Of a DNA stretch of 45,334 nucleotides, positions 1-45,334 are shown one piece after another. How positions within the stretch are numbered: position 1 is the first letter of the stretch; the number at the start of each line of letters is the position of its first letter. The stretch comes from Acidobacteriota bacterium. GTDB taxonomy: Bacteria > Acidobacteriota > UBA4820 > DSQY01. The stretch is taken from contig JAJYCJ010000001.1 in the NCBI GenBank assembly GCA_021778515.1, forward strand, positions 68,396-113,729, in the 5' to 3' direction. Under the pieces are notes generated by a model that did not search any database, was not told the origin of the DNA, and saw nothing but the letters and a program-made list of their open reading frames with translations. Made by a program: the position numbers and the translations under genes.

Positions 1-3000
1 ACGCATAGAGGATGGACCCGGGGCAGTTGCTCAGCGCGGCCGATCCGGCGAAGGCCACGGCCGTGCCCGCCGTGCCCGTGGTCTGCGCTACGGCCGAACA
101 GGTGAGGATGCACTGCGGGGCCACGGTGATCACCAGGTGGCTGTCCGAGCAGACCTGCTGCTGGCTGTCGGTCACCGTGAAGATGGCGCGGTAGGTGCCG
201 CCGGTCAGTTGGGAATAGGTGTGCGAAGGGTTCTGCGCGGTGGAGGTGGAGCCATCGCCGAAGTCCCACGCGTAGGCGTAGGGTGGATAGCCGCCGCCCA
301 CGGTTGCCGTGAAATTCACGCTCAGGGGAGCCGTTCCCGCGGTAAGAGAGGCGGAAGTCGAGCAGATGAGCGGGCCCACCACGGAGACGGTGCCGGTTTG
401 CGTGCAGCTCTGGGGGCCGGCCGTCACCTTCAGGGTCCAGGTGTAGCTGCCGGGATTCACATAGACGTGCGTGGCCGTGGCCGTGGTGCCGTGGGTGCTG
501 CCGTCTCCGAAGTTCCAGTCGTAGGTCAGCGTGGCCCCGCAGCCGCTGGTTCCCGATGCAGTGGCCGTGAAGGTCACCTGCATGGGGGCCGTTCCGGTCG
601 CCGGATTCACGTCGGCCGAGCAGGTGATGGCACAGGCCGTGCCGGTGATCGTGATGGCGCCGCTCTGGGTGCAGTGGATTCCGCCCGAAGCCGTGGTGAG
701 GGTCCAAGTGAAGGTCCCCGGCGCGGTGTAAATGTGGGTGGGAGCTTGCACCGTGCCGTGGGTGGAACCGTCACCGAAGTCCCAATCGTAGGTCACCGGG
801 TTGGTGCACCCGGCGCTCGGTGTCGCCGTCCCGGTGAAGGCCACCGCCGTTCCGGTCGTTCCCGTGGCGGGCACCGTGGCGCTGCAGGTGAGGGAGCAGG
901 TGCCGATGGTGATCACCCCGGACTGGGTGCAATACTGCCCACCGGCGTCCGTCGCTTTGAATACCCAGGTGTAGGTTCCGGCCGCCGTGTAAATGTGGGA
1001 GGCGCTGAGGGTCGTCCCGTGGGGAGAGGCGTCCCCGAAATCCCAATCGTAGGTCACCGTCGTGCAGCCGGTGGGTGACACATTGCCCGTCAGGGTTACG
1101 GGGAATCCCGCCACGCCCGCCGCCGGCACCGAGGCCTGGCAGGCCAACTGGCAGGTGGCCGGAGGAACGCTCAACCTGCTCACGAAGGCGTCACCGGCTC
1201 CTCCATAGGCCCCCTGGTACGCGCTAGCCGTCGTCGGGAAGGGGCTGGACGCCGTCTGTCCTGCAACGTAGGCAACACCTGTGGAGTCCACGGCGATGGC
1301 ATTGGCCGAGTCGTCCGCGGCTCCGGAGAGCAGGGTGGAGTAGGCCATCAGGGCCCCCGCGGCATTCAGCTTGGTCACGAAGGCCTCCAGGCCCCCTGTG
1401 GGGTTGCCCGTGATGGGGTCGGCCAGCGGGAAATCGGCCGAAGAGGTAGTAGTCCCAGCCACATAAGCATTTCCGCTAGTGTCCACGGCGATGCCATACC
1501 CGATATCAACGCCACTCCCGCCCAGGAAGGTGGAATAGACCAGGGCGGATCCGCTGGGCGAGAACTTGGTCACGAAAGCATCTTCAGACCCGAAAAGAGC
1601 GGCCTGGAAGGGCGCCTTCGTGGGGAAATTGGGCGAGGTCGTGTACCCTGTGACGTAAGCGTCACCCGCCGAATTCACCACGACGTCGGATGCGACATCC
1701 AGGTTACTTCCTCCCAAGTAGGTACTGTAGGCGAGGCTAAGCACGCTGCCGCTGAAGGTCAGCTTGCTCAGAAAGCCGTTTGCCGTGCCCAGCAGAGCGC
1801 TTTGGAAGGCGTTCTGGGTCGGAAAGGCAACACTGGTCGCCGGCGAGGCGGTGGCACCCACCACATAAGCGGATCCAGAGGAGTCGACCGCGATGGCCGA
1901 TGCCTGATCCCCGCCATCGCCGCCCAAATAGGTGGAGTAAACAAGGCTCAAGGTGCTACTGGTGGTGTCGAAGTGAAATTTCGTGACGAACGCGTCGAAA
2001 GCGCCGCCCTGAAAGGCGCCCTGGATGGGGTAGACTACGGGAAAATTGAGGGAGCTCGTGAAGCCCGCCACATAAGCGTCCCCTGTTGAATCCACAGCGA
2101 TTCCGCGGGCCACGTCGTTCCCGGAGCCGCCCAGGTAGGTGAAGTAGACGAGGCCGTTACCCGCCGGGGTCAACTTTGCCAGGAAGGCGTCTACCCCGCC
2201 CGCATAGGCCTGGGTGGGATGCACCGTGGGCAGGCTGCCATTTGACATGGAGCCGACGACGTAGGCGGCTCCCGTAGTATCCACGGCGACGCCCCAGGCC
2301 ACGTCGTCACCCGTCCCTCCGAAGTAGGTCGAGTAGACCAGCGAGGGCCCCCCGCTAGCAGTCGTATCGAACTTACTCACGAAAGCATCGGTGGCGCCGG
2401 TTCCAAAGGTTGTCTGGTAGGCGCCAGCGGTCGTGGGGAACGGATTTGAAGCCGTTTCGCCCACAACATAGGCGTGGCCAGAATTGTCCACGGCGATTCC
2501 ATGGGCGATATCCGATGCGGTACCTCCCAGGTAACTCGAATAGTCCAGAACGGGGTCGATGACGAGCGGCCTCGTCGGGTCGTAGCTCTTCACGATGAAG
2601 CCGAGGGCGTCCTTGCCGATCACGCGAAAGGAGCCGCTCACGGTGCAGCGCTGGCCTTCCCTCTCCTGGTAGAGCAGCGGACGGTGCTGAATGAGTTGGC
2701 CGTCCGCCGTATGGATCACCAGATCGCCATCGGGCGAGATCTCTAAGGATTGGGCGCCGGCGATTTTCATGGCGAGGGCCGAGGGATCGGCCCCCGGCTT
2801 CACCACAAAGTCGAACTCCAGTTGGCGCTGGTTCCCGTAAAAGACCAGGTCCACGCCGGGGTAGAGTTCGGAGTAGCAGACCCGGCCGAAGGTCGGGATG
2901 TCCGTTCTCCACCGCACCGAATCGCCGCCGACAAAATAGTTCACGCGGCCGGGCAGGAGATCACGCCCTTCCGGAGTGACGGTCCGGGCTCCCACGAAGC

Positions 3001-3295
3001 TCACTTGAAGGAGAGCTCCCCTCTTGCCCTTGGGGCCGGCCAGGGCGAAGGAGGCCCCGCTACCGGTGAGGAGGAGTCCGTACCCGCTGCCGCGGGCGAG
3101 GAAGCGGACGTTCGGATCGGCCTGGCCGCGGTTCGCCTCAAAGCTCATGGGCAGCTTTCCATAGGCATCCACGACCCGCAGCTGCTGGTTCTGGTCCGGC
3201 CGGGCCGTCGGACCCTCTCCGGCCATGGCCGGAAATGCGGCCAGGATCATGACCGCCGCCAGCCCAACAATGCCCCACTTCGTGAAAGGTTTCAT
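1..3295 (-). CDS. Exported SBBP-repeat / PKD-domain surface protein (3' end outside window)
   Basis: The frame is open from the ATG at 3295 to the window edge, giving about 1,098 codons without a stop; the C-terminus is missing. Residues 1-25 form a signal peptide (KPFTKW, a hydrophobic stretch, then AFPAMAG). An N-terminal beta-rich region follows, with the 'YPGVDLVFYGNQRQLEFDF' signature common in bacterial SBBP proteins. Next come seven SBBP repeats (core Y-S-T-Y-L-G-G-x-x-x-D with A-V-D-S-x-G-x-A-Y-V-x-G), between about 2560 and 1190. At least four PKD repeats (YDWDFGDGS cores) and the start of a fifth follow. SBBP repeats are thought to form a propeller, and PKD domains are extracellular Ig-like modules. 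A role in surface display or adhesion is inference. Sorting signals would lie beyond the window. Confidence 0.88.
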   Translation of the reverse strand, partial: MKPFTKWGIVGLAAVMILAAFPAMAGEGPTARPDQNQQLRVVDAYGKLPMSFEANRGQADPNVRFLARGSGYGLLLTGSGASFALAGPKGKRGALLQVSFVGARTVTPEGRDLLPGRVNYFVGGDSVRWRTDIPTFGRVCYSELYPGVDLVFYGNQRQLEFDFVVKPGADPSALAMKIAGAQSLEISPDGDLVIHTADGQLIQHRPLLYQEREGQRCTVSGSFRVIGKDALGFIVKSYDPTRPLVIDPVLDYSSYLGGTASDIAHGIAVDNSGHAYVVGETASNPFPTTAGAYQTTFGTGATDAFVSKFDTTASGGPSLVYSTYFGGTGDDVAWGVAVDTTGAAYVVGSMSNGSLPTVHPTQAYAGGVDAFLAKLTPAGNGLVYFTYLGGSGNDVARGIAVDSTGDAYVAGFTSSLNFPVVYPIQGAFQGGAFDAFVTKFHFDTTSSTLSLVYSTYLGGDGGDQASAIAVDSSGSAYVVGATASPATSVAFPTQNAFQSALLGTANGFLSKLTFSGSVLSLAYSTYLGGSNLDVASDVVVNSAGDAYVTGYTTSPNFPTKAPFQAALFGSEDAFVTKFSPSGSALVYSTFLGGSGVDIGYGIAVDTSGNAYVAGTTTSSADFPLADPITGNPTGGLEAFVTKLNAAGALMAYSTLLSGAADDSANAIAVDSTGVAYVAGQTASSPFPTTASAYQGAYGGAGDAFVSRLSVPPATCQLACQASVPAAGVAGFPVTLTGNVSPTGCTTVTYDWDFGDASPHGTTLSASHIYTAAGTYTWVFKATDAGGQYCTQSGVITIGTCSLTCSATVPATGTTGTAVAFTGTATPSAGCTNPVTYDWDFGDGSTHGTVQAPTHIYTAPGTFTWTLTTASGGIHCTQSGAITITGTACAITCSADVNPATGTAPMQVTFTATASGTSGCGATLTYDWNFGDGSTHGTTATATHVYVNPGSYTWTLKVTAGPQSCTQTGTVSVVGPLICSTSASLTAGTAPLSVNFTATVGGGYPPYAYAWDFGDGSTSTAQNPSHTYSQLTGGTYRAIFTVTDSQQQVCSDSHLVITVAPQCILTCSAVAQTTGTAGTAVAFAGSAALSNCPGSILYA

Positions 3296-3408
3296 GGACT
3301 CCCTCCACCTATGCCGCACACAGACCCGCCGCGATCACCCGCTTCCCGTTGGTGTACACCCGGTTTCTCCTTCACGCCCAAGCCTGGAAGTCCGGTTGCA
3401 CACTGACC

Positions 3409-3414
3409 ATTATA
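3409..3414 (-). promoter_or_regulatory. Putative -10 box of the SBBP/PKD gene
   Basis: The minus strand reads TATAAT here, about 113 nt upstream of the ATG at 3295. A TTGACG lies further upstream, but its spacing (24 nt) is too long for a standard -35, so only the -10 box is supported. The call implies a 5' leader of roughly 105 nt. Confidence 0.35.
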
Positions 3415-3522
3415 GAGCATTCCAGAAAAAAATTCATCCGTCAAGGAAGTAGGCCGATGCAACCTCCCTCGGAACACTGGATTTTTCAACGAGAGATTCC
3501 ATTGCCCGCCCGGCGCAACAGC

Positions 3523-4176
3523 TCAAACTCCCTGCTGGACGGCCTTCCTGCCGTCCACCTCGGCCCGAAAGGAGACTACGACGAAGGCGATGCCGGGCGT
3601 GCCGACGGTCCAGCGCCATCCCTTCACGCAGTCGAAGGCCGCGGCCCCCAGTCCGCAGTGCTCGGGATCCTCGCTGATCACGCTCATGCGCCTTGCGGTA
3701 CCGTCGCTGAGGACTTCCACCTCCACTACGGCCGCCCCGTCGCGGTCGGGCGCCAGCTTCTCCGGACGAACCGGGTCGCTCTGCAGCAGGAGTATAGGAG
3801 GAGGAGGCTGTGGAACGGCTCGCTCCGGATCGAAGTGCAGGGTCAGGGACCGGCGCTCCGACACCGCTGCTCCGTTCATCCTGGGCGCCGTCCATATCCA
3901 GTGGACCACAGCCTCCCTCGCAGCCTCGCCGAAGCCCTGGCCGGGCGGCTTTTCTCCCACCACCTCCACCTCGGTGGAGCGCCCGGCGGTGTCCACCATC
4001 ACGCTCAGACGCACGCTCCCTCCCTGGCGGGCGGCCAGGGCGGCGGCGGGATAGACGGGCGAGGCCTCGAAGAGAAGCCTGGGCTGCTGGTAGCTGGCCC
4101 TGCCCGGCCCCACGGCGCAGGCACCCAAGGCCGCGAGGCCCAGTCCCGCCAAGGCCGTCAAGAGGCGATCGAACAT
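3523..4176 (-). CDS. Lipoprotein with two TonB-C-like domains
   Basis: The product has 217 residues from the ATG at 4176, preceded by a GGGGAG ribosome site. An ATG 16 codons upstream is possible, but this start puts a lipoprotein signal at the N-terminus: MFDRLL, a hydrophobic core, then L-G-A-C with lipidated Cys20. The mature part holds a TonB C-terminal-like unit (residues ~35-95, YPAAALAARQGGSVRLSV onward, ending W-I-W-T-A-P). A second, weaker copy follows (~125-205, VEVEVLSDGTARRMSVIS, W-R-W-T-V). TonB C-domains normally contact outer-membrane receptors from an inner-membrane-anchored protein with a Pro-rich linker. Here the transmembrane anchor is replaced by a lipid and there is no long Pro linker, so energy transduction is doubtful. 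A periplasmic scaffold role is inference. Confidence 0.7.
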   Translation of the reverse strand: MFDRLLTALAGLGLAALGACAVGPGRASYQQPRLLFEASPVYPAAALAARQGGSVRLSVMVDTAGRSTEVEVVGEKPPGQGFGEAAREAVVHWIWTAPRMNGAAVSERRSLTLHFDPERAVPQPPPPILLLQSDPVRPEKLAPDRDGAAVVEVEVLSDGTARRMSVISEDPEHCGLGAAAFDCVKGWRWTVGTPGIAFVVVSFRAEVDGRKAVQQGV

Positions 4177-4343
4177 GGCTGTTTTCTCCCCGCAAACGGC
4201 ACAAATTCCCTTGCTAACCCTCAATCAATATGGCACCGGCGAATCGGAGGGGCAAGGCGACGGGGAGCCCTGCCCCGCAGCGGCCCGCGGGAAGCCACGG
4301 ACGGGGCGAACGGGGAACCCAACGGCACCCTCTGAGGCGATGA

Positions 4344-5213
4344 CTAATGAGTTCCGGCGGGCACCTTCCGGACCACCAGCAGATCCTGTCCGCTCAAGCC
4401 GCCAGGACGTCTGCACCACTTCCCGTAATGAATCGGACCGACGAGTTCCATCCCGGCCGCGGCCAGGTACCCAAGCACGCTGTCCTCTGCATGGGCCACC
4501 GCCGCCTCGGGGAGCTGCGGGTCCTGGACCCGGCACCCATCCAGGGCGTGGGCGAAGCGCAGGGTGGCCCTGCCTTCGGCGATCAGGGCTTCGGACTCTG
4601 GGTTGAGCAGGAAGAAGGTCATGAGGCAGCGCCCCTCCGGATTGAGCGTCCGCGCTATCTCGCCCATGTAGTGCTCCGTTTCCCGGGAAAGCAGGTGGGT
4701 GAAGACGGAGGTAAGGAAGCAGAAGTCGAAGGAGGAGTCGCCGTAGGGGAATCGGTAGGTGACGCCGCTCTGCGTGCCGGCCGAATTGTACTCCTTGTTG
4801 TAGATGTCGGCGTGGAGGAACCGGAAGTGAGGGAACCTGGGGGTGAGGTGGCTGGCGCACCACTGGACGCTGACGGCATCCACGTCGAAGCCGTCGTAGC
4901 GGCCATCTCCGCGAAGGTAGCCCGTCAGGGGCAGGGCCATGCGCCCCAGGCCGCATCCCACCTCGAGCACTCGCTCGTCGGGTCTCAAGGAGCACAGCTC
5001 AACAAAATGCGCCAGGAACTCCCCGCCGATCCGTTCGAAATCGCCGATCCCGATGCTGTGCTCGATCACGAGGCTGGTGGGAGGAAGGAGCGGGTTCCGG
5101 CGCCCCACCAGCCGTTCCAGCCCGTCCTGCAAGCCGTAGTAGCCCCGCCGGAGGGCCGGACGCCACCTCTTCGGCAAACAGCGCTTGAGGCCTCTCTGGA
5201 TGGACTCTCTCAA
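4344..5213 (-). CDS. Class I SAM-dependent methyltransferase
   Basis: The product has 289 residues from a TTG at 5213, chosen because GGAGG (5223-5227) lies 9 nt upstream. A GTG at 5306 would add 31 Arg-rich residues without a good ribosome site. Motif I is clear (VLEVGCGLGRMALPL), followed by an acidic motif II (YDGFDVDAVSV), and 'SSFDFCFLTSVFTHL' and 'GRCLMTFFLL' match later strands of the Rossmann-like fold. The N-terminal ~70 basic residues (RRGYYGLQDGLERLVGRRNP) precede the catalytic core. This is the Methyltransf_11/25 type that acts on small molecules, lipids or sugars. The substrate cannot be read from sequence. No glycosyltransferase or biosynthetic cluster lies nearby. Confidence 0.8.
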   Translation of the reverse strand: MRESIQRGLKRCLPKRWRPALRRGYYGLQDGLERLVGRRNPLLPPTSLVIEHSIGIGDFERIGGEFLAHFVELCSLRPDERVLEVGCGLGRMALPLTGYLRGDGRYDGFDVDAVSVQWCASHLTPRFPHFRFLHADIYNKEYNSAGTQSGVTYRFPYGDSSFDFCFLTSVFTHLLSRETEHYMGEIARTLNPEGRCLMTFFLLNPESEALIAEGRATLRFAHALDGCRVQDPQLPEAAVAHAEDSVLGYLAAAGMELVGPIHYGKWCRRPGGLSGQDLLVVRKVPAGTH

Positions 5214-5369
5214 GATGTCACGCCTCCGGACGCTCGCCCGCCGTTGACCATGGATCCGGCGCTGGCTCGGGTCGCTCCTGGTCAGGGTAGCACGCCGCGC
5301 CCCCACGGACAGGCGCGGGTGTCTCCGGCGCGGCTCCCCGACCTTCCGGGATGGCGGGCGTGCAGCCGG

Positions 5370-5672
5370 TCACCCCTGGACCTCCTCGAGCACGCGGAGG
5401 AAGTTCTCGTAGGGCAGCGCCTGCCAGGATTCGGCGCACAGAGCCCCCTCCGCCCTTGAAATCAGGGAGACCCGGTGCGCCGTCTCCACGTCGGGGGCCT
5501 CGTAGATGTCCATGAAATCGTAGGGTCCCAGAATGGCGTAATGGGCGTGCCACTTGACCTCCGGGCAGGTGGCCTTGACCTTCTTGAGCCACTCTTTTCC
5601 CATGGCTCGTCGCCCCTTCGGGTCGTTCAGGTTCTCTGACGCAATCCTCGTCATCAAGATAAAAATCGGCAT
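5370..5672 (-). CDS. GYD domain protein
   Basis: A 100-residue protein with a good ribosome site (GGGGAGG) before its ATG. It matches the GYD family (dimeric alpha-beta-barrel superfamily), with the diagnostic HYAILGPYDFMDIYEAPD around residues 44-61 and an N-terminal strand MPIFILMTRIASENL. GYD proteins are small and soluble, widespread in bacteria and archaea, and have no firmly established biochemical role. It lies in the same direction as the methyltransferase, 156 nt upstream of that gene's start, so co-transcription is possible. No catalytic residues are evident. Confidence 0.8.
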   Translation of the reverse strand: MPIFILMTRIASENLNDPKGRRAMGKEWLKKVKATCPEVKWHAHYAILGPYDFMDIYEAPDVETAHRVSLISRAEGALCAESWQALPYENFLRVLEEVQG

Positions 5673-5812
5673 GGATCACCTCCCCACCAGGATATGTTTC
5701 TAATTTCGGTCCTCCCCGCGGGCGGCGCAAGGCTTTGCGTCCGTCGCTCCCCCTATCGCGGCTTCTCCCCCCAGGTCATCCCCTGCTATCTTGTGGACCT
5801 GGAGGAGGCTCG

Positions 5813-7528
5813 ATGAGCGCCATTCGCGTACTGCCCGACGACCTGGTGAACAAGATCGCCGCCGGCGAGGTCGTCGAGCGGCCCTCGTCGGTAGTGAAGG
5901 AGCTGGTGGAGAACGCGCTCGACGCGGGCGCCGGAAGGATCACCGTGGCGGTGCGCGAAGGCGGCCGCTCGGGCATCGTCGTGGAGGACGACGGGGCAGG
6001 GATTTCGGCCGAGGATCTGCCCCTGGCCATCCAGCGGCACGCCACGAGCAAGCTTTCCACCGTCGGAGACCTGGCCGCCATCGCCACGCTGGGATTTCGC
6101 GGCGAGGCCCTCCCCTCCATCGCCTCCGTGAGCCGGTTCAGCCTGACGAGCCGCCCGAGAGGGGCGGCGGAGGGGCGGCGCGTGCGCGTGGAGGGAGGCC
6201 GGGTCCGACCGGCTGAGCCCGCCGGGCTGTTCGAAGGCACGCGCGTGGAGGTGGAGGATCTCTTCTTCAACCTTCCCGCCCGGCGCAAGTTCCTGCGCAC
6301 GCCCGGCACCGAGCTGACCCACGTGATCGCCCTGCTGGAGCACTACGCCCTGGCCCGCCCCGACTGCGCCTTCGTGCTGGAGAGCGACGGCCGGAACCTG
6401 CTCAACCTCGCCCCCTCGCCCAACCGGACCGAGCGGTTCTTCGAGCTTTTTCCCGAACTGCCCAGGGAGGACTTCACGGAGCTGGAGGGGGAGGGCCCCG
6501 TCGTCGGGGTCTCCGGCCTCGCGGGAAAACCGGCCCGAAACCTGGGCACCGCCCGGTATCAGTTCACCCTCGTAAACGGCCGGTTCATCCGCGACCGGCT
6601 GCTCCAGCACGCCATGACGCAGGCTTACGAGAACACCCACCCGAAGGGGCGCTACCCCGTGGTGCTTCTCTGCCTCGCCGTCCCCTTCTCCAGGGTCGAT
6701 GTGAACGTGCACCCCGCCAAGCGGGAGGTGCGCTTCGTGGAGGGGCAGGCGGTGCACAACATCGTCGCCGCGGCGATCCGCAGGGCCATTGCCCCCGGGT
6801 CTTCTTCCGCCCCCCGCGCCGGCCTCGTCTCCGAGCCCTCCAGCCGCTACGGGGGCCCGATCCTTTCCGGCCCCTCCGCCCTCGGCACCCGGGTCGCCGG
6901 CGGACTCTTTGCCCCGCGGCTGGAAACGCCGACTTCCGCTCCCTCCGGGCCCACGGCGGCGTCCCCCCTGCGCGCTCTCTGCCAATGGCGCCAATCTTTC
7001 ATCGTATGCGATTCGCCCGAGGGGCTGGCCATCGTGGACCAGCACGTCGCCCACGAACGGGTCCGCTTCGAGCAATTCAGGAGGTTCCTGGACTCGCCCG
7101 GTCCCCGTCAGGCCTTCCTGGGCCCCCACCGCTTCACCCTGCCCCGGCAGGTGGCCCACCGCGCCGAGGAGCTGGCGGCTCTCCTGTGTACCCAGGGCTT
7201 CGAGGCCGAGCCGGGCGGCGAGGAGTCGGTTCTGGTGCGCTCGGCGCCCGCCTTCCTCACCCAGTCGGAAACAGATCGCCTCCTTTCGGAGTTCTTCGAA
7301 TCGGCGGCGGAGGTTCTGAGAACCCCCCGCGACCGATGGAGGGAGGTCCTGATCATGCGCTCGTGCAGGGGCTCGGTCATGTTGAACGATCCGCTGACCC
7401 CGGAGAAGGCGCAGTACCTGCTCGACACGCTCTACGCGCTCGGCGCCCCCTTGACCTGCCCCCACGGTCGGCCTATCGTCTTTACGCTCCAGGAGGCCGA
7501 ACTCCTGGCCAAGTTCGACAGGAAATAG
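5813..7528 (+). CDS. mutL: DNA mismatch repair protein MutL
   Basis: The product has 571 residues. The ATG at 5813 follows GGAGGAGG; the open frame extends 26 codons further upstream but without family similarity. The GHKL ATPase motifs are complete: ELVENALDAGA, DDGAGIS, TLGFRGEALPSIASVS, then NVHPAKREVRF. A variable linker follows (residues ~330-390, Ser/Pro/Ala-rich). The C-terminal dimerisation domain has the endonuclease-type motif DQHVAHERVRFE (family DQHA-x2-E-x4-E), an SCRGSV motif and CPHGRP near the end. These suggest a MutL that nicks the daughter strand, as in bacteria without MutH. It is the first gene of a run with a lipoprotein gene, mazG and probably miaB. Confidence 0.97.
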   Translation: MSAIRVLPDDLVNKIAAGEVVERPSSVVKELVENALDAGAGRITVAVREGGRSGIVVEDDGAGISAEDLPLAIQRHATSKLSTVGDLAAIATLGFRGEALPSIASVSRFSLTSRPRGAAEGRRVRVEGGRVRPAEPAGLFEGTRVEVEDLFFNLPARRKFLRTPGTELTHVIALLEHYALARPDCAFVLESDGRNLLNLAPSPNRTERFFELFPELPREDFTELEGEGPVVGVSGLAGKPARNLGTARYQFTLVNGRFIRDRLLQHAMTQAYENTHPKGRYPVVLLCLAVPFSRVDVNVHPAKREVRFVEGQAVHNIVAAAIRRAIAPGSSSAPRAGLVSEPSSRYGGPILSGPSALGTRVAGGLFAPRLETPTSAPSGPTAASPLRALCQWRQSFIVCDSPEGLAIVDQHVAHERVRFEQFRRFLDSPGPRQAFLGPHRFTLPRQVAHRAEELAALLCTQGFEAEPGGEESVLVRSAPAFLTQSETDRLLSEFFESAAEVLRTPRDRWREVLIMRSCRGSVMLNDPLTPEKAQYLLDTLYALGAPLTCPHGRPIVFTLQEAELLAKFDRK

Positions 7529-7546
7529 AAACGGAGATCCCACCCG

Positions 7547-8149
7547 ATGAGACAATCCTTTGCCCTGGCGGCGGCGGTGTTCCTAGTGGCGGCGCTGGCC
7601 GCCTGCTCGCAGAACGAATATTCGATGAAAGGCCCCGCGCCCAAGGCGCCGGAGCACTACCGGGATGCCCACCTCGTGATCAAGGGGAAAGGGGCCGGCA
7701 TGAACGCCATGCCCATGCCCGAGGACCAGACCGATGAGGGCTCGGGCCAGGCCGCCGGGCAGGCGGAGACCGCCGAGGGCGGCGCGGGGGCCTCAGCCGG
7801 ACAGGCGACGCAGGGTCAAGCCCTCTATACCGGCACCATCGAATTGCCGGCCGCGCTCAAGGCGGACTTCACTCCCGGCGAGACTCTTTTCATCATCGGC
7901 CGGGCCGCCGACCAGCCCGTCCCGGTCGCCGCCAAGAAGCTGACGGTCGCCTCGTTCCCCGTGGAGTTCACCCTCGGTCCGGGGGACTCCATGACGGGCC
8001 GGTCCCTGCCCTCCTCCATGGAAATTCTGGTGCGTCTCGACAAGGACGGCGATCTCAACACGCAGGATCCCAAGGACATGACCGCTGGCCCCGAGATGGC
8101 CTCCTCGGGCAGCAAGATCACCCTCTCCCTCCACGAGGCGGGCAAGTGA
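7547..8149 (+). CDS. Lipoprotein with CycH/CcmI-type Ig-like domain
   Basis: A 200-residue protein starting 18 nt after mutL. Residues 1-20 are a lipoprotein signal (lipobox L-A-A-C, Cys20). A low-complexity Gly/Ala/Gln linker spans ~60-92. The C-terminal ~100 residues resemble the Ig-like domain at the end of the cytochrome c biogenesis protein CycH/CcmI: an A-L-K-x-x-F-x-P-G-E-T-L-F-I-I pattern, 'PVPVAAKKLTVASFPVEFTL', a D-x-M segment and 'LVRLDKDGD'. In CcmI this domain sits beside TPR repeats in the periplasm; here it stands alone on a lipid anchor. The domain match is from memory and moderately sure. A cytochrome role is not supported by the neighbours, which are mutL and mazG. Confidence 0.7.
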   Translation: MRQSFALAAAVFLVAALAACSQNEYSMKGPAPKAPEHYRDAHLVIKGKGAGMNAMPMPEDQTDEGSGQAAGQAETAEGGAGASAGQATQGQALYTGTIELPAALKADFTPGETLFIIGRAADQPVPVAAKKLTVASFPVEFTLGPGDSMTGRSLPSSMEILVRLDKDGDLNTQDPKDMTAGPEMASSGSKITLSLHEAGK

Positions 8150-9000
8150 GCGGGTCGGGCGAGTTCGAACGCCTCGTGGAGATCATGGCCAGGCTGAGGG
8201 CCCCGGGCGGCTGCCCCTGGGACCGGGCCCAGAGCCGGGAAGACCTGAAAACCTACCTCGTGGAGGAAACCTACGAGGTCCTGGACGCCATCGACCAGGG
8301 CGACGCGGCCATGCTCCGAGAGGAGCTGGGCGACGTGCTCCTGCAGGTGGTCTTCCACGCCCAGATCTCCAGCGAGGAGGGGGCCTTCACCATCGAAGAG
8401 GTCTGCCGGGGCATCAACGAGAAGCTGGTCAGGCGCCATCCGCACGTGTTCGGCGAGGTGAAGGCCGACACGCCCGAGCAGGTGTTGCAGAACTGGGAGG
8501 CCATTAAGAAGGAGGAGAAGGCGGAGAAGAACGGCGAGGCGGCGCCCGTCAGCGTGCTCTCCGGCGTTCCCAGGGTCCTCCCCGCCCTCTTGAAGGCCTA
8601 CCGGCTTCAACAGAAGGCCTCCCGCGTGGGATTCGATTGGCAAGAGCGCCGACAGGTAGAGGAGAAAGTGCGGGAGGAATGGGCCGAGCTGAACGAGGCC
8701 GTAGCCGAGGGCGACAAGGCCCACGTGCGGGAGGAGCTTGGGGATTTCCTCTTCGCCCTGGTGAACCTCGCCCGCTTCCTGGAGGTGGACCCGGAGGACG
8801 GCCTCCAGCAGGCCAACGCCAAGTTCGCCCGGCGGTTTCAGGCCATCGAGCGGGAGGCCCAGGTGCGCGGCAGGGACATCCACGGCATGACCCTCGACGA
8901 GATGGACGAGCTGTGGGAACTGGTCAAACAGCGGGAGCGGGCGGATTCTCCGAAGCTGCCCTTCGGAAATGATGGAACCAGGGAGACAGCGAAACAGTGA
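8146..9000 (+). CDS. mazG: Nucleoside triphosphate pyrophosphohydrolase MazG
   Basis: The product has 284 residues. A GTG start overlaps the TGA of the lipoprotein gene (GTGA), implying translational coupling. It is the two-domain MazG of the E. coli type. The first domain has GGCPWDRAQ, EETYEVLDAI and EELGDVLLQVVFHAQI (metal-binding EExxE and ExxD). The second repeats the pattern in EEWAELNEAV and EELGDFLFALVNLARF. MazG hydrolyses non-canonical and excess NTPs to NMP plus pyrophosphate, a house-cleaning activity that fits its place beside mutL. The last residues (GTRETAKQ) are encoded by one arm of an inverted repeat, so the C-terminus may have been extended by repeat insertion. Confidence 0.95.
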   Translation: MSGSGEFERLVEIMARLRAPGGCPWDRAQSREDLKTYLVEETYEVLDAIDQGDAAMLREELGDVLLQVVFHAQISSEEGAFTIEEVCRGINEKLVRRHPHVFGEVKADTPEQVLQNWEAIKKEEKAEKNGEAAPVSVLSGVPRVLPALLKAYRLQQKASRVGFDWQERRQVEEKVREEWAELNEAVAEGDKAHVREELGDFLFALVNLARFLEVDPEDGLQQANAKFARRFQAIEREAQVRGRDIHGMTLDEMDELWELVKQRERADSPKLPFGNDGTRETAKQ

Positions 9001-9093
9001 GCCAGGGAAGCACGCCGCCAACGGCCACCGACGGTCGGTCACGACCGTGGACACCTGCCACCCCGACTCTCCTGCTCCCTGTTTCTCTGTCTC
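8983..9093. repeat. Imperfect inverted repeat spanning the mazG stop codon
   Basis: Arms 8983-9001 (GAGACAGCGAAACAGTGAG) and 9075-9093 (reverse complement GAGACAGAGAAACAGGGAG) match at 17 of 19 positions. The 73-nt spacer contains a smaller stem (ACGGTC at 9031-9036 with GACCGT at 9043-9048). The left arm encodes the end of MazG. There is no T-tract, so this is not a standard terminator. Confidence 0.6.
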
Positions 9094-9141
9094 CTTCCCC
9101 TGGGCGGAAACCGTGATGAACGACGCCCCATCGAGTCGCCC

Positions 9142-10431
9142 ATGAAGTATCTCATCAAGACCTGGGGCTGCCAGATGAACGCCCTGGACAGCGACAAGAT
9201 GGCGGGACTCCTCCAGGGGATGGGCTACCTGCCCACGGAGGAGGAACGGGAAGCTGACGTGATTCTGCTCAACACCTGCTCCGTCCGCGAGGGCCCCGAG
9301 AACAAGGTCTTCACCGAGCTGGGGCGGCTCCACCCCCTCAAGCGGAGCAAGCCGCTCATCCTGGGCCTGGTGGGCTGCGTCGCCCAGCAGGAGAAGGAGC
9401 AGGTCTTCAAACGCGCCCCTTACGTCGACCTCGTGATGGGCCCGCGCGGCGTACGGCACCTGCCCGAGCTCCTCGCCCAGGCCCGGAACCAGCGGGCCAT
9501 CGACACCCAGTTTCACGACGATTCGATCCTCTTCCCCGACCAGGCCATCGCGCGCACCAATCCGACCAAGGCCTACATCACGGTCATGGAGGGCTGCAAC
9601 AAGCGCTGCACCTTCTGCATCGTGCCATCAACCCGCGGCCGGGAGGTCTACCGGCCCATGAAAGACATCGTGGAGGAGGCCCTCAGGGCCGTGGACGAGG
9701 GCTACAAGGAGGTGGAGCTGCTGGGCCAGAACGTGAACTGCTGGAGGGAGGGCGACCGGGGCTTCGCTGACCTTCTGGCCGCCGTGAGCGACATTGCAGG
9801 CATCCGGCGCCTGCGCTTCACCACCAGCCACCCGCGCCACTTTCCGCTCTGTGCCGCGGACCTCATGGCCGAGCGCGAGAATCTCTGCCCCTACCTCCAC
9901 CTGCCCGTCCAGGCCGGCTCGGACCGGGTCCTGAAGCTCATGCGCCGCCAGTACGACAAGGCCTGGTACCTGGAACTGGTCCAGCAGATCCGGGAGAGAA
10001 TCCCCCACATCGCCCTCTCCACCGACGTCATCGTGGGGTTCCCCTCGGAGACCGAGGAGGATTTCCAGCACACCCTCGATGTGGTCCGCCGGGTCGAGTA
10101 CGACACCCTCTTTTCCTTCCGGTACTCGCCAAGGCCCGATACCCCGGCCGCCGCGATGGAGCCCGTCGCCGACGCCGTGGCCCGCGAGCGCCACCAGCGC
10201 CTGCTGGACCTTCAACTGGAGATCCAGATTCGGCGCTTCGCGGCCGTCGAAGGCCGCGTGGTCGAGGTGCTGGTGGAGGGCGAGAGCAAGAAGGGGGGCC
10301 AGGCCATGGGCCGCACGCGGGACAACAAGGTCATCAATTTCGCCGCCGACCGGCCCGTCGCCGTGAACACTCTCGTCGACGTCAGGGTCACACATTCCGC
10401 CGTCAACAGCCTAGTGGGCGAGCTCGCCTGA
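9142..10431 (+). CDS. miaB: tRNA-2-methylthio-N6-dimethylallyladenosine synthase MiaB
   Basis: A 429-residue radical-SAM methylthiotransferase. The N-terminal UPF0004 domain has its three cluster cysteines (Cys10 in TWGCQMN, Cys46 in NTCSVRE, Cys79 in VGCVAQ). The radical SAM motif is EGCNKRCTFC (Cys152, 156, 159), followed by the typical IVPSTRGRE, and a C-terminal TRAM-like domain ends the protein. The motifs fit MiaB better than MtaB or RimO. The enzyme adds a methylthio group to i6A37 of tRNAs reading UNN codons. The ribosome site before the ATG is weak and a 141-nt gap containing repeat DNA separates it from mazG, so whether it belongs to the mutL operon is uncertain. Confidence 0.95.
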   Translation: MKYLIKTWGCQMNALDSDKMAGLLQGMGYLPTEEEREADVILLNTCSVREGPENKVFTELGRLHPLKRSKPLILGLVGCVAQQEKEQVFKRAPYVDLVMGPRGVRHLPELLAQARNQRAIDTQFHDDSILFPDQAIARTNPTKAYITVMEGCNKRCTFCIVPSTRGREVYRPMKDIVEEALRAVDEGYKEVELLGQNVNCWREGDRGFADLLAAVSDIAGIRRLRFTTSHPRHFPLCAADLMAERENLCPYLHLPVQAGSDRVLKLMRRQYDKAWYLELVQQIRERIPHIALSTDVIVGFPSETEEDFQHTLDVVRRVEYDTLFSFRYSPRPDTPAAAMEPVADAVARERHQRLLDLQLEIQIRRFAAVEGRVVEVLVEGESKKGGQAMGRTRDNKVINFAADRPVAVNTLVDVRVTHSAVNSLVGELA

Positions 10432-10469
10432 AGCTCCCGGCCGCAACCGGACCCCGCCCGGAGAGCGGC

Positions 10470-10655
10470 TCACCCCTCGGTCTCTTCCAGGCTCCCCGCG
10501 CTGGGCAGGAGGATGGGGATGCCGTCCTCGATGGGGTAGACCCGGCCGCAGCCGGTGCAGCGAAGCTCCTCCTTGCCCTCCCGCTCGCGGGAGGTCAGGG
10601 GCTCCCTGCAGACCGGACAGGCCAGGATTTCGAGGAACTCGGGATCGATGGGCAT
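10470..10655 (-). CDS. Trm112-like zinc-ribbon protein
   Basis: A 61-residue protein of the Trm112/UPF0434 (YcaR) family. It starts IDPEFLEILACPVCREPL and continues to ELRCTGCGRVYPIEDGIPILL. Two CxxC pairs (CPVC and CTGC) form one zinc-binding site. The ATG follows GGGAGGGAGG. Eukaryotic Trm112 activates several methyltransferases; bacterial homologues are poorly understood and often lie near lipid A or nucleotide-sugar genes, which is not the case here. It converges on miaB, leaving 38 nt between the stops. Confidence 0.85.
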   Translation of the reverse strand: MPIDPEFLEILACPVCREPLTSREREGKEELRCTGCGRVYPIEDGIPILLPSAGSLEETEG

Positions 10656-10724
10656 GGTCGCGCCTCCCTCCCTATCGTACCGGAACCGCCCGGGGCGCGG
10701 AAGGCCCCGACGGGCCGCGTCTCC

Positions 10725-10754
10725 TTGGCCGGGTTGGGGATTCTGGACTATAAT
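10725..10754 (+). promoter_or_regulatory. Sigma70-type promoter for the PATAN-RNase J pair
   Basis: TTGGCC (10725-10730), an 18-nt spacer, and a perfect TATAAT (10749-10754). It lies 26 nt before the ATG at 10781, in the divergent gap after the Trm112-like gene. Confidence 0.6.
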
Positions 10755-10780
10755 GCGGGCTTATCCCGGAAGGGAGGAGG

Positions 10781-11545
10781 ATGCCCGAGTACATTTTCAG
10801 GGGAGCTCTCGCGGAGAACCCCCTGCCTGAGATCCTTCAGAAAATCTATTACTACAAGGTTCCAGGTGTCCTCACCGCGTCGCGGCCGAGCGGGCAGAAG
10901 CAGATCTTCATCACCGGAGGCGAGGTGATCTTTGCCGCATCCACCTTTCCCATGGACCGCCTGGGCGAGTTCCTCCTGGCGAGGCAAGAGATCACGCGCG
11001 AGCAATACGAGCGCTCCGTGCTCGTGATGAGCGAGAGCGGCAAGCGGCAGGGCGCCGCCCTGGTGGCGATCGGCGCCCTCTCCCCCCAGCAGCTCCTGAG
11101 CGCCGTCAAGGACCAGGTGATGGCCATCCTCTGGTCCCTCTTCAACTGGGACGATGGCGAGGTCACCTTCAAGGTGGGCAAGTTCAAGGACGACGAGATC
11201 ATCAAGTTGAAGGTGGACACGCGCTACGCCATCCTGCACGGCATCAAGGGCATCGAGGACCCGAGGCGGGTGGTCCGGTGGCTGGGCCGCAAGGAGGACG
11301 TCTTCGAGCCCGCCGAGAACTCCCTCGCTCTCCTGCCCTCGCTCCCCCTGGCGCTGGAGGACAAACAGGTCTTCCGACTGGTGGACGGCATCCGGACCTT
11401 CCTGGATGTGCTGAAGGCCTCCAGCTTCGATTCCACCGCCACCGCCAAAATCCTCTACGCGCTGTACATCCTCGGCCTCATCAAGCGGAAGAACACGGCG
11501 ATCCGAATCGTCGCGGCTCCGGAGGGGGGCGGCGGAAAATGCTGA
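10781..11545 (+). CDS. PATAN (DUF4388) domain protein
   Basis: A 254-residue protein. The N-terminal ~100 residues (YIFRGALAENPLPEILQKIY, GVLTASRPSGQKQIFITGGEVIFAAS) match the DUF4388/PATAN fold, in which a glycine-rich strand and the 'F.G.I.FA' segment are typical. A helical middle follows (LGEFLLARQEITREQYERSV, then ALVAIGALSPQQLLSAVKDQ). The C-terminus (YALYILGLIKRKN) resembles the winged-helix-like ends of other PATAN proteins. PATAN domains are linked to signalling and gliding regulation in several phyla; the biochemical role is unknown. The gene overlaps the RNase J start by 7 nt and has a TATAAT promoter, so both are likely co-expressed. There is no transmembrane segment. Confidence 0.8.
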   Translation: MPEYIFRGALAENPLPEILQKIYYYKVPGVLTASRPSGQKQIFITGGEVIFAASTFPMDRLGEFLLARQEITREQYERSVLVMSESGKRQGAALVAIGALSPQQLLSAVKDQVMAILWSLFNWDDGEVTFKVGKFKDDEIIKLKVDTRYAILHGIKGIEDPRRVVRWLGRKEDVFEPAENSLALLPSLPLALEDKQVFRLVDGIRTFLDVLKASSFDSTATAKILYALYILGLIKRKNTAIRIVAAPEGGGGKC

Positions 11546-13185
11546 AGATCGCCTTCCTGGGAGGACTCGGGGATTTCGGCAAGAACATGACCGTCTTCGA
11601 TCAGGACGGCCGGCTGCTGGTGGTGGACTGCGGCAGCATGTTCCCGGAGGCGGATTTCCCGGGCATCGACCTGGTCTTTCCCGACTTCACCTACCTCCAG
11701 GACAAGGCCGACCGCTTCGAGGGGCTGGTCCTGACCCACGGCCACGAGGACCACCTGGGAGCGGCCCCCTTCCTCTTGCGCCAGTTTCCCATGCCCGTTT
11801 ACGGGGGACCGGTGACCCTGGGCATCCTCGCGCGCAAGCTGGAAGAGCTTGAGGTCACGGCGCCCGTACGGGTGGCCCTCCAGGCTGGAGTGCGCTACGA
11901 CCTCGGCCCCTTCGCCCTCGAAGCCATCCCCGTGACTCACTCCATCCCGGACGCGTTCTCCCTGCTGATCCGGACGGCCGACGCCACCGTGCTGCACACG
12001 GGGGATTTCAAGCTCGACCAGACCCCCCTGGACGGTCGGCTCACCCACTACCACCGGTTCCAGGAGGCGGGCGCGCGAGGCGTCACAGCCCTCCTGATCG
12101 ACAGCACCAACGTGGAGGTGGAGGGCATGGTGGGCTCGGAGGTGCGGGTCCGCGGCACCCTGGAGCGCTACATCGCCTCCCAGAAGGGCAAGCTCTTCAT
12201 CACGCTCTTCTCCTCCAACCTCATGCGGGTGCAGAGCATCCTCGACCTCGCCGCGGCCCACGGCAAGAGGGTGGCCCTCTTCGGCCGCTCCCTCGTGCAG
12301 AACGTGAAGGTTGGCCAGGAGACGGGGTACCTCCGGATGCCCCCCGGCGTCGAGGTGGGCATTGAGGAGGTGCCGGACCTGCCCAGGAGCGAGGTGATCG
12401 TCATCGCCTCGGGGAGCCAGGCCGAACCCTTCGCGGCGCTCAACCGGCTCGTCTTCGACGAGTCCCGGCACCTCTACGTGGAGGAGGGCGACCTGCTCAT
12501 CTTCTCGGCCCGGATCATCCCGGGCAACGAGAAGCGGGTGGCGCGGGTCATCAACCAGGTCTATCGAAACGGCGGCCAGGCCGTGACGCCGCGTGAGGAC
12601 CGAGTTCACGTGTCGGGCCACGCGGCGCAGGAGGAGATCAAGCTGCTCGCCTCATGGGTGCGGCCGCGCTACTACGTCCCCATCCACGGCGAATACCGCC
12701 AGTTGAAGGGAAACGCCGCCCTGGCCAAGGAGATGGGCTATCCCGACGAAGACACCCTGATCTGCGACACGGGCCACTGCCTGCAGTTCGAAGCGGGAGA
12801 GCTGGTGGGCCGGGAGGAGGTGCCCACCGGGAGCCAGCTCATCGACGGGGATACCTCGGACGCCGTGGACCGGGTCGTCGTGAGGGATCGCCGCCACCTG
12901 TCCCAGGACGGCGTCGTGGTTCCCATCGTGGTCATCAACCGCCAGACGGGCCGGATGGAATCGGCCCCCGAGATCATCAGCCGCGGTTACCCCTACCTCG
13001 AGGGGGCCAACGGGACCGTCGAGGAGGTGCGGGCGGACCTAGTGGCCATGGTGCGGAGCCTGCCCCAGGAGGAGATCCGAGACGACTCCATCGTGAAGGC
13101 CAAGGTGAAGAGCACCGTCAAGAAAACGCTGAAACGCAATGACGCCAAGATCCCCCTCATCATCCCGGTGGTGATGGAAATATAA
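11539..13185 (+). CDS. rnj: Ribonuclease J
   Basis: The product has 548 residues from the ATG at 11539, which overlaps the PATAN stop. The frame is open upstream, but family similarity begins at MLKIAFLGGLGDFGKNM. The beta-CASP metallo-beta-lactamase signature is present: HGHEDHLGA (His67, His69, Asp71, His72), 'VTHSIPDAFSLLIRT', 'HTGDFKLD', then SGHAAQEEIKLL and PIHGEYRQL. The C-terminal ~110 residues form the usual dimerisation/RNA-binding extension. RNase J is a 5'-to-3' exonuclease and endonuclease central to mRNA decay and rRNA maturation. At 548 residues it is close to the typical family length. Expression is probably coupled to the PATAN protein. Confidence 0.96.
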   Translation: MLKIAFLGGLGDFGKNMTVFDQDGRLLVVDCGSMFPEADFPGIDLVFPDFTYLQDKADRFEGLVLTHGHEDHLGAAPFLLRQFPMPVYGGPVTLGILARKLEELEVTAPVRVALQAGVRYDLGPFALEAIPVTHSIPDAFSLLIRTADATVLHTGDFKLDQTPLDGRLTHYHRFQEAGARGVTALLIDSTNVEVEGMVGSEVRVRGTLERYIASQKGKLFITLFSSNLMRVQSILDLAAAHGKRVALFGRSLVQNVKVGQETGYLRMPPGVEVGIEEVPDLPRSEVIVIASGSQAEPFAALNRLVFDESRHLYVEEGDLLIFSARIIPGNEKRVARVINQVYRNGGQAVTPREDRVHVSGHAAQEEIKLLASWVRPRYYVPIHGEYRQLKGNAALAKEMGYPDEDTLICDTGHCLQFEAGELVGREEVPTGSQLIDGDTSDAVDRVVVRDRRHLSQDGVVVPIVVINRQTGRMESAPEIISRGYPYLEGANGTVEEVRADLVAMVRSLPQEEIRDDSIVKAKVKSTVKKTLKRNDAKIPLIIPVVMEI

Positions 13186-13221
13186 GGGCAGGAGACTCGG
13201 CCCGCCCCGGAAAGAGGCCGG

Positions 13222-14508
13222 ATGAACCTGGATCAATTTCTCAGGGGGGCAGCACCCGGCAGCGCGGCCCACACGCTCAGGGCCCTGCGCCACCGCAATT
13301 TCCGCCTCTTCTTCTTCGGCCAGCTCGTCTCCCTCATCGGAACCTGGATGCAGAGCCTCGCCCAGGGGTGGCTCGTCTGGCGGCTCAGCCACTCGGCCTG
13401 GCTGCTGGGCCTCGTGGGATTCTGCCAGATGGCGCCGGTGCTCTTCCTCGGGCTCCTGGGCGGCATCCTGGCGGACCGTTTCGACCGGCACAGGATGGTC
13501 ATCGCCACGCAGAGCGCCGCCCTCGTGCAGTCCGTCCTCCTGGCGGCGCTCACCCTGACCGGCGCGATCACCGTCTGGCAGATCATGGCCCTGGCCCTCC
13601 TGCTGGGCGTCGTCAACGCCTTCGACATGCCGATCCGGCAGGCCTTCCTCGTCCAGATGGTGGGACGGGAGGACCTGGGCAACGCCATCGCGCTCAACTC
13701 CTCCATCTTCAACGGGGCAAGGATCATCGGCCCGGCCGTGGCGGGATTGGTGGTGGCCCGATGGGGCGAGGGCATGTGCTTCAGCCTCAACGCCATCTCC
13801 TTCCTCGCGGTCCTCGCCAGCCTGATCGCCATGCGTCTAGACAAGCGCCCCCTCCCCCGGCCCGAGGGCAACACCGGCCAGAGGCTCGCGGAGGGGTTCT
13901 CCTACGCCTGGCGCACGCCCCACGTCCGGGTCCTCCTCTCCCTGATGATGGTGACGAGCCTCTTCGCCTTCCCCTTCACCTCGTTTTTGCCGGCCCTGGT
14001 GGGCGGCGTGCTCCACCAGGGCGCCGGTGGACTCGGCACCCTGATGACCTGCTCGGGCATCGGCGCGCTCCTGGGCGCCCTCGCCGTGGCCCGCCGGGAG
14101 GGCATCCGGGGGATGGGCCGGTTGGTGGGCACGACGGGCGCCGGGTTCGGCCTGTTCCTGATGGCCTTCGGCCTCTCCAGAAGCTTCTGGCTCTCCTGCG
14201 CGCTGATCCTGGCGGTCGGCTTCTGCATGATGATCCAGATGGCCTCCACCAACACGCTCCTCCAGAGCTTGGTCCCGGAGGAGCTCCGGGGCCGGCTCAT
14301 GAGCCTCTACACGGTGACCTTCGTCGGGGTGGCCCCCATCGGGAGCCTGCTGCTGGGCTGGCTGGCCCATTACCTGAAGATCCAGTGGGTGTTGGTGGGC
14401 GGAGGCGCCATCACGGCGGCGGCGGGAGTGGTTTTTATCTTCCTCGTCCCGAAAATCCGACCCTCCGTACTGCCCCTCCTGGCCGAGGGGACCGGGGAGT
14501 TCACCTAG
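13222..14508 (+). CDS. MFS exporter (EntS-like)
   Basis: A 428-residue polytopic protein. The N-terminal half shows LRHRNFRLFFFGQLVSLIGTWMQ, typical of the MFS_3/enterobactin-exporter-like branch, and GILADRFDRHRMV matches the conserved loop 2-3 motif A (G-x-x-x-D-R-x-x-R). About ten to twelve hydrophobic segments can be counted. The substrate is unknown; relatives export siderophores or drugs, but no siderophore genes lie nearby. It starts 36 nt after RNase J and may be read through from that promoter. Its TAG stop (14506-14508) lies inside the terminal repeat of the palindromic element that follows. Confidence 0.88.
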   Translation: MNLDQFLRGAAPGSAAHTLRALRHRNFRLFFFGQLVSLIGTWMQSLAQGWLVWRLSHSAWLLGLVGFCQMAPVLFLGLLGGILADRFDRHRMVIATQSAALVQSVLLAALTLTGAITVWQIMALALLLGVVNAFDMPIRQAFLVQMVGREDLGNAIALNSSIFNGARIIGPAVAGLVVARWGEGMCFSLNAISFLAVLASLIAMRLDKRPLPRPEGNTGQRLAEGFSYAWRTPHVRVLLSLMMVTSLFAFPFTSFLPALVGGVLHQGAGGLGTLMTCSGIGALLGALAVARREGIRGMGRLVGTTGAGFGLFLMAFGLSRSFWLSCALILAVGFCMMIQMASTNTLLQSLVPEELRGRLMSLYTVTFVGVAPIGSLLLGWLAHYLKIQWVLVGGGAITAAAGVVFIFLVPKIRPSVLPLLAEGTGEFT

Positions 14509-14701
14509 TGTGCTGTCCCAGTGATAGGTTCACCATGGAAGCAGGTGACAGACAGCACACGGAAGGGTGCGGGGAGGAAGCCTCCCCCCTCTTTCGGGGT
14601 AACAGCCCGCCGCAGGCGGGCTCCCTAGGGGCGGAGCCCCTTGGGAAGTGTTGTGCCCCGGGACAAGCCATTGTAAACAAATGACGGGGACACAACACTA
14701 G
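14505..14701. repeat. Composite palindromic (BIME/MITE-like) element, copy 1
   Basis: A 197-nt element filling the gap between the MFS and transglutaminase genes. The ends are inverted repeats: CTAGTGTGCTGTCCC at the left, and CTAGTGTTGTGTCCCC as the reverse complement of the right. Each end is a hairpin in its own right (left 14509-14559; right AGTGTTGTG at about 14647-14655 with CACAACACT at 14691-14699). Their loops are related in inverted orientation, both carrying a GTTnACnATGG-like core. Between them are GC stems: GCCCGCC-GCA-GGCGGGC, and GGGGC/GCCCC around CGGA. The right two-thirds matches copy 2 at 29360-29503. No transposase is encoded. Confidence 0.8.
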
Positions 14702-14720
14702 AAGGGAGATGGATCACATC

Positions 14721-15419
14721 ATGTCGGACGCCGCCCTCACATCGCATTCGGATCTCGCCGCCTACCTCCAGCCCTCGCCCGGCGTGGACTCGGACTCGGA
14801 GCGCGTGCTCGAACTCGCCGGAAGGCTGACTCGGGGGTCGCAGAACCCGGCCGAGACGGCGACGCGGCTCTTCGCCTACGTCCGGGACACGATCCGCTAC
14901 GTGCCCTACGCGCCGTTCGACTCGCTTCCGGCCTACACGGGCCAGGCCACCCTCGAACGCGGCTACGGCTTCTGCACCCAGAAGTCCGCCCTCCTCATCG
15001 CGCTGTCCCGCGCCGCGGGCATTCCCGCACGCTTCCACTACGCGGACCTCGTGAACCACAGCCTTCCCGAAAGGCTCGAGTGGGTCCTGGGATGCAACCG
15101 CATGGTCTACCACACGTACGTCGAGTTTCTTCTGGAGGGGCGCTGGATCAAGGCCACGCCCTCCTTCGAGAGGCAGCTGTGCGAGAAGATGGGGTGGCGC
15201 CTGGTGGAGTTCGACGGCACCTCGGACGCCATCCTCCACCGGACCGACCTCTCCGGGCGACTGCACGTGGAGTACGCCGCCGACAGGGGCACCGACGCGG
15301 GGGTTCCCCTATCCCTCATGCTCGATGCCTGGATGCGGGAGTACGGACCGGAGACCCTGGGCCGCTGGCAGCAGGCCGTGGCGGGGAAGGGATTCTGGGG
15401 CAACGGCAGCCGCGGGTGA
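14721..15419 (+). CDS. Transglutaminase-like cysteine peptidase-fold protein
   Basis: The product has 232 residues from the ATG at 14721. An in-frame ATG at 14709 abuts the GGGAG ribosome site and is less likely. The transglutaminase-like core is visible: 'ATRLFAYVRDTIRYVPYAPF', the catalytic cysteine in GYGFCTQKSALLIALSRAAGIPAR split across residues ~80-105, then 'MVYHTYVEFLLEGRWIKATPSFE' with the catalytic histidine. Such proteins can be peptidases, amidases or inactive. There is no signal peptide, so it is probably cytosolic. The translation start lies 20 nt past the repeat element, and transcription may begin within or before that element. Confidence 0.82.
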   Translation: MSDAALTSHSDLAAYLQPSPGVDSDSERVLELAGRLTRGSQNPAETATRLFAYVRDTIRYVPYAPFDSLPAYTGQATLERGYGFCTQKSALLIALSRAAGIPARFHYADLVNHSLPERLEWVLGCNRMVYHTYVEFLLEGRWIKATPSFERQLCEKMGWRLVEFDGTSDAILHRTDLSGRLHVEYAADRGTDAGVPLSLMLDAWMREYGPETLGRWQQAVAGKGFWGNGSRG

Positions 15420-15582
15420 GGCTTGGGAGCGGAGGTGGGCGCAGGCGAAGGGGGGGGTAGAGCCCAGAGACGAGGAAAGCGGAGAGCCAAGAACGGGAAG
15501 CACGGGGGGGTGGGTTTCCGCTTTCCTGACCGTTCTCCATCCCTTCGTGCCTCTGCGGTAATTCCTTCTTTTCGAATTTTCC

Positions 15583-17244
15583 CTACTCGCCCTCGTGGGT
15601 CCCGAAGGTCCGCTTGAGTACGGCGATGATCTCCCCCACCGATGCGTGGGCCTTCACGGCTTGGAGGGTGGGCCCCATGAGGTTGGCGCCGCCCTTGGCC
15701 GCGTCGTTCAAACCTCCGAGCGCCCTCGTCACCTCGGCCGCGTCCCGCCTCTCTCGCACCCCCCGCAGCCGGCTGACCTGCTGGCGTTCCAGTTCGGGAT
15801 CCACGTGGAGCACGGGGGGATGGACGCCGTCGCCCTCCGCGAACCGGTTCACACCGACCACCACCCGCTCGCCTTTTTCCACCGTCTGTTGGAAGCGGTA
15901 GGCCGCCTCCTGGATTTCGGACTGAATGTAGCCGGCCTCGATGGCCTTCACCATGCCGCCGCGCTTCTCCACCTCGGCCATGATCTCCAGCGCCTTGGCC
16001 TCCAGGGCGTCGGTCAGGGCCTCGATGACGTAGGAGCCGCCGAGGGGGTCGATGCTGTCCGCGACGCCGCTCTCGTGCCCCAGGACCTGCTGCGTCCTCA
16101 GCGCGAGGGTGGCGGCCTCGGTGGTGGGCAGGCCCAGGGCCTCGTCGAAGCTGTTGGTGTGAAGGGACTGGGTGCCGCCCATGACCGCGGCCAGGGCCTC
16201 CACGGTCGTGCGCACGACGTTCACGAGGGGCTGCTGCGCGGTCAGGGTGGATCCGGCCGTCTGGGTGTGGAAGCGGAGCATGCAGGCCCGGGGGTTGGTG
16301 GCTCCGAAGCGGTCGCGCATGAGGCGCCCCCAGAGCCTGCGGGCCGCGCGGTACTTGGCCACCTCCTCCAGAAAATGGCTGTGGGCGTTGAAGAAGAAGG
16401 AGAGGCGCTCGCCGAAGGCGTTCACCTCCAGCCCCTTGTCCACGGCCGCCTGAACGTAGGCCAGGCCGTCCAGGAGGGTGAAGGCGATCTCCTGCGCCGC
16501 CGTGCTACCCGCCTCGCGAATGTGGTAGCCCGAGATAGAGATGGTGTTAAAGCGCGGCAGGGCCTGGGTGGCGTACTCGAAGATGTCGGTGACGATGCGA
16601 AGCGACGGGCGCGGAGGGAAGATGTAGGTGCCCCTCGCGATGTACTCCTTGAGGATGTCATTCTGGATGGTGCCCGTCAGCGCTTCGGGCGCCACCCCCT
16701 GCCGCTCACCGACGGCCATGTAGAGGGCCAGCAGGATGAAACCGGTGGCGTTGATGGTCATGGAGGTGGAGACCTTGTCCAATGGGATGCCCGCCAGGAG
16801 GGTCTCCATGTCATCGAGCGTGTCGATGGCGACCCCCACCTTTCCGACTTCGCCCTCGGCCAGGGGGTCGTCGCTGTCGAGCCCCATCTGCGTCGGCAGG
16901 TCGAAGGCCACGGAGAGGCCCGTCTGTCCCTGCTCCAGGAGATAGCGGTATCGGCGGTTGGACTCCTCGGCGGTCCCGAACCCCGCGTACTGCCTCATGG
17001 TCCAGAGGCGCCCCCTGTACATGGTGGGCTGAATGCCGCGCGTGAAGGGCGCCTCCCCGGGGACACCCAGCTTCCCGGCGTAGCTCCAGCCCTCCAAGTC
17101 GAGGGGGGTGGAGAGGGGCGCCAGCGGGATGCCCGAATCCGTCTCCACCGATCTTCGGCCGCCCTTGGCGAACTGTTGATCGAGATTCCGCCGGTAGCGA
17201 TCGAGAAGTGCCACCAGATCGTCCTTCTGAGTCTCCTCGGGCAT
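15583..17244 (-). CDS. Methylmalonyl-CoA mutase large subunit (catalytic domain only)
   Basis: The product has 553 residues with a good ribosome site (AAGGAG). The (beta/alpha)8 barrel of acyl-CoA mutases is complete: [17 protein letters not shown] (residues 74-90, with the substrate-pocket Tyr86 that favours methylmalonyl- over isobutyryl-CoA), [66 protein letters not shown] and [19 protein letters not shown]. The C-terminal cobalamin-binding domain (DxHxxG) is absent, so a separate small subunit is needed; it is not in this window. The enzyme interconverts methylmalonyl- and succinyl-CoA in propionate metabolism. It stands alone, 173 nt downstream of amgK. Confidence 0.9.
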
Positions 17245-17417
17245 GGTTCGCTCTCCTTGCGGATCGGGCTTTCAGCCGGCCCGTCGCGATTAGCGCCCCG
17301 CCGGCGTTCTCCCGGGCCACGGTATCGAGCACCAGCATAGCCTCTCGCCCGGATGGGAACAATCGGCCGGGCCTCCGTCTGCTCGGGACGGGCTCCCGCC
17401 CCGCGGAGGATTTTGGA

Positions 17418-18308
17418 TCAGCCCAGCTCCGTGAGGCTCTGGAGGGGAGGGGCCAGCTCTTCCAGCGGGGCGGGCGCGAGGGCCAGGAAGTGGAGGGCGT
17501 GGCGGGCCTCGGCGGCCATGAATTTGAGGTAGCGGGCCTTTTTTCGGCGCGTCACCTGGTAGCCGAAGGTGCCCAGCGCCTTGAGCGCCCGCTGAAGGGC
17601 CGTGCGTCCGAATTCTTCAGCCGCGACTCCGGTCTCGCTCGACCATCCCTCGGCGAGGAGGTCCCGGATGGCCGGACGCTGGTCGCGGTAGGCGTCCACC
17701 GCCAGGGATGCGGCGTCGTAGCACCGAGGCGCCAGCAGGGCGTCCTGGAAATCCAGGAGCACGAGCCGGCCCTCCGAGGTCGCGAGCACGTTCTCGGAGT
17801 GGAGGTCCCGATGGGCCAGCCGGCGAGGGTAGCCGCCCACCTCCTCCGCCAGCGCGGAGAGGCCCAGCGACACCGACGGCGACACGGGAGCGTTGAGAAA
17901 TCCCTCCAGAAGGTGGACCGAGAAGAAGGAGAGCTCGAACTGGAGGCGGGCGCGGTCCAGCTCCAGCAGATCCGGGCCTTCGCCCCAATCCTCGAGGGAG
18001 GAGATGACTCGCGCCGCGGACAGGAGGCGATCTCCCCATTCGGACCGCCACCGGCCACGGGAGAGGGCCCAGCCCTCTATCCAGCTCTCGATCAGCCAGT
18101 CCGGGGCTTCCGGCGGCACATGCAGGATCTCCGGGACGTCCAGGCCGCCCCCCGCGAACAGGTTGCGGACGTGGACGAAACGCTCGAGGCCATCCCTGTC
18201 GCCCCCGAACTGTGCCAGGAGCGCCGGAGCCCCCCGCCATTCCCCCTTGAAATAGCGCCGGGTGGAGGCATCCGCGGCCAGCGGGAGCCAGCGCCCTGGC
18301 GGAAGCAT
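17418..18308 (-). CDS. amgK: AmgK-like sugar kinase (aminoglycoside phosphotransferase fold)
   Basis: A 296-residue APH-fold kinase. It opens with DASTRRYFKGEW, where the AmgK family has DASFRRYFR. Catalytic and metal motifs lie around residues 163-195: LAHRDLHSENVL (catalytic Asp, metal Asn) and VLLDFQDALLAPRCYDAASLAVDAYRD. Both, with the later LKALGTFGYQ, fit the N-acetylmuramate/N-acetylglucosamine anomeric kinase AmgK, which recycles peptidoglycan sugars to UDP-MurNAc together with MurU. No murU is adjacent. It follows cpoB by 13 nt in the hrcA operon. Another APH-type kinase activity cannot be excluded. Confidence 0.72.
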   Translation of the reverse strand: MLPPGRWLPLAADASTRRYFKGEWRGAPALLAQFGGDRDGLERFVHVRNLFAGGGLDVPEILHVPPEAPDWLIESWIEGWALSRGRWRSEWGDRLLSAARVISSLEDWGEGPDLLELDRARLQFELSFFSVHLLEGFLNAPVSPSVSLGLSALAEEVGGYPRRLAHRDLHSENVLATSEGRLVLLDFQDALLAPRCYDAASLAVDAYRDQRPAIRDLLAEGWSSETGVAAEEFGRTALQRALKALGTFGYQVTRRKKARYLKFMAAEARHALHFLALAPAPLEELAPPLQSLTELG

Positions 18309-18321
18309 CTGGGCCTCCGCC

Positions 18322-18975
18322 TCAGGGAGCCGGGTGGAGGCTCTTGGCCTTGGCGGCCGCCTCCGAGTCCGGGAAGTTCTCCGTGAGCTTCCGGATCGTG
18401 GCCTCCGCCTGCGGCTTCAGCCCCAGCTGAATCTGGCATACGGCCTGCTTGTACATCGCGTCGGGAACCTTGTTGCCGAAGGGGAAATGCTCCGAGACCG
18501 CCTCGAAGGCCTTTTCGGCGTCCTGGTAGTTCTTCTCGCTGTACAGGCATTCACCGATCCAATACTGGGCGTTATCCGCCAGGTCCGACTGGGGGAAGCG
18601 CCGGATGAAGTCCGCGAAGCTCCGCTCCGCCTCCGTATACTTGCCGGCTTCCATGAGGTCGAAGGCGGTCTTGTAGAGGGAGGCGGGGTCGGCGGCGAGG
18701 TTCTGGATCTCCACTTTGGGCGATGCCTCCTCCATGGGGACCGCCGCCGCGGGCGCCGACGCCTGGGCCGGAGCCTGGGACGGGACGGACCCGACCTGGG
18801 CGCGGAGCGCCTCTACCTCTTTCGCCAGCTGCTTCTGTTGGGCCGTGAGATCCTGAATGTCCTGCCGAAGATAGTCCACGCGGCGGGAGAGATCGTCCCC
18901 CGGCCCGACGAGCGAGGAGCAGCCCCCGACTGTCGCCAGGACGGCTCCGGCCAACACGATGCTGATCGCGCGCAT
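18322..18975 (-). CDS. cpoB: CpoB/YbgF-type TPR lipoprotein
   Basis: A 217-residue protein with an N-terminal lipoprotein-like signal (TVGGC, Cys19). A coiled coil follows (LSRRVDYLRQDIQDLTAQQK... to ~65), then an Ala/Pro linker, then three TPR-like repeats (LYKTAFDLMEAGKYTEAERSF, QYWIGECLYSEKNYQDAEKAF, MYKQAVCQIQLGLKPQAEATI). This order matches CpoB/YbgF of the Tol-Pal system, which coordinates outer-membrane constriction with septal peptidoglycan synthesis. No tol genes are present; the gene instead follows dnaJ by 4 nt. E. coli CpoB is periplasmic and not lipidated, so the lipobox here is a difference. Confidence 0.85.
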   Translation of the reverse strand: MRAISIVLAGAVLATVGGCSSLVGPGDDLSRRVDYLRQDIQDLTAQQKQLAKEVEALRAQVGSVPSQAPAQASAPAAAVPMEEASPKVEIQNLAADPASLYKTAFDLMEAGKYTEAERSFADFIRRFPQSDLADNAQYWIGECLYSEKNYQDAEKAFEAVSEHFPFGNKVPDAMYKQAVCQIQLGLKPQAEATIRKLTENFPDSEAAAKAKSLHPAP

Positions 18976-18979
18976 GCCC

Positions 18980-20095
18980 TCACCTCCCCTCGGCCAGGCG
19001 CGTGAGGACCTTCCTGAAGAAGCCCTCCCCCCGCTCCTCGCGTTCCTTTTCCAATTTCATGAGTTCCTGGTACAGGTGCCTCTCCTCCTTGCTCAGGCGC
19101 TTGGGCGTGTGGACCTCCACCTCGACGTAGAGGTCGCCCCTCCCCGACCGGCCCATGCGGGGCATCCCCTTCCCGGCGATCTTGAATCGGTGGCCGGTCT
19201 GGGTACCCGCCGGAACGTCCAGGGTCTCCTCTCCCTCCAGCGCCTTCAGCACGAGCCGGGTCCCCAACACGGCCTGTGGAAAACTCAGAGGGATTTTGCA
19301 GAAGAGGTCCTCGCCCTCGCGCTGGAAGAAGGGGTGCGCCTCCACCGAGATGAAGAGGTAGAGGTCGCCGGGCGGACCGGATCGCTCTCCGGCCTCGCCT
19401 TCGCCGGCGATGCGCAGGCGCATGCCGTTGTCCACGCCCGGAGGGATCCGGACCTTCATGGTCTTCTGGACCGGCCTCCGTCCCCTGCCGCTGCAGGCCG
19501 TGCAGGGATCGCGCACGATTTCCCCCTCGCCTCCGCACTGCGGGCAGGTCCTGCTCACGGTGAAGAAGCCCTGGCGAAAGGCCACCGTGCCCCTTCCGCG
19601 ACAGGCCTGGCAGGTGATGCGCTGCCCCGACCGGCTCCCGCTCCCGCGGCACTCCCGGCAGATCTCCTCCTTGGGGAGATCCAGGGTGTGCTCCTTGCCC
19701 GCGAAGGCCTCCTCGAAGGTGAGCCGGAGGTCGTAGCGCAGGTCCGAACCCCGCTGGGCGCCCCGGCGTCCTCCACCGAAGAAGTCTCCGAAGCCGAACA
19801 GCCCGCCCAGCAGGTCCGCGAAATCGTCGAACACGCCGGAGTCCCAGGGGATGCCTCCTCCCTGTCCCACCTCCCCGGCGGTCCCGAAGCGGTCGTAGCG
19901 GGCCCGCCTCTCCGCATCGCCCAGGACGGAGTAGGCCTCGGAGGCCTTCTTGAAATGCTCTTCCGCCTCCTTGTTGTCCGGGTTGCGGTCGGGATGGTAC
20001 TTGAGCGCCGCCTTGCGGTAGGCGGCCTTGATCTCTTCCTGGCTGGCGTTGCGGCCAACGCCCAGAATCTCGTAGTAGTCACCGGATGGCGTCAT
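18980..20095 (-). CDS. dnaJ: Chaperone protein DnaJ
   Basis: A 371-residue type I DnaJ. The J domain is [23 protein letters not shown] with HPD (YHPDRNPD). A Gly/Phe-rich region follows ([16 protein letters not shown]). Four CxxCxGxG zinc repeats come next ([32 protein letters not shown]), then the C-terminal substrate-binding domains. It stimulates DnaK ATPase and delivers substrates. The ATG overlaps the dnaK stop by 4 nt, so the two are translationally coupled. cpoB starts 4 nt after its stop. Confidence 0.97.
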
Positions 20096-21921
20096 GACTG
20101 GGGACCTCTCCCTGGACTGGGGGTATAGAGGATCACTTCCGAGAGGGCACGGGAGATGCCCGAGAGTTGTTCCATGGACTCCTGAAGCCGCGACAGGTTC
20201 TCGGAGCCCAGGTTCCTCTGAGCCTTGACCAGCACCTCCTCCACCTCGCGCTGCTTGTCTTCCTGCAGGAGCGTTCCGAACTCCTTGAAGGTCTTCTCGC
20301 TGCTCTCGAGCAGCCGCTCCAGTTTCATCCTCAACCGCTGGAGTTCCAGCGCGGTGCGGTCTTCGCTCTCCTTGGCCTGGGCCTCCATCACGATGCTGTT
20401 GATCTCCTCCTCCGAGAGGCCCGAGGAGGGATTGACCACGATCTTCTGCTCGTTGCCCGTGATCATGTCCCTGGCGTAGACGGAGACGATGCCGTTCGCG
20501 TTGATCTCGAAGGTCACCTCGATCTGCGGAATACCCTTGGGCGCAGGCGGGATGCCGACGAGTTCGAACTTGCCCAGGCTGATGTTCTCGCTGGCCAGCT
20601 CGCGCTCACCCTGAAGCACGTGGACCTCCACCGTATCCTGGTTGTCCTGGACGGTCGTGAAGATCCGCGACTTCTTCGTGGGAATGGCCGAACCCCGCTC
20701 GATGAGCTTGACGAACATGTTGCCCTTGGTCGCGAGGCCGAGGCTGAGGGGGATGGCGTCCAGGAGGACGATCTCCTTGACCTCGCCCTTGAGGATGCCC
20801 GCCTGCAAGGCGGCGCCCAGGGCCACGACCTCGTCGGGATTCTTGTCGCGCCGGGGCTCCCTGCCGAAGAGGTCGGAAACGGTCTGGATCACCATCGGCG
20901 TGCGGGACTGTCCTCCCACCAGGAGGACCTCGTCGATCTCGGAGGCCTTCAGGCCGGCGATCTGGAGCGCGTCTTCGCAGGGCTTGCGCGTGCGCTCGAC
21001 GATGGGGCGGATGATGGCCTCCAGATCCGGGCGCGTCAGGACGGTCACGAGGTGCTTCGGCCCGCTGGCGTCGGCCGCTATGAAGGGAAGGTTGACCTCT
21101 GCCGCGGGTAGCGTGGAGAGTTCGCACTTGGCCTTTTCCGAAGCCTCCTTCAGCCGTTGGAGGGCGAGTCTGTCCGCCCCGAGATCGATTCCCGTCTGCT
21201 TCTGGAACCCTTCCATGAGGTGAGCCATGATGGCGAGGTCCATGTCTTCGCCACCGAGGAAGGTATCACCGGCCGTCGCGATGACCTCGAAGAGGCCGCC
21301 TCCCAGCCTGAGGATGCTCACGTCGAAGGTGCCTCCGCCCAGGTCGTAGACGGCCACCGTCTTGACCCCTGCCTCCTCGAGATTGAAGGCGATGCAGGCC
21401 GCCGTGGGCTCGTTCAGGATCCTCAGCACCTCCAGTCCCGCGATCCTGCCCGCATCTTTGGTGGCCTGACGCTGGGGATCGGAGAAATAGGCGGGGACGG
21501 TGATGATGGCCTCCTTCACCTCCTCCCCGAAGTACTCCTCAGCGCTCTTCTTGAGATCGGCCAGGACGAAGGCCGAGATCTCCTGAGGGGAAAACTCGCG
21601 GTCTCGCACGCGGATCCGCACATCCCCGTTGGGGGCCTCCATGAGCGTGTAGGGAAGGACCTTGCGGGCCTGCTCCACGGTGGGATCGTTGAATTTCTTT
21701 CCCATGAGCCGTTTGACGGCGAAGATGGTGTTCGTCGGGTTGGTGACGGCCTGGCGCTTGGCCATGTTTCCGGCCAGGCGGTCCCCCTGTTCGGTGAAGG
21801 CCACCAGAGAGGGGGTCGTGCGGCTGCCTTCGCGGTTGGGAACCACCACCGGCTGGCCCGACTCGATGAAGGCCAGGCAGCTGTTCGTCGTACCCAGATC
21901 GATGCCGATCACCTTAGCCAT
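20092..21921 (-). CDS. dnaK: Chaperone protein DnaK (Hsp70)
   Basis: A 609-residue Hsp70. Actin-fold signatures are [13 protein letters not shown] at the start, [14 protein letters not shown], and [13 protein letters not shown]. The substrate-binding beta domain (from ~395, [21 protein letters not shown]) and helical lid follow. The C-terminus is slightly short compared with E. coli (638) and lacks the usual EEV-like tail, ending instead in a Ser/Pro/Gly stretch. It overlaps grpE by 8 nt and dnaJ by 4 nt, a tight operon that keeps the three co-chaperones in ratio. Confidence 0.97.
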
Positions 21922-22528
21922 CAGCCTCTCCCGACGGGACCCCGGCTTTCGCCCTGCTCACTTCCACCCTGGCCGCCTTGAGGAGCCTTCCCTCAAAGAG
22001 GTACCCCTTTTCATAGACCGCCGTGACGGTGTTCGGCGGCACATCGTCTCTCTCCGCGGAGGCGATGGCTTCATGACGCGTGGGATCGAAGGGTTCGCCC
22101 AAGGGCGCTAACTCGGCCAGTCCCAGCCGTCCCAGCGCCTCGCGCATCTGCTGGTGCACCAGCTCGAGGCCCCGGCACCACTCCTCGGGAGCCTCCCCTT
22201 CGAGTACTTTCAGCGCTCGGTCCATGTTGTCCATGATGGGCAACAGGGCCTCGACCACCTGCGCTCTCGCCTGGCGGCGGTGTTCGTCGCGGTCACGGTC
22301 CATCCGCCTCTTGAGGTTTTCGTAGTCGGCCCTGATCCTGAGGAGCTGGTTCCTGAGTTCTTCCTCCGGAGAAGGCGGCGGCGCACCCGATGGCTCGATC
22401 TCGCGCTCGGCGGAATCCACGCGGAATCTTTGGCGGCCCGAAGATCCGCCCTCATCCCCCTCTTCGTGGTCCACGAACTCGATTTGAATCTCCCCGTCCT
22501 TCGGGGGGGCCTCATCGCCGTTCGGCAC
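21914..22528 (-). CDS. grpE: Nucleotide exchange factor GrpE
   Basis: The product has 204 residues from the GTG at 22528. The upstream in-frame ATG at 22549 would place the AGGAGG ribosome site inside the gene, so GTG is preferred. A long acidic N-terminus (residues 1-50) precedes the coiled coil (EEELRNQLLRIRADYENLKRRMDRDRDEHRRQ). The C-terminal beta domain has GEPFDPTRHEAIASAERDD and VTAVYEKGYLFEGRLLKAARV, which are diagnostic. GrpE releases ADP from DnaK and, through its coiled coil, acts as a thermosensor in some species. The gene follows hrcA by about 50 nt. Confidence 0.95.
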   Translation of the reverse strand: MPNGDEAPPKDGEIQIEFVDHEEGDEGGSSGRQRFRVDSAEREIEPSGAPPPSPEEELRNQLLRIRADYENLKRRMDRDRDEHRRQARAQVVEALLPIMDNMDRALKVLEGEAPEEWCRGLELVHQQMREALGRLGLAELAPLGEPFDPTRHEAIASAERDDVPPNTVTAVYEKGYLFEGRLLKAARVEVSRAKAGVPSGEADG

Positions 22529-22579
22529 TTCGCCTCCTCCTATCCCCATCCCCAGGCATGTCCCAACCGTTCCCGGCCG

Positions 22580-23620
22580 TCACAGGCGGGCGCTGGCCAG
22601 GGTCGCCAGCAGGGCCGCGCGCCTGACGTTGGGAATGACCGTCTCGTACCGGAGGGCCTTGGGGCCTATGATCCCCACCAGGCCCTGACCGGAAGCCTCG
22701 CCTCCGAAGGGGGCCACCACCATCGCGAGGTCGTGGCTGGCAGGGTCGGGCCAATCCTCTCCCAGCACCACGCGGAGAGGCTCCCTCCCCCTGAAGAGGT
22801 CGTCGAGAAGATCAATCAGCTGGGCCTTGAGTTCGAGCGACTCCAGGAGCTGCCTGACGCTGTCCAGGTTCTCCCTGAGCTGGGGGTCGTCCAGCAGCCA
22901 CCGCGCGCCGTCGAAGAAGAGCTCCCTGGCCTCGGAGTGTTCAAGAAAATAGGGAGCCACCAGTTGCAGCGCCGAGATCATCTTGGAATCCAGCTCGGAC
23001 CGTTCCGCCTCCATCTGCCGCCTGAGGCGCCTGCGGATCTCCAGGAAGGAGCAGCCGGCGAAGCTCTCGTTCAGGTATCCGCTGAACCAGCGAAGCTGCT
23101 CGGCGGAATAGGGCTCCGGGCTTCTGAGCACGGCCTGATGCACCTGCCCGGCCTGGGAGACCACCACGCACAGCACCCTCCCTTCGCCGAGGGGAACCAG
23201 TTCCGTGCTCCTGAGCCTGATCTCGCCCACGGGCGGAGTGACGGCAAATCCGAGCGAATGGACCGTGCGGGCCAGGACGCCGCTCATCTCCTGGACCAAT
23301 CCGTTGAGGCTGCCCGAGGAGGCGAGGCGCTCGACCTCCTTCCAATCGGGCTCATCCTGACTCTGCGATCGATCCAGGATGCAGAGCGCCAGATGCCTCA
23401 GCGCCAGATCCGTGGGGACCCGCCCCGAGGTGTGGTGGGGCTGGGTCAGGAAGCCCTTCTCCTCCAGTTGGGCCAGGATGTGGCGAACGGTGGCCGAGGA
23501 GAGCCCCTCGGGATTCCCGTCGGCGAGCATGAGAGAGCTGACGGGCTCCTTGGTCCGGATGTAACGCGTCAGAAGCCCGAAAAGGATGGCCTCTTCCCTC
23601 GGGCTCAGGGTCATCGCCAT
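22580..23620 (-). CDS. hrcA: Heat-inducible transcription repressor HrcA
   Basis: The product has 346 residues from the ATG at 23620, preceded by AGGGAAGG at good spacing. An ORF start further upstream adds 24 residues without similarity. The winged helix is [25 protein letters not shown], then [31 protein letters not shown]-like residues (positions ~38-70). The GAF-like dimerisation domain follows, ending with [29 protein letters not shown]. HrcA represses groESL and dnaK operons through CIRCE operators and is kept active by GroEL. No CIRCE palindrome is visible upstream here, so autoregulation by the usual route is unproven. Confidence 0.94.
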   Translation of the reverse strand: [346 protein letters not shown]

Positions 23621-23757
23621 GTTCAGCGCCTTCCCTCTAGCGCGGTCCGCGCCGTCCTGGGCTCCCGCCGGTTTCTCCGGGGGCGGTCCCAAACACCCTG
23701 CCTCCCCCGGACTCCACCAACGGCTCGGACCCTCGGGCGCCTCCGCAATTGGGTTAG

Positions 23758-23787
23758 TTTATAACATCCTGCCCGCGTCGCAATCAA
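23758..23787 (-). promoter_or_regulatory. Sigma70-type promoter for hrcA-grpE-dnaK-dnaJ-cpoB-amgK
   Basis: On the minus strand, TTGATT (23787-23782), an 18-nt spacer and TATAAA (23763-23758), about 138 nt before the hrcA ATG. It shares the 405-nt divergent gap with the promoter of the secreted protein at 24026. The rest of the gap is GC-rich. No TTAGCACTC-N9-GAGTGCTAA (CIRCE) is seen in it. Confidence 0.5.
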
Positions 23788-23976
23788 GCGGGGGGCATCG
23801 GCGGATGGCTCGATTCGCGGCGAGGGACCAGCGGCGGGGAGCCCAACGGGAAGATGGGGCGCAGCCCGGTCGGAGCGAAGATCGAGAGGCGCTTCGGCTC
23901 CGGGGAGGTCCGCTGCGCGGGCCCCGAGGTGCCGGGGCGATGCCGAGGGGGACGCGGGCTGGAAGGGGCCATGCTT

Positions 23977-24006
23977 TTGACCCCCTTTGCTCCTTTGGGG
24001 TATCCT
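23977..24006 (+). promoter_or_regulatory. Putative promoter of the secreted 254-residue protein
   Basis: TTGACC (23977-23982), an 18-nt spacer and TATCCT (24001-24006), 20 nt before the ATG at 24026. The ribosome site GGAGAG (24015-24020) leaves a very short leader. Confidence 0.45.
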
Positions 24007-24025
24007 TCGCACCTGGAGAGACGGC

Positions 24026-24790
24026 ATGAAGACAATCGGCGGCGCCATTCTGGGCCTTCTTCTCGCCCTCACAGCGTCGATGGCTCCTCCGGTGGGTGCG
24101 CAGGACCTGTCCACCTTCTTGAGCCAACCACCGGCGCCTGGCGCGTGGGCCCGCTACCGGATCGAGACCAAGAAGAGCTGGGGCATCAAGCGGGAGCCCT
24201 TCAACCTGGCGATCATCGACCAGCAGGTCCTGGACGGCCAGCCGTACGTGTGGCTGGAGGCGGGACCCACCAACTTCGCCGGGTACAAGGATGGATACCT
24301 GCGCCTGCTGCTGAAAGCCCACCCCGACCGGCAGGAGGCCCTGAACCCATTTCTCGAGGCCCTCTCCCTGGCCTACCAGCCCCCTGGCGGCGACCCGTTC
24401 AAGCTCTCGGGGGGAGCGCTCAGCTTCATGCACAGCCAGGCCAAAGACGTCCAGGTTCACCAGGAAACCACGGACCTGCCCCCGGAGCCCGCCCAGACCG
24501 TCAAAGGCGTGGTCTACCAGTGCTCCAGGATGACGATCAGCACGACCACCCAAACGACCTTCCTGACCAGGAAGTACAAGGTGACCGAGGCCGGGACCTA
24601 CTGGGTCTCGCCGGACACGCCGTTCAAGATCGTCCGGGCCGAGATCGTGAGGACCGAGTTCAAGGACGGCAAGGAGAACAAGACCGAGGTCACGGTGCAG
24701 CTCAAGGATTCCGGGGACAGCGGCGCCATCTCTCACTTCACGGCCCCTATCCGCAAAGAGAAGGGTCTTTTGGGATTGCTCTTTCACTGA
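24026..24790 (+). CDS. Secreted protein of unknown function
   Basis: The product has 254 residues from the ATG at 24026 (GGAGAG 5 nt upstream). Residues 1-26 are a signal peptide (KTIGGAILGLLLALTASMAPPVGAQ). The mature protein is rich in Lys, Thr and Asp and predicted mostly beta-stranded, with 'ARYRIETKKSWGIKREPFNLAIID' early and 'TFLTRKYKVTEAGTYWVSPDTPFKIVRAEI' later. It contains one Cys after the signal (YQCSRM). I do not recognise the family; the layout (a measured quantity followed by a late 'FKIVRAE' strand) resembles lipoprotein-carrier-like or DUF4412-type periplasmic proteins, but this is a guess. It has its own promoter, and ruvB starts 66 nt downstream. Confidence 0.7.
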   Translation: MKTIGGAILGLLLALTASMAPPVGAQDLSTFLSQPPAPGAWARYRIETKKSWGIKREPFNLAIIDQQVLDGQPYVWLEAGPTNFAGYKDGYLRLLLKAHPDRQEALNPFLEALSLAYQPPGGDPFKLSGGALSFMHSQAKDVQVHQETTDLPPEPAQTVKGVVYQCSRMTISTTTQTTFLTRKYKVTEAGTYWVSPDTPFKIVRAEIVRTEFKDGKENKTEVTVQLKDSGDSGAISHFTAPIRKEKGLLGLLFH

Positions 24791-24856
24791 TGGCGCGAAG
24801 GCAGGGGCCGTCCAGCCACCGCTGGAGGACCTGACCCCGGTGACCGGAGGACGGGA

Positions 24857-25891
24857 ATGGATGGGGAGCGGCTCGTCACGGGTTCGGGAGACGCCCTGGA
24901 ACGCCAGTGGGAATCGGCGCTCCGCCCCCACCGGCTGGCCGACTACGTGGGCCAGCGGAATGTGACCGACAACCTGGCGGTCTTCCTCCAGGCCGCGGCC
25001 CGGCGCGGTGACGCCCTGGACCACGTGCTCCTGTACGGTCCGCCCGGCCTGGGCAAGACGACCCTGGCCCACATCATCGCCGCCGAGCTCGGCGTCAGCC
25101 TGAGGGCCACCGCGGGGCCCCTCATCGAGAAGGCCGGAGACCTGGCCGCCCTCCTCACCAACCTGGAACCGAAGGACGTCCTGTTCATCGACGAGATCCA
25201 CCGGCTCTCCCCGGCCGTCGAGGAGGTGCTCTACCCGGCCCTGGAGGATTTCAAGCTGGACCTGCTGGTGGGACAGGGCCCTGGGGCCAGGACCATCACC
25301 CTGCCTCTTCCGCCCTTCACCCTCATCGGCGCCACCACGCGGATCGGGCTCCTCACCTCGCCCCTTCGAAACCGGTTCGGCATCACCTTCCACATGGGCT
25401 TCTACAGCGTGGAGGAACTCCGCACCATCGTTCTCCGGTCCGCCTCCCTCCTCGTCGTCCCGCTGGAGGATGCGGCCGCCGAAGAGATCGCGAGGCGCTC
25501 CCGCGGGACCCCCAGGGTGGCCAACCGTCTTCTGCGGCGCCTCCGGGACTACGCCCAGGTCCTCGGCGACGGTCGCATCACCCTGGAACTGGCCCGCGAC
25601 AGCCTGGAGCGGCTGGAGGTGGACCGCTTCGGGCTGGACGACCTGGACCGGAGGATCCTGCTGGCCATCATCGAGAAATTCGCGGGGGGACCGGTGGGGC
25701 TCAACACGCTGGCCGCCTCCATCAGCGAGGAGAAGGACACGGTGGAGGAGATCTACGAACCCTACCTCATGCAGATCGGATTCCTGGAGAGGACTCCCCG
25801 GGGCCGCAAGGTGACCCGCCTCGCCTGCGAGCACCTGGGCCGCCCTCTGCACGGAATCGGAGGAGACCTCTTCGCCCGCCCCGCTCCTTGA
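24857..25891 (+). CDS. ruvB: Holliday junction branch-migration ATPase RuvB
   Basis: A 344-residue AAA+ protein with GGAGG six nucleotides before the ATG. The RuvB start [11 protein letters not shown] is present, with Walker [14 protein letters not shown], Walker [11 protein letters not shown], sensor 1 GATTR and the arginine-finger segment PLRNRFGI. The C-terminal winged helix has [44 protein letters not shown]. It drives branch migration with RuvA and RuvC, neither of which lies in this window. The TGA overlaps the -35 of the next promoter. Confidence 0.97.
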
Positions 25892-25916
25892 CACCGCGCG
25901 GGCCGGTCCCTACACT
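25888..25916 (+). promoter_or_regulatory. Sigma70-type promoter for the GAF-like gene and slt
   Basis: TTGACA (25888-25893) overlapping the ruvB stop, a 17-nt spacer and TACACT (25911-25916). The ATG at 25955 lies 38 nt further on, behind AAGGGGG. Confidence 0.6.
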
Positions 25917-25954
25917 GCATTTGGTTAGGGCGGACAGAGCTCAAAGGGGGCGCA

Positions 25955-27211
25955 ATGAGCCACGAAGAGCAGATTCGAAGCATACTGGCCGAGCAGTTCG
26001 AAAAGCTCCAGAACAATCTGGAAAACCTCCGGAGCATGCTGCAGGACCTGGTGCTGGCGGTCCCCTCCCCCCCGGACCCGCAGCGCCTGGCCGCGGCCAT
26101 CTCCGAAGCCATTCCGGAACCGGAGCCCTCCCTCCTTCCCGAGCCGCCGGCGCAACCAGCGGCGGTTTCGGCGCCCCTCAACAACTCGCTCCTCTATAGG
26201 ATGGGTTCCATTGAATACGCCGAAAGCCAGGGGGAGATCCTGAACCACCTGGCGAAGGGCGTTGAAGACTTCGCCGAGCGGGGTGTGCTCTTCGTGGTCC
26301 GGGGCGATACCGCGCAGGCCTGGAACTCCTTCGGGTTCGACGCGGAGGAGGTCCGCGGCTGGAAGGTGCAGGTGGACAGGGACCCCATCCTCCAGACGGT
26401 GGCGGCCTCCCGCACCCGAATGTTGCTGGACAGGACGCTCCCGGCCTTCATTCCGGTCCCGGGCCCGGTCCGAAGAAGCCTCATCTCCCCGCTCCTGCTG
26501 AAGGGCAAGATGCTCGCCTTCGTCTACGCCGATTCGGGAGAGGCGGGAAAACTGGACCATTACAGCGTGGATATCCTGGTGAGGACCGCCTCTCTCGTGA
26601 TCGATATCTTCCCTCTCAAGGCCAAGCGGGATCCCCTGCCGCCGACCCTCGAAAGCCAGGAGATCGTCCTGCCGGGCCAGGAGCCGGCGACCAAGGCTTC
26701 GGAGGATGCATTTCTCTTCGAGGACAGCGGGACCCTGGCCTCCGAGCCTTCGTCCGAGGACCTTCCCGGCAACCAGACCATGCTGGCGGAAATCCCCAGG
26801 GAGGCCATGGGCGAGCCCCCGGCCGAAGCGGAGGCAGAACCCGAGGAAGTGGTGGAGGAAGCCACCATCGTGGAGGAGGTGCCCGGCGCACCGGAGGTCG
26901 AGTCCACGGTCCCCACGCCGGAGCTTGAGCCGGCGCCGCCTGCCGTTTCGCCGGGCGACGAGAAACTCCACGAGGACGCCAAGCGCTTCGCCCGCCTCCT
27001 GGTCCAGGAGATCGCCCTGTACCATCCCAAAGAGGTGGATCAGGGCAAGCGGACGAAGAGCCTGTACTCCCTGCTCAGGGAAGACATCGATCGGAGCCGG
27101 GAGGCCTATGACCATCGGTTCCAGCAACCCTCGGTTCAGGCCCAGGACTACTTCGGCAAGGCCCTCGTCAACTACCTGGCGGACGGGGACACCGGCCTCA
27201 TGGGCACTTAG
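25955..27211 (+). CDS. GAF-like domain protein with acidic Pro/Glu linker
   Basis: A 418-residue cytosolic protein. An N-terminal coiled coil (QIRSILAEQFEKLQNNLENLRSML split by the length limit; residues ~5-32) leads into a Pro-rich linker. Residues ~85-225 form a GAF-like unit (AESQGEILNHLAKGVEDFAER, GVLFVVRGD, 'SLISPLLLKGKMLAFVYADS', 'VDILVRTASLVID'). A long acidic Glu/Pro-rich tract spans ~245-340. The last ~70 residues form a conserved helical end (EDAKRFARLLVQEIALYHP). The architecture recurs in acidobacterial-type proteins of unknown role. GAF domains bind small ligands, but no ligand residues can be assigned. Its 3' end overlaps the only canonical start for slt. Confidence 0.65.
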   Translation: MSHEEQIRSILAEQFEKLQNNLENLRSMLQDLVLAVPSPPDPQRLAAAISEAIPEPEPSLLPEPPAQPAAVSAPLNNSLLYRMGSIEYAESQGEILNHLAKGVEDFAERGVLFVVRGDTAQAWNSFGFDAEEVRGWKVQVDRDPILQTVAASRTRMLLDRTLPAFIPVPGPVRRSLISPLLLKGKMLAFVYADSGEAGKLDHYSVDILVRTASLVIDIFPLKAKRDPLPPTLESQEIVLPGQEPATKASEDAFLFEDSGTLASEPSSEDLPGNQTMLAEIPREAMGEPPAEAEAEPEEVVEEATIVEEVPGAPEVESTVPTPELEPAPPAVSPGDEKLHEDAKRFARLLVQEIALYHPKEVDQGKRTKSLYSLLREDIDRSREAYDHRFQQPSVQAQDYFGKALVNYLADGDTGLMGT

Positions 27212-29363
27212 AGCCGTCGTCGTTCTGCTCCTTCTTCCCCTCACCGCGGGCCGCGCCCAGACGCGTCCCGGAGTTGATGTGTGGCAATCTCTCGCCTCCC
27301 TGCAAGGCGAGGCCAGGGTGCGCGCCATCGTGAGGGCCCTGGCCACTCCGCGGGATCCCTCTGACGCGGGGACCCTGCACATCCTCTTGGGCCGAGCCTA
27401 CGAGGCCCAGGGGCAACCGGACTCGGCGATCCAGGCGTACTCGGATGCATCCGTCCTCTCTTCGAGCCTCTGGGAGTACGGAATAGACTGGGAAGCGAGG
27501 CTCCTCGAACAGCAGGGGCGCTCGGCCCAGGCCCTGCCGCTGTGGCGCCGGCTCTTCGCGGCCACGCCGCAACCCTCCTTCCGGCTGGAGGCGGCGCGGG
27601 CCATCCTGGAGGACCTGCCGGCTAGAGGAGCCGAGGCGGAGGCCATTCCTTGTGCCGAGGCCCTGCATCAGGCGGCGCCCTCCGATCCCGAATGGATGGC
27701 CAGGCTGGCCGTCCTCTACGAGGATTCGGGCCGCGGGGCGGACGCTGAATCGATGGTTCGCAACCTCTGGATCCACCATCCCACGAGTAGACAGACCCAT
27801 GAGCTGCTCTCCCGGAGGCCCGAATTCAGAGGCTGGGCGGAGCGCTTGCCTCCGGCGGATCAGCTCCTCCATCTCCGGTCTCTCGCGGAGACCGGGCAGT
27901 GGACCGAGCTTCGCAGGGAGCTGCCGGCCTTCCTTCCCTCCTCGCCCTCCGAGGCGGGCTGGCGGCGCTACCTGGCCGGTCGCCTGCTCGAAGCACGAGG
28001 GCGCCTGGGAGAAGCAGCCAAGGATTACGCGGGGTTGGCGATCCCTCCGGAGGCGGCGGCGGCGAGCAAGGTGAGGCTCGGGTTGCTGGCCGCCGCAGGA
28101 GCGCTCTCGGGAAAGTCGGCGGCGGCGGCCGAGGCCGGCCTTCTCGGGCTCCCCGTCGATACGCCCGGGCGGGGCCGCTCCCTCCTGGTGCTCATGCGCG
28201 GGTACGACCATCAGGGCAACGAGGGGAAGGCCGTGCGGATCGCGGAGGCGCTGTTGGCGGGAGGGTTCGGCCAGACGGTCGCCGGCGAATACCTGTATGA
28301 GTCCGGGTGGCATTACGTCATGGCCGGGCAGCGGAACCGCGCGGACGGCCTGTGGCGGGTGCTCGTGAAGGCCCTGCCCCCCACCAGCGATTACCGGAGC
28401 GCGGCGGCCTACTCCCTCATCAGGCTCGGCCGCGTTTCGGGAGAGGAGGCGGCGGCGCTGCGCGCGGACATACTCCGCGAGGACCGATACGGCTACTTCG
28501 GCTACAGGTTGCGGGGCGGGCCGCCGGCGCCCGACCAGCCGGCTCCGCCACCGCCCGCTCCAGTGCCTGCACAGCCGGGAAGTCACGCGGCCAAGGGCTT
28601 CGAGCTCCTCCGCTGCGGGCTCCTCCCGGAGGCTGGCGGAGAGTTCGAGATGGCTTCGCGGGCGGCCGACGACCCCGGCACCCAGTGGGCCATGGCCATG
28701 GCCCTGGCCGAGGCCGACGACTACCCCGGAGCCATCCGCGGCCTCCGCCGGCTCTATCCGAAGGCCTTCGGCCAGTCTGGGGACAGCGTCCCCGCGGAAG
28801 CCTGGCGGATTCTATTCCCCAGGCCCTTCTGGCCCGAAGTGAGGACGGCGGCCAGCACCTTCGACCTGCCGGTCTTCTTCGTCTGCTCGGTGATCCGCCA
28901 GGAAAGCCTCTGGGATCCCGGCGCCCTCTCGGCCTCGGGCGCCGTGGGGCTCATGCAGCTCCTTCCGGGGACGGCCAGGGCGGTGGCCCGGAAATTCGAT
29001 CTTAAGCACACCGACCTCTCGCGCCTGAGGGATCCCGCGTGGAACGCCCTGGCGGGCTGCGCCTACATGACCGAGATGCTCAAGCGGTACGGTGGCCAAG
29101 TGCATCTGGCGCTGGCTGCCTACAACGCCGGCCCCGGGCGGGTGGACGAGTGGCTCCGCCGGCCCGGATGCCCCAAAGACCCCGATCTCTTCATCGAATC
29201 CATACCTTTCCGGGAGACGCGTTCCTACGTCCGCAGGATTCTCTTGAACCAGTGGGAGTACGGCAGGCTGTATGCGGCCGGGACGGGTGGGGCCGCCGGG
29301 GCCGAGGCGCACCCGTTCGCGCCGGACGCCCGGCCAGCGGGGGTCCCCTCCACGACACCTTAG
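27108..29363 (+). CDS. slt: Soluble lytic murein transglycosylase with TPR-like superhelix
   Basis: The product has about 751 residues. The only canonical in-frame start near the signal peptide is the ATG at 27108 (GGGAGG just upstream), which overlaps the previous gene by 104 nt. It leaves ~33 Arg/Thr-rich residues before the hydrophobic signal ALRAVVVLLLLPLTAGRAQ. The open frame further upstream is a shadow of the GAF-like gene. Residues ~55-560 are helical TPR-like repeats, as in Slt70. The lysozyme-like SLT domain has the catalytic Glu599 in RQESLWDPGALSASGAVGLM, then QLLPGTA, and LALAAYNAGPGRVDEWL. It cleaves glycan strands to anhydro-MurNAc products, which would feed the sugar recycling suggested by amgK. 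The TAG stop lies in the repeat element. Confidence 0.88.
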   Translation: MTIGSSNPRFRPRTTSARPSSTTWRTGTPASWALRAVVVLLLLPLTAGRAQTRPGVDVWQSLASLQGEARVRAIVRALATPRDPSDAGTLHILLGRAYEAQGQPDSAIQAYSDASVLSSSLWEYGIDWEARLLEQQGRSAQALPLWRRLFAATPQPSFRLEAARAILEDLPARGAEAEAIPCAEALHQAAPSDPEWMARLAVLYEDSGRGADAESMVRNLWIHHPTSRQTHELLSRRPEFRGWAERLPPADQLLHLRSLAETGQWTELRRELPAFLPSSPSEAGWRRYLAGRLLEARGRLGEAAKDYAGLAIPPEAAAASKVRLGLLAAAGALSGKSAAAAEAGLLGLPVDTPGRGRSLLVLMRGYDHQGNEGKAVRIAEALLAGGFGQTVAGEYLYESGWHYVMAGQRNRADGLWRVLVKALPPTSDYRSAAAYSLIRLGRVSGEEAAALRADILREDRYGYFGYRLRGGPPAPDQPAPPPPAPVPAQPGSHAAKGFELLRCGLLPEAGGEFEMASRAADDPGTQWAMAMALAEADDYPGAIRGLRRLYPKAFGQSGDSVPAEAWRILFPRPFWPEVRTAASTFDLPVFFVCSVIRQESLWDPGALSASGAVGLMQLLPGTARAVARKFDLKHTDLSRLRDPAWNALAGCAYMTEMLKRYGGQVHLALAAYNAGPGRVDEWLRRPGCPKDPDLFIESIPFRETRSYVRRILLNQWEYGRLYAAGTGGAAGAEAHPFAPDARPAGVPSTTP

Positions 29364-29503
29364 TGAGATGTCCCGGACGGGAGCTCCCCGCCCCTTCGGG
29401 GCAACGGCCCGCCGCAGGCGGGCGCCCTGGGGGCGGAGCCCCTGGGGAGTGTTGTGTCCCGGGAAGAAGCCATGGTAAACACGACACGGGGACGCGACAC
29501 TAG
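29360..29503. repeat. Composite palindromic (BIME/MITE-like) element, copy 2
   Basis: A 144-nt element between slt and the next gene. It shares with copy 1 the GCCCGCC-GCA-GGCGGGC stem, the GGGGCGGAGCCCC stem and the right terminal hairpin (AGTGTTGTGTCCC with GGGGACGCGACACT). Both copies end in ACACTAG. The left end is reduced to TTAGTGAGATGTCCCG, so most of the left hairpin of copy 1 is missing. The orientation matches copy 1. As there, the TAG stop of the upstream gene (29361-29363) lies in the terminal repeat, and the next ribosome site follows within about 10 nt. Confidence 0.8.
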
Positions 29504-29522
29504 ACGACTGGGGGAGGCTTTC

Positions 29523-29996
29523 ATGAGAAAAGCGACGGCGGTCCTGATGGGCCTCATGATTCTGGTGTCTGCCCTCGCGGCCTCGGCCGTGGATAAACGG
29601 CTCCTGGAGGGCAGGCCCTACTTCGTGGCGGGTTACGCCAAAGGCTACTTCATCTGGCACGACGGCGAGGGCTGGCACGTGCGGTGGACCACCAAGGGCA
29701 AGAGGCACGTCTTCACGGGATCCGTCGTCTGTGACGGCATCTTTCTCCACGTGAAGCCCGAATCCAAGGAGCGCCGCGATTTCATCAAGAAGACGGGGGA
29801 GAACGAGATCCGCTTCGACGCCGCCGCGGACGGCGGAGCCGATGGCGTGGATTTTCAGCTCAGCCCCTCGGTGACGCGCCTTTCCTTCGACCTCTCGGTG
29901 GACGGCTACAGGGCCGCCCCTCTGGCGGTGACCTTGGGCCGGCGCGGCGAGCACCCGGCGACGGTGCCTTTCACGGTGGAGCGGAATAGGAAGTGA
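29523..29996 (+). CDS. Secreted small protein of unknown function
   Basis: The product has 157 residues from the ATG at 29523, behind GGGGGAGG. Residues 1-22 are a signal peptide (RKATAVLMGLMILVSALAASA). The mature part is beta-rich with several aromatic residues: 'PYFVAGYAKGYFIWHDGEGWHVRWTTKGKRHVFTGSV' in pieces, and 'GADGVDFQLSPSVTRLSFDLSV'. I do not recognise the family with certainty; the opening resembles small periplasmic beta-sandwich proteins. The stop overlaps the start of the DUF21 gene (GTGA), so the two are translationally coupled and may work together at the envelope. Confidence 0.65.
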   Translation: MRKATAVLMGLMILVSALAASAVDKRLLEGRPYFVAGYAKGYFIWHDGEGWHVRWTTKGKRHVFTGSVVCDGIFLHVKPESKERRDFIKKTGENEIRFDAAADGGADGVDFQLSPSVTRLSFDLSVDGYRAAPLAVTLGRRGEHPATVPFTVERNRK

Positions 29997-30943
29997 ATCA
30001 TCTTCTCCTGCTGGGCACGGCGCTTTCGCTCCTCGGAGAGGCCTTCTTCTCGGGCACCGAGATCGCGCTGTTGAACGCGAGCCCGGCGATCGTGTACCGG
30101 AAGGCGCGCCGCGGGGACTGGAGGGCGCGGCGCCTCATCGGGTTCTTCAGGAAGCCCGACTACTGGCTGGCCGCCACGGTGCTGGGCACCAACCTCTGCG
30201 TGGTCTCCGGGGCCTTCTTCGCCCAGAGCTGGGCCGCCCAGGGACCGGGATGGCTCCTCCCCGTGACGGGGATGGGCCTCGTTCTGGCCGTGCTGGTATT
30301 CGGCGAGATGCTCCCCAAGCTCCTCCTGCGCCCAGTCGCCACGGGGTGGTCGCTGGGCGTGGTGCCCGTACTGCTCATCCTCCTCGTGCCGGCGGCCCCG
30401 CTGGGAGGCCTGCTGCGTCTGCTGACCATGGGGTTGAGGGGACGGCGCGCCAAGAGCGGCCGCGGAACCCTTCCGTGGGCCTCCCGCGACGAGCTGATCA
30501 GGGTTTTCTCGGCCCGCTTGCGCAACGCCGATACGGTTCGGGCACTGGCGAAGGGGATCCTGGCCCGGCTTCACGAGCCCGCTTGGTCTCTCATGACGCC
30601 GGTGGAGTCCATTCCCGTTCTCCCGTTTCCCTCCGCCTCAAAGGTGTGGAGGTCCAGGCTCGCCGAGGCGGCCGGAGGGCCGCTCCGAGTGGTGGACCGG
30701 GCCGGCAGGCTCCTCGCCCTCGCCCGCCCTTTGGATCTGTTGGGCCTGGACCCGGGCGGGCCGCCCCCCCGCGGTTGGCCCGCGCCTCCCGCCACCATCC
30801 CTGCCGCCACGCCCTTGAGCGAGCTCCTGCACCTGCTTCGAGACTCCGGGTGCACGTGGGCGGCCCTCACGGAGAAGGGCGCGACGGTGGGCATCCTGTC
30901 GCTGGAGGAGCTGCCGGCCGACCTTCTCCAGGCCGGACCTTGA
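29993..30943 (+). CDS. DUF21 (CNNM/CorC-like) membrane protein
   Basis: The product has 316 residues from a GTG that overlaps the previous stop. The DUF21 transmembrane domain occupies ~1-150: LSLLGEAFFSGTEIALLNAS (the conserved F-F-S-G-T/S-E motif), RLIGFFRKPDYWLAATVLGTNL and LVFGEMLPKLLLR (the G-E-x-x-P-K motif). The C-terminal half has degenerate CBS-like segments ('SLMTPVESIPVLP', 'LRVVDRAGRLLALARPLDLLGL'). No separate CorC_HlyC domain is visible, so it is shorter than most relatives (about 430). The family includes Mg2+ transporters and efflux proteins. Substrate and activity are not predictable. Confidence 0.8.
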   Translation: MNHLLLLGTALSLLGEAFFSGTEIALLNASPAIVYRKARRGDWRARRLIGFFRKPDYWLAATVLGTNLCVVSGAFFAQSWAAQGPGWLLPVTGMGLVLAVLVFGEMLPKLLLRPVATGWSLGVVPVLLILLVPAAPLGGLLRLLTMGLRGRRAKSGRGTLPWASRDELIRVFSARLRNADTVRALAKGILARLHEPAWSLMTPVESIPVLPFPSASKVWRSRLAEAAGGPLRVVDRAGRLLALARPLDLLGLDPGGPPPRGWPAPPATIPAATPLSELLHLLRDSGCTWAALTEKGATVGILSLEELPADLLQAGP

Positions 30944-30975
30944 CCTCGGCGCATCCCCGAAACCCCTCGCCCCGC

Positions 30976-31004
30976 TTGACATGCGGCCCTTTCTCTGGTA
31001 GCCT
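30976..31004 (+). promoter_or_regulatory. Sigma70-type promoter for tRNA-Val and probably thrS operon
   Basis: A perfect TTGACA (30976-30981), a 17-nt spacer and TAGCCT (30999-31004), 12 nt upstream of the mature tRNA 5' end. Confidence 0.65.
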
Positions 31005-31016
31005 TGGGGCTCCCGT

Positions 31017-31092
31017 AGGCGCGTAGCTCAGATGGGAGAGCGCTACCTTGACACGGTAGAGGTCAGCGGTTCGATCCCGCTCGCGCCTACCA
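31017..31092 (+). tRNA. tRNA-Val (anticodon GAC)
   Basis: A 76-nt tRNA. The acceptor stem AGGCGCG pairs with CGCGCCT, discriminator A, and CCA is encoded. The D arm is GCTC...GAGC. The anticodon arm CTACC-TTGACAC-GGTAG gives anticodon GAC, reading GUC and GUU valine codons. The T arm is AGCGG-TTCGATC-CCGCT. All stems are fully paired. It lies 22 nt before the thrS start with no obvious terminator between them, so the operon mRNA may be released by tRNA processing. Confidence 0.95.
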
Positions 31093-31114
31093 CTTTTCAT
31101 TTTTGGAGGCCACC

Positions 31115-33046
31115 GTGCCCGAGATCCGCGTGACGCTGCCCGACGGGACCAGCAAGGTCTTCCCCTCGGGGGCGACGCCGCAGCAGGTGGGGGAGAGCAT
31201 CTCCCCGCGGCTTGCCGCCGCCAGCCTCGCTGCCAAGAGCGACGGCGGGCTCGTGGACGTGTACCGGCCGCTCGATCACGACTGCACCCTGGAGCTCATC
31301 ACGGAGCGCTCTCCCGATGCTCTCGCGATCTACCGCCATACCTGCGCCCACCTCATGGCCAACGCCGTGAAGGAGCTCTTCCCCGAGGCCAAGATCGCCA
31401 TCGGGCCCGTGATCGAGGACGGCTTTTACTACGACTTCGACCGCGACGCACCCTTCACGCCGGAGGACCTCGAACGGATCGAGGCGCGCATGCGCGAGAT
31501 CATCACCCGCGACACCCCGATTCGGCGCCAGGAGCTCCCCTGGCAGGAGGCCAAGGCGCTCTTCGACCGGCAGCAGGAACCCTACAAGTCCGAGCTGGCG
31601 TACGAACGCGGCCAGAACGAGCCGGTCTCCATCTACCGCCAGGGCGCCTTCGACGATTTCTGCCGCGGTCCCCACCTGCCGAGCACGGGACGGATCAAGC
31701 CCGACACCTTCAAGCTCCTCTCCGTGGCAGGCGCCTACTGGAAGGGCGACGAGCATAACAAGATGCTCCAGAGGATCTACGCCACGGCCTTCCTCTCCCG
31801 CAAGGAGCTGGAGGAGCACCTGAAACGGCTGGAGCAGGCCAAGGCCCGCGACCACCGTAAGCTCGGCCGGGATCTCGGCCTGTTCATGCTCCACCCCTGG
31901 GCGCCCGCCTCCCCCTTCTTCACGGCCAAGGGCGCCATCGTCTACAACCAGCTCGTGGAGCTGATGAGGGAGTTCTATCGGGAGTACGGCTACCAAGAGG
32001 TCATCACGCCCCAGGTCTTCGACGTGGAGCTCTGGAAGCGGTCCGGGCACTACGAGCACTACCGCGAGAACATGTTCCTGGCGGAGATCGACGAGAGGGA
32101 ATTCGGCCTCAAGCCCATGAACTGCCCGGGCCACTGTCTGCTCTACGGCGGCGAGAGCCACTCCTACCGCGAACTGCCCCTGAGGATCGCCGACTTCGGC
32201 CGCCTGCACCGCTACGAGCGCTCGGGCGTCACCCAGGGGCTCACGCGCGTCCGCTCCTTCGCGCAGGACGACGCCCACATCTTCTGCCGGCCCGAGCAGA
32301 TCGAGTCGGAGATCCGCTCGCTCTTCGAACTGGTCCGCCGCACCTACGAGATCTTCGGCTTCAGCGATCCGCACGTGTACTTCTCCACGCGCCCCGAGAA
32401 CTCGGTGGGCTCGGACGAGATCTGGCAGCGAGCCGAGGCAGCGCTCGACAGCATCCTGAAGGCCCAGGGGGCCGTATTCACCGTGAACCCGGGCGACGGG
32501 GCCTTCTATGGACCGAAGATCGATTTCGTGGTCAAGGACGCCATCGGGCGGGAGTGGCAGCTCGCGACCATACAGCTGGACTTCAACCTGCCCGAGAGGT
32601 TCGATCTGAGTTATACGGGGCCCGAGAACGCGCCCGAGAGGCCGGTCATGATCCACCGGGCCATCATGGGGTCCATCGAGCGGTTCATGGGGGTGCTCAT
32701 CGAGCACTTCGCCGGGGCCTTTCCGCTCTGGCTGGCCCCCGAGCAGGTCAGGCTCCTTCCCATCGCGGACCGACATGTGGCATACTCCGAGGTCGTGGCC
32801 TCCCGCCTGAGGGGGGCCGGGTTGAGGGTGACGGTGGACGCCCGCCCCGAGAAGACGGGGTACAAGGTTCGCGAGGCCCAGCTGCTAAAGATTCCCTACA
32901 TGCTGGTGATCGGGGACCGGGAGCAGGAGTCCGCCAGCGTTTCCCTGCGGACTCGCTCGACTGGGGACCGGGGGAGCATGGTCGTGGATGCCTTTATTGA
33001 GATGGCTCTCCGAAGGGTGGAGAGCCGATCCCTGGAACTGGAGTAG
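31115..33046 (+). CDS. thrS: Threonine-tRNA ligase
   Basis: The product has 643 residues from the GTG at 31115, with GGAGG (31105-31109) 5 nt upstream. A TTG at 31103 overlaps that ribosome site and is rejected. An N-terminal TGS domain (EIRVTLPDGTSKVFPSGATP) is followed by the editing domain with its H-T-C-A-H (HxxxH) motif. The class II core has motif 2 (RIADFGRLHRYERSG), LTRVRSFAQDDAHIFC, and the zinc/active-site segment MNCPGHC. The anticodon-binding domain ends the protein (APEQVRLLPI, YMLVIGDREQ). It is the first gene of the conserved thrS-infC-rpmI-rplT group. No T-box leader is present. Confidence 0.97.
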   Translation: MPEIRVTLPDGTSKVFPSGATPQQVGESISPRLAAASLAAKSDGGLVDVYRPLDHDCTLELITERSPDALAIYRHTCAHLMANAVKELFPEAKIAIGPVIEDGFYYDFDRDAPFTPEDLERIEARMREIITRDTPIRRQELPWQEAKALFDRQQEPYKSELAYERGQNEPVSIYRQGAFDDFCRGPHLPSTGRIKPDTFKLLSVAGAYWKGDEHNKMLQRIYATAFLSRKELEEHLKRLEQAKARDHRKLGRDLGLFMLHPWAPASPFFTAKGAIVYNQLVELMREFYREYGYQEVITPQVFDVELWKRSGHYEHYRENMFLAEIDEREFGLKPMNCPGHCLLYGGESHSYRELPLRIADFGRLHRYERSGVTQGLTRVRSFAQDDAHIFCRPEQIESEIRSLFELVRRTYEIFGFSDPHVYFSTRPENSVGSDEIWQRAEAALDSILKAQGAVFTVNPGDGAFYGPKIDFVVKDAIGREWQLATIQLDFNLPERFDLSYTGPENAPERPVMIHRAIMGSIERFMGVLIEHFAGAFPLWLAPEQVRLLPIADRHVAYSEVVASRLRGAGLRVTVDARPEKTGYKVREAQLLKIPYMLVIGDREQESASVSLRTRSTGDRGSMVVDAFIEMALRRVESRSLELE

Positions 33047-33055
33047 GAGGCAGCT

Positions 33056-33580
33056 ATCCGAGACGCAACAGCCAGAGGACCGAGGTTGAATCGGCAGATC
33101 CGGGTTCGGGAGATCCGGGTCATCGATGACGACGGGGCCCAGCTCGGCATCATGACGCCCGATGAGGCGTTGGTCATGGCGGAGGCGAAGGGGCTGGACC
33201 TGGTGGAGATCGCGCCCACCGCCCAGCCGCCGGTTTGCCGGATCATCGATTACGGCAAGTTCCTCTACGACGAGAAGAAGAAGGCCCAAGAGGCGCGAAA
33301 GAAGCAGAAGCAGGTCGTCGTCAAGGAAATCAAGCTGAGGCCGAAGATCGAAGAGCACGACTTCCAGGTAAAGAAGCGCCGGATCGAGGAATTCCTGGAG
33401 GACGGGGACAAGGTCAAGATCACGGTCCGCTTCCGGGGACGCGAGATCGTCCACCCGGAACTGGCGCAGAGGCTGCTGACCCGAATCGCCACAGAGGTCG
33501 TTCAGAAGGGCAAGATCGAGCGGGCCCCCGGGATGGAGGGCCGCATGATGACGATGCTGCTCACGCCCACGAAGAAATAG
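33056..33580 (+). CDS. infC: Translation initiation factor IF-3 (probable AUC start)
   Basis: The product has 174 residues if it starts at ATC 33056, with AGGAGG (33045-33050) exactly 5 nt upstream. The extra residues (RDATARGPRL) look like a normal IF3 N-terminus. The nearest conventional start is TTG at 33086, which would give 164 residues and drop the residues before NRQIRVREIRV. The N-domain (GAQLGIMTPDEALVMAEAKG, then VEIAPTAQPPVCRIIDYGK), the basic linker, and the C-domain with KITVRFRGREIVHPELAQ are all intact. IF3 discriminates against non-AUG starts and represses its own mRNA through AUU/AUC starts in other bacteria. The same autoregulation here is inference. Confidence 0.92.
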   Translation: MRDATARGPRLNRQIRVREIRVIDDDGAQLGIMTPDEALVMAEAKGLDLVEIAPTAQPPVCRIIDYGKFLYDEKKKAQEARKKQKQVVVKEIKLRPKIEEHDFQVKKRRIEEFLEDGDKVKITVRFRGREIVHPELAQRLLTRIATEVVQKGKIERAPGMEGRMMTMLLTPTKK

Positions 33581-33602
33581 GTAACGCGGGAGGTTGATAT
33601 CC

Positions 33603-33797
33603 ATGCAGAAGAAGAAGACCAACCGGGCCGCCGCCAAGCGGTTCAAGCTGACCGGCACGGGAAAGATCAAGCGGGGCAAGGCTTACCACAGGCACATCTT
33701 GACCTCCAAGGATCGCAAGCGCAAGAGCCGCCTCGGCACCGCGGACCTCGTTGACAAATCCGACGTCCGGAAAGTCAAGCGGCTGATCGCAAAGTAA
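33603..33797 (+). CDS. rpmI: 50S ribosomal protein L35
   Basis: The product has 64 residues from the ATG at 33603, with GGGAGG (33588-33593) 9 nt upstream. The sequence KKKTNRAAAKRFKLTGTGKI and later AYHRHILTSKDRKRKSRL are classic L35. It is highly basic and binds 23S rRNA. The gene lies 22 nt after infC and 24 nt before rplT, in the conserved operon order. Confidence 0.96.
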   Translation: MQKKKTNRAAAKRFKLTGTGKIKRGKAYHRHILTSKDRKRKSRLGTADLVDKSDVRKVKRLIAK

Positions 33798-33821
33798 GTC
33801 CACTCGTTGAGGAGTTGAACC

Positions 33822-34178
33822 ATGCCCAGAGTCCGCCGCGGCCATCACAAGGTTGAGCGCCGCAAGAAGCTAAAAGGTATCGCCAAGGGTTACTTCGGCG
33901 CGAAGAGCCGTCTCTACCGCTCCGTCAAGGAGCAGGTGGAACGCTCCCTGGTCTTCGCCTTCGCGGGCCGCAAGGTCAAGAAGATCGATTTCCGCCGCCT
34001 TTGGATCGTCCGCATCAACGCGGGCTGCCGCCAGAACGGCATCAGCTACAGCCGGTTCATGGACGGCCTCAAGAAGGCGGGCCTCAACCTCGACAGGAAA
34101 TCGCTCGCCGGCGTCGCCCTGACCGATCCCCAGGCCTTCGCCAGCCTGGTTGAGCGCGCCAAGAAGGCCATTGCCTAA
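33822..34178 (+). CDS. rplT: 50S ribosomal protein L20
   Basis: The product has 118 residues. PRVRRGHHKVERRKKL, 'KGYFGAKSRLYRSVKEQVERS' and 'FRRLWIVRINAGCRQNG' match L20. It is an early assembly protein of the 50S subunit and, in E. coli, represses rpmI-rplT translation. A strong hairpin terminator follows within 20 nt, ending the thrS-infC-rpmI-rplT operon. Confidence 0.97.
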   Translation: MPRVRRGHHKVERRKKLKGIAKGYFGAKSRLYRSVKEQVERSLVFAFAGRKVKKIDFRRLWIVRINAGCRQNGISYSRFMDGLKKAGLNLDRKSLAGVALTDPQAFASLVERAKKAIA

Positions 34179-34196
34179 AGACTTCGAAGGGGCCGA

Positions 34197-34237
34197 GGGA
34201 GCCGGCGTCGCCCGCGCCGGCTCCCTTTCCTCTTCTT
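34197..34237 (+). terminator. Rho-independent terminator after rplT
   Basis: A perfect 11-bp stem, GGGAGCCGGCG (34197-34207) with CGCCGGCTCCC (34215-34225), a 7-nt loop, and then a pyrimidine/T-rich tract (TTTCCTCTTCTTTT). Confidence 0.85.
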
Positions 34238-34304
34238 TTCCCGCCGCTTCAAGCCCCTGCTCGTCCACCTTTCCGTACCGTCGATTTGCCGGTAAGATAT
34301 CGCC

Positions 34305-35444
34305 ATGAGCTTCCAGGGCGATTTCGCCACCATGCCCCTGCCCGACCTCCTCCAGTGGCTGGCCATCGGCCAGAGAACCGGCATTCTGCTGCTCCAGCGC
34401 GGCGATATCGTGAAGGAGATCTATTTTCGCGACGGCAAGATCGTGGCCTCGGCGAGCAATGATCCCCGGGAGTATTTTGGGCAGCTCCTCCTCTCCTACG
34501 GCAAGATTCGAGAAGAGGACCTCATGCGGGCCTTCGTCAAGCAGGGGGAGACGGGCACCAAGCTCGGGCGCATCCTCGTGCAGGACGGCCACCTGGGGGA
34601 GGAGGAGGTCCAGCGCTTCCTGCGGATCAAGGCCGAGGAGACCATCTACGACCTCTTCCTGTGGGAGGGAGGGGAATTCAAGTTCTACAACGACGCCCCG
34701 GCGCAGGAGAGCCACGTCCCCATCGAGATGGACGTGACCTCGGTGCTGATGGAGGGCACCCGGCGCTCCGACGAGTGGAGGAGGATCCGACGCATCTTCC
34801 CCACCTCGGAGGCGGTCATCCGCATCATTCCAGAGGCCCTCACCCGGGCCATCCTGGCTGACCCGCTCTACAACCGGGTCATCCAGTTGATGGAGGTCCC
34901 GCGGAGGATATCGGACCTCTGCCTCATGTTCCACGCCTCCGATTTCGCGGTGAGCAAGACGCTCTTCGATATGGTCCAGATGGGCATCATCGAGGTGATC
35001 GAAGTGCCGCCCCCTCCGCCGCGCTCCGAGGTCCGGGTTGAGGAGGAGGTCCGGGGCCTCGCCAACCAGGGCCTCAAGCTTTTCAACTCGGGCCGGTACG
35101 AGGAGTCCATCGAGATCTTCAAGCAGGTCCTGCTCCAATCCCCGGGACATGCCCTGGCGCAGACCATGATTCCCAAGGCCTACAAGGAGATGAAGGAACA
35201 GCTCGTCTCGGACACCTTCACGATCGAGCACGTCCCCTTCCTCCAGCGCTCCATGAGCGAGCTGAACGAGCTCTCCTTTACGCCGCAGGAGAACTACATC
35301 CTGAGCCGCATCAACGGGGTGAGCTCGGTCCAGGCCATCATCCGCATCTCGCCCCTCCAGGAAATCCAGGCCCTCATGACCTTCAAGAAGCTCGCGAAGG
35401 CTGGGCTGGTCGGATTTCTGCCGCCCGCCAACCCCCAAATGTAA
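34305..35444 (+). CDS. PATAN (DUF4388) domain protein with TPR-like unit
   Basis: A 379-residue protein. The N-terminal PATAN domain (~1-100) has FQGDFATMPLPDLLQWLAIG, RTGILLLQRGDIVKEIYFRD and GKIVASASNDPREYFGQLLL. A second helical unit (GRILVQDGHLGEEEVQRFLRIKAEETIYDLF in pieces) and a mid-region with VIRIIPEAL follow. A TPR-like pair sits at ~245-285 (NQGLKLFNSGRYEESIEIF). The C-terminus is winged-helix-like (ENYILSRINGVSSVQAIIRIS). It is longer than the PATAN protein at 10.8 kb but has the same order of parts. It probably belongs to a cytosolic signalling or regulatory family. It follows the rplT terminator with its own start, so it is likely a separate transcript. Confidence 0.78.
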   Translation: MSFQGDFATMPLPDLLQWLAIGQRTGILLLQRGDIVKEIYFRDGKIVASASNDPREYFGQLLLSYGKIREEDLMRAFVKQGETGTKLGRILVQDGHLGEEEVQRFLRIKAEETIYDLFLWEGGEFKFYNDAPAQESHVPIEMDVTSVLMEGTRRSDEWRRIRRIFPTSEAVIRIIPEALTRAILADPLYNRVIQLMEVPRRISDLCLMFHASDFAVSKTLFDMVQMGIIEVIEVPPPPPRSEVRVEEEVRGLANQGLKLFNSGRYEESIEIFKQVLLQSPGHALAQTMIPKAYKEMKEQLVSDTFTIEHVPFLQRSMSELNELSFTPQENYILSRINGVSSVQAIIRISPLQEIQALMTFKKLAKAGLVGFLPPANPQM

Positions 35445-35567
35445 GCAGTCGCTCACTGCCGCAAGCGGCCAATCCCCGATGAATCCACCCAACGGAAGCC
35501 ATGTAGTGCTTTGGCTTCACGCGTGAATGGATGCCGAACTCCGGCCTCGGATGAGCATTCAAATACA

Positions 35568-35596
35568 TTGACAGGGAGCCGCTGGGACCCTATGCT
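35568..35596 (+). promoter_or_regulatory. Sigma70-type promoter for the FeS oxidoreductase
   Basis: Perfect TTGACA (35568-35573), a 17-nt spacer and TATGCT (35591-35596), among the best promoter matches in the window. A short hairpin (GAAGCCA 35495-35501 with TGGCTTC 35512-35518) lies upstream and may weakly end transcription of the PATAN gene. Confidence 0.75.
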
Positions 35597-35643
35597 ACCC
35601 AAGTAGCCGCGCGCGGGGCGCGTTCGAGGGGGAGGATCTACCC

Positions 35644-37683
35644 ATGCACCCAGTGGAAACCTGGCTCTTTTGGGCGTTCGTCATCGGATCACTGGCGCTC
35701 TTCGCCAATACGGCGCGGGTTCGGATCGGCGCCCTCATGGCCGGGCTCCCGGACAACCGCTTCGACAGGCCCTGGGAGAGGCTGAAGGGCCTCATCCTGT
35801 ATGCCTTCGTCCAGAAGCGCATGGTGCGAGACCGGTACGCCGGCTTCTTCCACCTCCTGATCTTCTGGGGATTCATGGTCCTGGCCCTGCGGTCGCTGTC
35901 GCTGGTGGCCGAAGGCCTCTTCCCCTCCTTTCACCTGACCGAGATGATGGGCGTCTGGGGCCTGGGCTACCAGGTCACCAAGGACATCTTCGAGGTGCTG
36001 GTGATCCTGGGGATCCTCATGGCCTCCGCCAGGCGGCTCTTTTTCCCTCCCGACCGGCTGGAGAACTCCTGGGATGCGTGGGCCACCCTCTCGCTCATCG
36101 GCGGCCTCATGGTGACGGACCTGCTGGCCGACGGCGCTTTCATCGCGCTGCACAACCCCGCCTGGGCGGCCTGGTCCCCCGCGGGTGAGTTCGTGGCGGC
36201 CCTTCTCGGGGGCATGGGCAGCTCCTCCCTCTCGCTGCTCTATCACACCATGTGGTGGTTCCACCTGGCGATCCTGTTCGGCTTTCTGAACTTCCTCCCC
36301 TACTCCAAGCACTTCCACGTCCTGACCGCCCTCTTCAACGTCTACTTCAGGGAGCTCGAACCGACCAAGAACATCAAGCCCATGAACCTCGAGGCCGAGC
36401 ACTTCGGCGTCAACAAAATCCAGGACTTCACCTGGAAGCAGATGCTGGATTTCTACACCTGCACCGAATGCGGTCGCTGCACCGAGGTGTGTCCCACCAC
36501 GCTCACGGGCAAACCCCTCCGCCCAAAGAATTACGGCAACGACCTGCGGGACTACCTGTACGACACGCCCCTTGCGGACATGGCCCAGGACAAGGGCGTG
36601 CCGGAGAGCCGCCTCCTCATCGGCGGGCCGGTGCCCGAGGGCTCCGTGTGGCAGCGGAAGGAGGAGCACCCGCCCTGGACTCCGGAGAATCTGGGCGGGT
36701 GCATCAGCGAGGACACGATCTGGGCCTGCACGACCTGCGGCTATTGCGAACACGCCTGTCCGCTCCACATCACCTTCGTGGACAAGCTCGTGGGGATGCG
36801 GCGCTACCTCACCCTGGAAGAGAGCAACTTCCCGGCGGAGGCCCAGGTGGGCTTCAAGGGCATGGAGCGCCAGGGCAACCCGTGGAACATGGCCCAAGCC
36901 GACCGCGCCAAGTGGGCCGAGGGCCTCGAAGTTCCCGCCATGGCGGAGGAGCCGGATGCCGAATACCTGTTCTGGGTGGGATGCGCCGGCTCCTACGAGG
37001 ATCGCGGCAAGAAGGTCTCCGTGGCGCTGGTGAAGCTCCTGCGGGCGGCGGGAGTTAAGTTCGCCATCCTGGGCGAGGAGGAGACCTGCACGGGCGACTC
37101 GGCCCGACGGCTGGGCAACGAGTACCTCTTCCAGACCCTGGCCGAGACCAACATCGAGACCCTCAACGGGTACAAGGTCAAGAAGATCGTCACCAACTGC
37201 CCCCACTGCCTGAACACCCTCAAGAACGAGTACCCCTCATTCGGCGGCCACTACGAGGTGGTCCACGGAACGGAGCTGGTGGCCCGCCTGGTGGCAGAGG
37301 GCCGCCTGAAGCTCACCCGAGAGGTGCGCGAGAGCCTGACCTACCACGACCCCTGCTACCTCGGCCGGTACAACGACCAGGTCGAAGCCCCCAGGGCGAT
37401 CCTGAAGGCCATTCCCGGCCTCAGCCTCTCAGAGATGGACCACAGCGGGAAGAACGCCATGTGCTGCGGAGCCGGCGGCGGGCGGATGTGGCTGGAGGAG
37501 AAGCTCGGGAAGCGGGTCAACCACCTGCGCCTGGAGCAGGCCCTCGAGACCAAAGCGCAGGGCGTGGCCGTCGCCTGCCCCTTCTGCAACGTCATGATGA
37601 ACAACGCCGCCGGCGAGACTGGGCATGAGGCCTTCGCCACCCACGACGTCCTCGAACTGGCGGCCAAGGCCCTGCCCAACTGA
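35644..37683 (+). CDS. Membrane-anchored FeS / CCG-domain oxidoreductase
   Basis: A 679-residue protein behind GGGGGAGG. The N-terminal ~240 residues have five to six transmembrane helices in a NarI/DsrM-like arrangement. Two 4Fe-4S motifs follow: CTECGRCTEVCP (~273) and CTTCGYCEHACP (~362). Two CCG (heterodisulfide-reductase-type) domains come last, the second with YHDPCYLGRYND, MCCGAGGG (~606) and CPFCNVMM. Relatives of this layout transfer electrons between electron-transfer flavoprotein and menaquinone during acyl-CoA oxidation in anaerobes; others are GlpC- or HdrD-like. ETF genes are not in this window, so the partner is inference. Its own promoter suggests substantial expression. Confidence 0.85.
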   Translation: MHPVETWLFWAFVIGSLALFANTARVRIGALMAGLPDNRFDRPWERLKGLILYAFVQKRMVRDRYAGFFHLLIFWGFMVLALRSLSLVAEGLFPSFHLTEMMGVWGLGYQVTKDIFEVLVILGILMASARRLFFPPDRLENSWDAWATLSLIGGLMVTDLLADGAFIALHNPAWAAWSPAGEFVAALLGGMGSSSLSLLYHTMWWFHLAILFGFLNFLPYSKHFHVLTALFNVYFRELEPTKNIKPMNLEAEHFGVNKIQDFTWKQMLDFYTCTECGRCTEVCPTTLTGKPLRPKNYGNDLRDYLYDTPLADMAQDKGVPESRLLIGGPVPEGSVWQRKEEHPPWTPENLGGCISEDTIWACTTCGYCEHACPLHITFVDKLVGMRRYLTLEESNFPAEAQVGFKGMERQGNPWNMAQADRAKWAEGLEVPAMAEEPDAEYLFWVGCAGSYEDRGKKVSVALVKLLRAAGVKFAILGEEETCTGDSARRLGNEYLFQTLAETNIETLNGYKVKKIVTNCPHCLNTLKNEYPSFGGHYEVVHGTELVARLVAEGRLKLTREVRESLTYHDPCYLGRYNDQVEAPRAILKAIPGLSLSEMDHSGKNAMCCGAGGGRMWLEEKLGKRVNHLRLEQALETKAQGVAVACPFCNVMMNNAAGETGHEAFATHDVLELAAKALPN

Positions 37684-37818
37684 GGCGGCGCGGCGGAGTG
37701 GCCCCCTTCAGGCTGAACGGCTCGGACTTGTCAGCTCGGGAACCGTGCCCCAAATTGCCGAAGGAGCGTTTCCGTGTTCCCAGTGCGCCCGCACCCTTGC
37801 GGGGCCAGGAGTTCGATC

Positions 37819-38415
37819 GTGCCCAGAAACCCCGAAGTGACGGGCGCCCTCATCGCCGGAGGGCGATCCCGGAGAATGGGCCGGGACAAACGGTTGCTGG
37901 TCCTCGACGGCCTGACCCTCCTGGATCGCGCCCTGTTCCTTCTGGAGGAGGCCTGCGGCGAGGTCTTTGTGGTGGCGCCCGAGCCGTTTCCCGTCGAACT
38001 GCGGGTGCCCCGGGTGCCCGACCGGATTCCGGGCATGGGCGTGCTGGGTGGGATCCACGCCGCGCTGATCGGGGCCTCCTTCTCCGAGGTCCTCTGCGTC
38101 GCCGTCGACACTCCCCTCCTCACGGCCCAGTGGCTGGATCTCCTGGTCGGGCGCTGCCTGAAAACGGGCCGGCCCTGCGCGCCCTTCGTGAACGGAAGAG
38201 TCCATCCCCTTCCCGCCTGCTACCCCAAAAGCGCTCGGCCCTTCGTGGAGAGCGCGCTTCGCTCAGGCGACGCCACGGCCCACCACCTGCTATCCGCCCT
38301 AAATGCCGACTTGGTGGACGAGGAGCAGGCCGAAGCCGGCGGCTGCGACCCGCGCTCGCTGACCAACGTGAACAACCAGGAAGAGTGGCACGCCCTGCTG
38401 ACGGACGAGCCCTAA
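37819..38415 (+). CDS. mobA: Molybdenum cofactor guanylyltransferase MobA
   Basis: The product has 198 residues from the GTG at 37819, chosen because AGGAG (37807-37811) lies 7 nt upstream. An earlier ATG at 37774 adds 15 unlike residues. The nucleotidyltransferase signature GALIAGGRSRRMGRDKRLL is near the start. Later come the metal-binding VAVDTPLL and the C-terminal LTNVNNQEEW, where the family has N-I-N-T-P-E-D. MobA links GMP to molybdopterin to form the bis-MGD cofactor of formate dehydrogenase- and nitrate-reductase-like enzymes. It stands apart from other Mo-cofactor genes. It converges on the malic enzyme gene, 54 nt away. Confidence 0.88.
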   Translation: MPRNPEVTGALIAGGRSRRMGRDKRLLVLDGLTLLDRALFLLEEACGEVFVVAPEPFPVELRVPRVPDRIPGMGVLGGIHAALIGASFSEVLCVAVDTPLLTAQWLDLLVGRCLKTGRPCAPFVNGRVHPLPACYPKSARPFVESALRSGDATAHHLLSALNADLVDEEQAEAGGCDPRSLTNVNNQEEWHALLTDEP

Positions 38416-38469
38416 ACCGAAAGGGCCCCCAGCCACGCCACCGGGCCGGCCGGTCCCGTTCGCTCCCGA

Positions 38470-40200
38470 TCAACCCCGGCCGTCCACGGGCCCAGGCCGG
38501 TAGGACGCGAAGTGGGGAGTCCATTGGGCCTTGGCCACCAGGTGCTCCAGTTGATCGTCGTCCACCAGGCGCCCGAGGCCCGAGTCTCTCGCCTCCCGGG
38601 CCACCGCCACGGCGACCCGGCGCGAAACGGCCCGGATATCCGCCATGGGCGGCAGGAGCAGGCCGGCCTCCCTCTGCTCCGGTGTGACCATGTCGCTCAG
38701 GGCCTTGCTGGCGGTCAGGAACATGGCGTCCGTCACCTTGGCGGCGTGGCCCACCAGGGCGCCGAGGCCCACGCCGGGGAACATGTACAGGTTGTTGCAC
38801 TGGGAGGTCATGATCTGACGGCCGTCCCAGTTCAGGGGCTTGAAGGGGCTCCCCGTGGCGAGCAGTCCCTTCCCGCCCGTGGCCTTGGCCACCTCCTCGG
38901 GGGTGCACTCGGTCTTCGCCGTCGGGTTGGAAAGGGCGAGAATCACCGGGCGGTCCGTGTTCTTCGCCACCTGCCTCAGGATGGAATCGCTGAAAAGACC
39001 TCGCTTGGCAGTGACGCCGATCAGTACGGTGGGATGGGCATTGCGGACCACATCCTCAAGGCCGACCCGGTCGGACGATTCCATCGTCCACCCTTCTATG
39101 GCGGTCCGAGGCTGGGCGAAGGGGCGCTGCGGATCCTCCAGCTTGGGATCGTCCTCCATCAGGAGCCCCTGCACGTCCACCACGAAGATTCTCGCCCGGA
39201 TATCCTCCTCGGACAGCCCCTCCTCCCGGAGCGCCGTGCGGATGTTCATGGCGTTGCCGACCCCGGCCTGGCCCATGCCCACGATGAGGAAGCGCTGGTC
39301 CGAAAACCGGCTGCCCTTGATCCGCATGGCGGTGATGAGGGCCCCCAGGGCCGTCGCACCGGTGCCCTGGATGTCGTCGTTGAAGGAGAGGATGCGTTCG
39401 CGATAGCGCTCCAGGTTCTTGAAGGCGGTGTGCTTGGCGAAGTCCTCCCACTGCAGAAGGGCATCGGGGAAATTGCGGCGGACGCCCAGCACGAACCTCT
39501 CCACCATCTCCTCATACGCCGAGCCCGTCAGACGCGGCTTACGGTAGCCGAGGTAGAGGGGATCCTTCAGCAGCCGCTCGTTGTTGGTGCCCACATCCAG
39601 GCAGATCGGAAGGCAGACCGAGGGATGCAACCCCCCCGCCGCAACGTAGAGACTCACCTTCCCCACCGGAATGCCCATGCCGTCCGACCCCAGGTCGCCC
39701 AGCCCCAGGATCCGCTCCCCGTCCGTCACGACGATGAGGTAGACGTGGGGAAGGGCGATGTTCTGGAAGATCTGGTCGATGTCGGCGATGTTGTCGGGAT
39801 CGATGTAGAGCCCCCTGAAGCGCCGCACGATGTGGCTCATCTGCAGGCACGCCTGTCCCACCGTGGGGGTGTAGACGATGGGCACCATCTCCTCCAGGTT
39901 CTCCACCAGCAGCTTGTAGAAGAGGGGCTCGCTCCTGTCCTGCATCCCGATGAGGAAGATGTAGCGCTCCAGATCGTCGGGCTTCCGCTTGAAGGCCTCG
40001 AGGCTACGCTGGACCTGGCTTTCGAGCGTGGAGACACCGCTGCGAAGGAGGCCCATGAGCCCCAGGCTCATGCGCTCCTCGGGAGTGAAGGCCGAGGCCT
40101 TGTTGAGGTGGGGATCGTTGAGTAGTTGGCGTCCGCGGAGATAGACCTCGTAATACTCTTCGCTCGTGAGAGGGTCTATTTTGAATTCGAACGTTTTCAT
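38470..40200 (-). CDS. maeA: NAD-dependent malic enzyme
   Basis: The product has 576 residues with a strong ribosome site (GGGAGGAGGAG). It is the long (eukaryotic/SfcA) type, starting ahead of PIVYTPTVGQACLQMSHI. Catalytic and NAD motifs follow: TDGERILGLGDLGSDGMGIPVGK, LLQWEDFAK, SFNDDIQGTGATALGAL, the dinucleotide-binding FLIVGMGQAGVGNA, and ILALSNPTAKTECTPEE. It decarboxylates malate to pyruvate. The C-terminal EQREAGLLLPPMADIRAVSR is typical of the family. It is divergently placed from the peroxiredoxin gene across a 300-nt gap. Confidence 0.95.
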   Translation of the reverse strand: MKTFEFKIDPLTSEEYYEVYLRGRQLLNDPHLNKASAFTPEERMSLGLMGLLRSGVSTLESQVQRSLEAFKRKPDDLERYIFLIGMQDRSEPLFYKLLVENLEEMVPIVYTPTVGQACLQMSHIVRRFRGLYIDPDNIADIDQIFQNIALPHVYLIVVTDGERILGLGDLGSDGMGIPVGKVSLYVAAGGLHPSVCLPICLDVGTNNERLLKDPLYLGYRKPRLTGSAYEEMVERFVLGVRRNFPDALLQWEDFAKHTAFKNLERYRERILSFNDDIQGTGATALGALITAMRIKGSRFSDQRFLIVGMGQAGVGNAMNIRTALREEGLSEEDIRARIFVVDVQGLLMEDDPKLEDPQRPFAQPRTAIEGWTMESSDRVGLEDVVRNAHPTVLIGVTAKRGLFSDSILRQVAKNTDRPVILALSNPTAKTECTPEEVAKATGGKGLLATGSPFKPLNWDGRQIMTSQCNNLYMFPGVGLGALVGHAAKVTDAMFLTASKALSDMVTPEQREAGLLLPPMADIRAVSRRVAVAVAREARDSGLGRLVDDDQLEHLVAKAQWTPHFASYRPGPVDGRG

Positions 40201-40500
40201 CGGGGCTCCTCCTCCCTAGCAGGGGTGGCAGTATAGACCCAAATCTGGTCATTGAGGCGGGGATGGCGCCACTCTCCGCCGACGCCCTTGTGATGCTACT
40301 TCGACACCAGTGTGGTTGACTCTCTGCAAAGGGCGGCTTCGAAGTGGGGATGGGAGAGCAGCGGGGCCGAAGCCTGAGCCTGCCCCCGCGAAGGCGGGGG
40401 GGCCTGCTTGCGAAACCAGCCCACCTCGCGGGAATGGCGGCGGCCCTCCGTTGTTGTTCTCCCTTAATGGGGCGCAGGCCGCGCCACAGGAGGGAAGCAA
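40201..40500. other. 300-nt divergent intergenic region with one perfect hairpin
   Basis: No gene is supported. Near the right end is a perfect stem, CCCCCGC (40383-40389) with GCGGGGG (40394-40400), loop GAAG, about 100 nt upstream of the peroxiredoxin start. A minus-strand TATACT (40235-40230) could be the malic enzyme -10, but no good -35 is seen. The AGGAGGG just before 40501 is the peroxiredoxin ribosome site. Confidence 0.5.
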
Positions 40501-41088
40501 GTGCGATCTGAACCTTTGCTGGGACTGGCCCTGCTTGGACTCGTCGCCCTCTCTGGCCCGTGGGCGAGCACTCCCGCTGGAGCGAAGGAGAGCGAAATGG
40601 CGTATCCACCCGTCGTGGTCGGTGCGAAGGCGCCCGATTTCACGGCCCCCGCGAGCACCGGAGGCACCATCAGCCTGCACGACTTCAGGGGCAGGATCGT
40701 GGTCCTCTACATCTACCCCAAGGACGAGACCCCCTACTGCACGCGCGAGGCCTGTTCCTTCAGGGACACGGACGCTGCCTTGCGGAAGCTTGGCGCCGTG
40801 GTCATCGGGGTCAGTAAGGATTCCATGGCCTCCCACGACGAGTTCATCCGGAAGCACCACCTGAACTTCACGCTCGTCTCCGATCCCGAGGGCAAGATCA
40901 TCAGCCTCTACGGCGCGTGGAAGGCCCACAGCCTCTTCGGAAAGACGGCGCTGGGCGTGAACCGCTCCACCTTTCTCATCGACGCCGACGGCATCGTGCG
41001 CCAGATCTGGCGGAACGTCACGGTGAAGGGACACGACGAGCAGGTGCTCCAGGCCGTCAAGGCCCTGGCGCAGAAATCCCCCCCTTGA
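40501..41088 (+). CDS. Exported Bcp-like peroxiredoxin
   Basis: The product has 195 residues from the GTG at 40501 behind AGGAGGG. Residues 1-28 are a signal peptide (SEPLLGLALLGLVALSGPWAS). The mature part is an AhpC/TSA-fold peroxiredoxin of the Bcp/PrxQ branch: GAKAPDFTAPASTGGTISLHDFRG, then the peroxidatic Cys80 in TPYCTREAC with a second Cys85 five residues on. PRSTFLID-like residues (NRSTFLIDADGIV) complete the fold. Bcp enzymes are normally cytosolic, so the signal peptide points to a periplasmic thiol peroxidase; its reductant is unknown. The 3' end overlaps that of the convergent transporter gene by 32 nt. Confidence 0.85.
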   Translation: MRSEPLLGLALLGLVALSGPWASTPAGAKESEMAYPPVVVGAKAPDFTAPASTGGTISLHDFRGRIVVLYIYPKDETPYCTREACSFRDTDAALRKLGAVVIGVSKDSMASHDEFIRKHHLNFTLVSDPEGKIISLYGAWKAHSLFGKTALGVNRSTFLIDADGIVRQIWRNVTVKGHDEQVLQAVKALAQKSPP

Positions 41089-41992
41089 GGCCTCGCTTCG
41101 AGCGGGCCAACGACCCGCCCGACGGCAGCCACAGGGCGAGCACCACGCCGGCCACCACGCACCCGGCCCCCAGGTAGAATCTCGCCCCCGGGATCTCGCC
41201 GAAGAGAACGGCCGCCAGGATCGTGGAGACCACGGGCTCCACCAGGATGGACAGGTTCACCCGGTACGTTTCGATGTGGCGGATGGCGTAGTTCACCAGG
41301 GAATGGCCCACCACCGAGGGCAGGAGGGCCAGGAGCCCGAGCATCACCCACGTCCGGCTGTCGTACCCGGTGAACCGCTCCCCCGAACCCAGCACGAGCA
41401 ACCCCAGGACCATGGCCGAGACCCCGTAGACCGCCACCAGGTAGTGAGTGAGGGGCAGCTTGAGACGCAGGTGCCGCCCCACCGTCAGATACCCGGCGAC
41501 GGCAATCCCCGAGACCAGTGCGAGGCCATCCCCCGTCAGCCCGGCCGGCCCGCGTCCCAGGTCGCCCCAGGCGATGACGGCAACACCGGCCATGGCCAGG
41601 ACGATGGCGAGCAGCCCCCGCCTCGGCACGGGCTCGCGCAGGAAGAGGTAGCCCAGCAGTCCCGCCCACACGGGCTGCGCCGACATGAGGATGAGCGAAG
41701 AGGCCACCGTCGTGAGCTGGACCGAGGCGATCCAGGTGGCGAAGTGGACGGCCAGCAGGGCCCCGGCACCCACCGTGTAGGGCAGGAGCCGCGCCTGGAT
41801 CGCCGGTCTCCAGGGCTCCCGGCGCCACCGTCCGAGGACCACCGGCGCGAGGATGAGCGTGGCCAGGCCCATGCGCCAGAAGGCGATGACCGGGGCCGGG
41901 GCACTGCAGTAGCGGATGAGGATGGCGGCGAAGGAGAGCGAGGCCAGCCCCACGGCCAGGATGCCCACCGTGCGCCGGTCGGTCCCCGTCAC
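41057..41992 (-). CDS. EamA/DMT-family transporter
   Basis: The product has 311 residues with ten hydrophobic segments in two EamA repeats. The first repeat has IAFWRMGLATLILAPVVL and SSLILMSAQPVWAGLLGYLFLRE. The second has SLVNYAIRHIETYRVNLSILVEPVVSTILAAVLFGE in pieces. These are the usual drug/metabolite transporter signatures (S-x-L-x-x-x-x-P-V-x-x-x-L and R-x-x-x-x-x-x-x-L-x-x-P). Substrates in this family range from amino acids to nucleotides and cannot be assigned. A GTG start overlaps the stop of the zinc-ribbon gene (GTGA), implying coupled translation. Confidence 0.85.
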   Translation of the reverse strand: MTGTDRRTVGILAVGLASLSFAAILIRYCSAPAPVIAFWRMGLATLILAPVVLGRWRREPWRPAIQARLLPYTVGAGALLAVHFATWIASVQLTTVASSLILMSAQPVWAGLLGYLFLREPVPRRGLLAIVLAMAGVAVIAWGDLGRGPAGLTGDGLALVSGIAVAGYLTVGRHLRLKLPLTHYLVAVYGVSAMVLGLLVLGSGERFTGYDSRTWVMLGLLALLPSVVGHSLVNYAIRHIETYRVNLSILVEPVVSTILAAVLFGEIPGARFYLGAGCVVAGVVLALWLPSGGSLARSKRGLKGGISAPGP

Positions 41993-42210
41993 TGGCCCTC
42001 ATCCCCCGGCCGCGATGCGGCGGCCGCGCACTCCGTACAAAGGCCCGGGCTTCCGGGACGGCCTCCCGCGGCCCGATGCTCGGGGCAGCAGAGGCGGCCG
42101 CAGCGGATGCAGATGGCGTCGAGGCCGGGGTCGAAGGGTTCTCCGCAGAGGTCGCAGCGCCATGGCTGAACATTCCCCTGGAGAGTCTTCTTGTCGCTCT
42201 GAAGGCCCAC
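41989..42210 (-). CDS. Small zinc-ribbon / cysteine-rich protein
   Basis: The product has 73 residues from a GTG behind GGAAGGGAGG. It contains RCDLCGEPFDPG, CIRCGRLCCPEH and LCTEC, in total eight cysteines and a histidine, arranged like a zinc ribbon or treble-clef finger. There is no signal peptide. The function is unknown. Its stop overlaps the transporter start, so the two are made together. The gene lies divergent to the PP-loop gene. Confidence 0.6.
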   Translation of the reverse strand: MGLQSDKKTLQGNVQPWRCDLCGEPFDPGLDAICIRCGRLCCPEHRAAGGRPGSPGLCTECAAAASRPGDEGQ

Positions 42211-42346
42211 GCGCCGCCTCCCTTCCGTCCGCCATCGCCCAGACCTCGAATGTTATCACGCCCCCGTATCGGGGCGAGCGACGCCGGGCGACGGGAATGA
42301 ACCCGGGCGTGAGCGTGTATGCTACTATCTTAACGGATGGACGAGC

Positions 42347-43456
42347 ATGAGCGAGAATAAGGCACCGGCCTCCATTCCGGCCGCTGAAGAAAAAACTGAG
42401 GAACGCCCAGGGAAGCGCCCCAAGGCGGTCGTTCTCATGAGCGGCGGCCTGGACTCCACGCTGGCCGCCAGAATCCTCCAGGAGCAGGGCGTCGAGGTGG
42501 TGGGAGTCCACTTCTCCACGGGATTCTGCGTCTCCGATCACAAGCGCGCCACGGCCTCCGTGCAGGAGGACCCCAGAAAACTGAGAAATGAGGCTCTCCG
42601 GGCCGGCGCCGACCTGAAGATTCCCGTGAGGATGGTGGACCTCTCCGAAGACTATCTGGAGGTGGTCTTCAACCCCAAGCACGGCTACGGCGCCCACATG
42701 AACCCCTGCATCGACTGCCGGACCCACATGCTCAAGAAGGCCAAGGCCATCATGGAGGAGGAGGGTGCGGACTTCGTGGCCACGGGCGAGGTGCTGGGCC
42801 AGCGGCCCATGAGCCAGAGGAAGGACCCCATGCGCGTGATCCAGCGCGAGTCCGGACTGGGCGACAGGCTCCTCCGCCCCCTGTCGGCGCAGCTCCTCGA
42901 GGCCACGGCACCCGAGCGCGAGGGCCTGCTCGACCGCTCCAAGCTCCTCTCCATTCGCGGCCGGGGCCGACGGGTCCAGATGGACCTCGTCGAGGCCCGC
43001 GGCATCACCGACTACCCCTCCCCGGCCGGGGGCTGCTGCTTCCTGACCGACGAGAACTACACCAGAAAGTTCCGCGACAAGATGACGCACAGGGGCAAGG
43101 AGCGCATGGGCTGGGAGGACGTGGCCCTCCTCAAGGTGGGAAGGCACTTCCGCATCTCGCCGACCCTGAAGCTGGTTCTCGGGCGGAGGGAGGAGGAGAA
43201 CCTCTTCCTGGAGCGCTTCACCGCCGGCCGCGTGCGGCTGGAGGCCGCTGCCGTAAAGGGCCCCGTGGCCATCACCGACGAGTCTCTCCCATCCGAAGCG
43301 GAGGAGGCCCTGTGCGCGGCCATCGTGGCCCGCTACTCCGATGGAAGGGAGCTGGATGCAGTGGAGATTCGGGCCTCGGGCGGCGACCGCGAGGAGCGAA
43401 TCCGCCGGGTGGCCCCCCTCCTGGATGAGACCATCCTCGCCCCCATGCGGCTCTAA
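42347..43456 (+). CDS. PP-loop ATPase, MnmA/ThiI-like tRNA thiolation protein
   Basis: A 369-residue protein. The PP-loop signature is VVLMSGGLDST (residues 28-38), followed by VGVHFSTGFC. A CxxC pair lies in NPCIDCRTHM (Cys121, Cys124), as in MnmA-type enzymes. A second Cys pair occurs in SPAGGCCFLTDENY (~229). The C-terminal ~100 residues (LLKVGRHFRISPTLKLVLGRREEEN) recall the NFACT-R-like RNA-binding segment seen fused to such thiolases; I am only moderately sure. It probably adenylates a uridine for sulfur transfer, but it lacks the full MnmA sequence and the THUMP domain of ThiI, so the target base is uncertain. The M50 protease gene follows by 23 nt. Confidence 0.78.
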   Translation: MSENKAPASIPAAEEKTEERPGKRPKAVVLMSGGLDSTLAARILQEQGVEVVGVHFSTGFCVSDHKRATASVQEDPRKLRNEALRAGADLKIPVRMVDLSEDYLEVVFNPKHGYGAHMNPCIDCRTHMLKKAKAIMEEEGADFVATGEVLGQRPMSQRKDPMRVIQRESGLGDRLLRPLSAQLLEATAPEREGLLDRSKLLSIRGRGRRVQMDLVEARGITDYPSPAGGCCFLTDENYTRKFRDKMTHRGKERMGWEDVALLKVGRHFRISPTLKLVLGRREEENLFLERFTAGRVRLEAAAVKGPVAITDESLPSEAEEALCAAIVARYSDGRELDAVEIRASGGDREERIRRVAPLLDETILAPMRL

Positions 43457-43479
43457 CCACCACCTCAAGGAGATTACCG

Positions 43480-44181
43480 TTGCACGGCATCGACTTCACC
43501 CCGCAAGGCATTCTCACCATCATTTTGCAGGTCCTCATCATCCTGTTCTCCCTCTCGGTTCACGAGAGCGCGCACGGCTGGATGGCCGACAAACTCGGGG
43601 ACCACACCGCCCGCATGCTGGGCAGGATCACCCTGAACCCCATCCCCCACATCGATCCGCTGGGAACCATCCTCCTCCCTGCGGTCATGGCCTTCCTGGG
43701 AGGGCCGATTTTCGGGTGGGCCAAGCCGGTGCCCGTGATCAGCCGCAACTTCAAGCACGTTCGTCGCGACGGAGCCCTGGTGGGCGCCGCGGGTCCCATC
43801 AGCAACCTGCTCCTGACCCTGCTCACCACCCTGATCCTGGGGACGTTCCTGTTCTTCATGCCGGCCGCCAGCTTCTTCGATCAGCTCGGCACCCGCTACA
43901 GCGGTCCCTGGTGGGTCCTCCAGCTGGGCATGATCAACCTCGTGCTCGCCACCTTCAACCTCATCCCCATACCGCCTCTGGATGGCTCCTGGATCCTCTC
44001 CGCCATCCTGCCGTACGGCGTCCACCGGTTCTACGAGGGAATCCGTCGGTACGGTCCCATCCTCCTGCTGTTGATCTTCTTCACGCCCCTGCTCAACTTC
44101 GTCCTGCAGCCCCTGTTGGCGGTCTCTTCCTTTCTTTTCATCTCGCTGCCGCTGCACATCATGGCCGCCATGGTGGGGTGA
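43480..44181 (+). CDS. Site-2 protease family (M50) membrane metalloprotease
   Basis: The product has 233 residues from the TTG at 43480, behind AGGAG. The zinc motif HESAHG (His28, Glu29, His32) lies in the first membrane helix. The third ligand Asp is in NLIPIPPLDGSWILSA (~168). Six hydrophobic segments are present, and the ALVGAAGPISNLLL motif matches the YwhC/Rip-like small branch. Site-2 proteases cleave membrane-embedded substrates such as anti-sigma factors. This branch has no PDZ domain, and its substrates are unknown. The TTG start would suit weaker expression than the neighbouring genes. Confidence 0.86.
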   Translation: MHGIDFTPQGILTIILQVLIILFSLSVHESAHGWMADKLGDHTARMLGRITLNPIPHIDPLGTILLPAVMAFLGGPIFGWAKPVPVISRNFKHVRRDGALVGAAGPISNLLLTLLTTLILGTFLFFMPAASFFDQLGTRYSGPWWVLQLGMINLVLATFNLIPIPPLDGSWILSAILPYGVHRFYEGIRRYGPILLLLIFFTPLLNFVLQPLLAVSSFLFISLPLHIMAAMVG

Positions 44182-44246
44182 GAGGGACCCGGACTCGCCA
44201 TCGCCTCGGGCCGCCATGTATAATCGGTTCGTGGAGGGGCGTCCCT

Positions 44247-45029
44247 TTGCCGAGTGACGACATGGCGCTGGCCTCGGACCGCGCCGATGCACCCCAGGCC
44301 TCCATCGCCCGCAGCCTGATGACCCACGCCGTGATGGCGGTGGGGGTCCTCATCCTCGGCCCCATCGCCATCCTTCTCTCCCCCTTCAGCCGCGGGGACA
44401 TGGTCCTGTTTCTAGCGCGGCTTTGGTCCCGGTCCATCCTGCGCGTGGCGGGCGTCCGCCTGGAGATCGAGGGGATGGAGAGATTGCTGCGCGGCGAGGC
44501 TCGGGTGCTGGTGGGAAACCATACGAGCAACTTCGACATCTACGTCATGATCCTGGCCCTGAAAGATCACCGCTTCCGTTTTACTCCGAAGAAGGAGCTT
44601 CAGTGGGTGCCCGTTCTCGGCTGGGCCCTCTGGGCGAGCCGCTTCCCCTTCATCGACCGGGGGCGGAGCAAGACGTCCCTCCAGACCATGAAGAGGCTCG
44701 CGGAACGCATCCGCAGAATGGGGATGAGCCTCGTCTTCTTCCCGGAAGCCACGCGCAGTACGCGTGATGAGCTGATGGCGTTCAAGAAGGGTCCCTTCGT
44801 GCTGGCCATCGACGCCGGCGTTTCGCTGGTGCCTTTCGTGATCCACGGTGCGCGGAGGGTGCAGGGGCGCCATGTTTTCACGGTGCGGCCGGGCACCATC
44901 CGCGTCACCTTTCTGGAGCCGATTTCCACCGAAGGCATGAGCTACGAGGATCGAGACGACCTTCTTCTGCGGGCGCGAACCGCCATTCTCGAAGAACTCG
45001 GGGACGAGAAGGCGAAGGGCATCTCGTAG
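44247..45029 (+). CDS. 1-acyl-sn-glycerol-3-phosphate acyltransferase (PlsC-like)
   Basis: The product has 260 residues from a TTG at 44247, with GGAGGGG (44233-44239) 7 nt upstream. An ATG at 44262 is the alternative and would remove five residues. The HX4D catalytic motif is NHTSNFD (His92-Asp97). FPFIDRG and FPEATRS (the family has FPEGTRS) are the acceptor-binding motifs, followed by VPFVIHGARRV. One hydrophobic helix near the N-terminus (VGVLILGPIAILL) anchors it. It makes phosphatidic acid from lysophosphatidic acid. A plain TATAAT (44217-44222) stands upstream without a clear -35. Confidence 0.85.
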   Translation: MPSDDMALASDRADAPQASIARSLMTHAVMAVGVLILGPIAILLSPFSRGDMVLFLARLWSRSILRVAGVRLEIEGMERLLRGEARVLVGNHTSNFDIYVMILALKDHRFRFTPKKELQWVPVLGWALWASRFPFIDRGRSKTSLQTMKRLAERIRRMGMSLVFFPEATRSTRDELMAFKKGPFVLAIDAGVSLVPFVIHGARRVQGRHVFTVRPGTIRVTFLEPISTEGMSYEDRDDLLLRARTAILEELGDEKAKGIS

Positions 45030-45334
45030 GGTGAGGTCTGCGCGCCGAGCGCGGAGTGGTCACTGCGAAATGGAAAAGGGTGCGGATCCGATAACCCAAA
45101 TCCCGCGATTGGACATGGGAGTGGCTCCGAAAGGCAGATGGAGGGTAGTTCCCGTGAAAGACGGTCTTCACCCGCGAAGGGATTTGGGTGGCCTCCGAAC
45201 CCGGCCCAGGCCGGGCGAGGAAGCCCCAAGGGTGGGGTGGGGCCCCAACGGGCTTTGCCCGTGGGGCGGGGCCCCGGAGGACAACACGACGATTCGGCAG
45301 GCTTGGCCTGCGAATCGGAGGAGGAAGCCCATGG
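45030..45334. other. Hairpin-rich 3' region with probable next gene start
   Basis: No complete gene is supported. Visible structures are: an 11-nt perfect inverted repeat, ACCCAAATCCC (45094-45104) with GGGATTTGGGT (45179-45189); stem CCCGGCC/GGCCGGG (45200-45215); stem ACGGGC-TTT-GCCCGT (45248-45262) between two GGGGCCCC motifs (45239, 45268); and CGATTCG-G-CAGGC/GCCTG-CGAATCG (45290-45317), a 12-bp stem with one bulge. GGAGGAGG (45317-45324) then lies 6 nt before an ATG at 45331, so another gene probably starts at the edge. It does not closely match the repeat element at 14.5 and 29.4 kb. Confidence 0.5.

Follow-up and report, generated by a model that had tools for sequence, protein, structure and literature searches.

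The window examined here, a stretch of 45,334 nucleotides from contig 55 of G000, a draft acidobacterial genome (3.34 Mb), contains two copies of a palindromic sequence, each placed so that the TAG stop codon of the upstream gene lies within its terminal (C/T)TAG, as originally predicted. This arrangement raises the questions of whether the sequence is mobile, which type of transposase moved it and how it came to overlap stop codons. It is very probably a non-autonomous IS630-type (Tc1/mariner-like DDE) MITE of ~191 bp that was moved in trans into the TA of CTAG.

The window copies and their relatives

Copy 1 (14505..14701, + strand) is a complete MITE that, together with the duplicated target, reads CTAG...CTAG, as delimited by alignment and by a single-CTAG empty site in the sister species. 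The element proper (191 bp, 14508-14698) is bounded by target-site TA dinucleotides at 14506..14507 on the left and 14699..14700 on the right (neither assigned to a strand), the former overlapping the TAG stop codon (14506-14508) of the gene for an MFS transporter (13222..14508, + strand; PF05977, PF07690), which ends within the target CTAG. Immediately to the right of the copy, a ribosome-binding-like AAGGGAG precedes the gene for a transglutaminase-like protein (14709..15419, + strand; PF01841). The left terminal inverted repeat, GTGTGCTGTCCCAGTGATAGGTTCACCATGG (14508..14538, + strand), has its counterpart at 14668..14698 on the minus strand (reverse complement GTGTTGTGTCCCCGTCATTTGTTTACAATGG), and the 34-nt end arms at 14505-14538 and 14668-14701 are 76% complementary. 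Each end is also a hairpin of its own. The left one (14508..14560, + strand; helix 1) has the stem GTGTGCTGTC/GACAGCACAC, with arms 14508-14517/14551-14560 that are 100% complementary, and the right one (14648..14699, + strand; helix 5) has the stem GTGTTGTGTCCC/GGGACACAACAC, with arms 14647-14659/14687-14699 that are 92% complementary. Between them lies a GC-rich core of three hairpins (14561..14646, + strand; helices 2-4). Copy 1 folds much more strongly than shuffled sequences do (z = -6.4 as DNA and -5.8 as RNA). The same plan, namely, CTAG, left hairpin, GC core with hairpins, right hairpin and CTAG, is constant across the aligned copies. The description of a composite palindromic element with inverted ends is thus borne out by the arms and end hairpins of copy 1.

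Copy 2 was likewise located where the original prediction had placed it (29360..29503, + strand; TTAG...CTAG), downstream of a gene for a lytic transglycosylase (slt) with TPR repeats (26706..29363, + strand; PF01464), the TAG stop of which is inside the target, and it too has a single-CTAG empty site in the sister species. At 84% over query positions 78-197, it matches copy 1 in the GC core and in the right hairpin, its right terminal hairpin lying at 29449..29500 (+ strand) and its right terminal inverted repeat at 29470-29500. By contrast, most of the left hairpin is deleted, with only TTAGTGAGATGTCCCGG left, and copy 2 was therefore correctly regarded as an internal-deletion derivative.

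A BLAST-type search of G000 with copy 1 yielded 19 significant places. Besides copy 1 itself, the inventory of this genome comprises 11 full-span copies, of which one has a degraded right end, as well as copy 2 and several partial pieces. The 12 full-span copies, counting copy 1, are of an element too short to encode a transposase. In the sister species G001 (Acidobacteria bacterium DBS2-1.bin89), we found at least 13 near-complete copies and several fragments; this was also the only match when the exact end pattern was scanned in 84,980 species. Given so many further copies in G000 and G001, chance is excluded as the origin of the likeness between the copies, and the view of the sequence as a dispersed element is upheld. 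Aligned full copies share on average 81% pairwise identity in G000 and 93% in G001, and no two of them are identical, indicating that the activity of the element was not very recent.

Further features were noticed, mainly in G001. Three separate copies (L094:2490-2980, L100:4187-4334 and L101:4112-4490) have a second repeat (150-490 bp, with ends like CATGGCTGTCCAAAA) inside the loop of their right hairpin, near a CATNGTAAAC motif. A palindrome like CGCCTTCTTCCGCTTCGCTCCGGAAGGCG is present in more than 25 places in G001, inside the nested repeat and, in G000, in the left flank of L010. Finally, the first 130 nt of L104 (L104:1-130, at the start of contig C76 of G001) look by eye like a group II intron 3' end with a domain V/VI-like part; they end in CCTACCTAT and abut the right hairpin of one copy at the contig edge.

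Empty sites and the overlap with stop codons

Predicted empty sites, consisting of the left flank, CTAG and the right flank, were sought reciprocally in G000 and G001 and then aligned. At ten orthologous positions, one species has a clean insertion and the other an empty site: L001 (window copy 1), L005, L009, L011 and L012 (window copy 2) are filled in G000, and L090, L092, L093, L094 and L095 in G001. The unclean orthologous sites L003, L004, L008, L091, L096, L100 and L103 were left out of the ten. The filled and empty sites prove that the dispersed element is mobile, as had been proposed.

Each of the clean empty sites has one CTAG, except for that of L005, which has GTAG, and filled sites have two. 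The filled L005 reads GTAG-element-CTAG, and the L002/L098 site, filled in both species, likewise has the form GTAG...CTAG. The configuration at L005 disfavours a 4-bp duplication; the sites fit duplication of TA within CTAG, and duplication of TAG is also compatible. Although CTAG at both ends of most copies could be taken to suggest that a DDE element with a 4-bp duplication (IS5 or IS701 type, with YTAR targets) founded the family, the conversion of a GTAG empty site into GTAG...CTAG, the same form at the second, shared site and end sequences that match IS630, not IS5 or IS701, make such an origin most improbable. The right end of the element is CTAG in most copies, and GTAG occurs just on the target side, in three copies representing two loci. 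Left-end tetranucleotides are somewhat more variable than right-end ones. In L012 and L094, the left tetranucleotide differs, yet the matching empty sites keep an intact CTAG, so that in these two copies it decayed after insertion. Because CTAG is palindromic, the doubled-CTAG footprint does not by itself discriminate against a Y1-type insertion beside the tetranucleotide. Insertion of IS630/ISY100 into TA, with TA duplication, is experimentally established (PMC2170065), and a preference of IS630 for CTAG has been reported (PMC2170065, citing Tenzen and Ohtsubo 1991).

According to the original prediction, the terminal repeat supplies the stop codon of the upstream gene. However, the empty sites of the sister species already have the same TAG as part of CTAG, so the element did not supply the stop but inserted into it; the TAG stop codon is part of the insertion target. 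Outside the copies, CTAG is ~8-fold depleted over 209 kb from the window and G001, with 81 occurrences observed versus 632 expected from base composition; depletion of this tetranucleotide is known in other bacteria. Insertions lie on a stop codon in 16 of 26 cases, compared to 5 of 64 other CTAG sites that fall on the TAG of a coding-like ORF (Fisher p = 2.5e-7), the 64 being those with enough flank and the comparison being approximate, given that ORFs were called from their length and third-position GC. In 13 of the 16 stop-codon insertions, it is the left end that falls on the upstream stop, a weak orientation bias (binomial p = 0.02). The simplest reading of the stop-codon bias is target choice combined with loss of gene-breaking insertions: since CTAG is rare in this GC-rich genome and intragenic insertions are presumably purged, surviving insertions would concentrate at TAG stops spanned by CTAG. 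Purifying selection is thus the presumed cause of the bias.

Terminal repeats and the transposase

The ends of the element are ~33-bp inverted repeats of the IS630 kind. We ran the end pattern, allowing up to two mismatches, on 396 Acidobacteriota genomes. Outside the genus, it matches solely the two ends, inverted and separated by 1141 bp, of an intact IS630 element (L225, in G295); the reversed pattern used as a control gave one match in all across the 396 genomes. The pattern was composed with L225 already known, but every fixed letter in it is shared by both ends of the MITE. Both ends match those of L225 at 27 of 33 positions, the right one in its G001 consensus form, and the left terminal inverted repeat of copy 1, with TA, is identical to the L225 end at 25 of 33. 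The protein encoded by L225 (370 aa) contains DDE_3 and HTH domains. A second link comes from the sister genus, in which G007 carries an IS630 pseudogene element (L185) with one stop within the gene. The outer 24 bases of its left end, CTAGTGTCCTGTAACAGCGGTTCGCT, counted from the TA, recur unchanged at the left end of the element in its sister-genus form. Across a set of 297 Acidobacteriota genomes, relatives of the L185 transposase are bounded by CTAG-flanked sequences of the TAGTGTnnTGTCtC type.

These matches are consistent with a mechanism in which an IS630-family transposase supplied in trans would bind the ~33-bp terminal inverted repeats, excise the element and integrate it at the TA within a CTAG target, with duplication of that TA. 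With insertions inside genes presumably purged, the survivors would accumulate where CTAG spans the TAG stop between tightly spaced genes. Among the family genomes, DDE_3 is present in G007 alone; the copy-bearing genomes G000, G001, G002 and G005, which are incomplete draft MAGs, yielded no DDE_3/IS630 gene. Repeated IS copies are often missing from incomplete draft genomes. Within the genus, end-pattern searches for an autonomous element with exact genus-type ends recovered just copies that were truncated or carried nested inserts. We infer that the transposase that mobilized the element in trans has since been lost or is missing from the assemblies. One feature is unaccounted for by the IS630 model, namely, the inner arm that turns each end of the element into a hairpin, because IS630 elements do not carry it.

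The mobilizing enzyme had originally been sought among the Y1 (RAYT/IS200-like) transposases, which would move the element as single-stranded DNA, in the manner of a BIME/REPIN-like pair of REPs, with CTAG taking the place of the GTAG tag of REPs. The element indeed comprises two palindromic units, inverted around a spacer, its end hairpins are maintained through compensatory change, and the greater variability of the left-end tetranucleotides points in the same direction, except that at least in L012 and L094 it represents drift. Furthermore, Y1_Tnp genes are present in eight of the nine family genomes, including G000 and G001, and a subgroup of 222-aa Y1 proteins is flanked by GTATTGTGTCCCC, which is like the stem GTGTTGTGTCCCC. 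However, among 30 Y1_Tnp loci inspected in the nine family genomes, none is located between the hairpins of the element or flanked by its repeat, the flanks being different or repeat-less; the Y1 subgroups (L111-L139, nine genomes) have flanking inverted repeats of their own, for instance, GGGGTCAGGTCTTTAGTGTTAGC, TGGGGTCACATCTTGC, CCGGGGACACAATAC and GGGGTCAGGTCTTT, or REP arrays. In addition, the loops and the full 33-bp ends match IS630 ends, which is unexpected under Y1 recognition, and the two ends are inverted 33-bp repeats, a requirement of DDE elements. With no Y1 gene bearing these ends, and with the ends matching IS630, Y1 mobilization appears very unlikely and its earlier proposal was probably wrong. 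A link to Y1 through a similar 13-nt flank in one Y1 subgroup (12/13) was considered and judged insufficient relative to the 33-nt IS630 match.

Comparison with described repeats leads to the same distinction. GTAG-tagged REPs with RAYTs, as well as TIR-flanked Y1 genes in Acidobacteria, have been described (PMC3733652). BIME/REPIN and GTAG-tagged REPs resemble the acidobacterial element in that palindromic units form inverted pairs in intergenic positions and the hairpin foot bears a tetranucleotide (PMC3733652). The acidobacterial element differs in that its end hairpins span 52 nt and have long conserved loops, its right end is CTAG rather than a GTAG-type tag, none of the inspected Y1 genes has the same ends, and its footprint and ends fit a DDE element. 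It shares with IS630 and ISY100 the matching ends (those of acidobacterial IS630), TA duplication and CTAG preference (PMC2170065), but has no transposase gene and possesses a structured core and inner stem arms. The nearest concept is RUP, a pneumococcal MITE proposed to be mobilized in trans by IS630-Spn1, which is similarly a small (107 bp), non-coding, dispersed repeat with TA targets and ends matching an IS630-family element (PMC2229807). Its sequence, however, is unrelated, its partner IS resides in the same genome, its TIR is given as 9 bp, compared to ~33 bp in the acidobacterial element, and the part of the RUP account consulted here describes no CTAG or stop-codon pattern (PMC2229807). 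The Correia/NEMIS elements of Neisseria are MITEs of 100-160 bp with terminal TA, 24-bp inverted ends, base-paired transcripts, shorter and longer forms, and empty sites (PMC2229807), but are unrelated in sequence and host, and the acidobacterial element is distinguished by its hairpin ends and a core combined with two end types. Overall, the element is real and mobile, has good support for its mechanism and represents a new family of IS630-type MITE, the kind itself being ordinary and already known.

Conserved hairpins and a core with two end types

The folds of copy 1 and of a sister-genus copy contain the same five hairpins. When this structure is placed on 28 aligned copies from the two genera, 95.7% of the cells pair. 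Two-sided changes are found in 14 pairs and amount to 54 cells, versus 14.4 in shuffles and at most 8 with the partner slid, although these cells count sequences rather than independent events and many are common to the seven sister-genus copies. Within the genus, the right stem pairs better within than between copies (197 versus 185, 0/2000 shuffles), and the left stem only weakly so. In consensus Watson-Crick pairs, G-T cells are not favoured over A-C cells (18 versus 31), and, as G-T cells do not outnumber A-C cells, no strand-specific selection on RNA is visible.

This conservation might reflect a terminator or a stabilizer of mRNA 3' ends that is maintained by the host and is only incidentally mobile, a possibility that concerns function rather than origin and is compatible with an IS630 MITE. 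Retention of the five hairpins between genera through two-sided changes would fit such a role, as would the better conservation of the core compared to the ends and the placement of the left end at the upstream stop. The terminator scan, however, revealed no terminator-like T-run and the Rfam scan no match, the G-T and A-C counts carry no strand-specific RNA signal, no site is obligatory given that the copies differ between the sister species, and palindrome-correcting mutation could yield the same compensatory changes. A host role of this kind therefore appears unlikely.

In the sister genus, the core (query positions 47-157) is 88-90% identical, whereas the end loops are different. In a single G000 copy (L014/L200, on contig C42), the same core is combined with ends of the sister-genus type. 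The two end types, which are different IS630-type ends from different genera, each have their own matching inner arm. The same core with differing ends in two genera indicates that the core has moved about with two or more types of IS630 end. It is conceivable, if distinctly improbable, that the five hairpins constitute a module, of DNA or RNA, that survives the loss of its transposases and is perhaps selected, by the host or the element, for a role at gene ends while its mobility signals are swapped.

The exchanged ends and the conserved hairpins are the sole points of wider interest, and a common core with exchanged ends offers a tractable case for studying how MITEs persist after loss of the transposase. 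A CTAG-targeting transposase acting in a CTAG-poor genome would provide a simple account of why such elements overlap stop codons, and a previously unlabelled repeat in an uncultured acidobacterial lineage now has a named mechanism.
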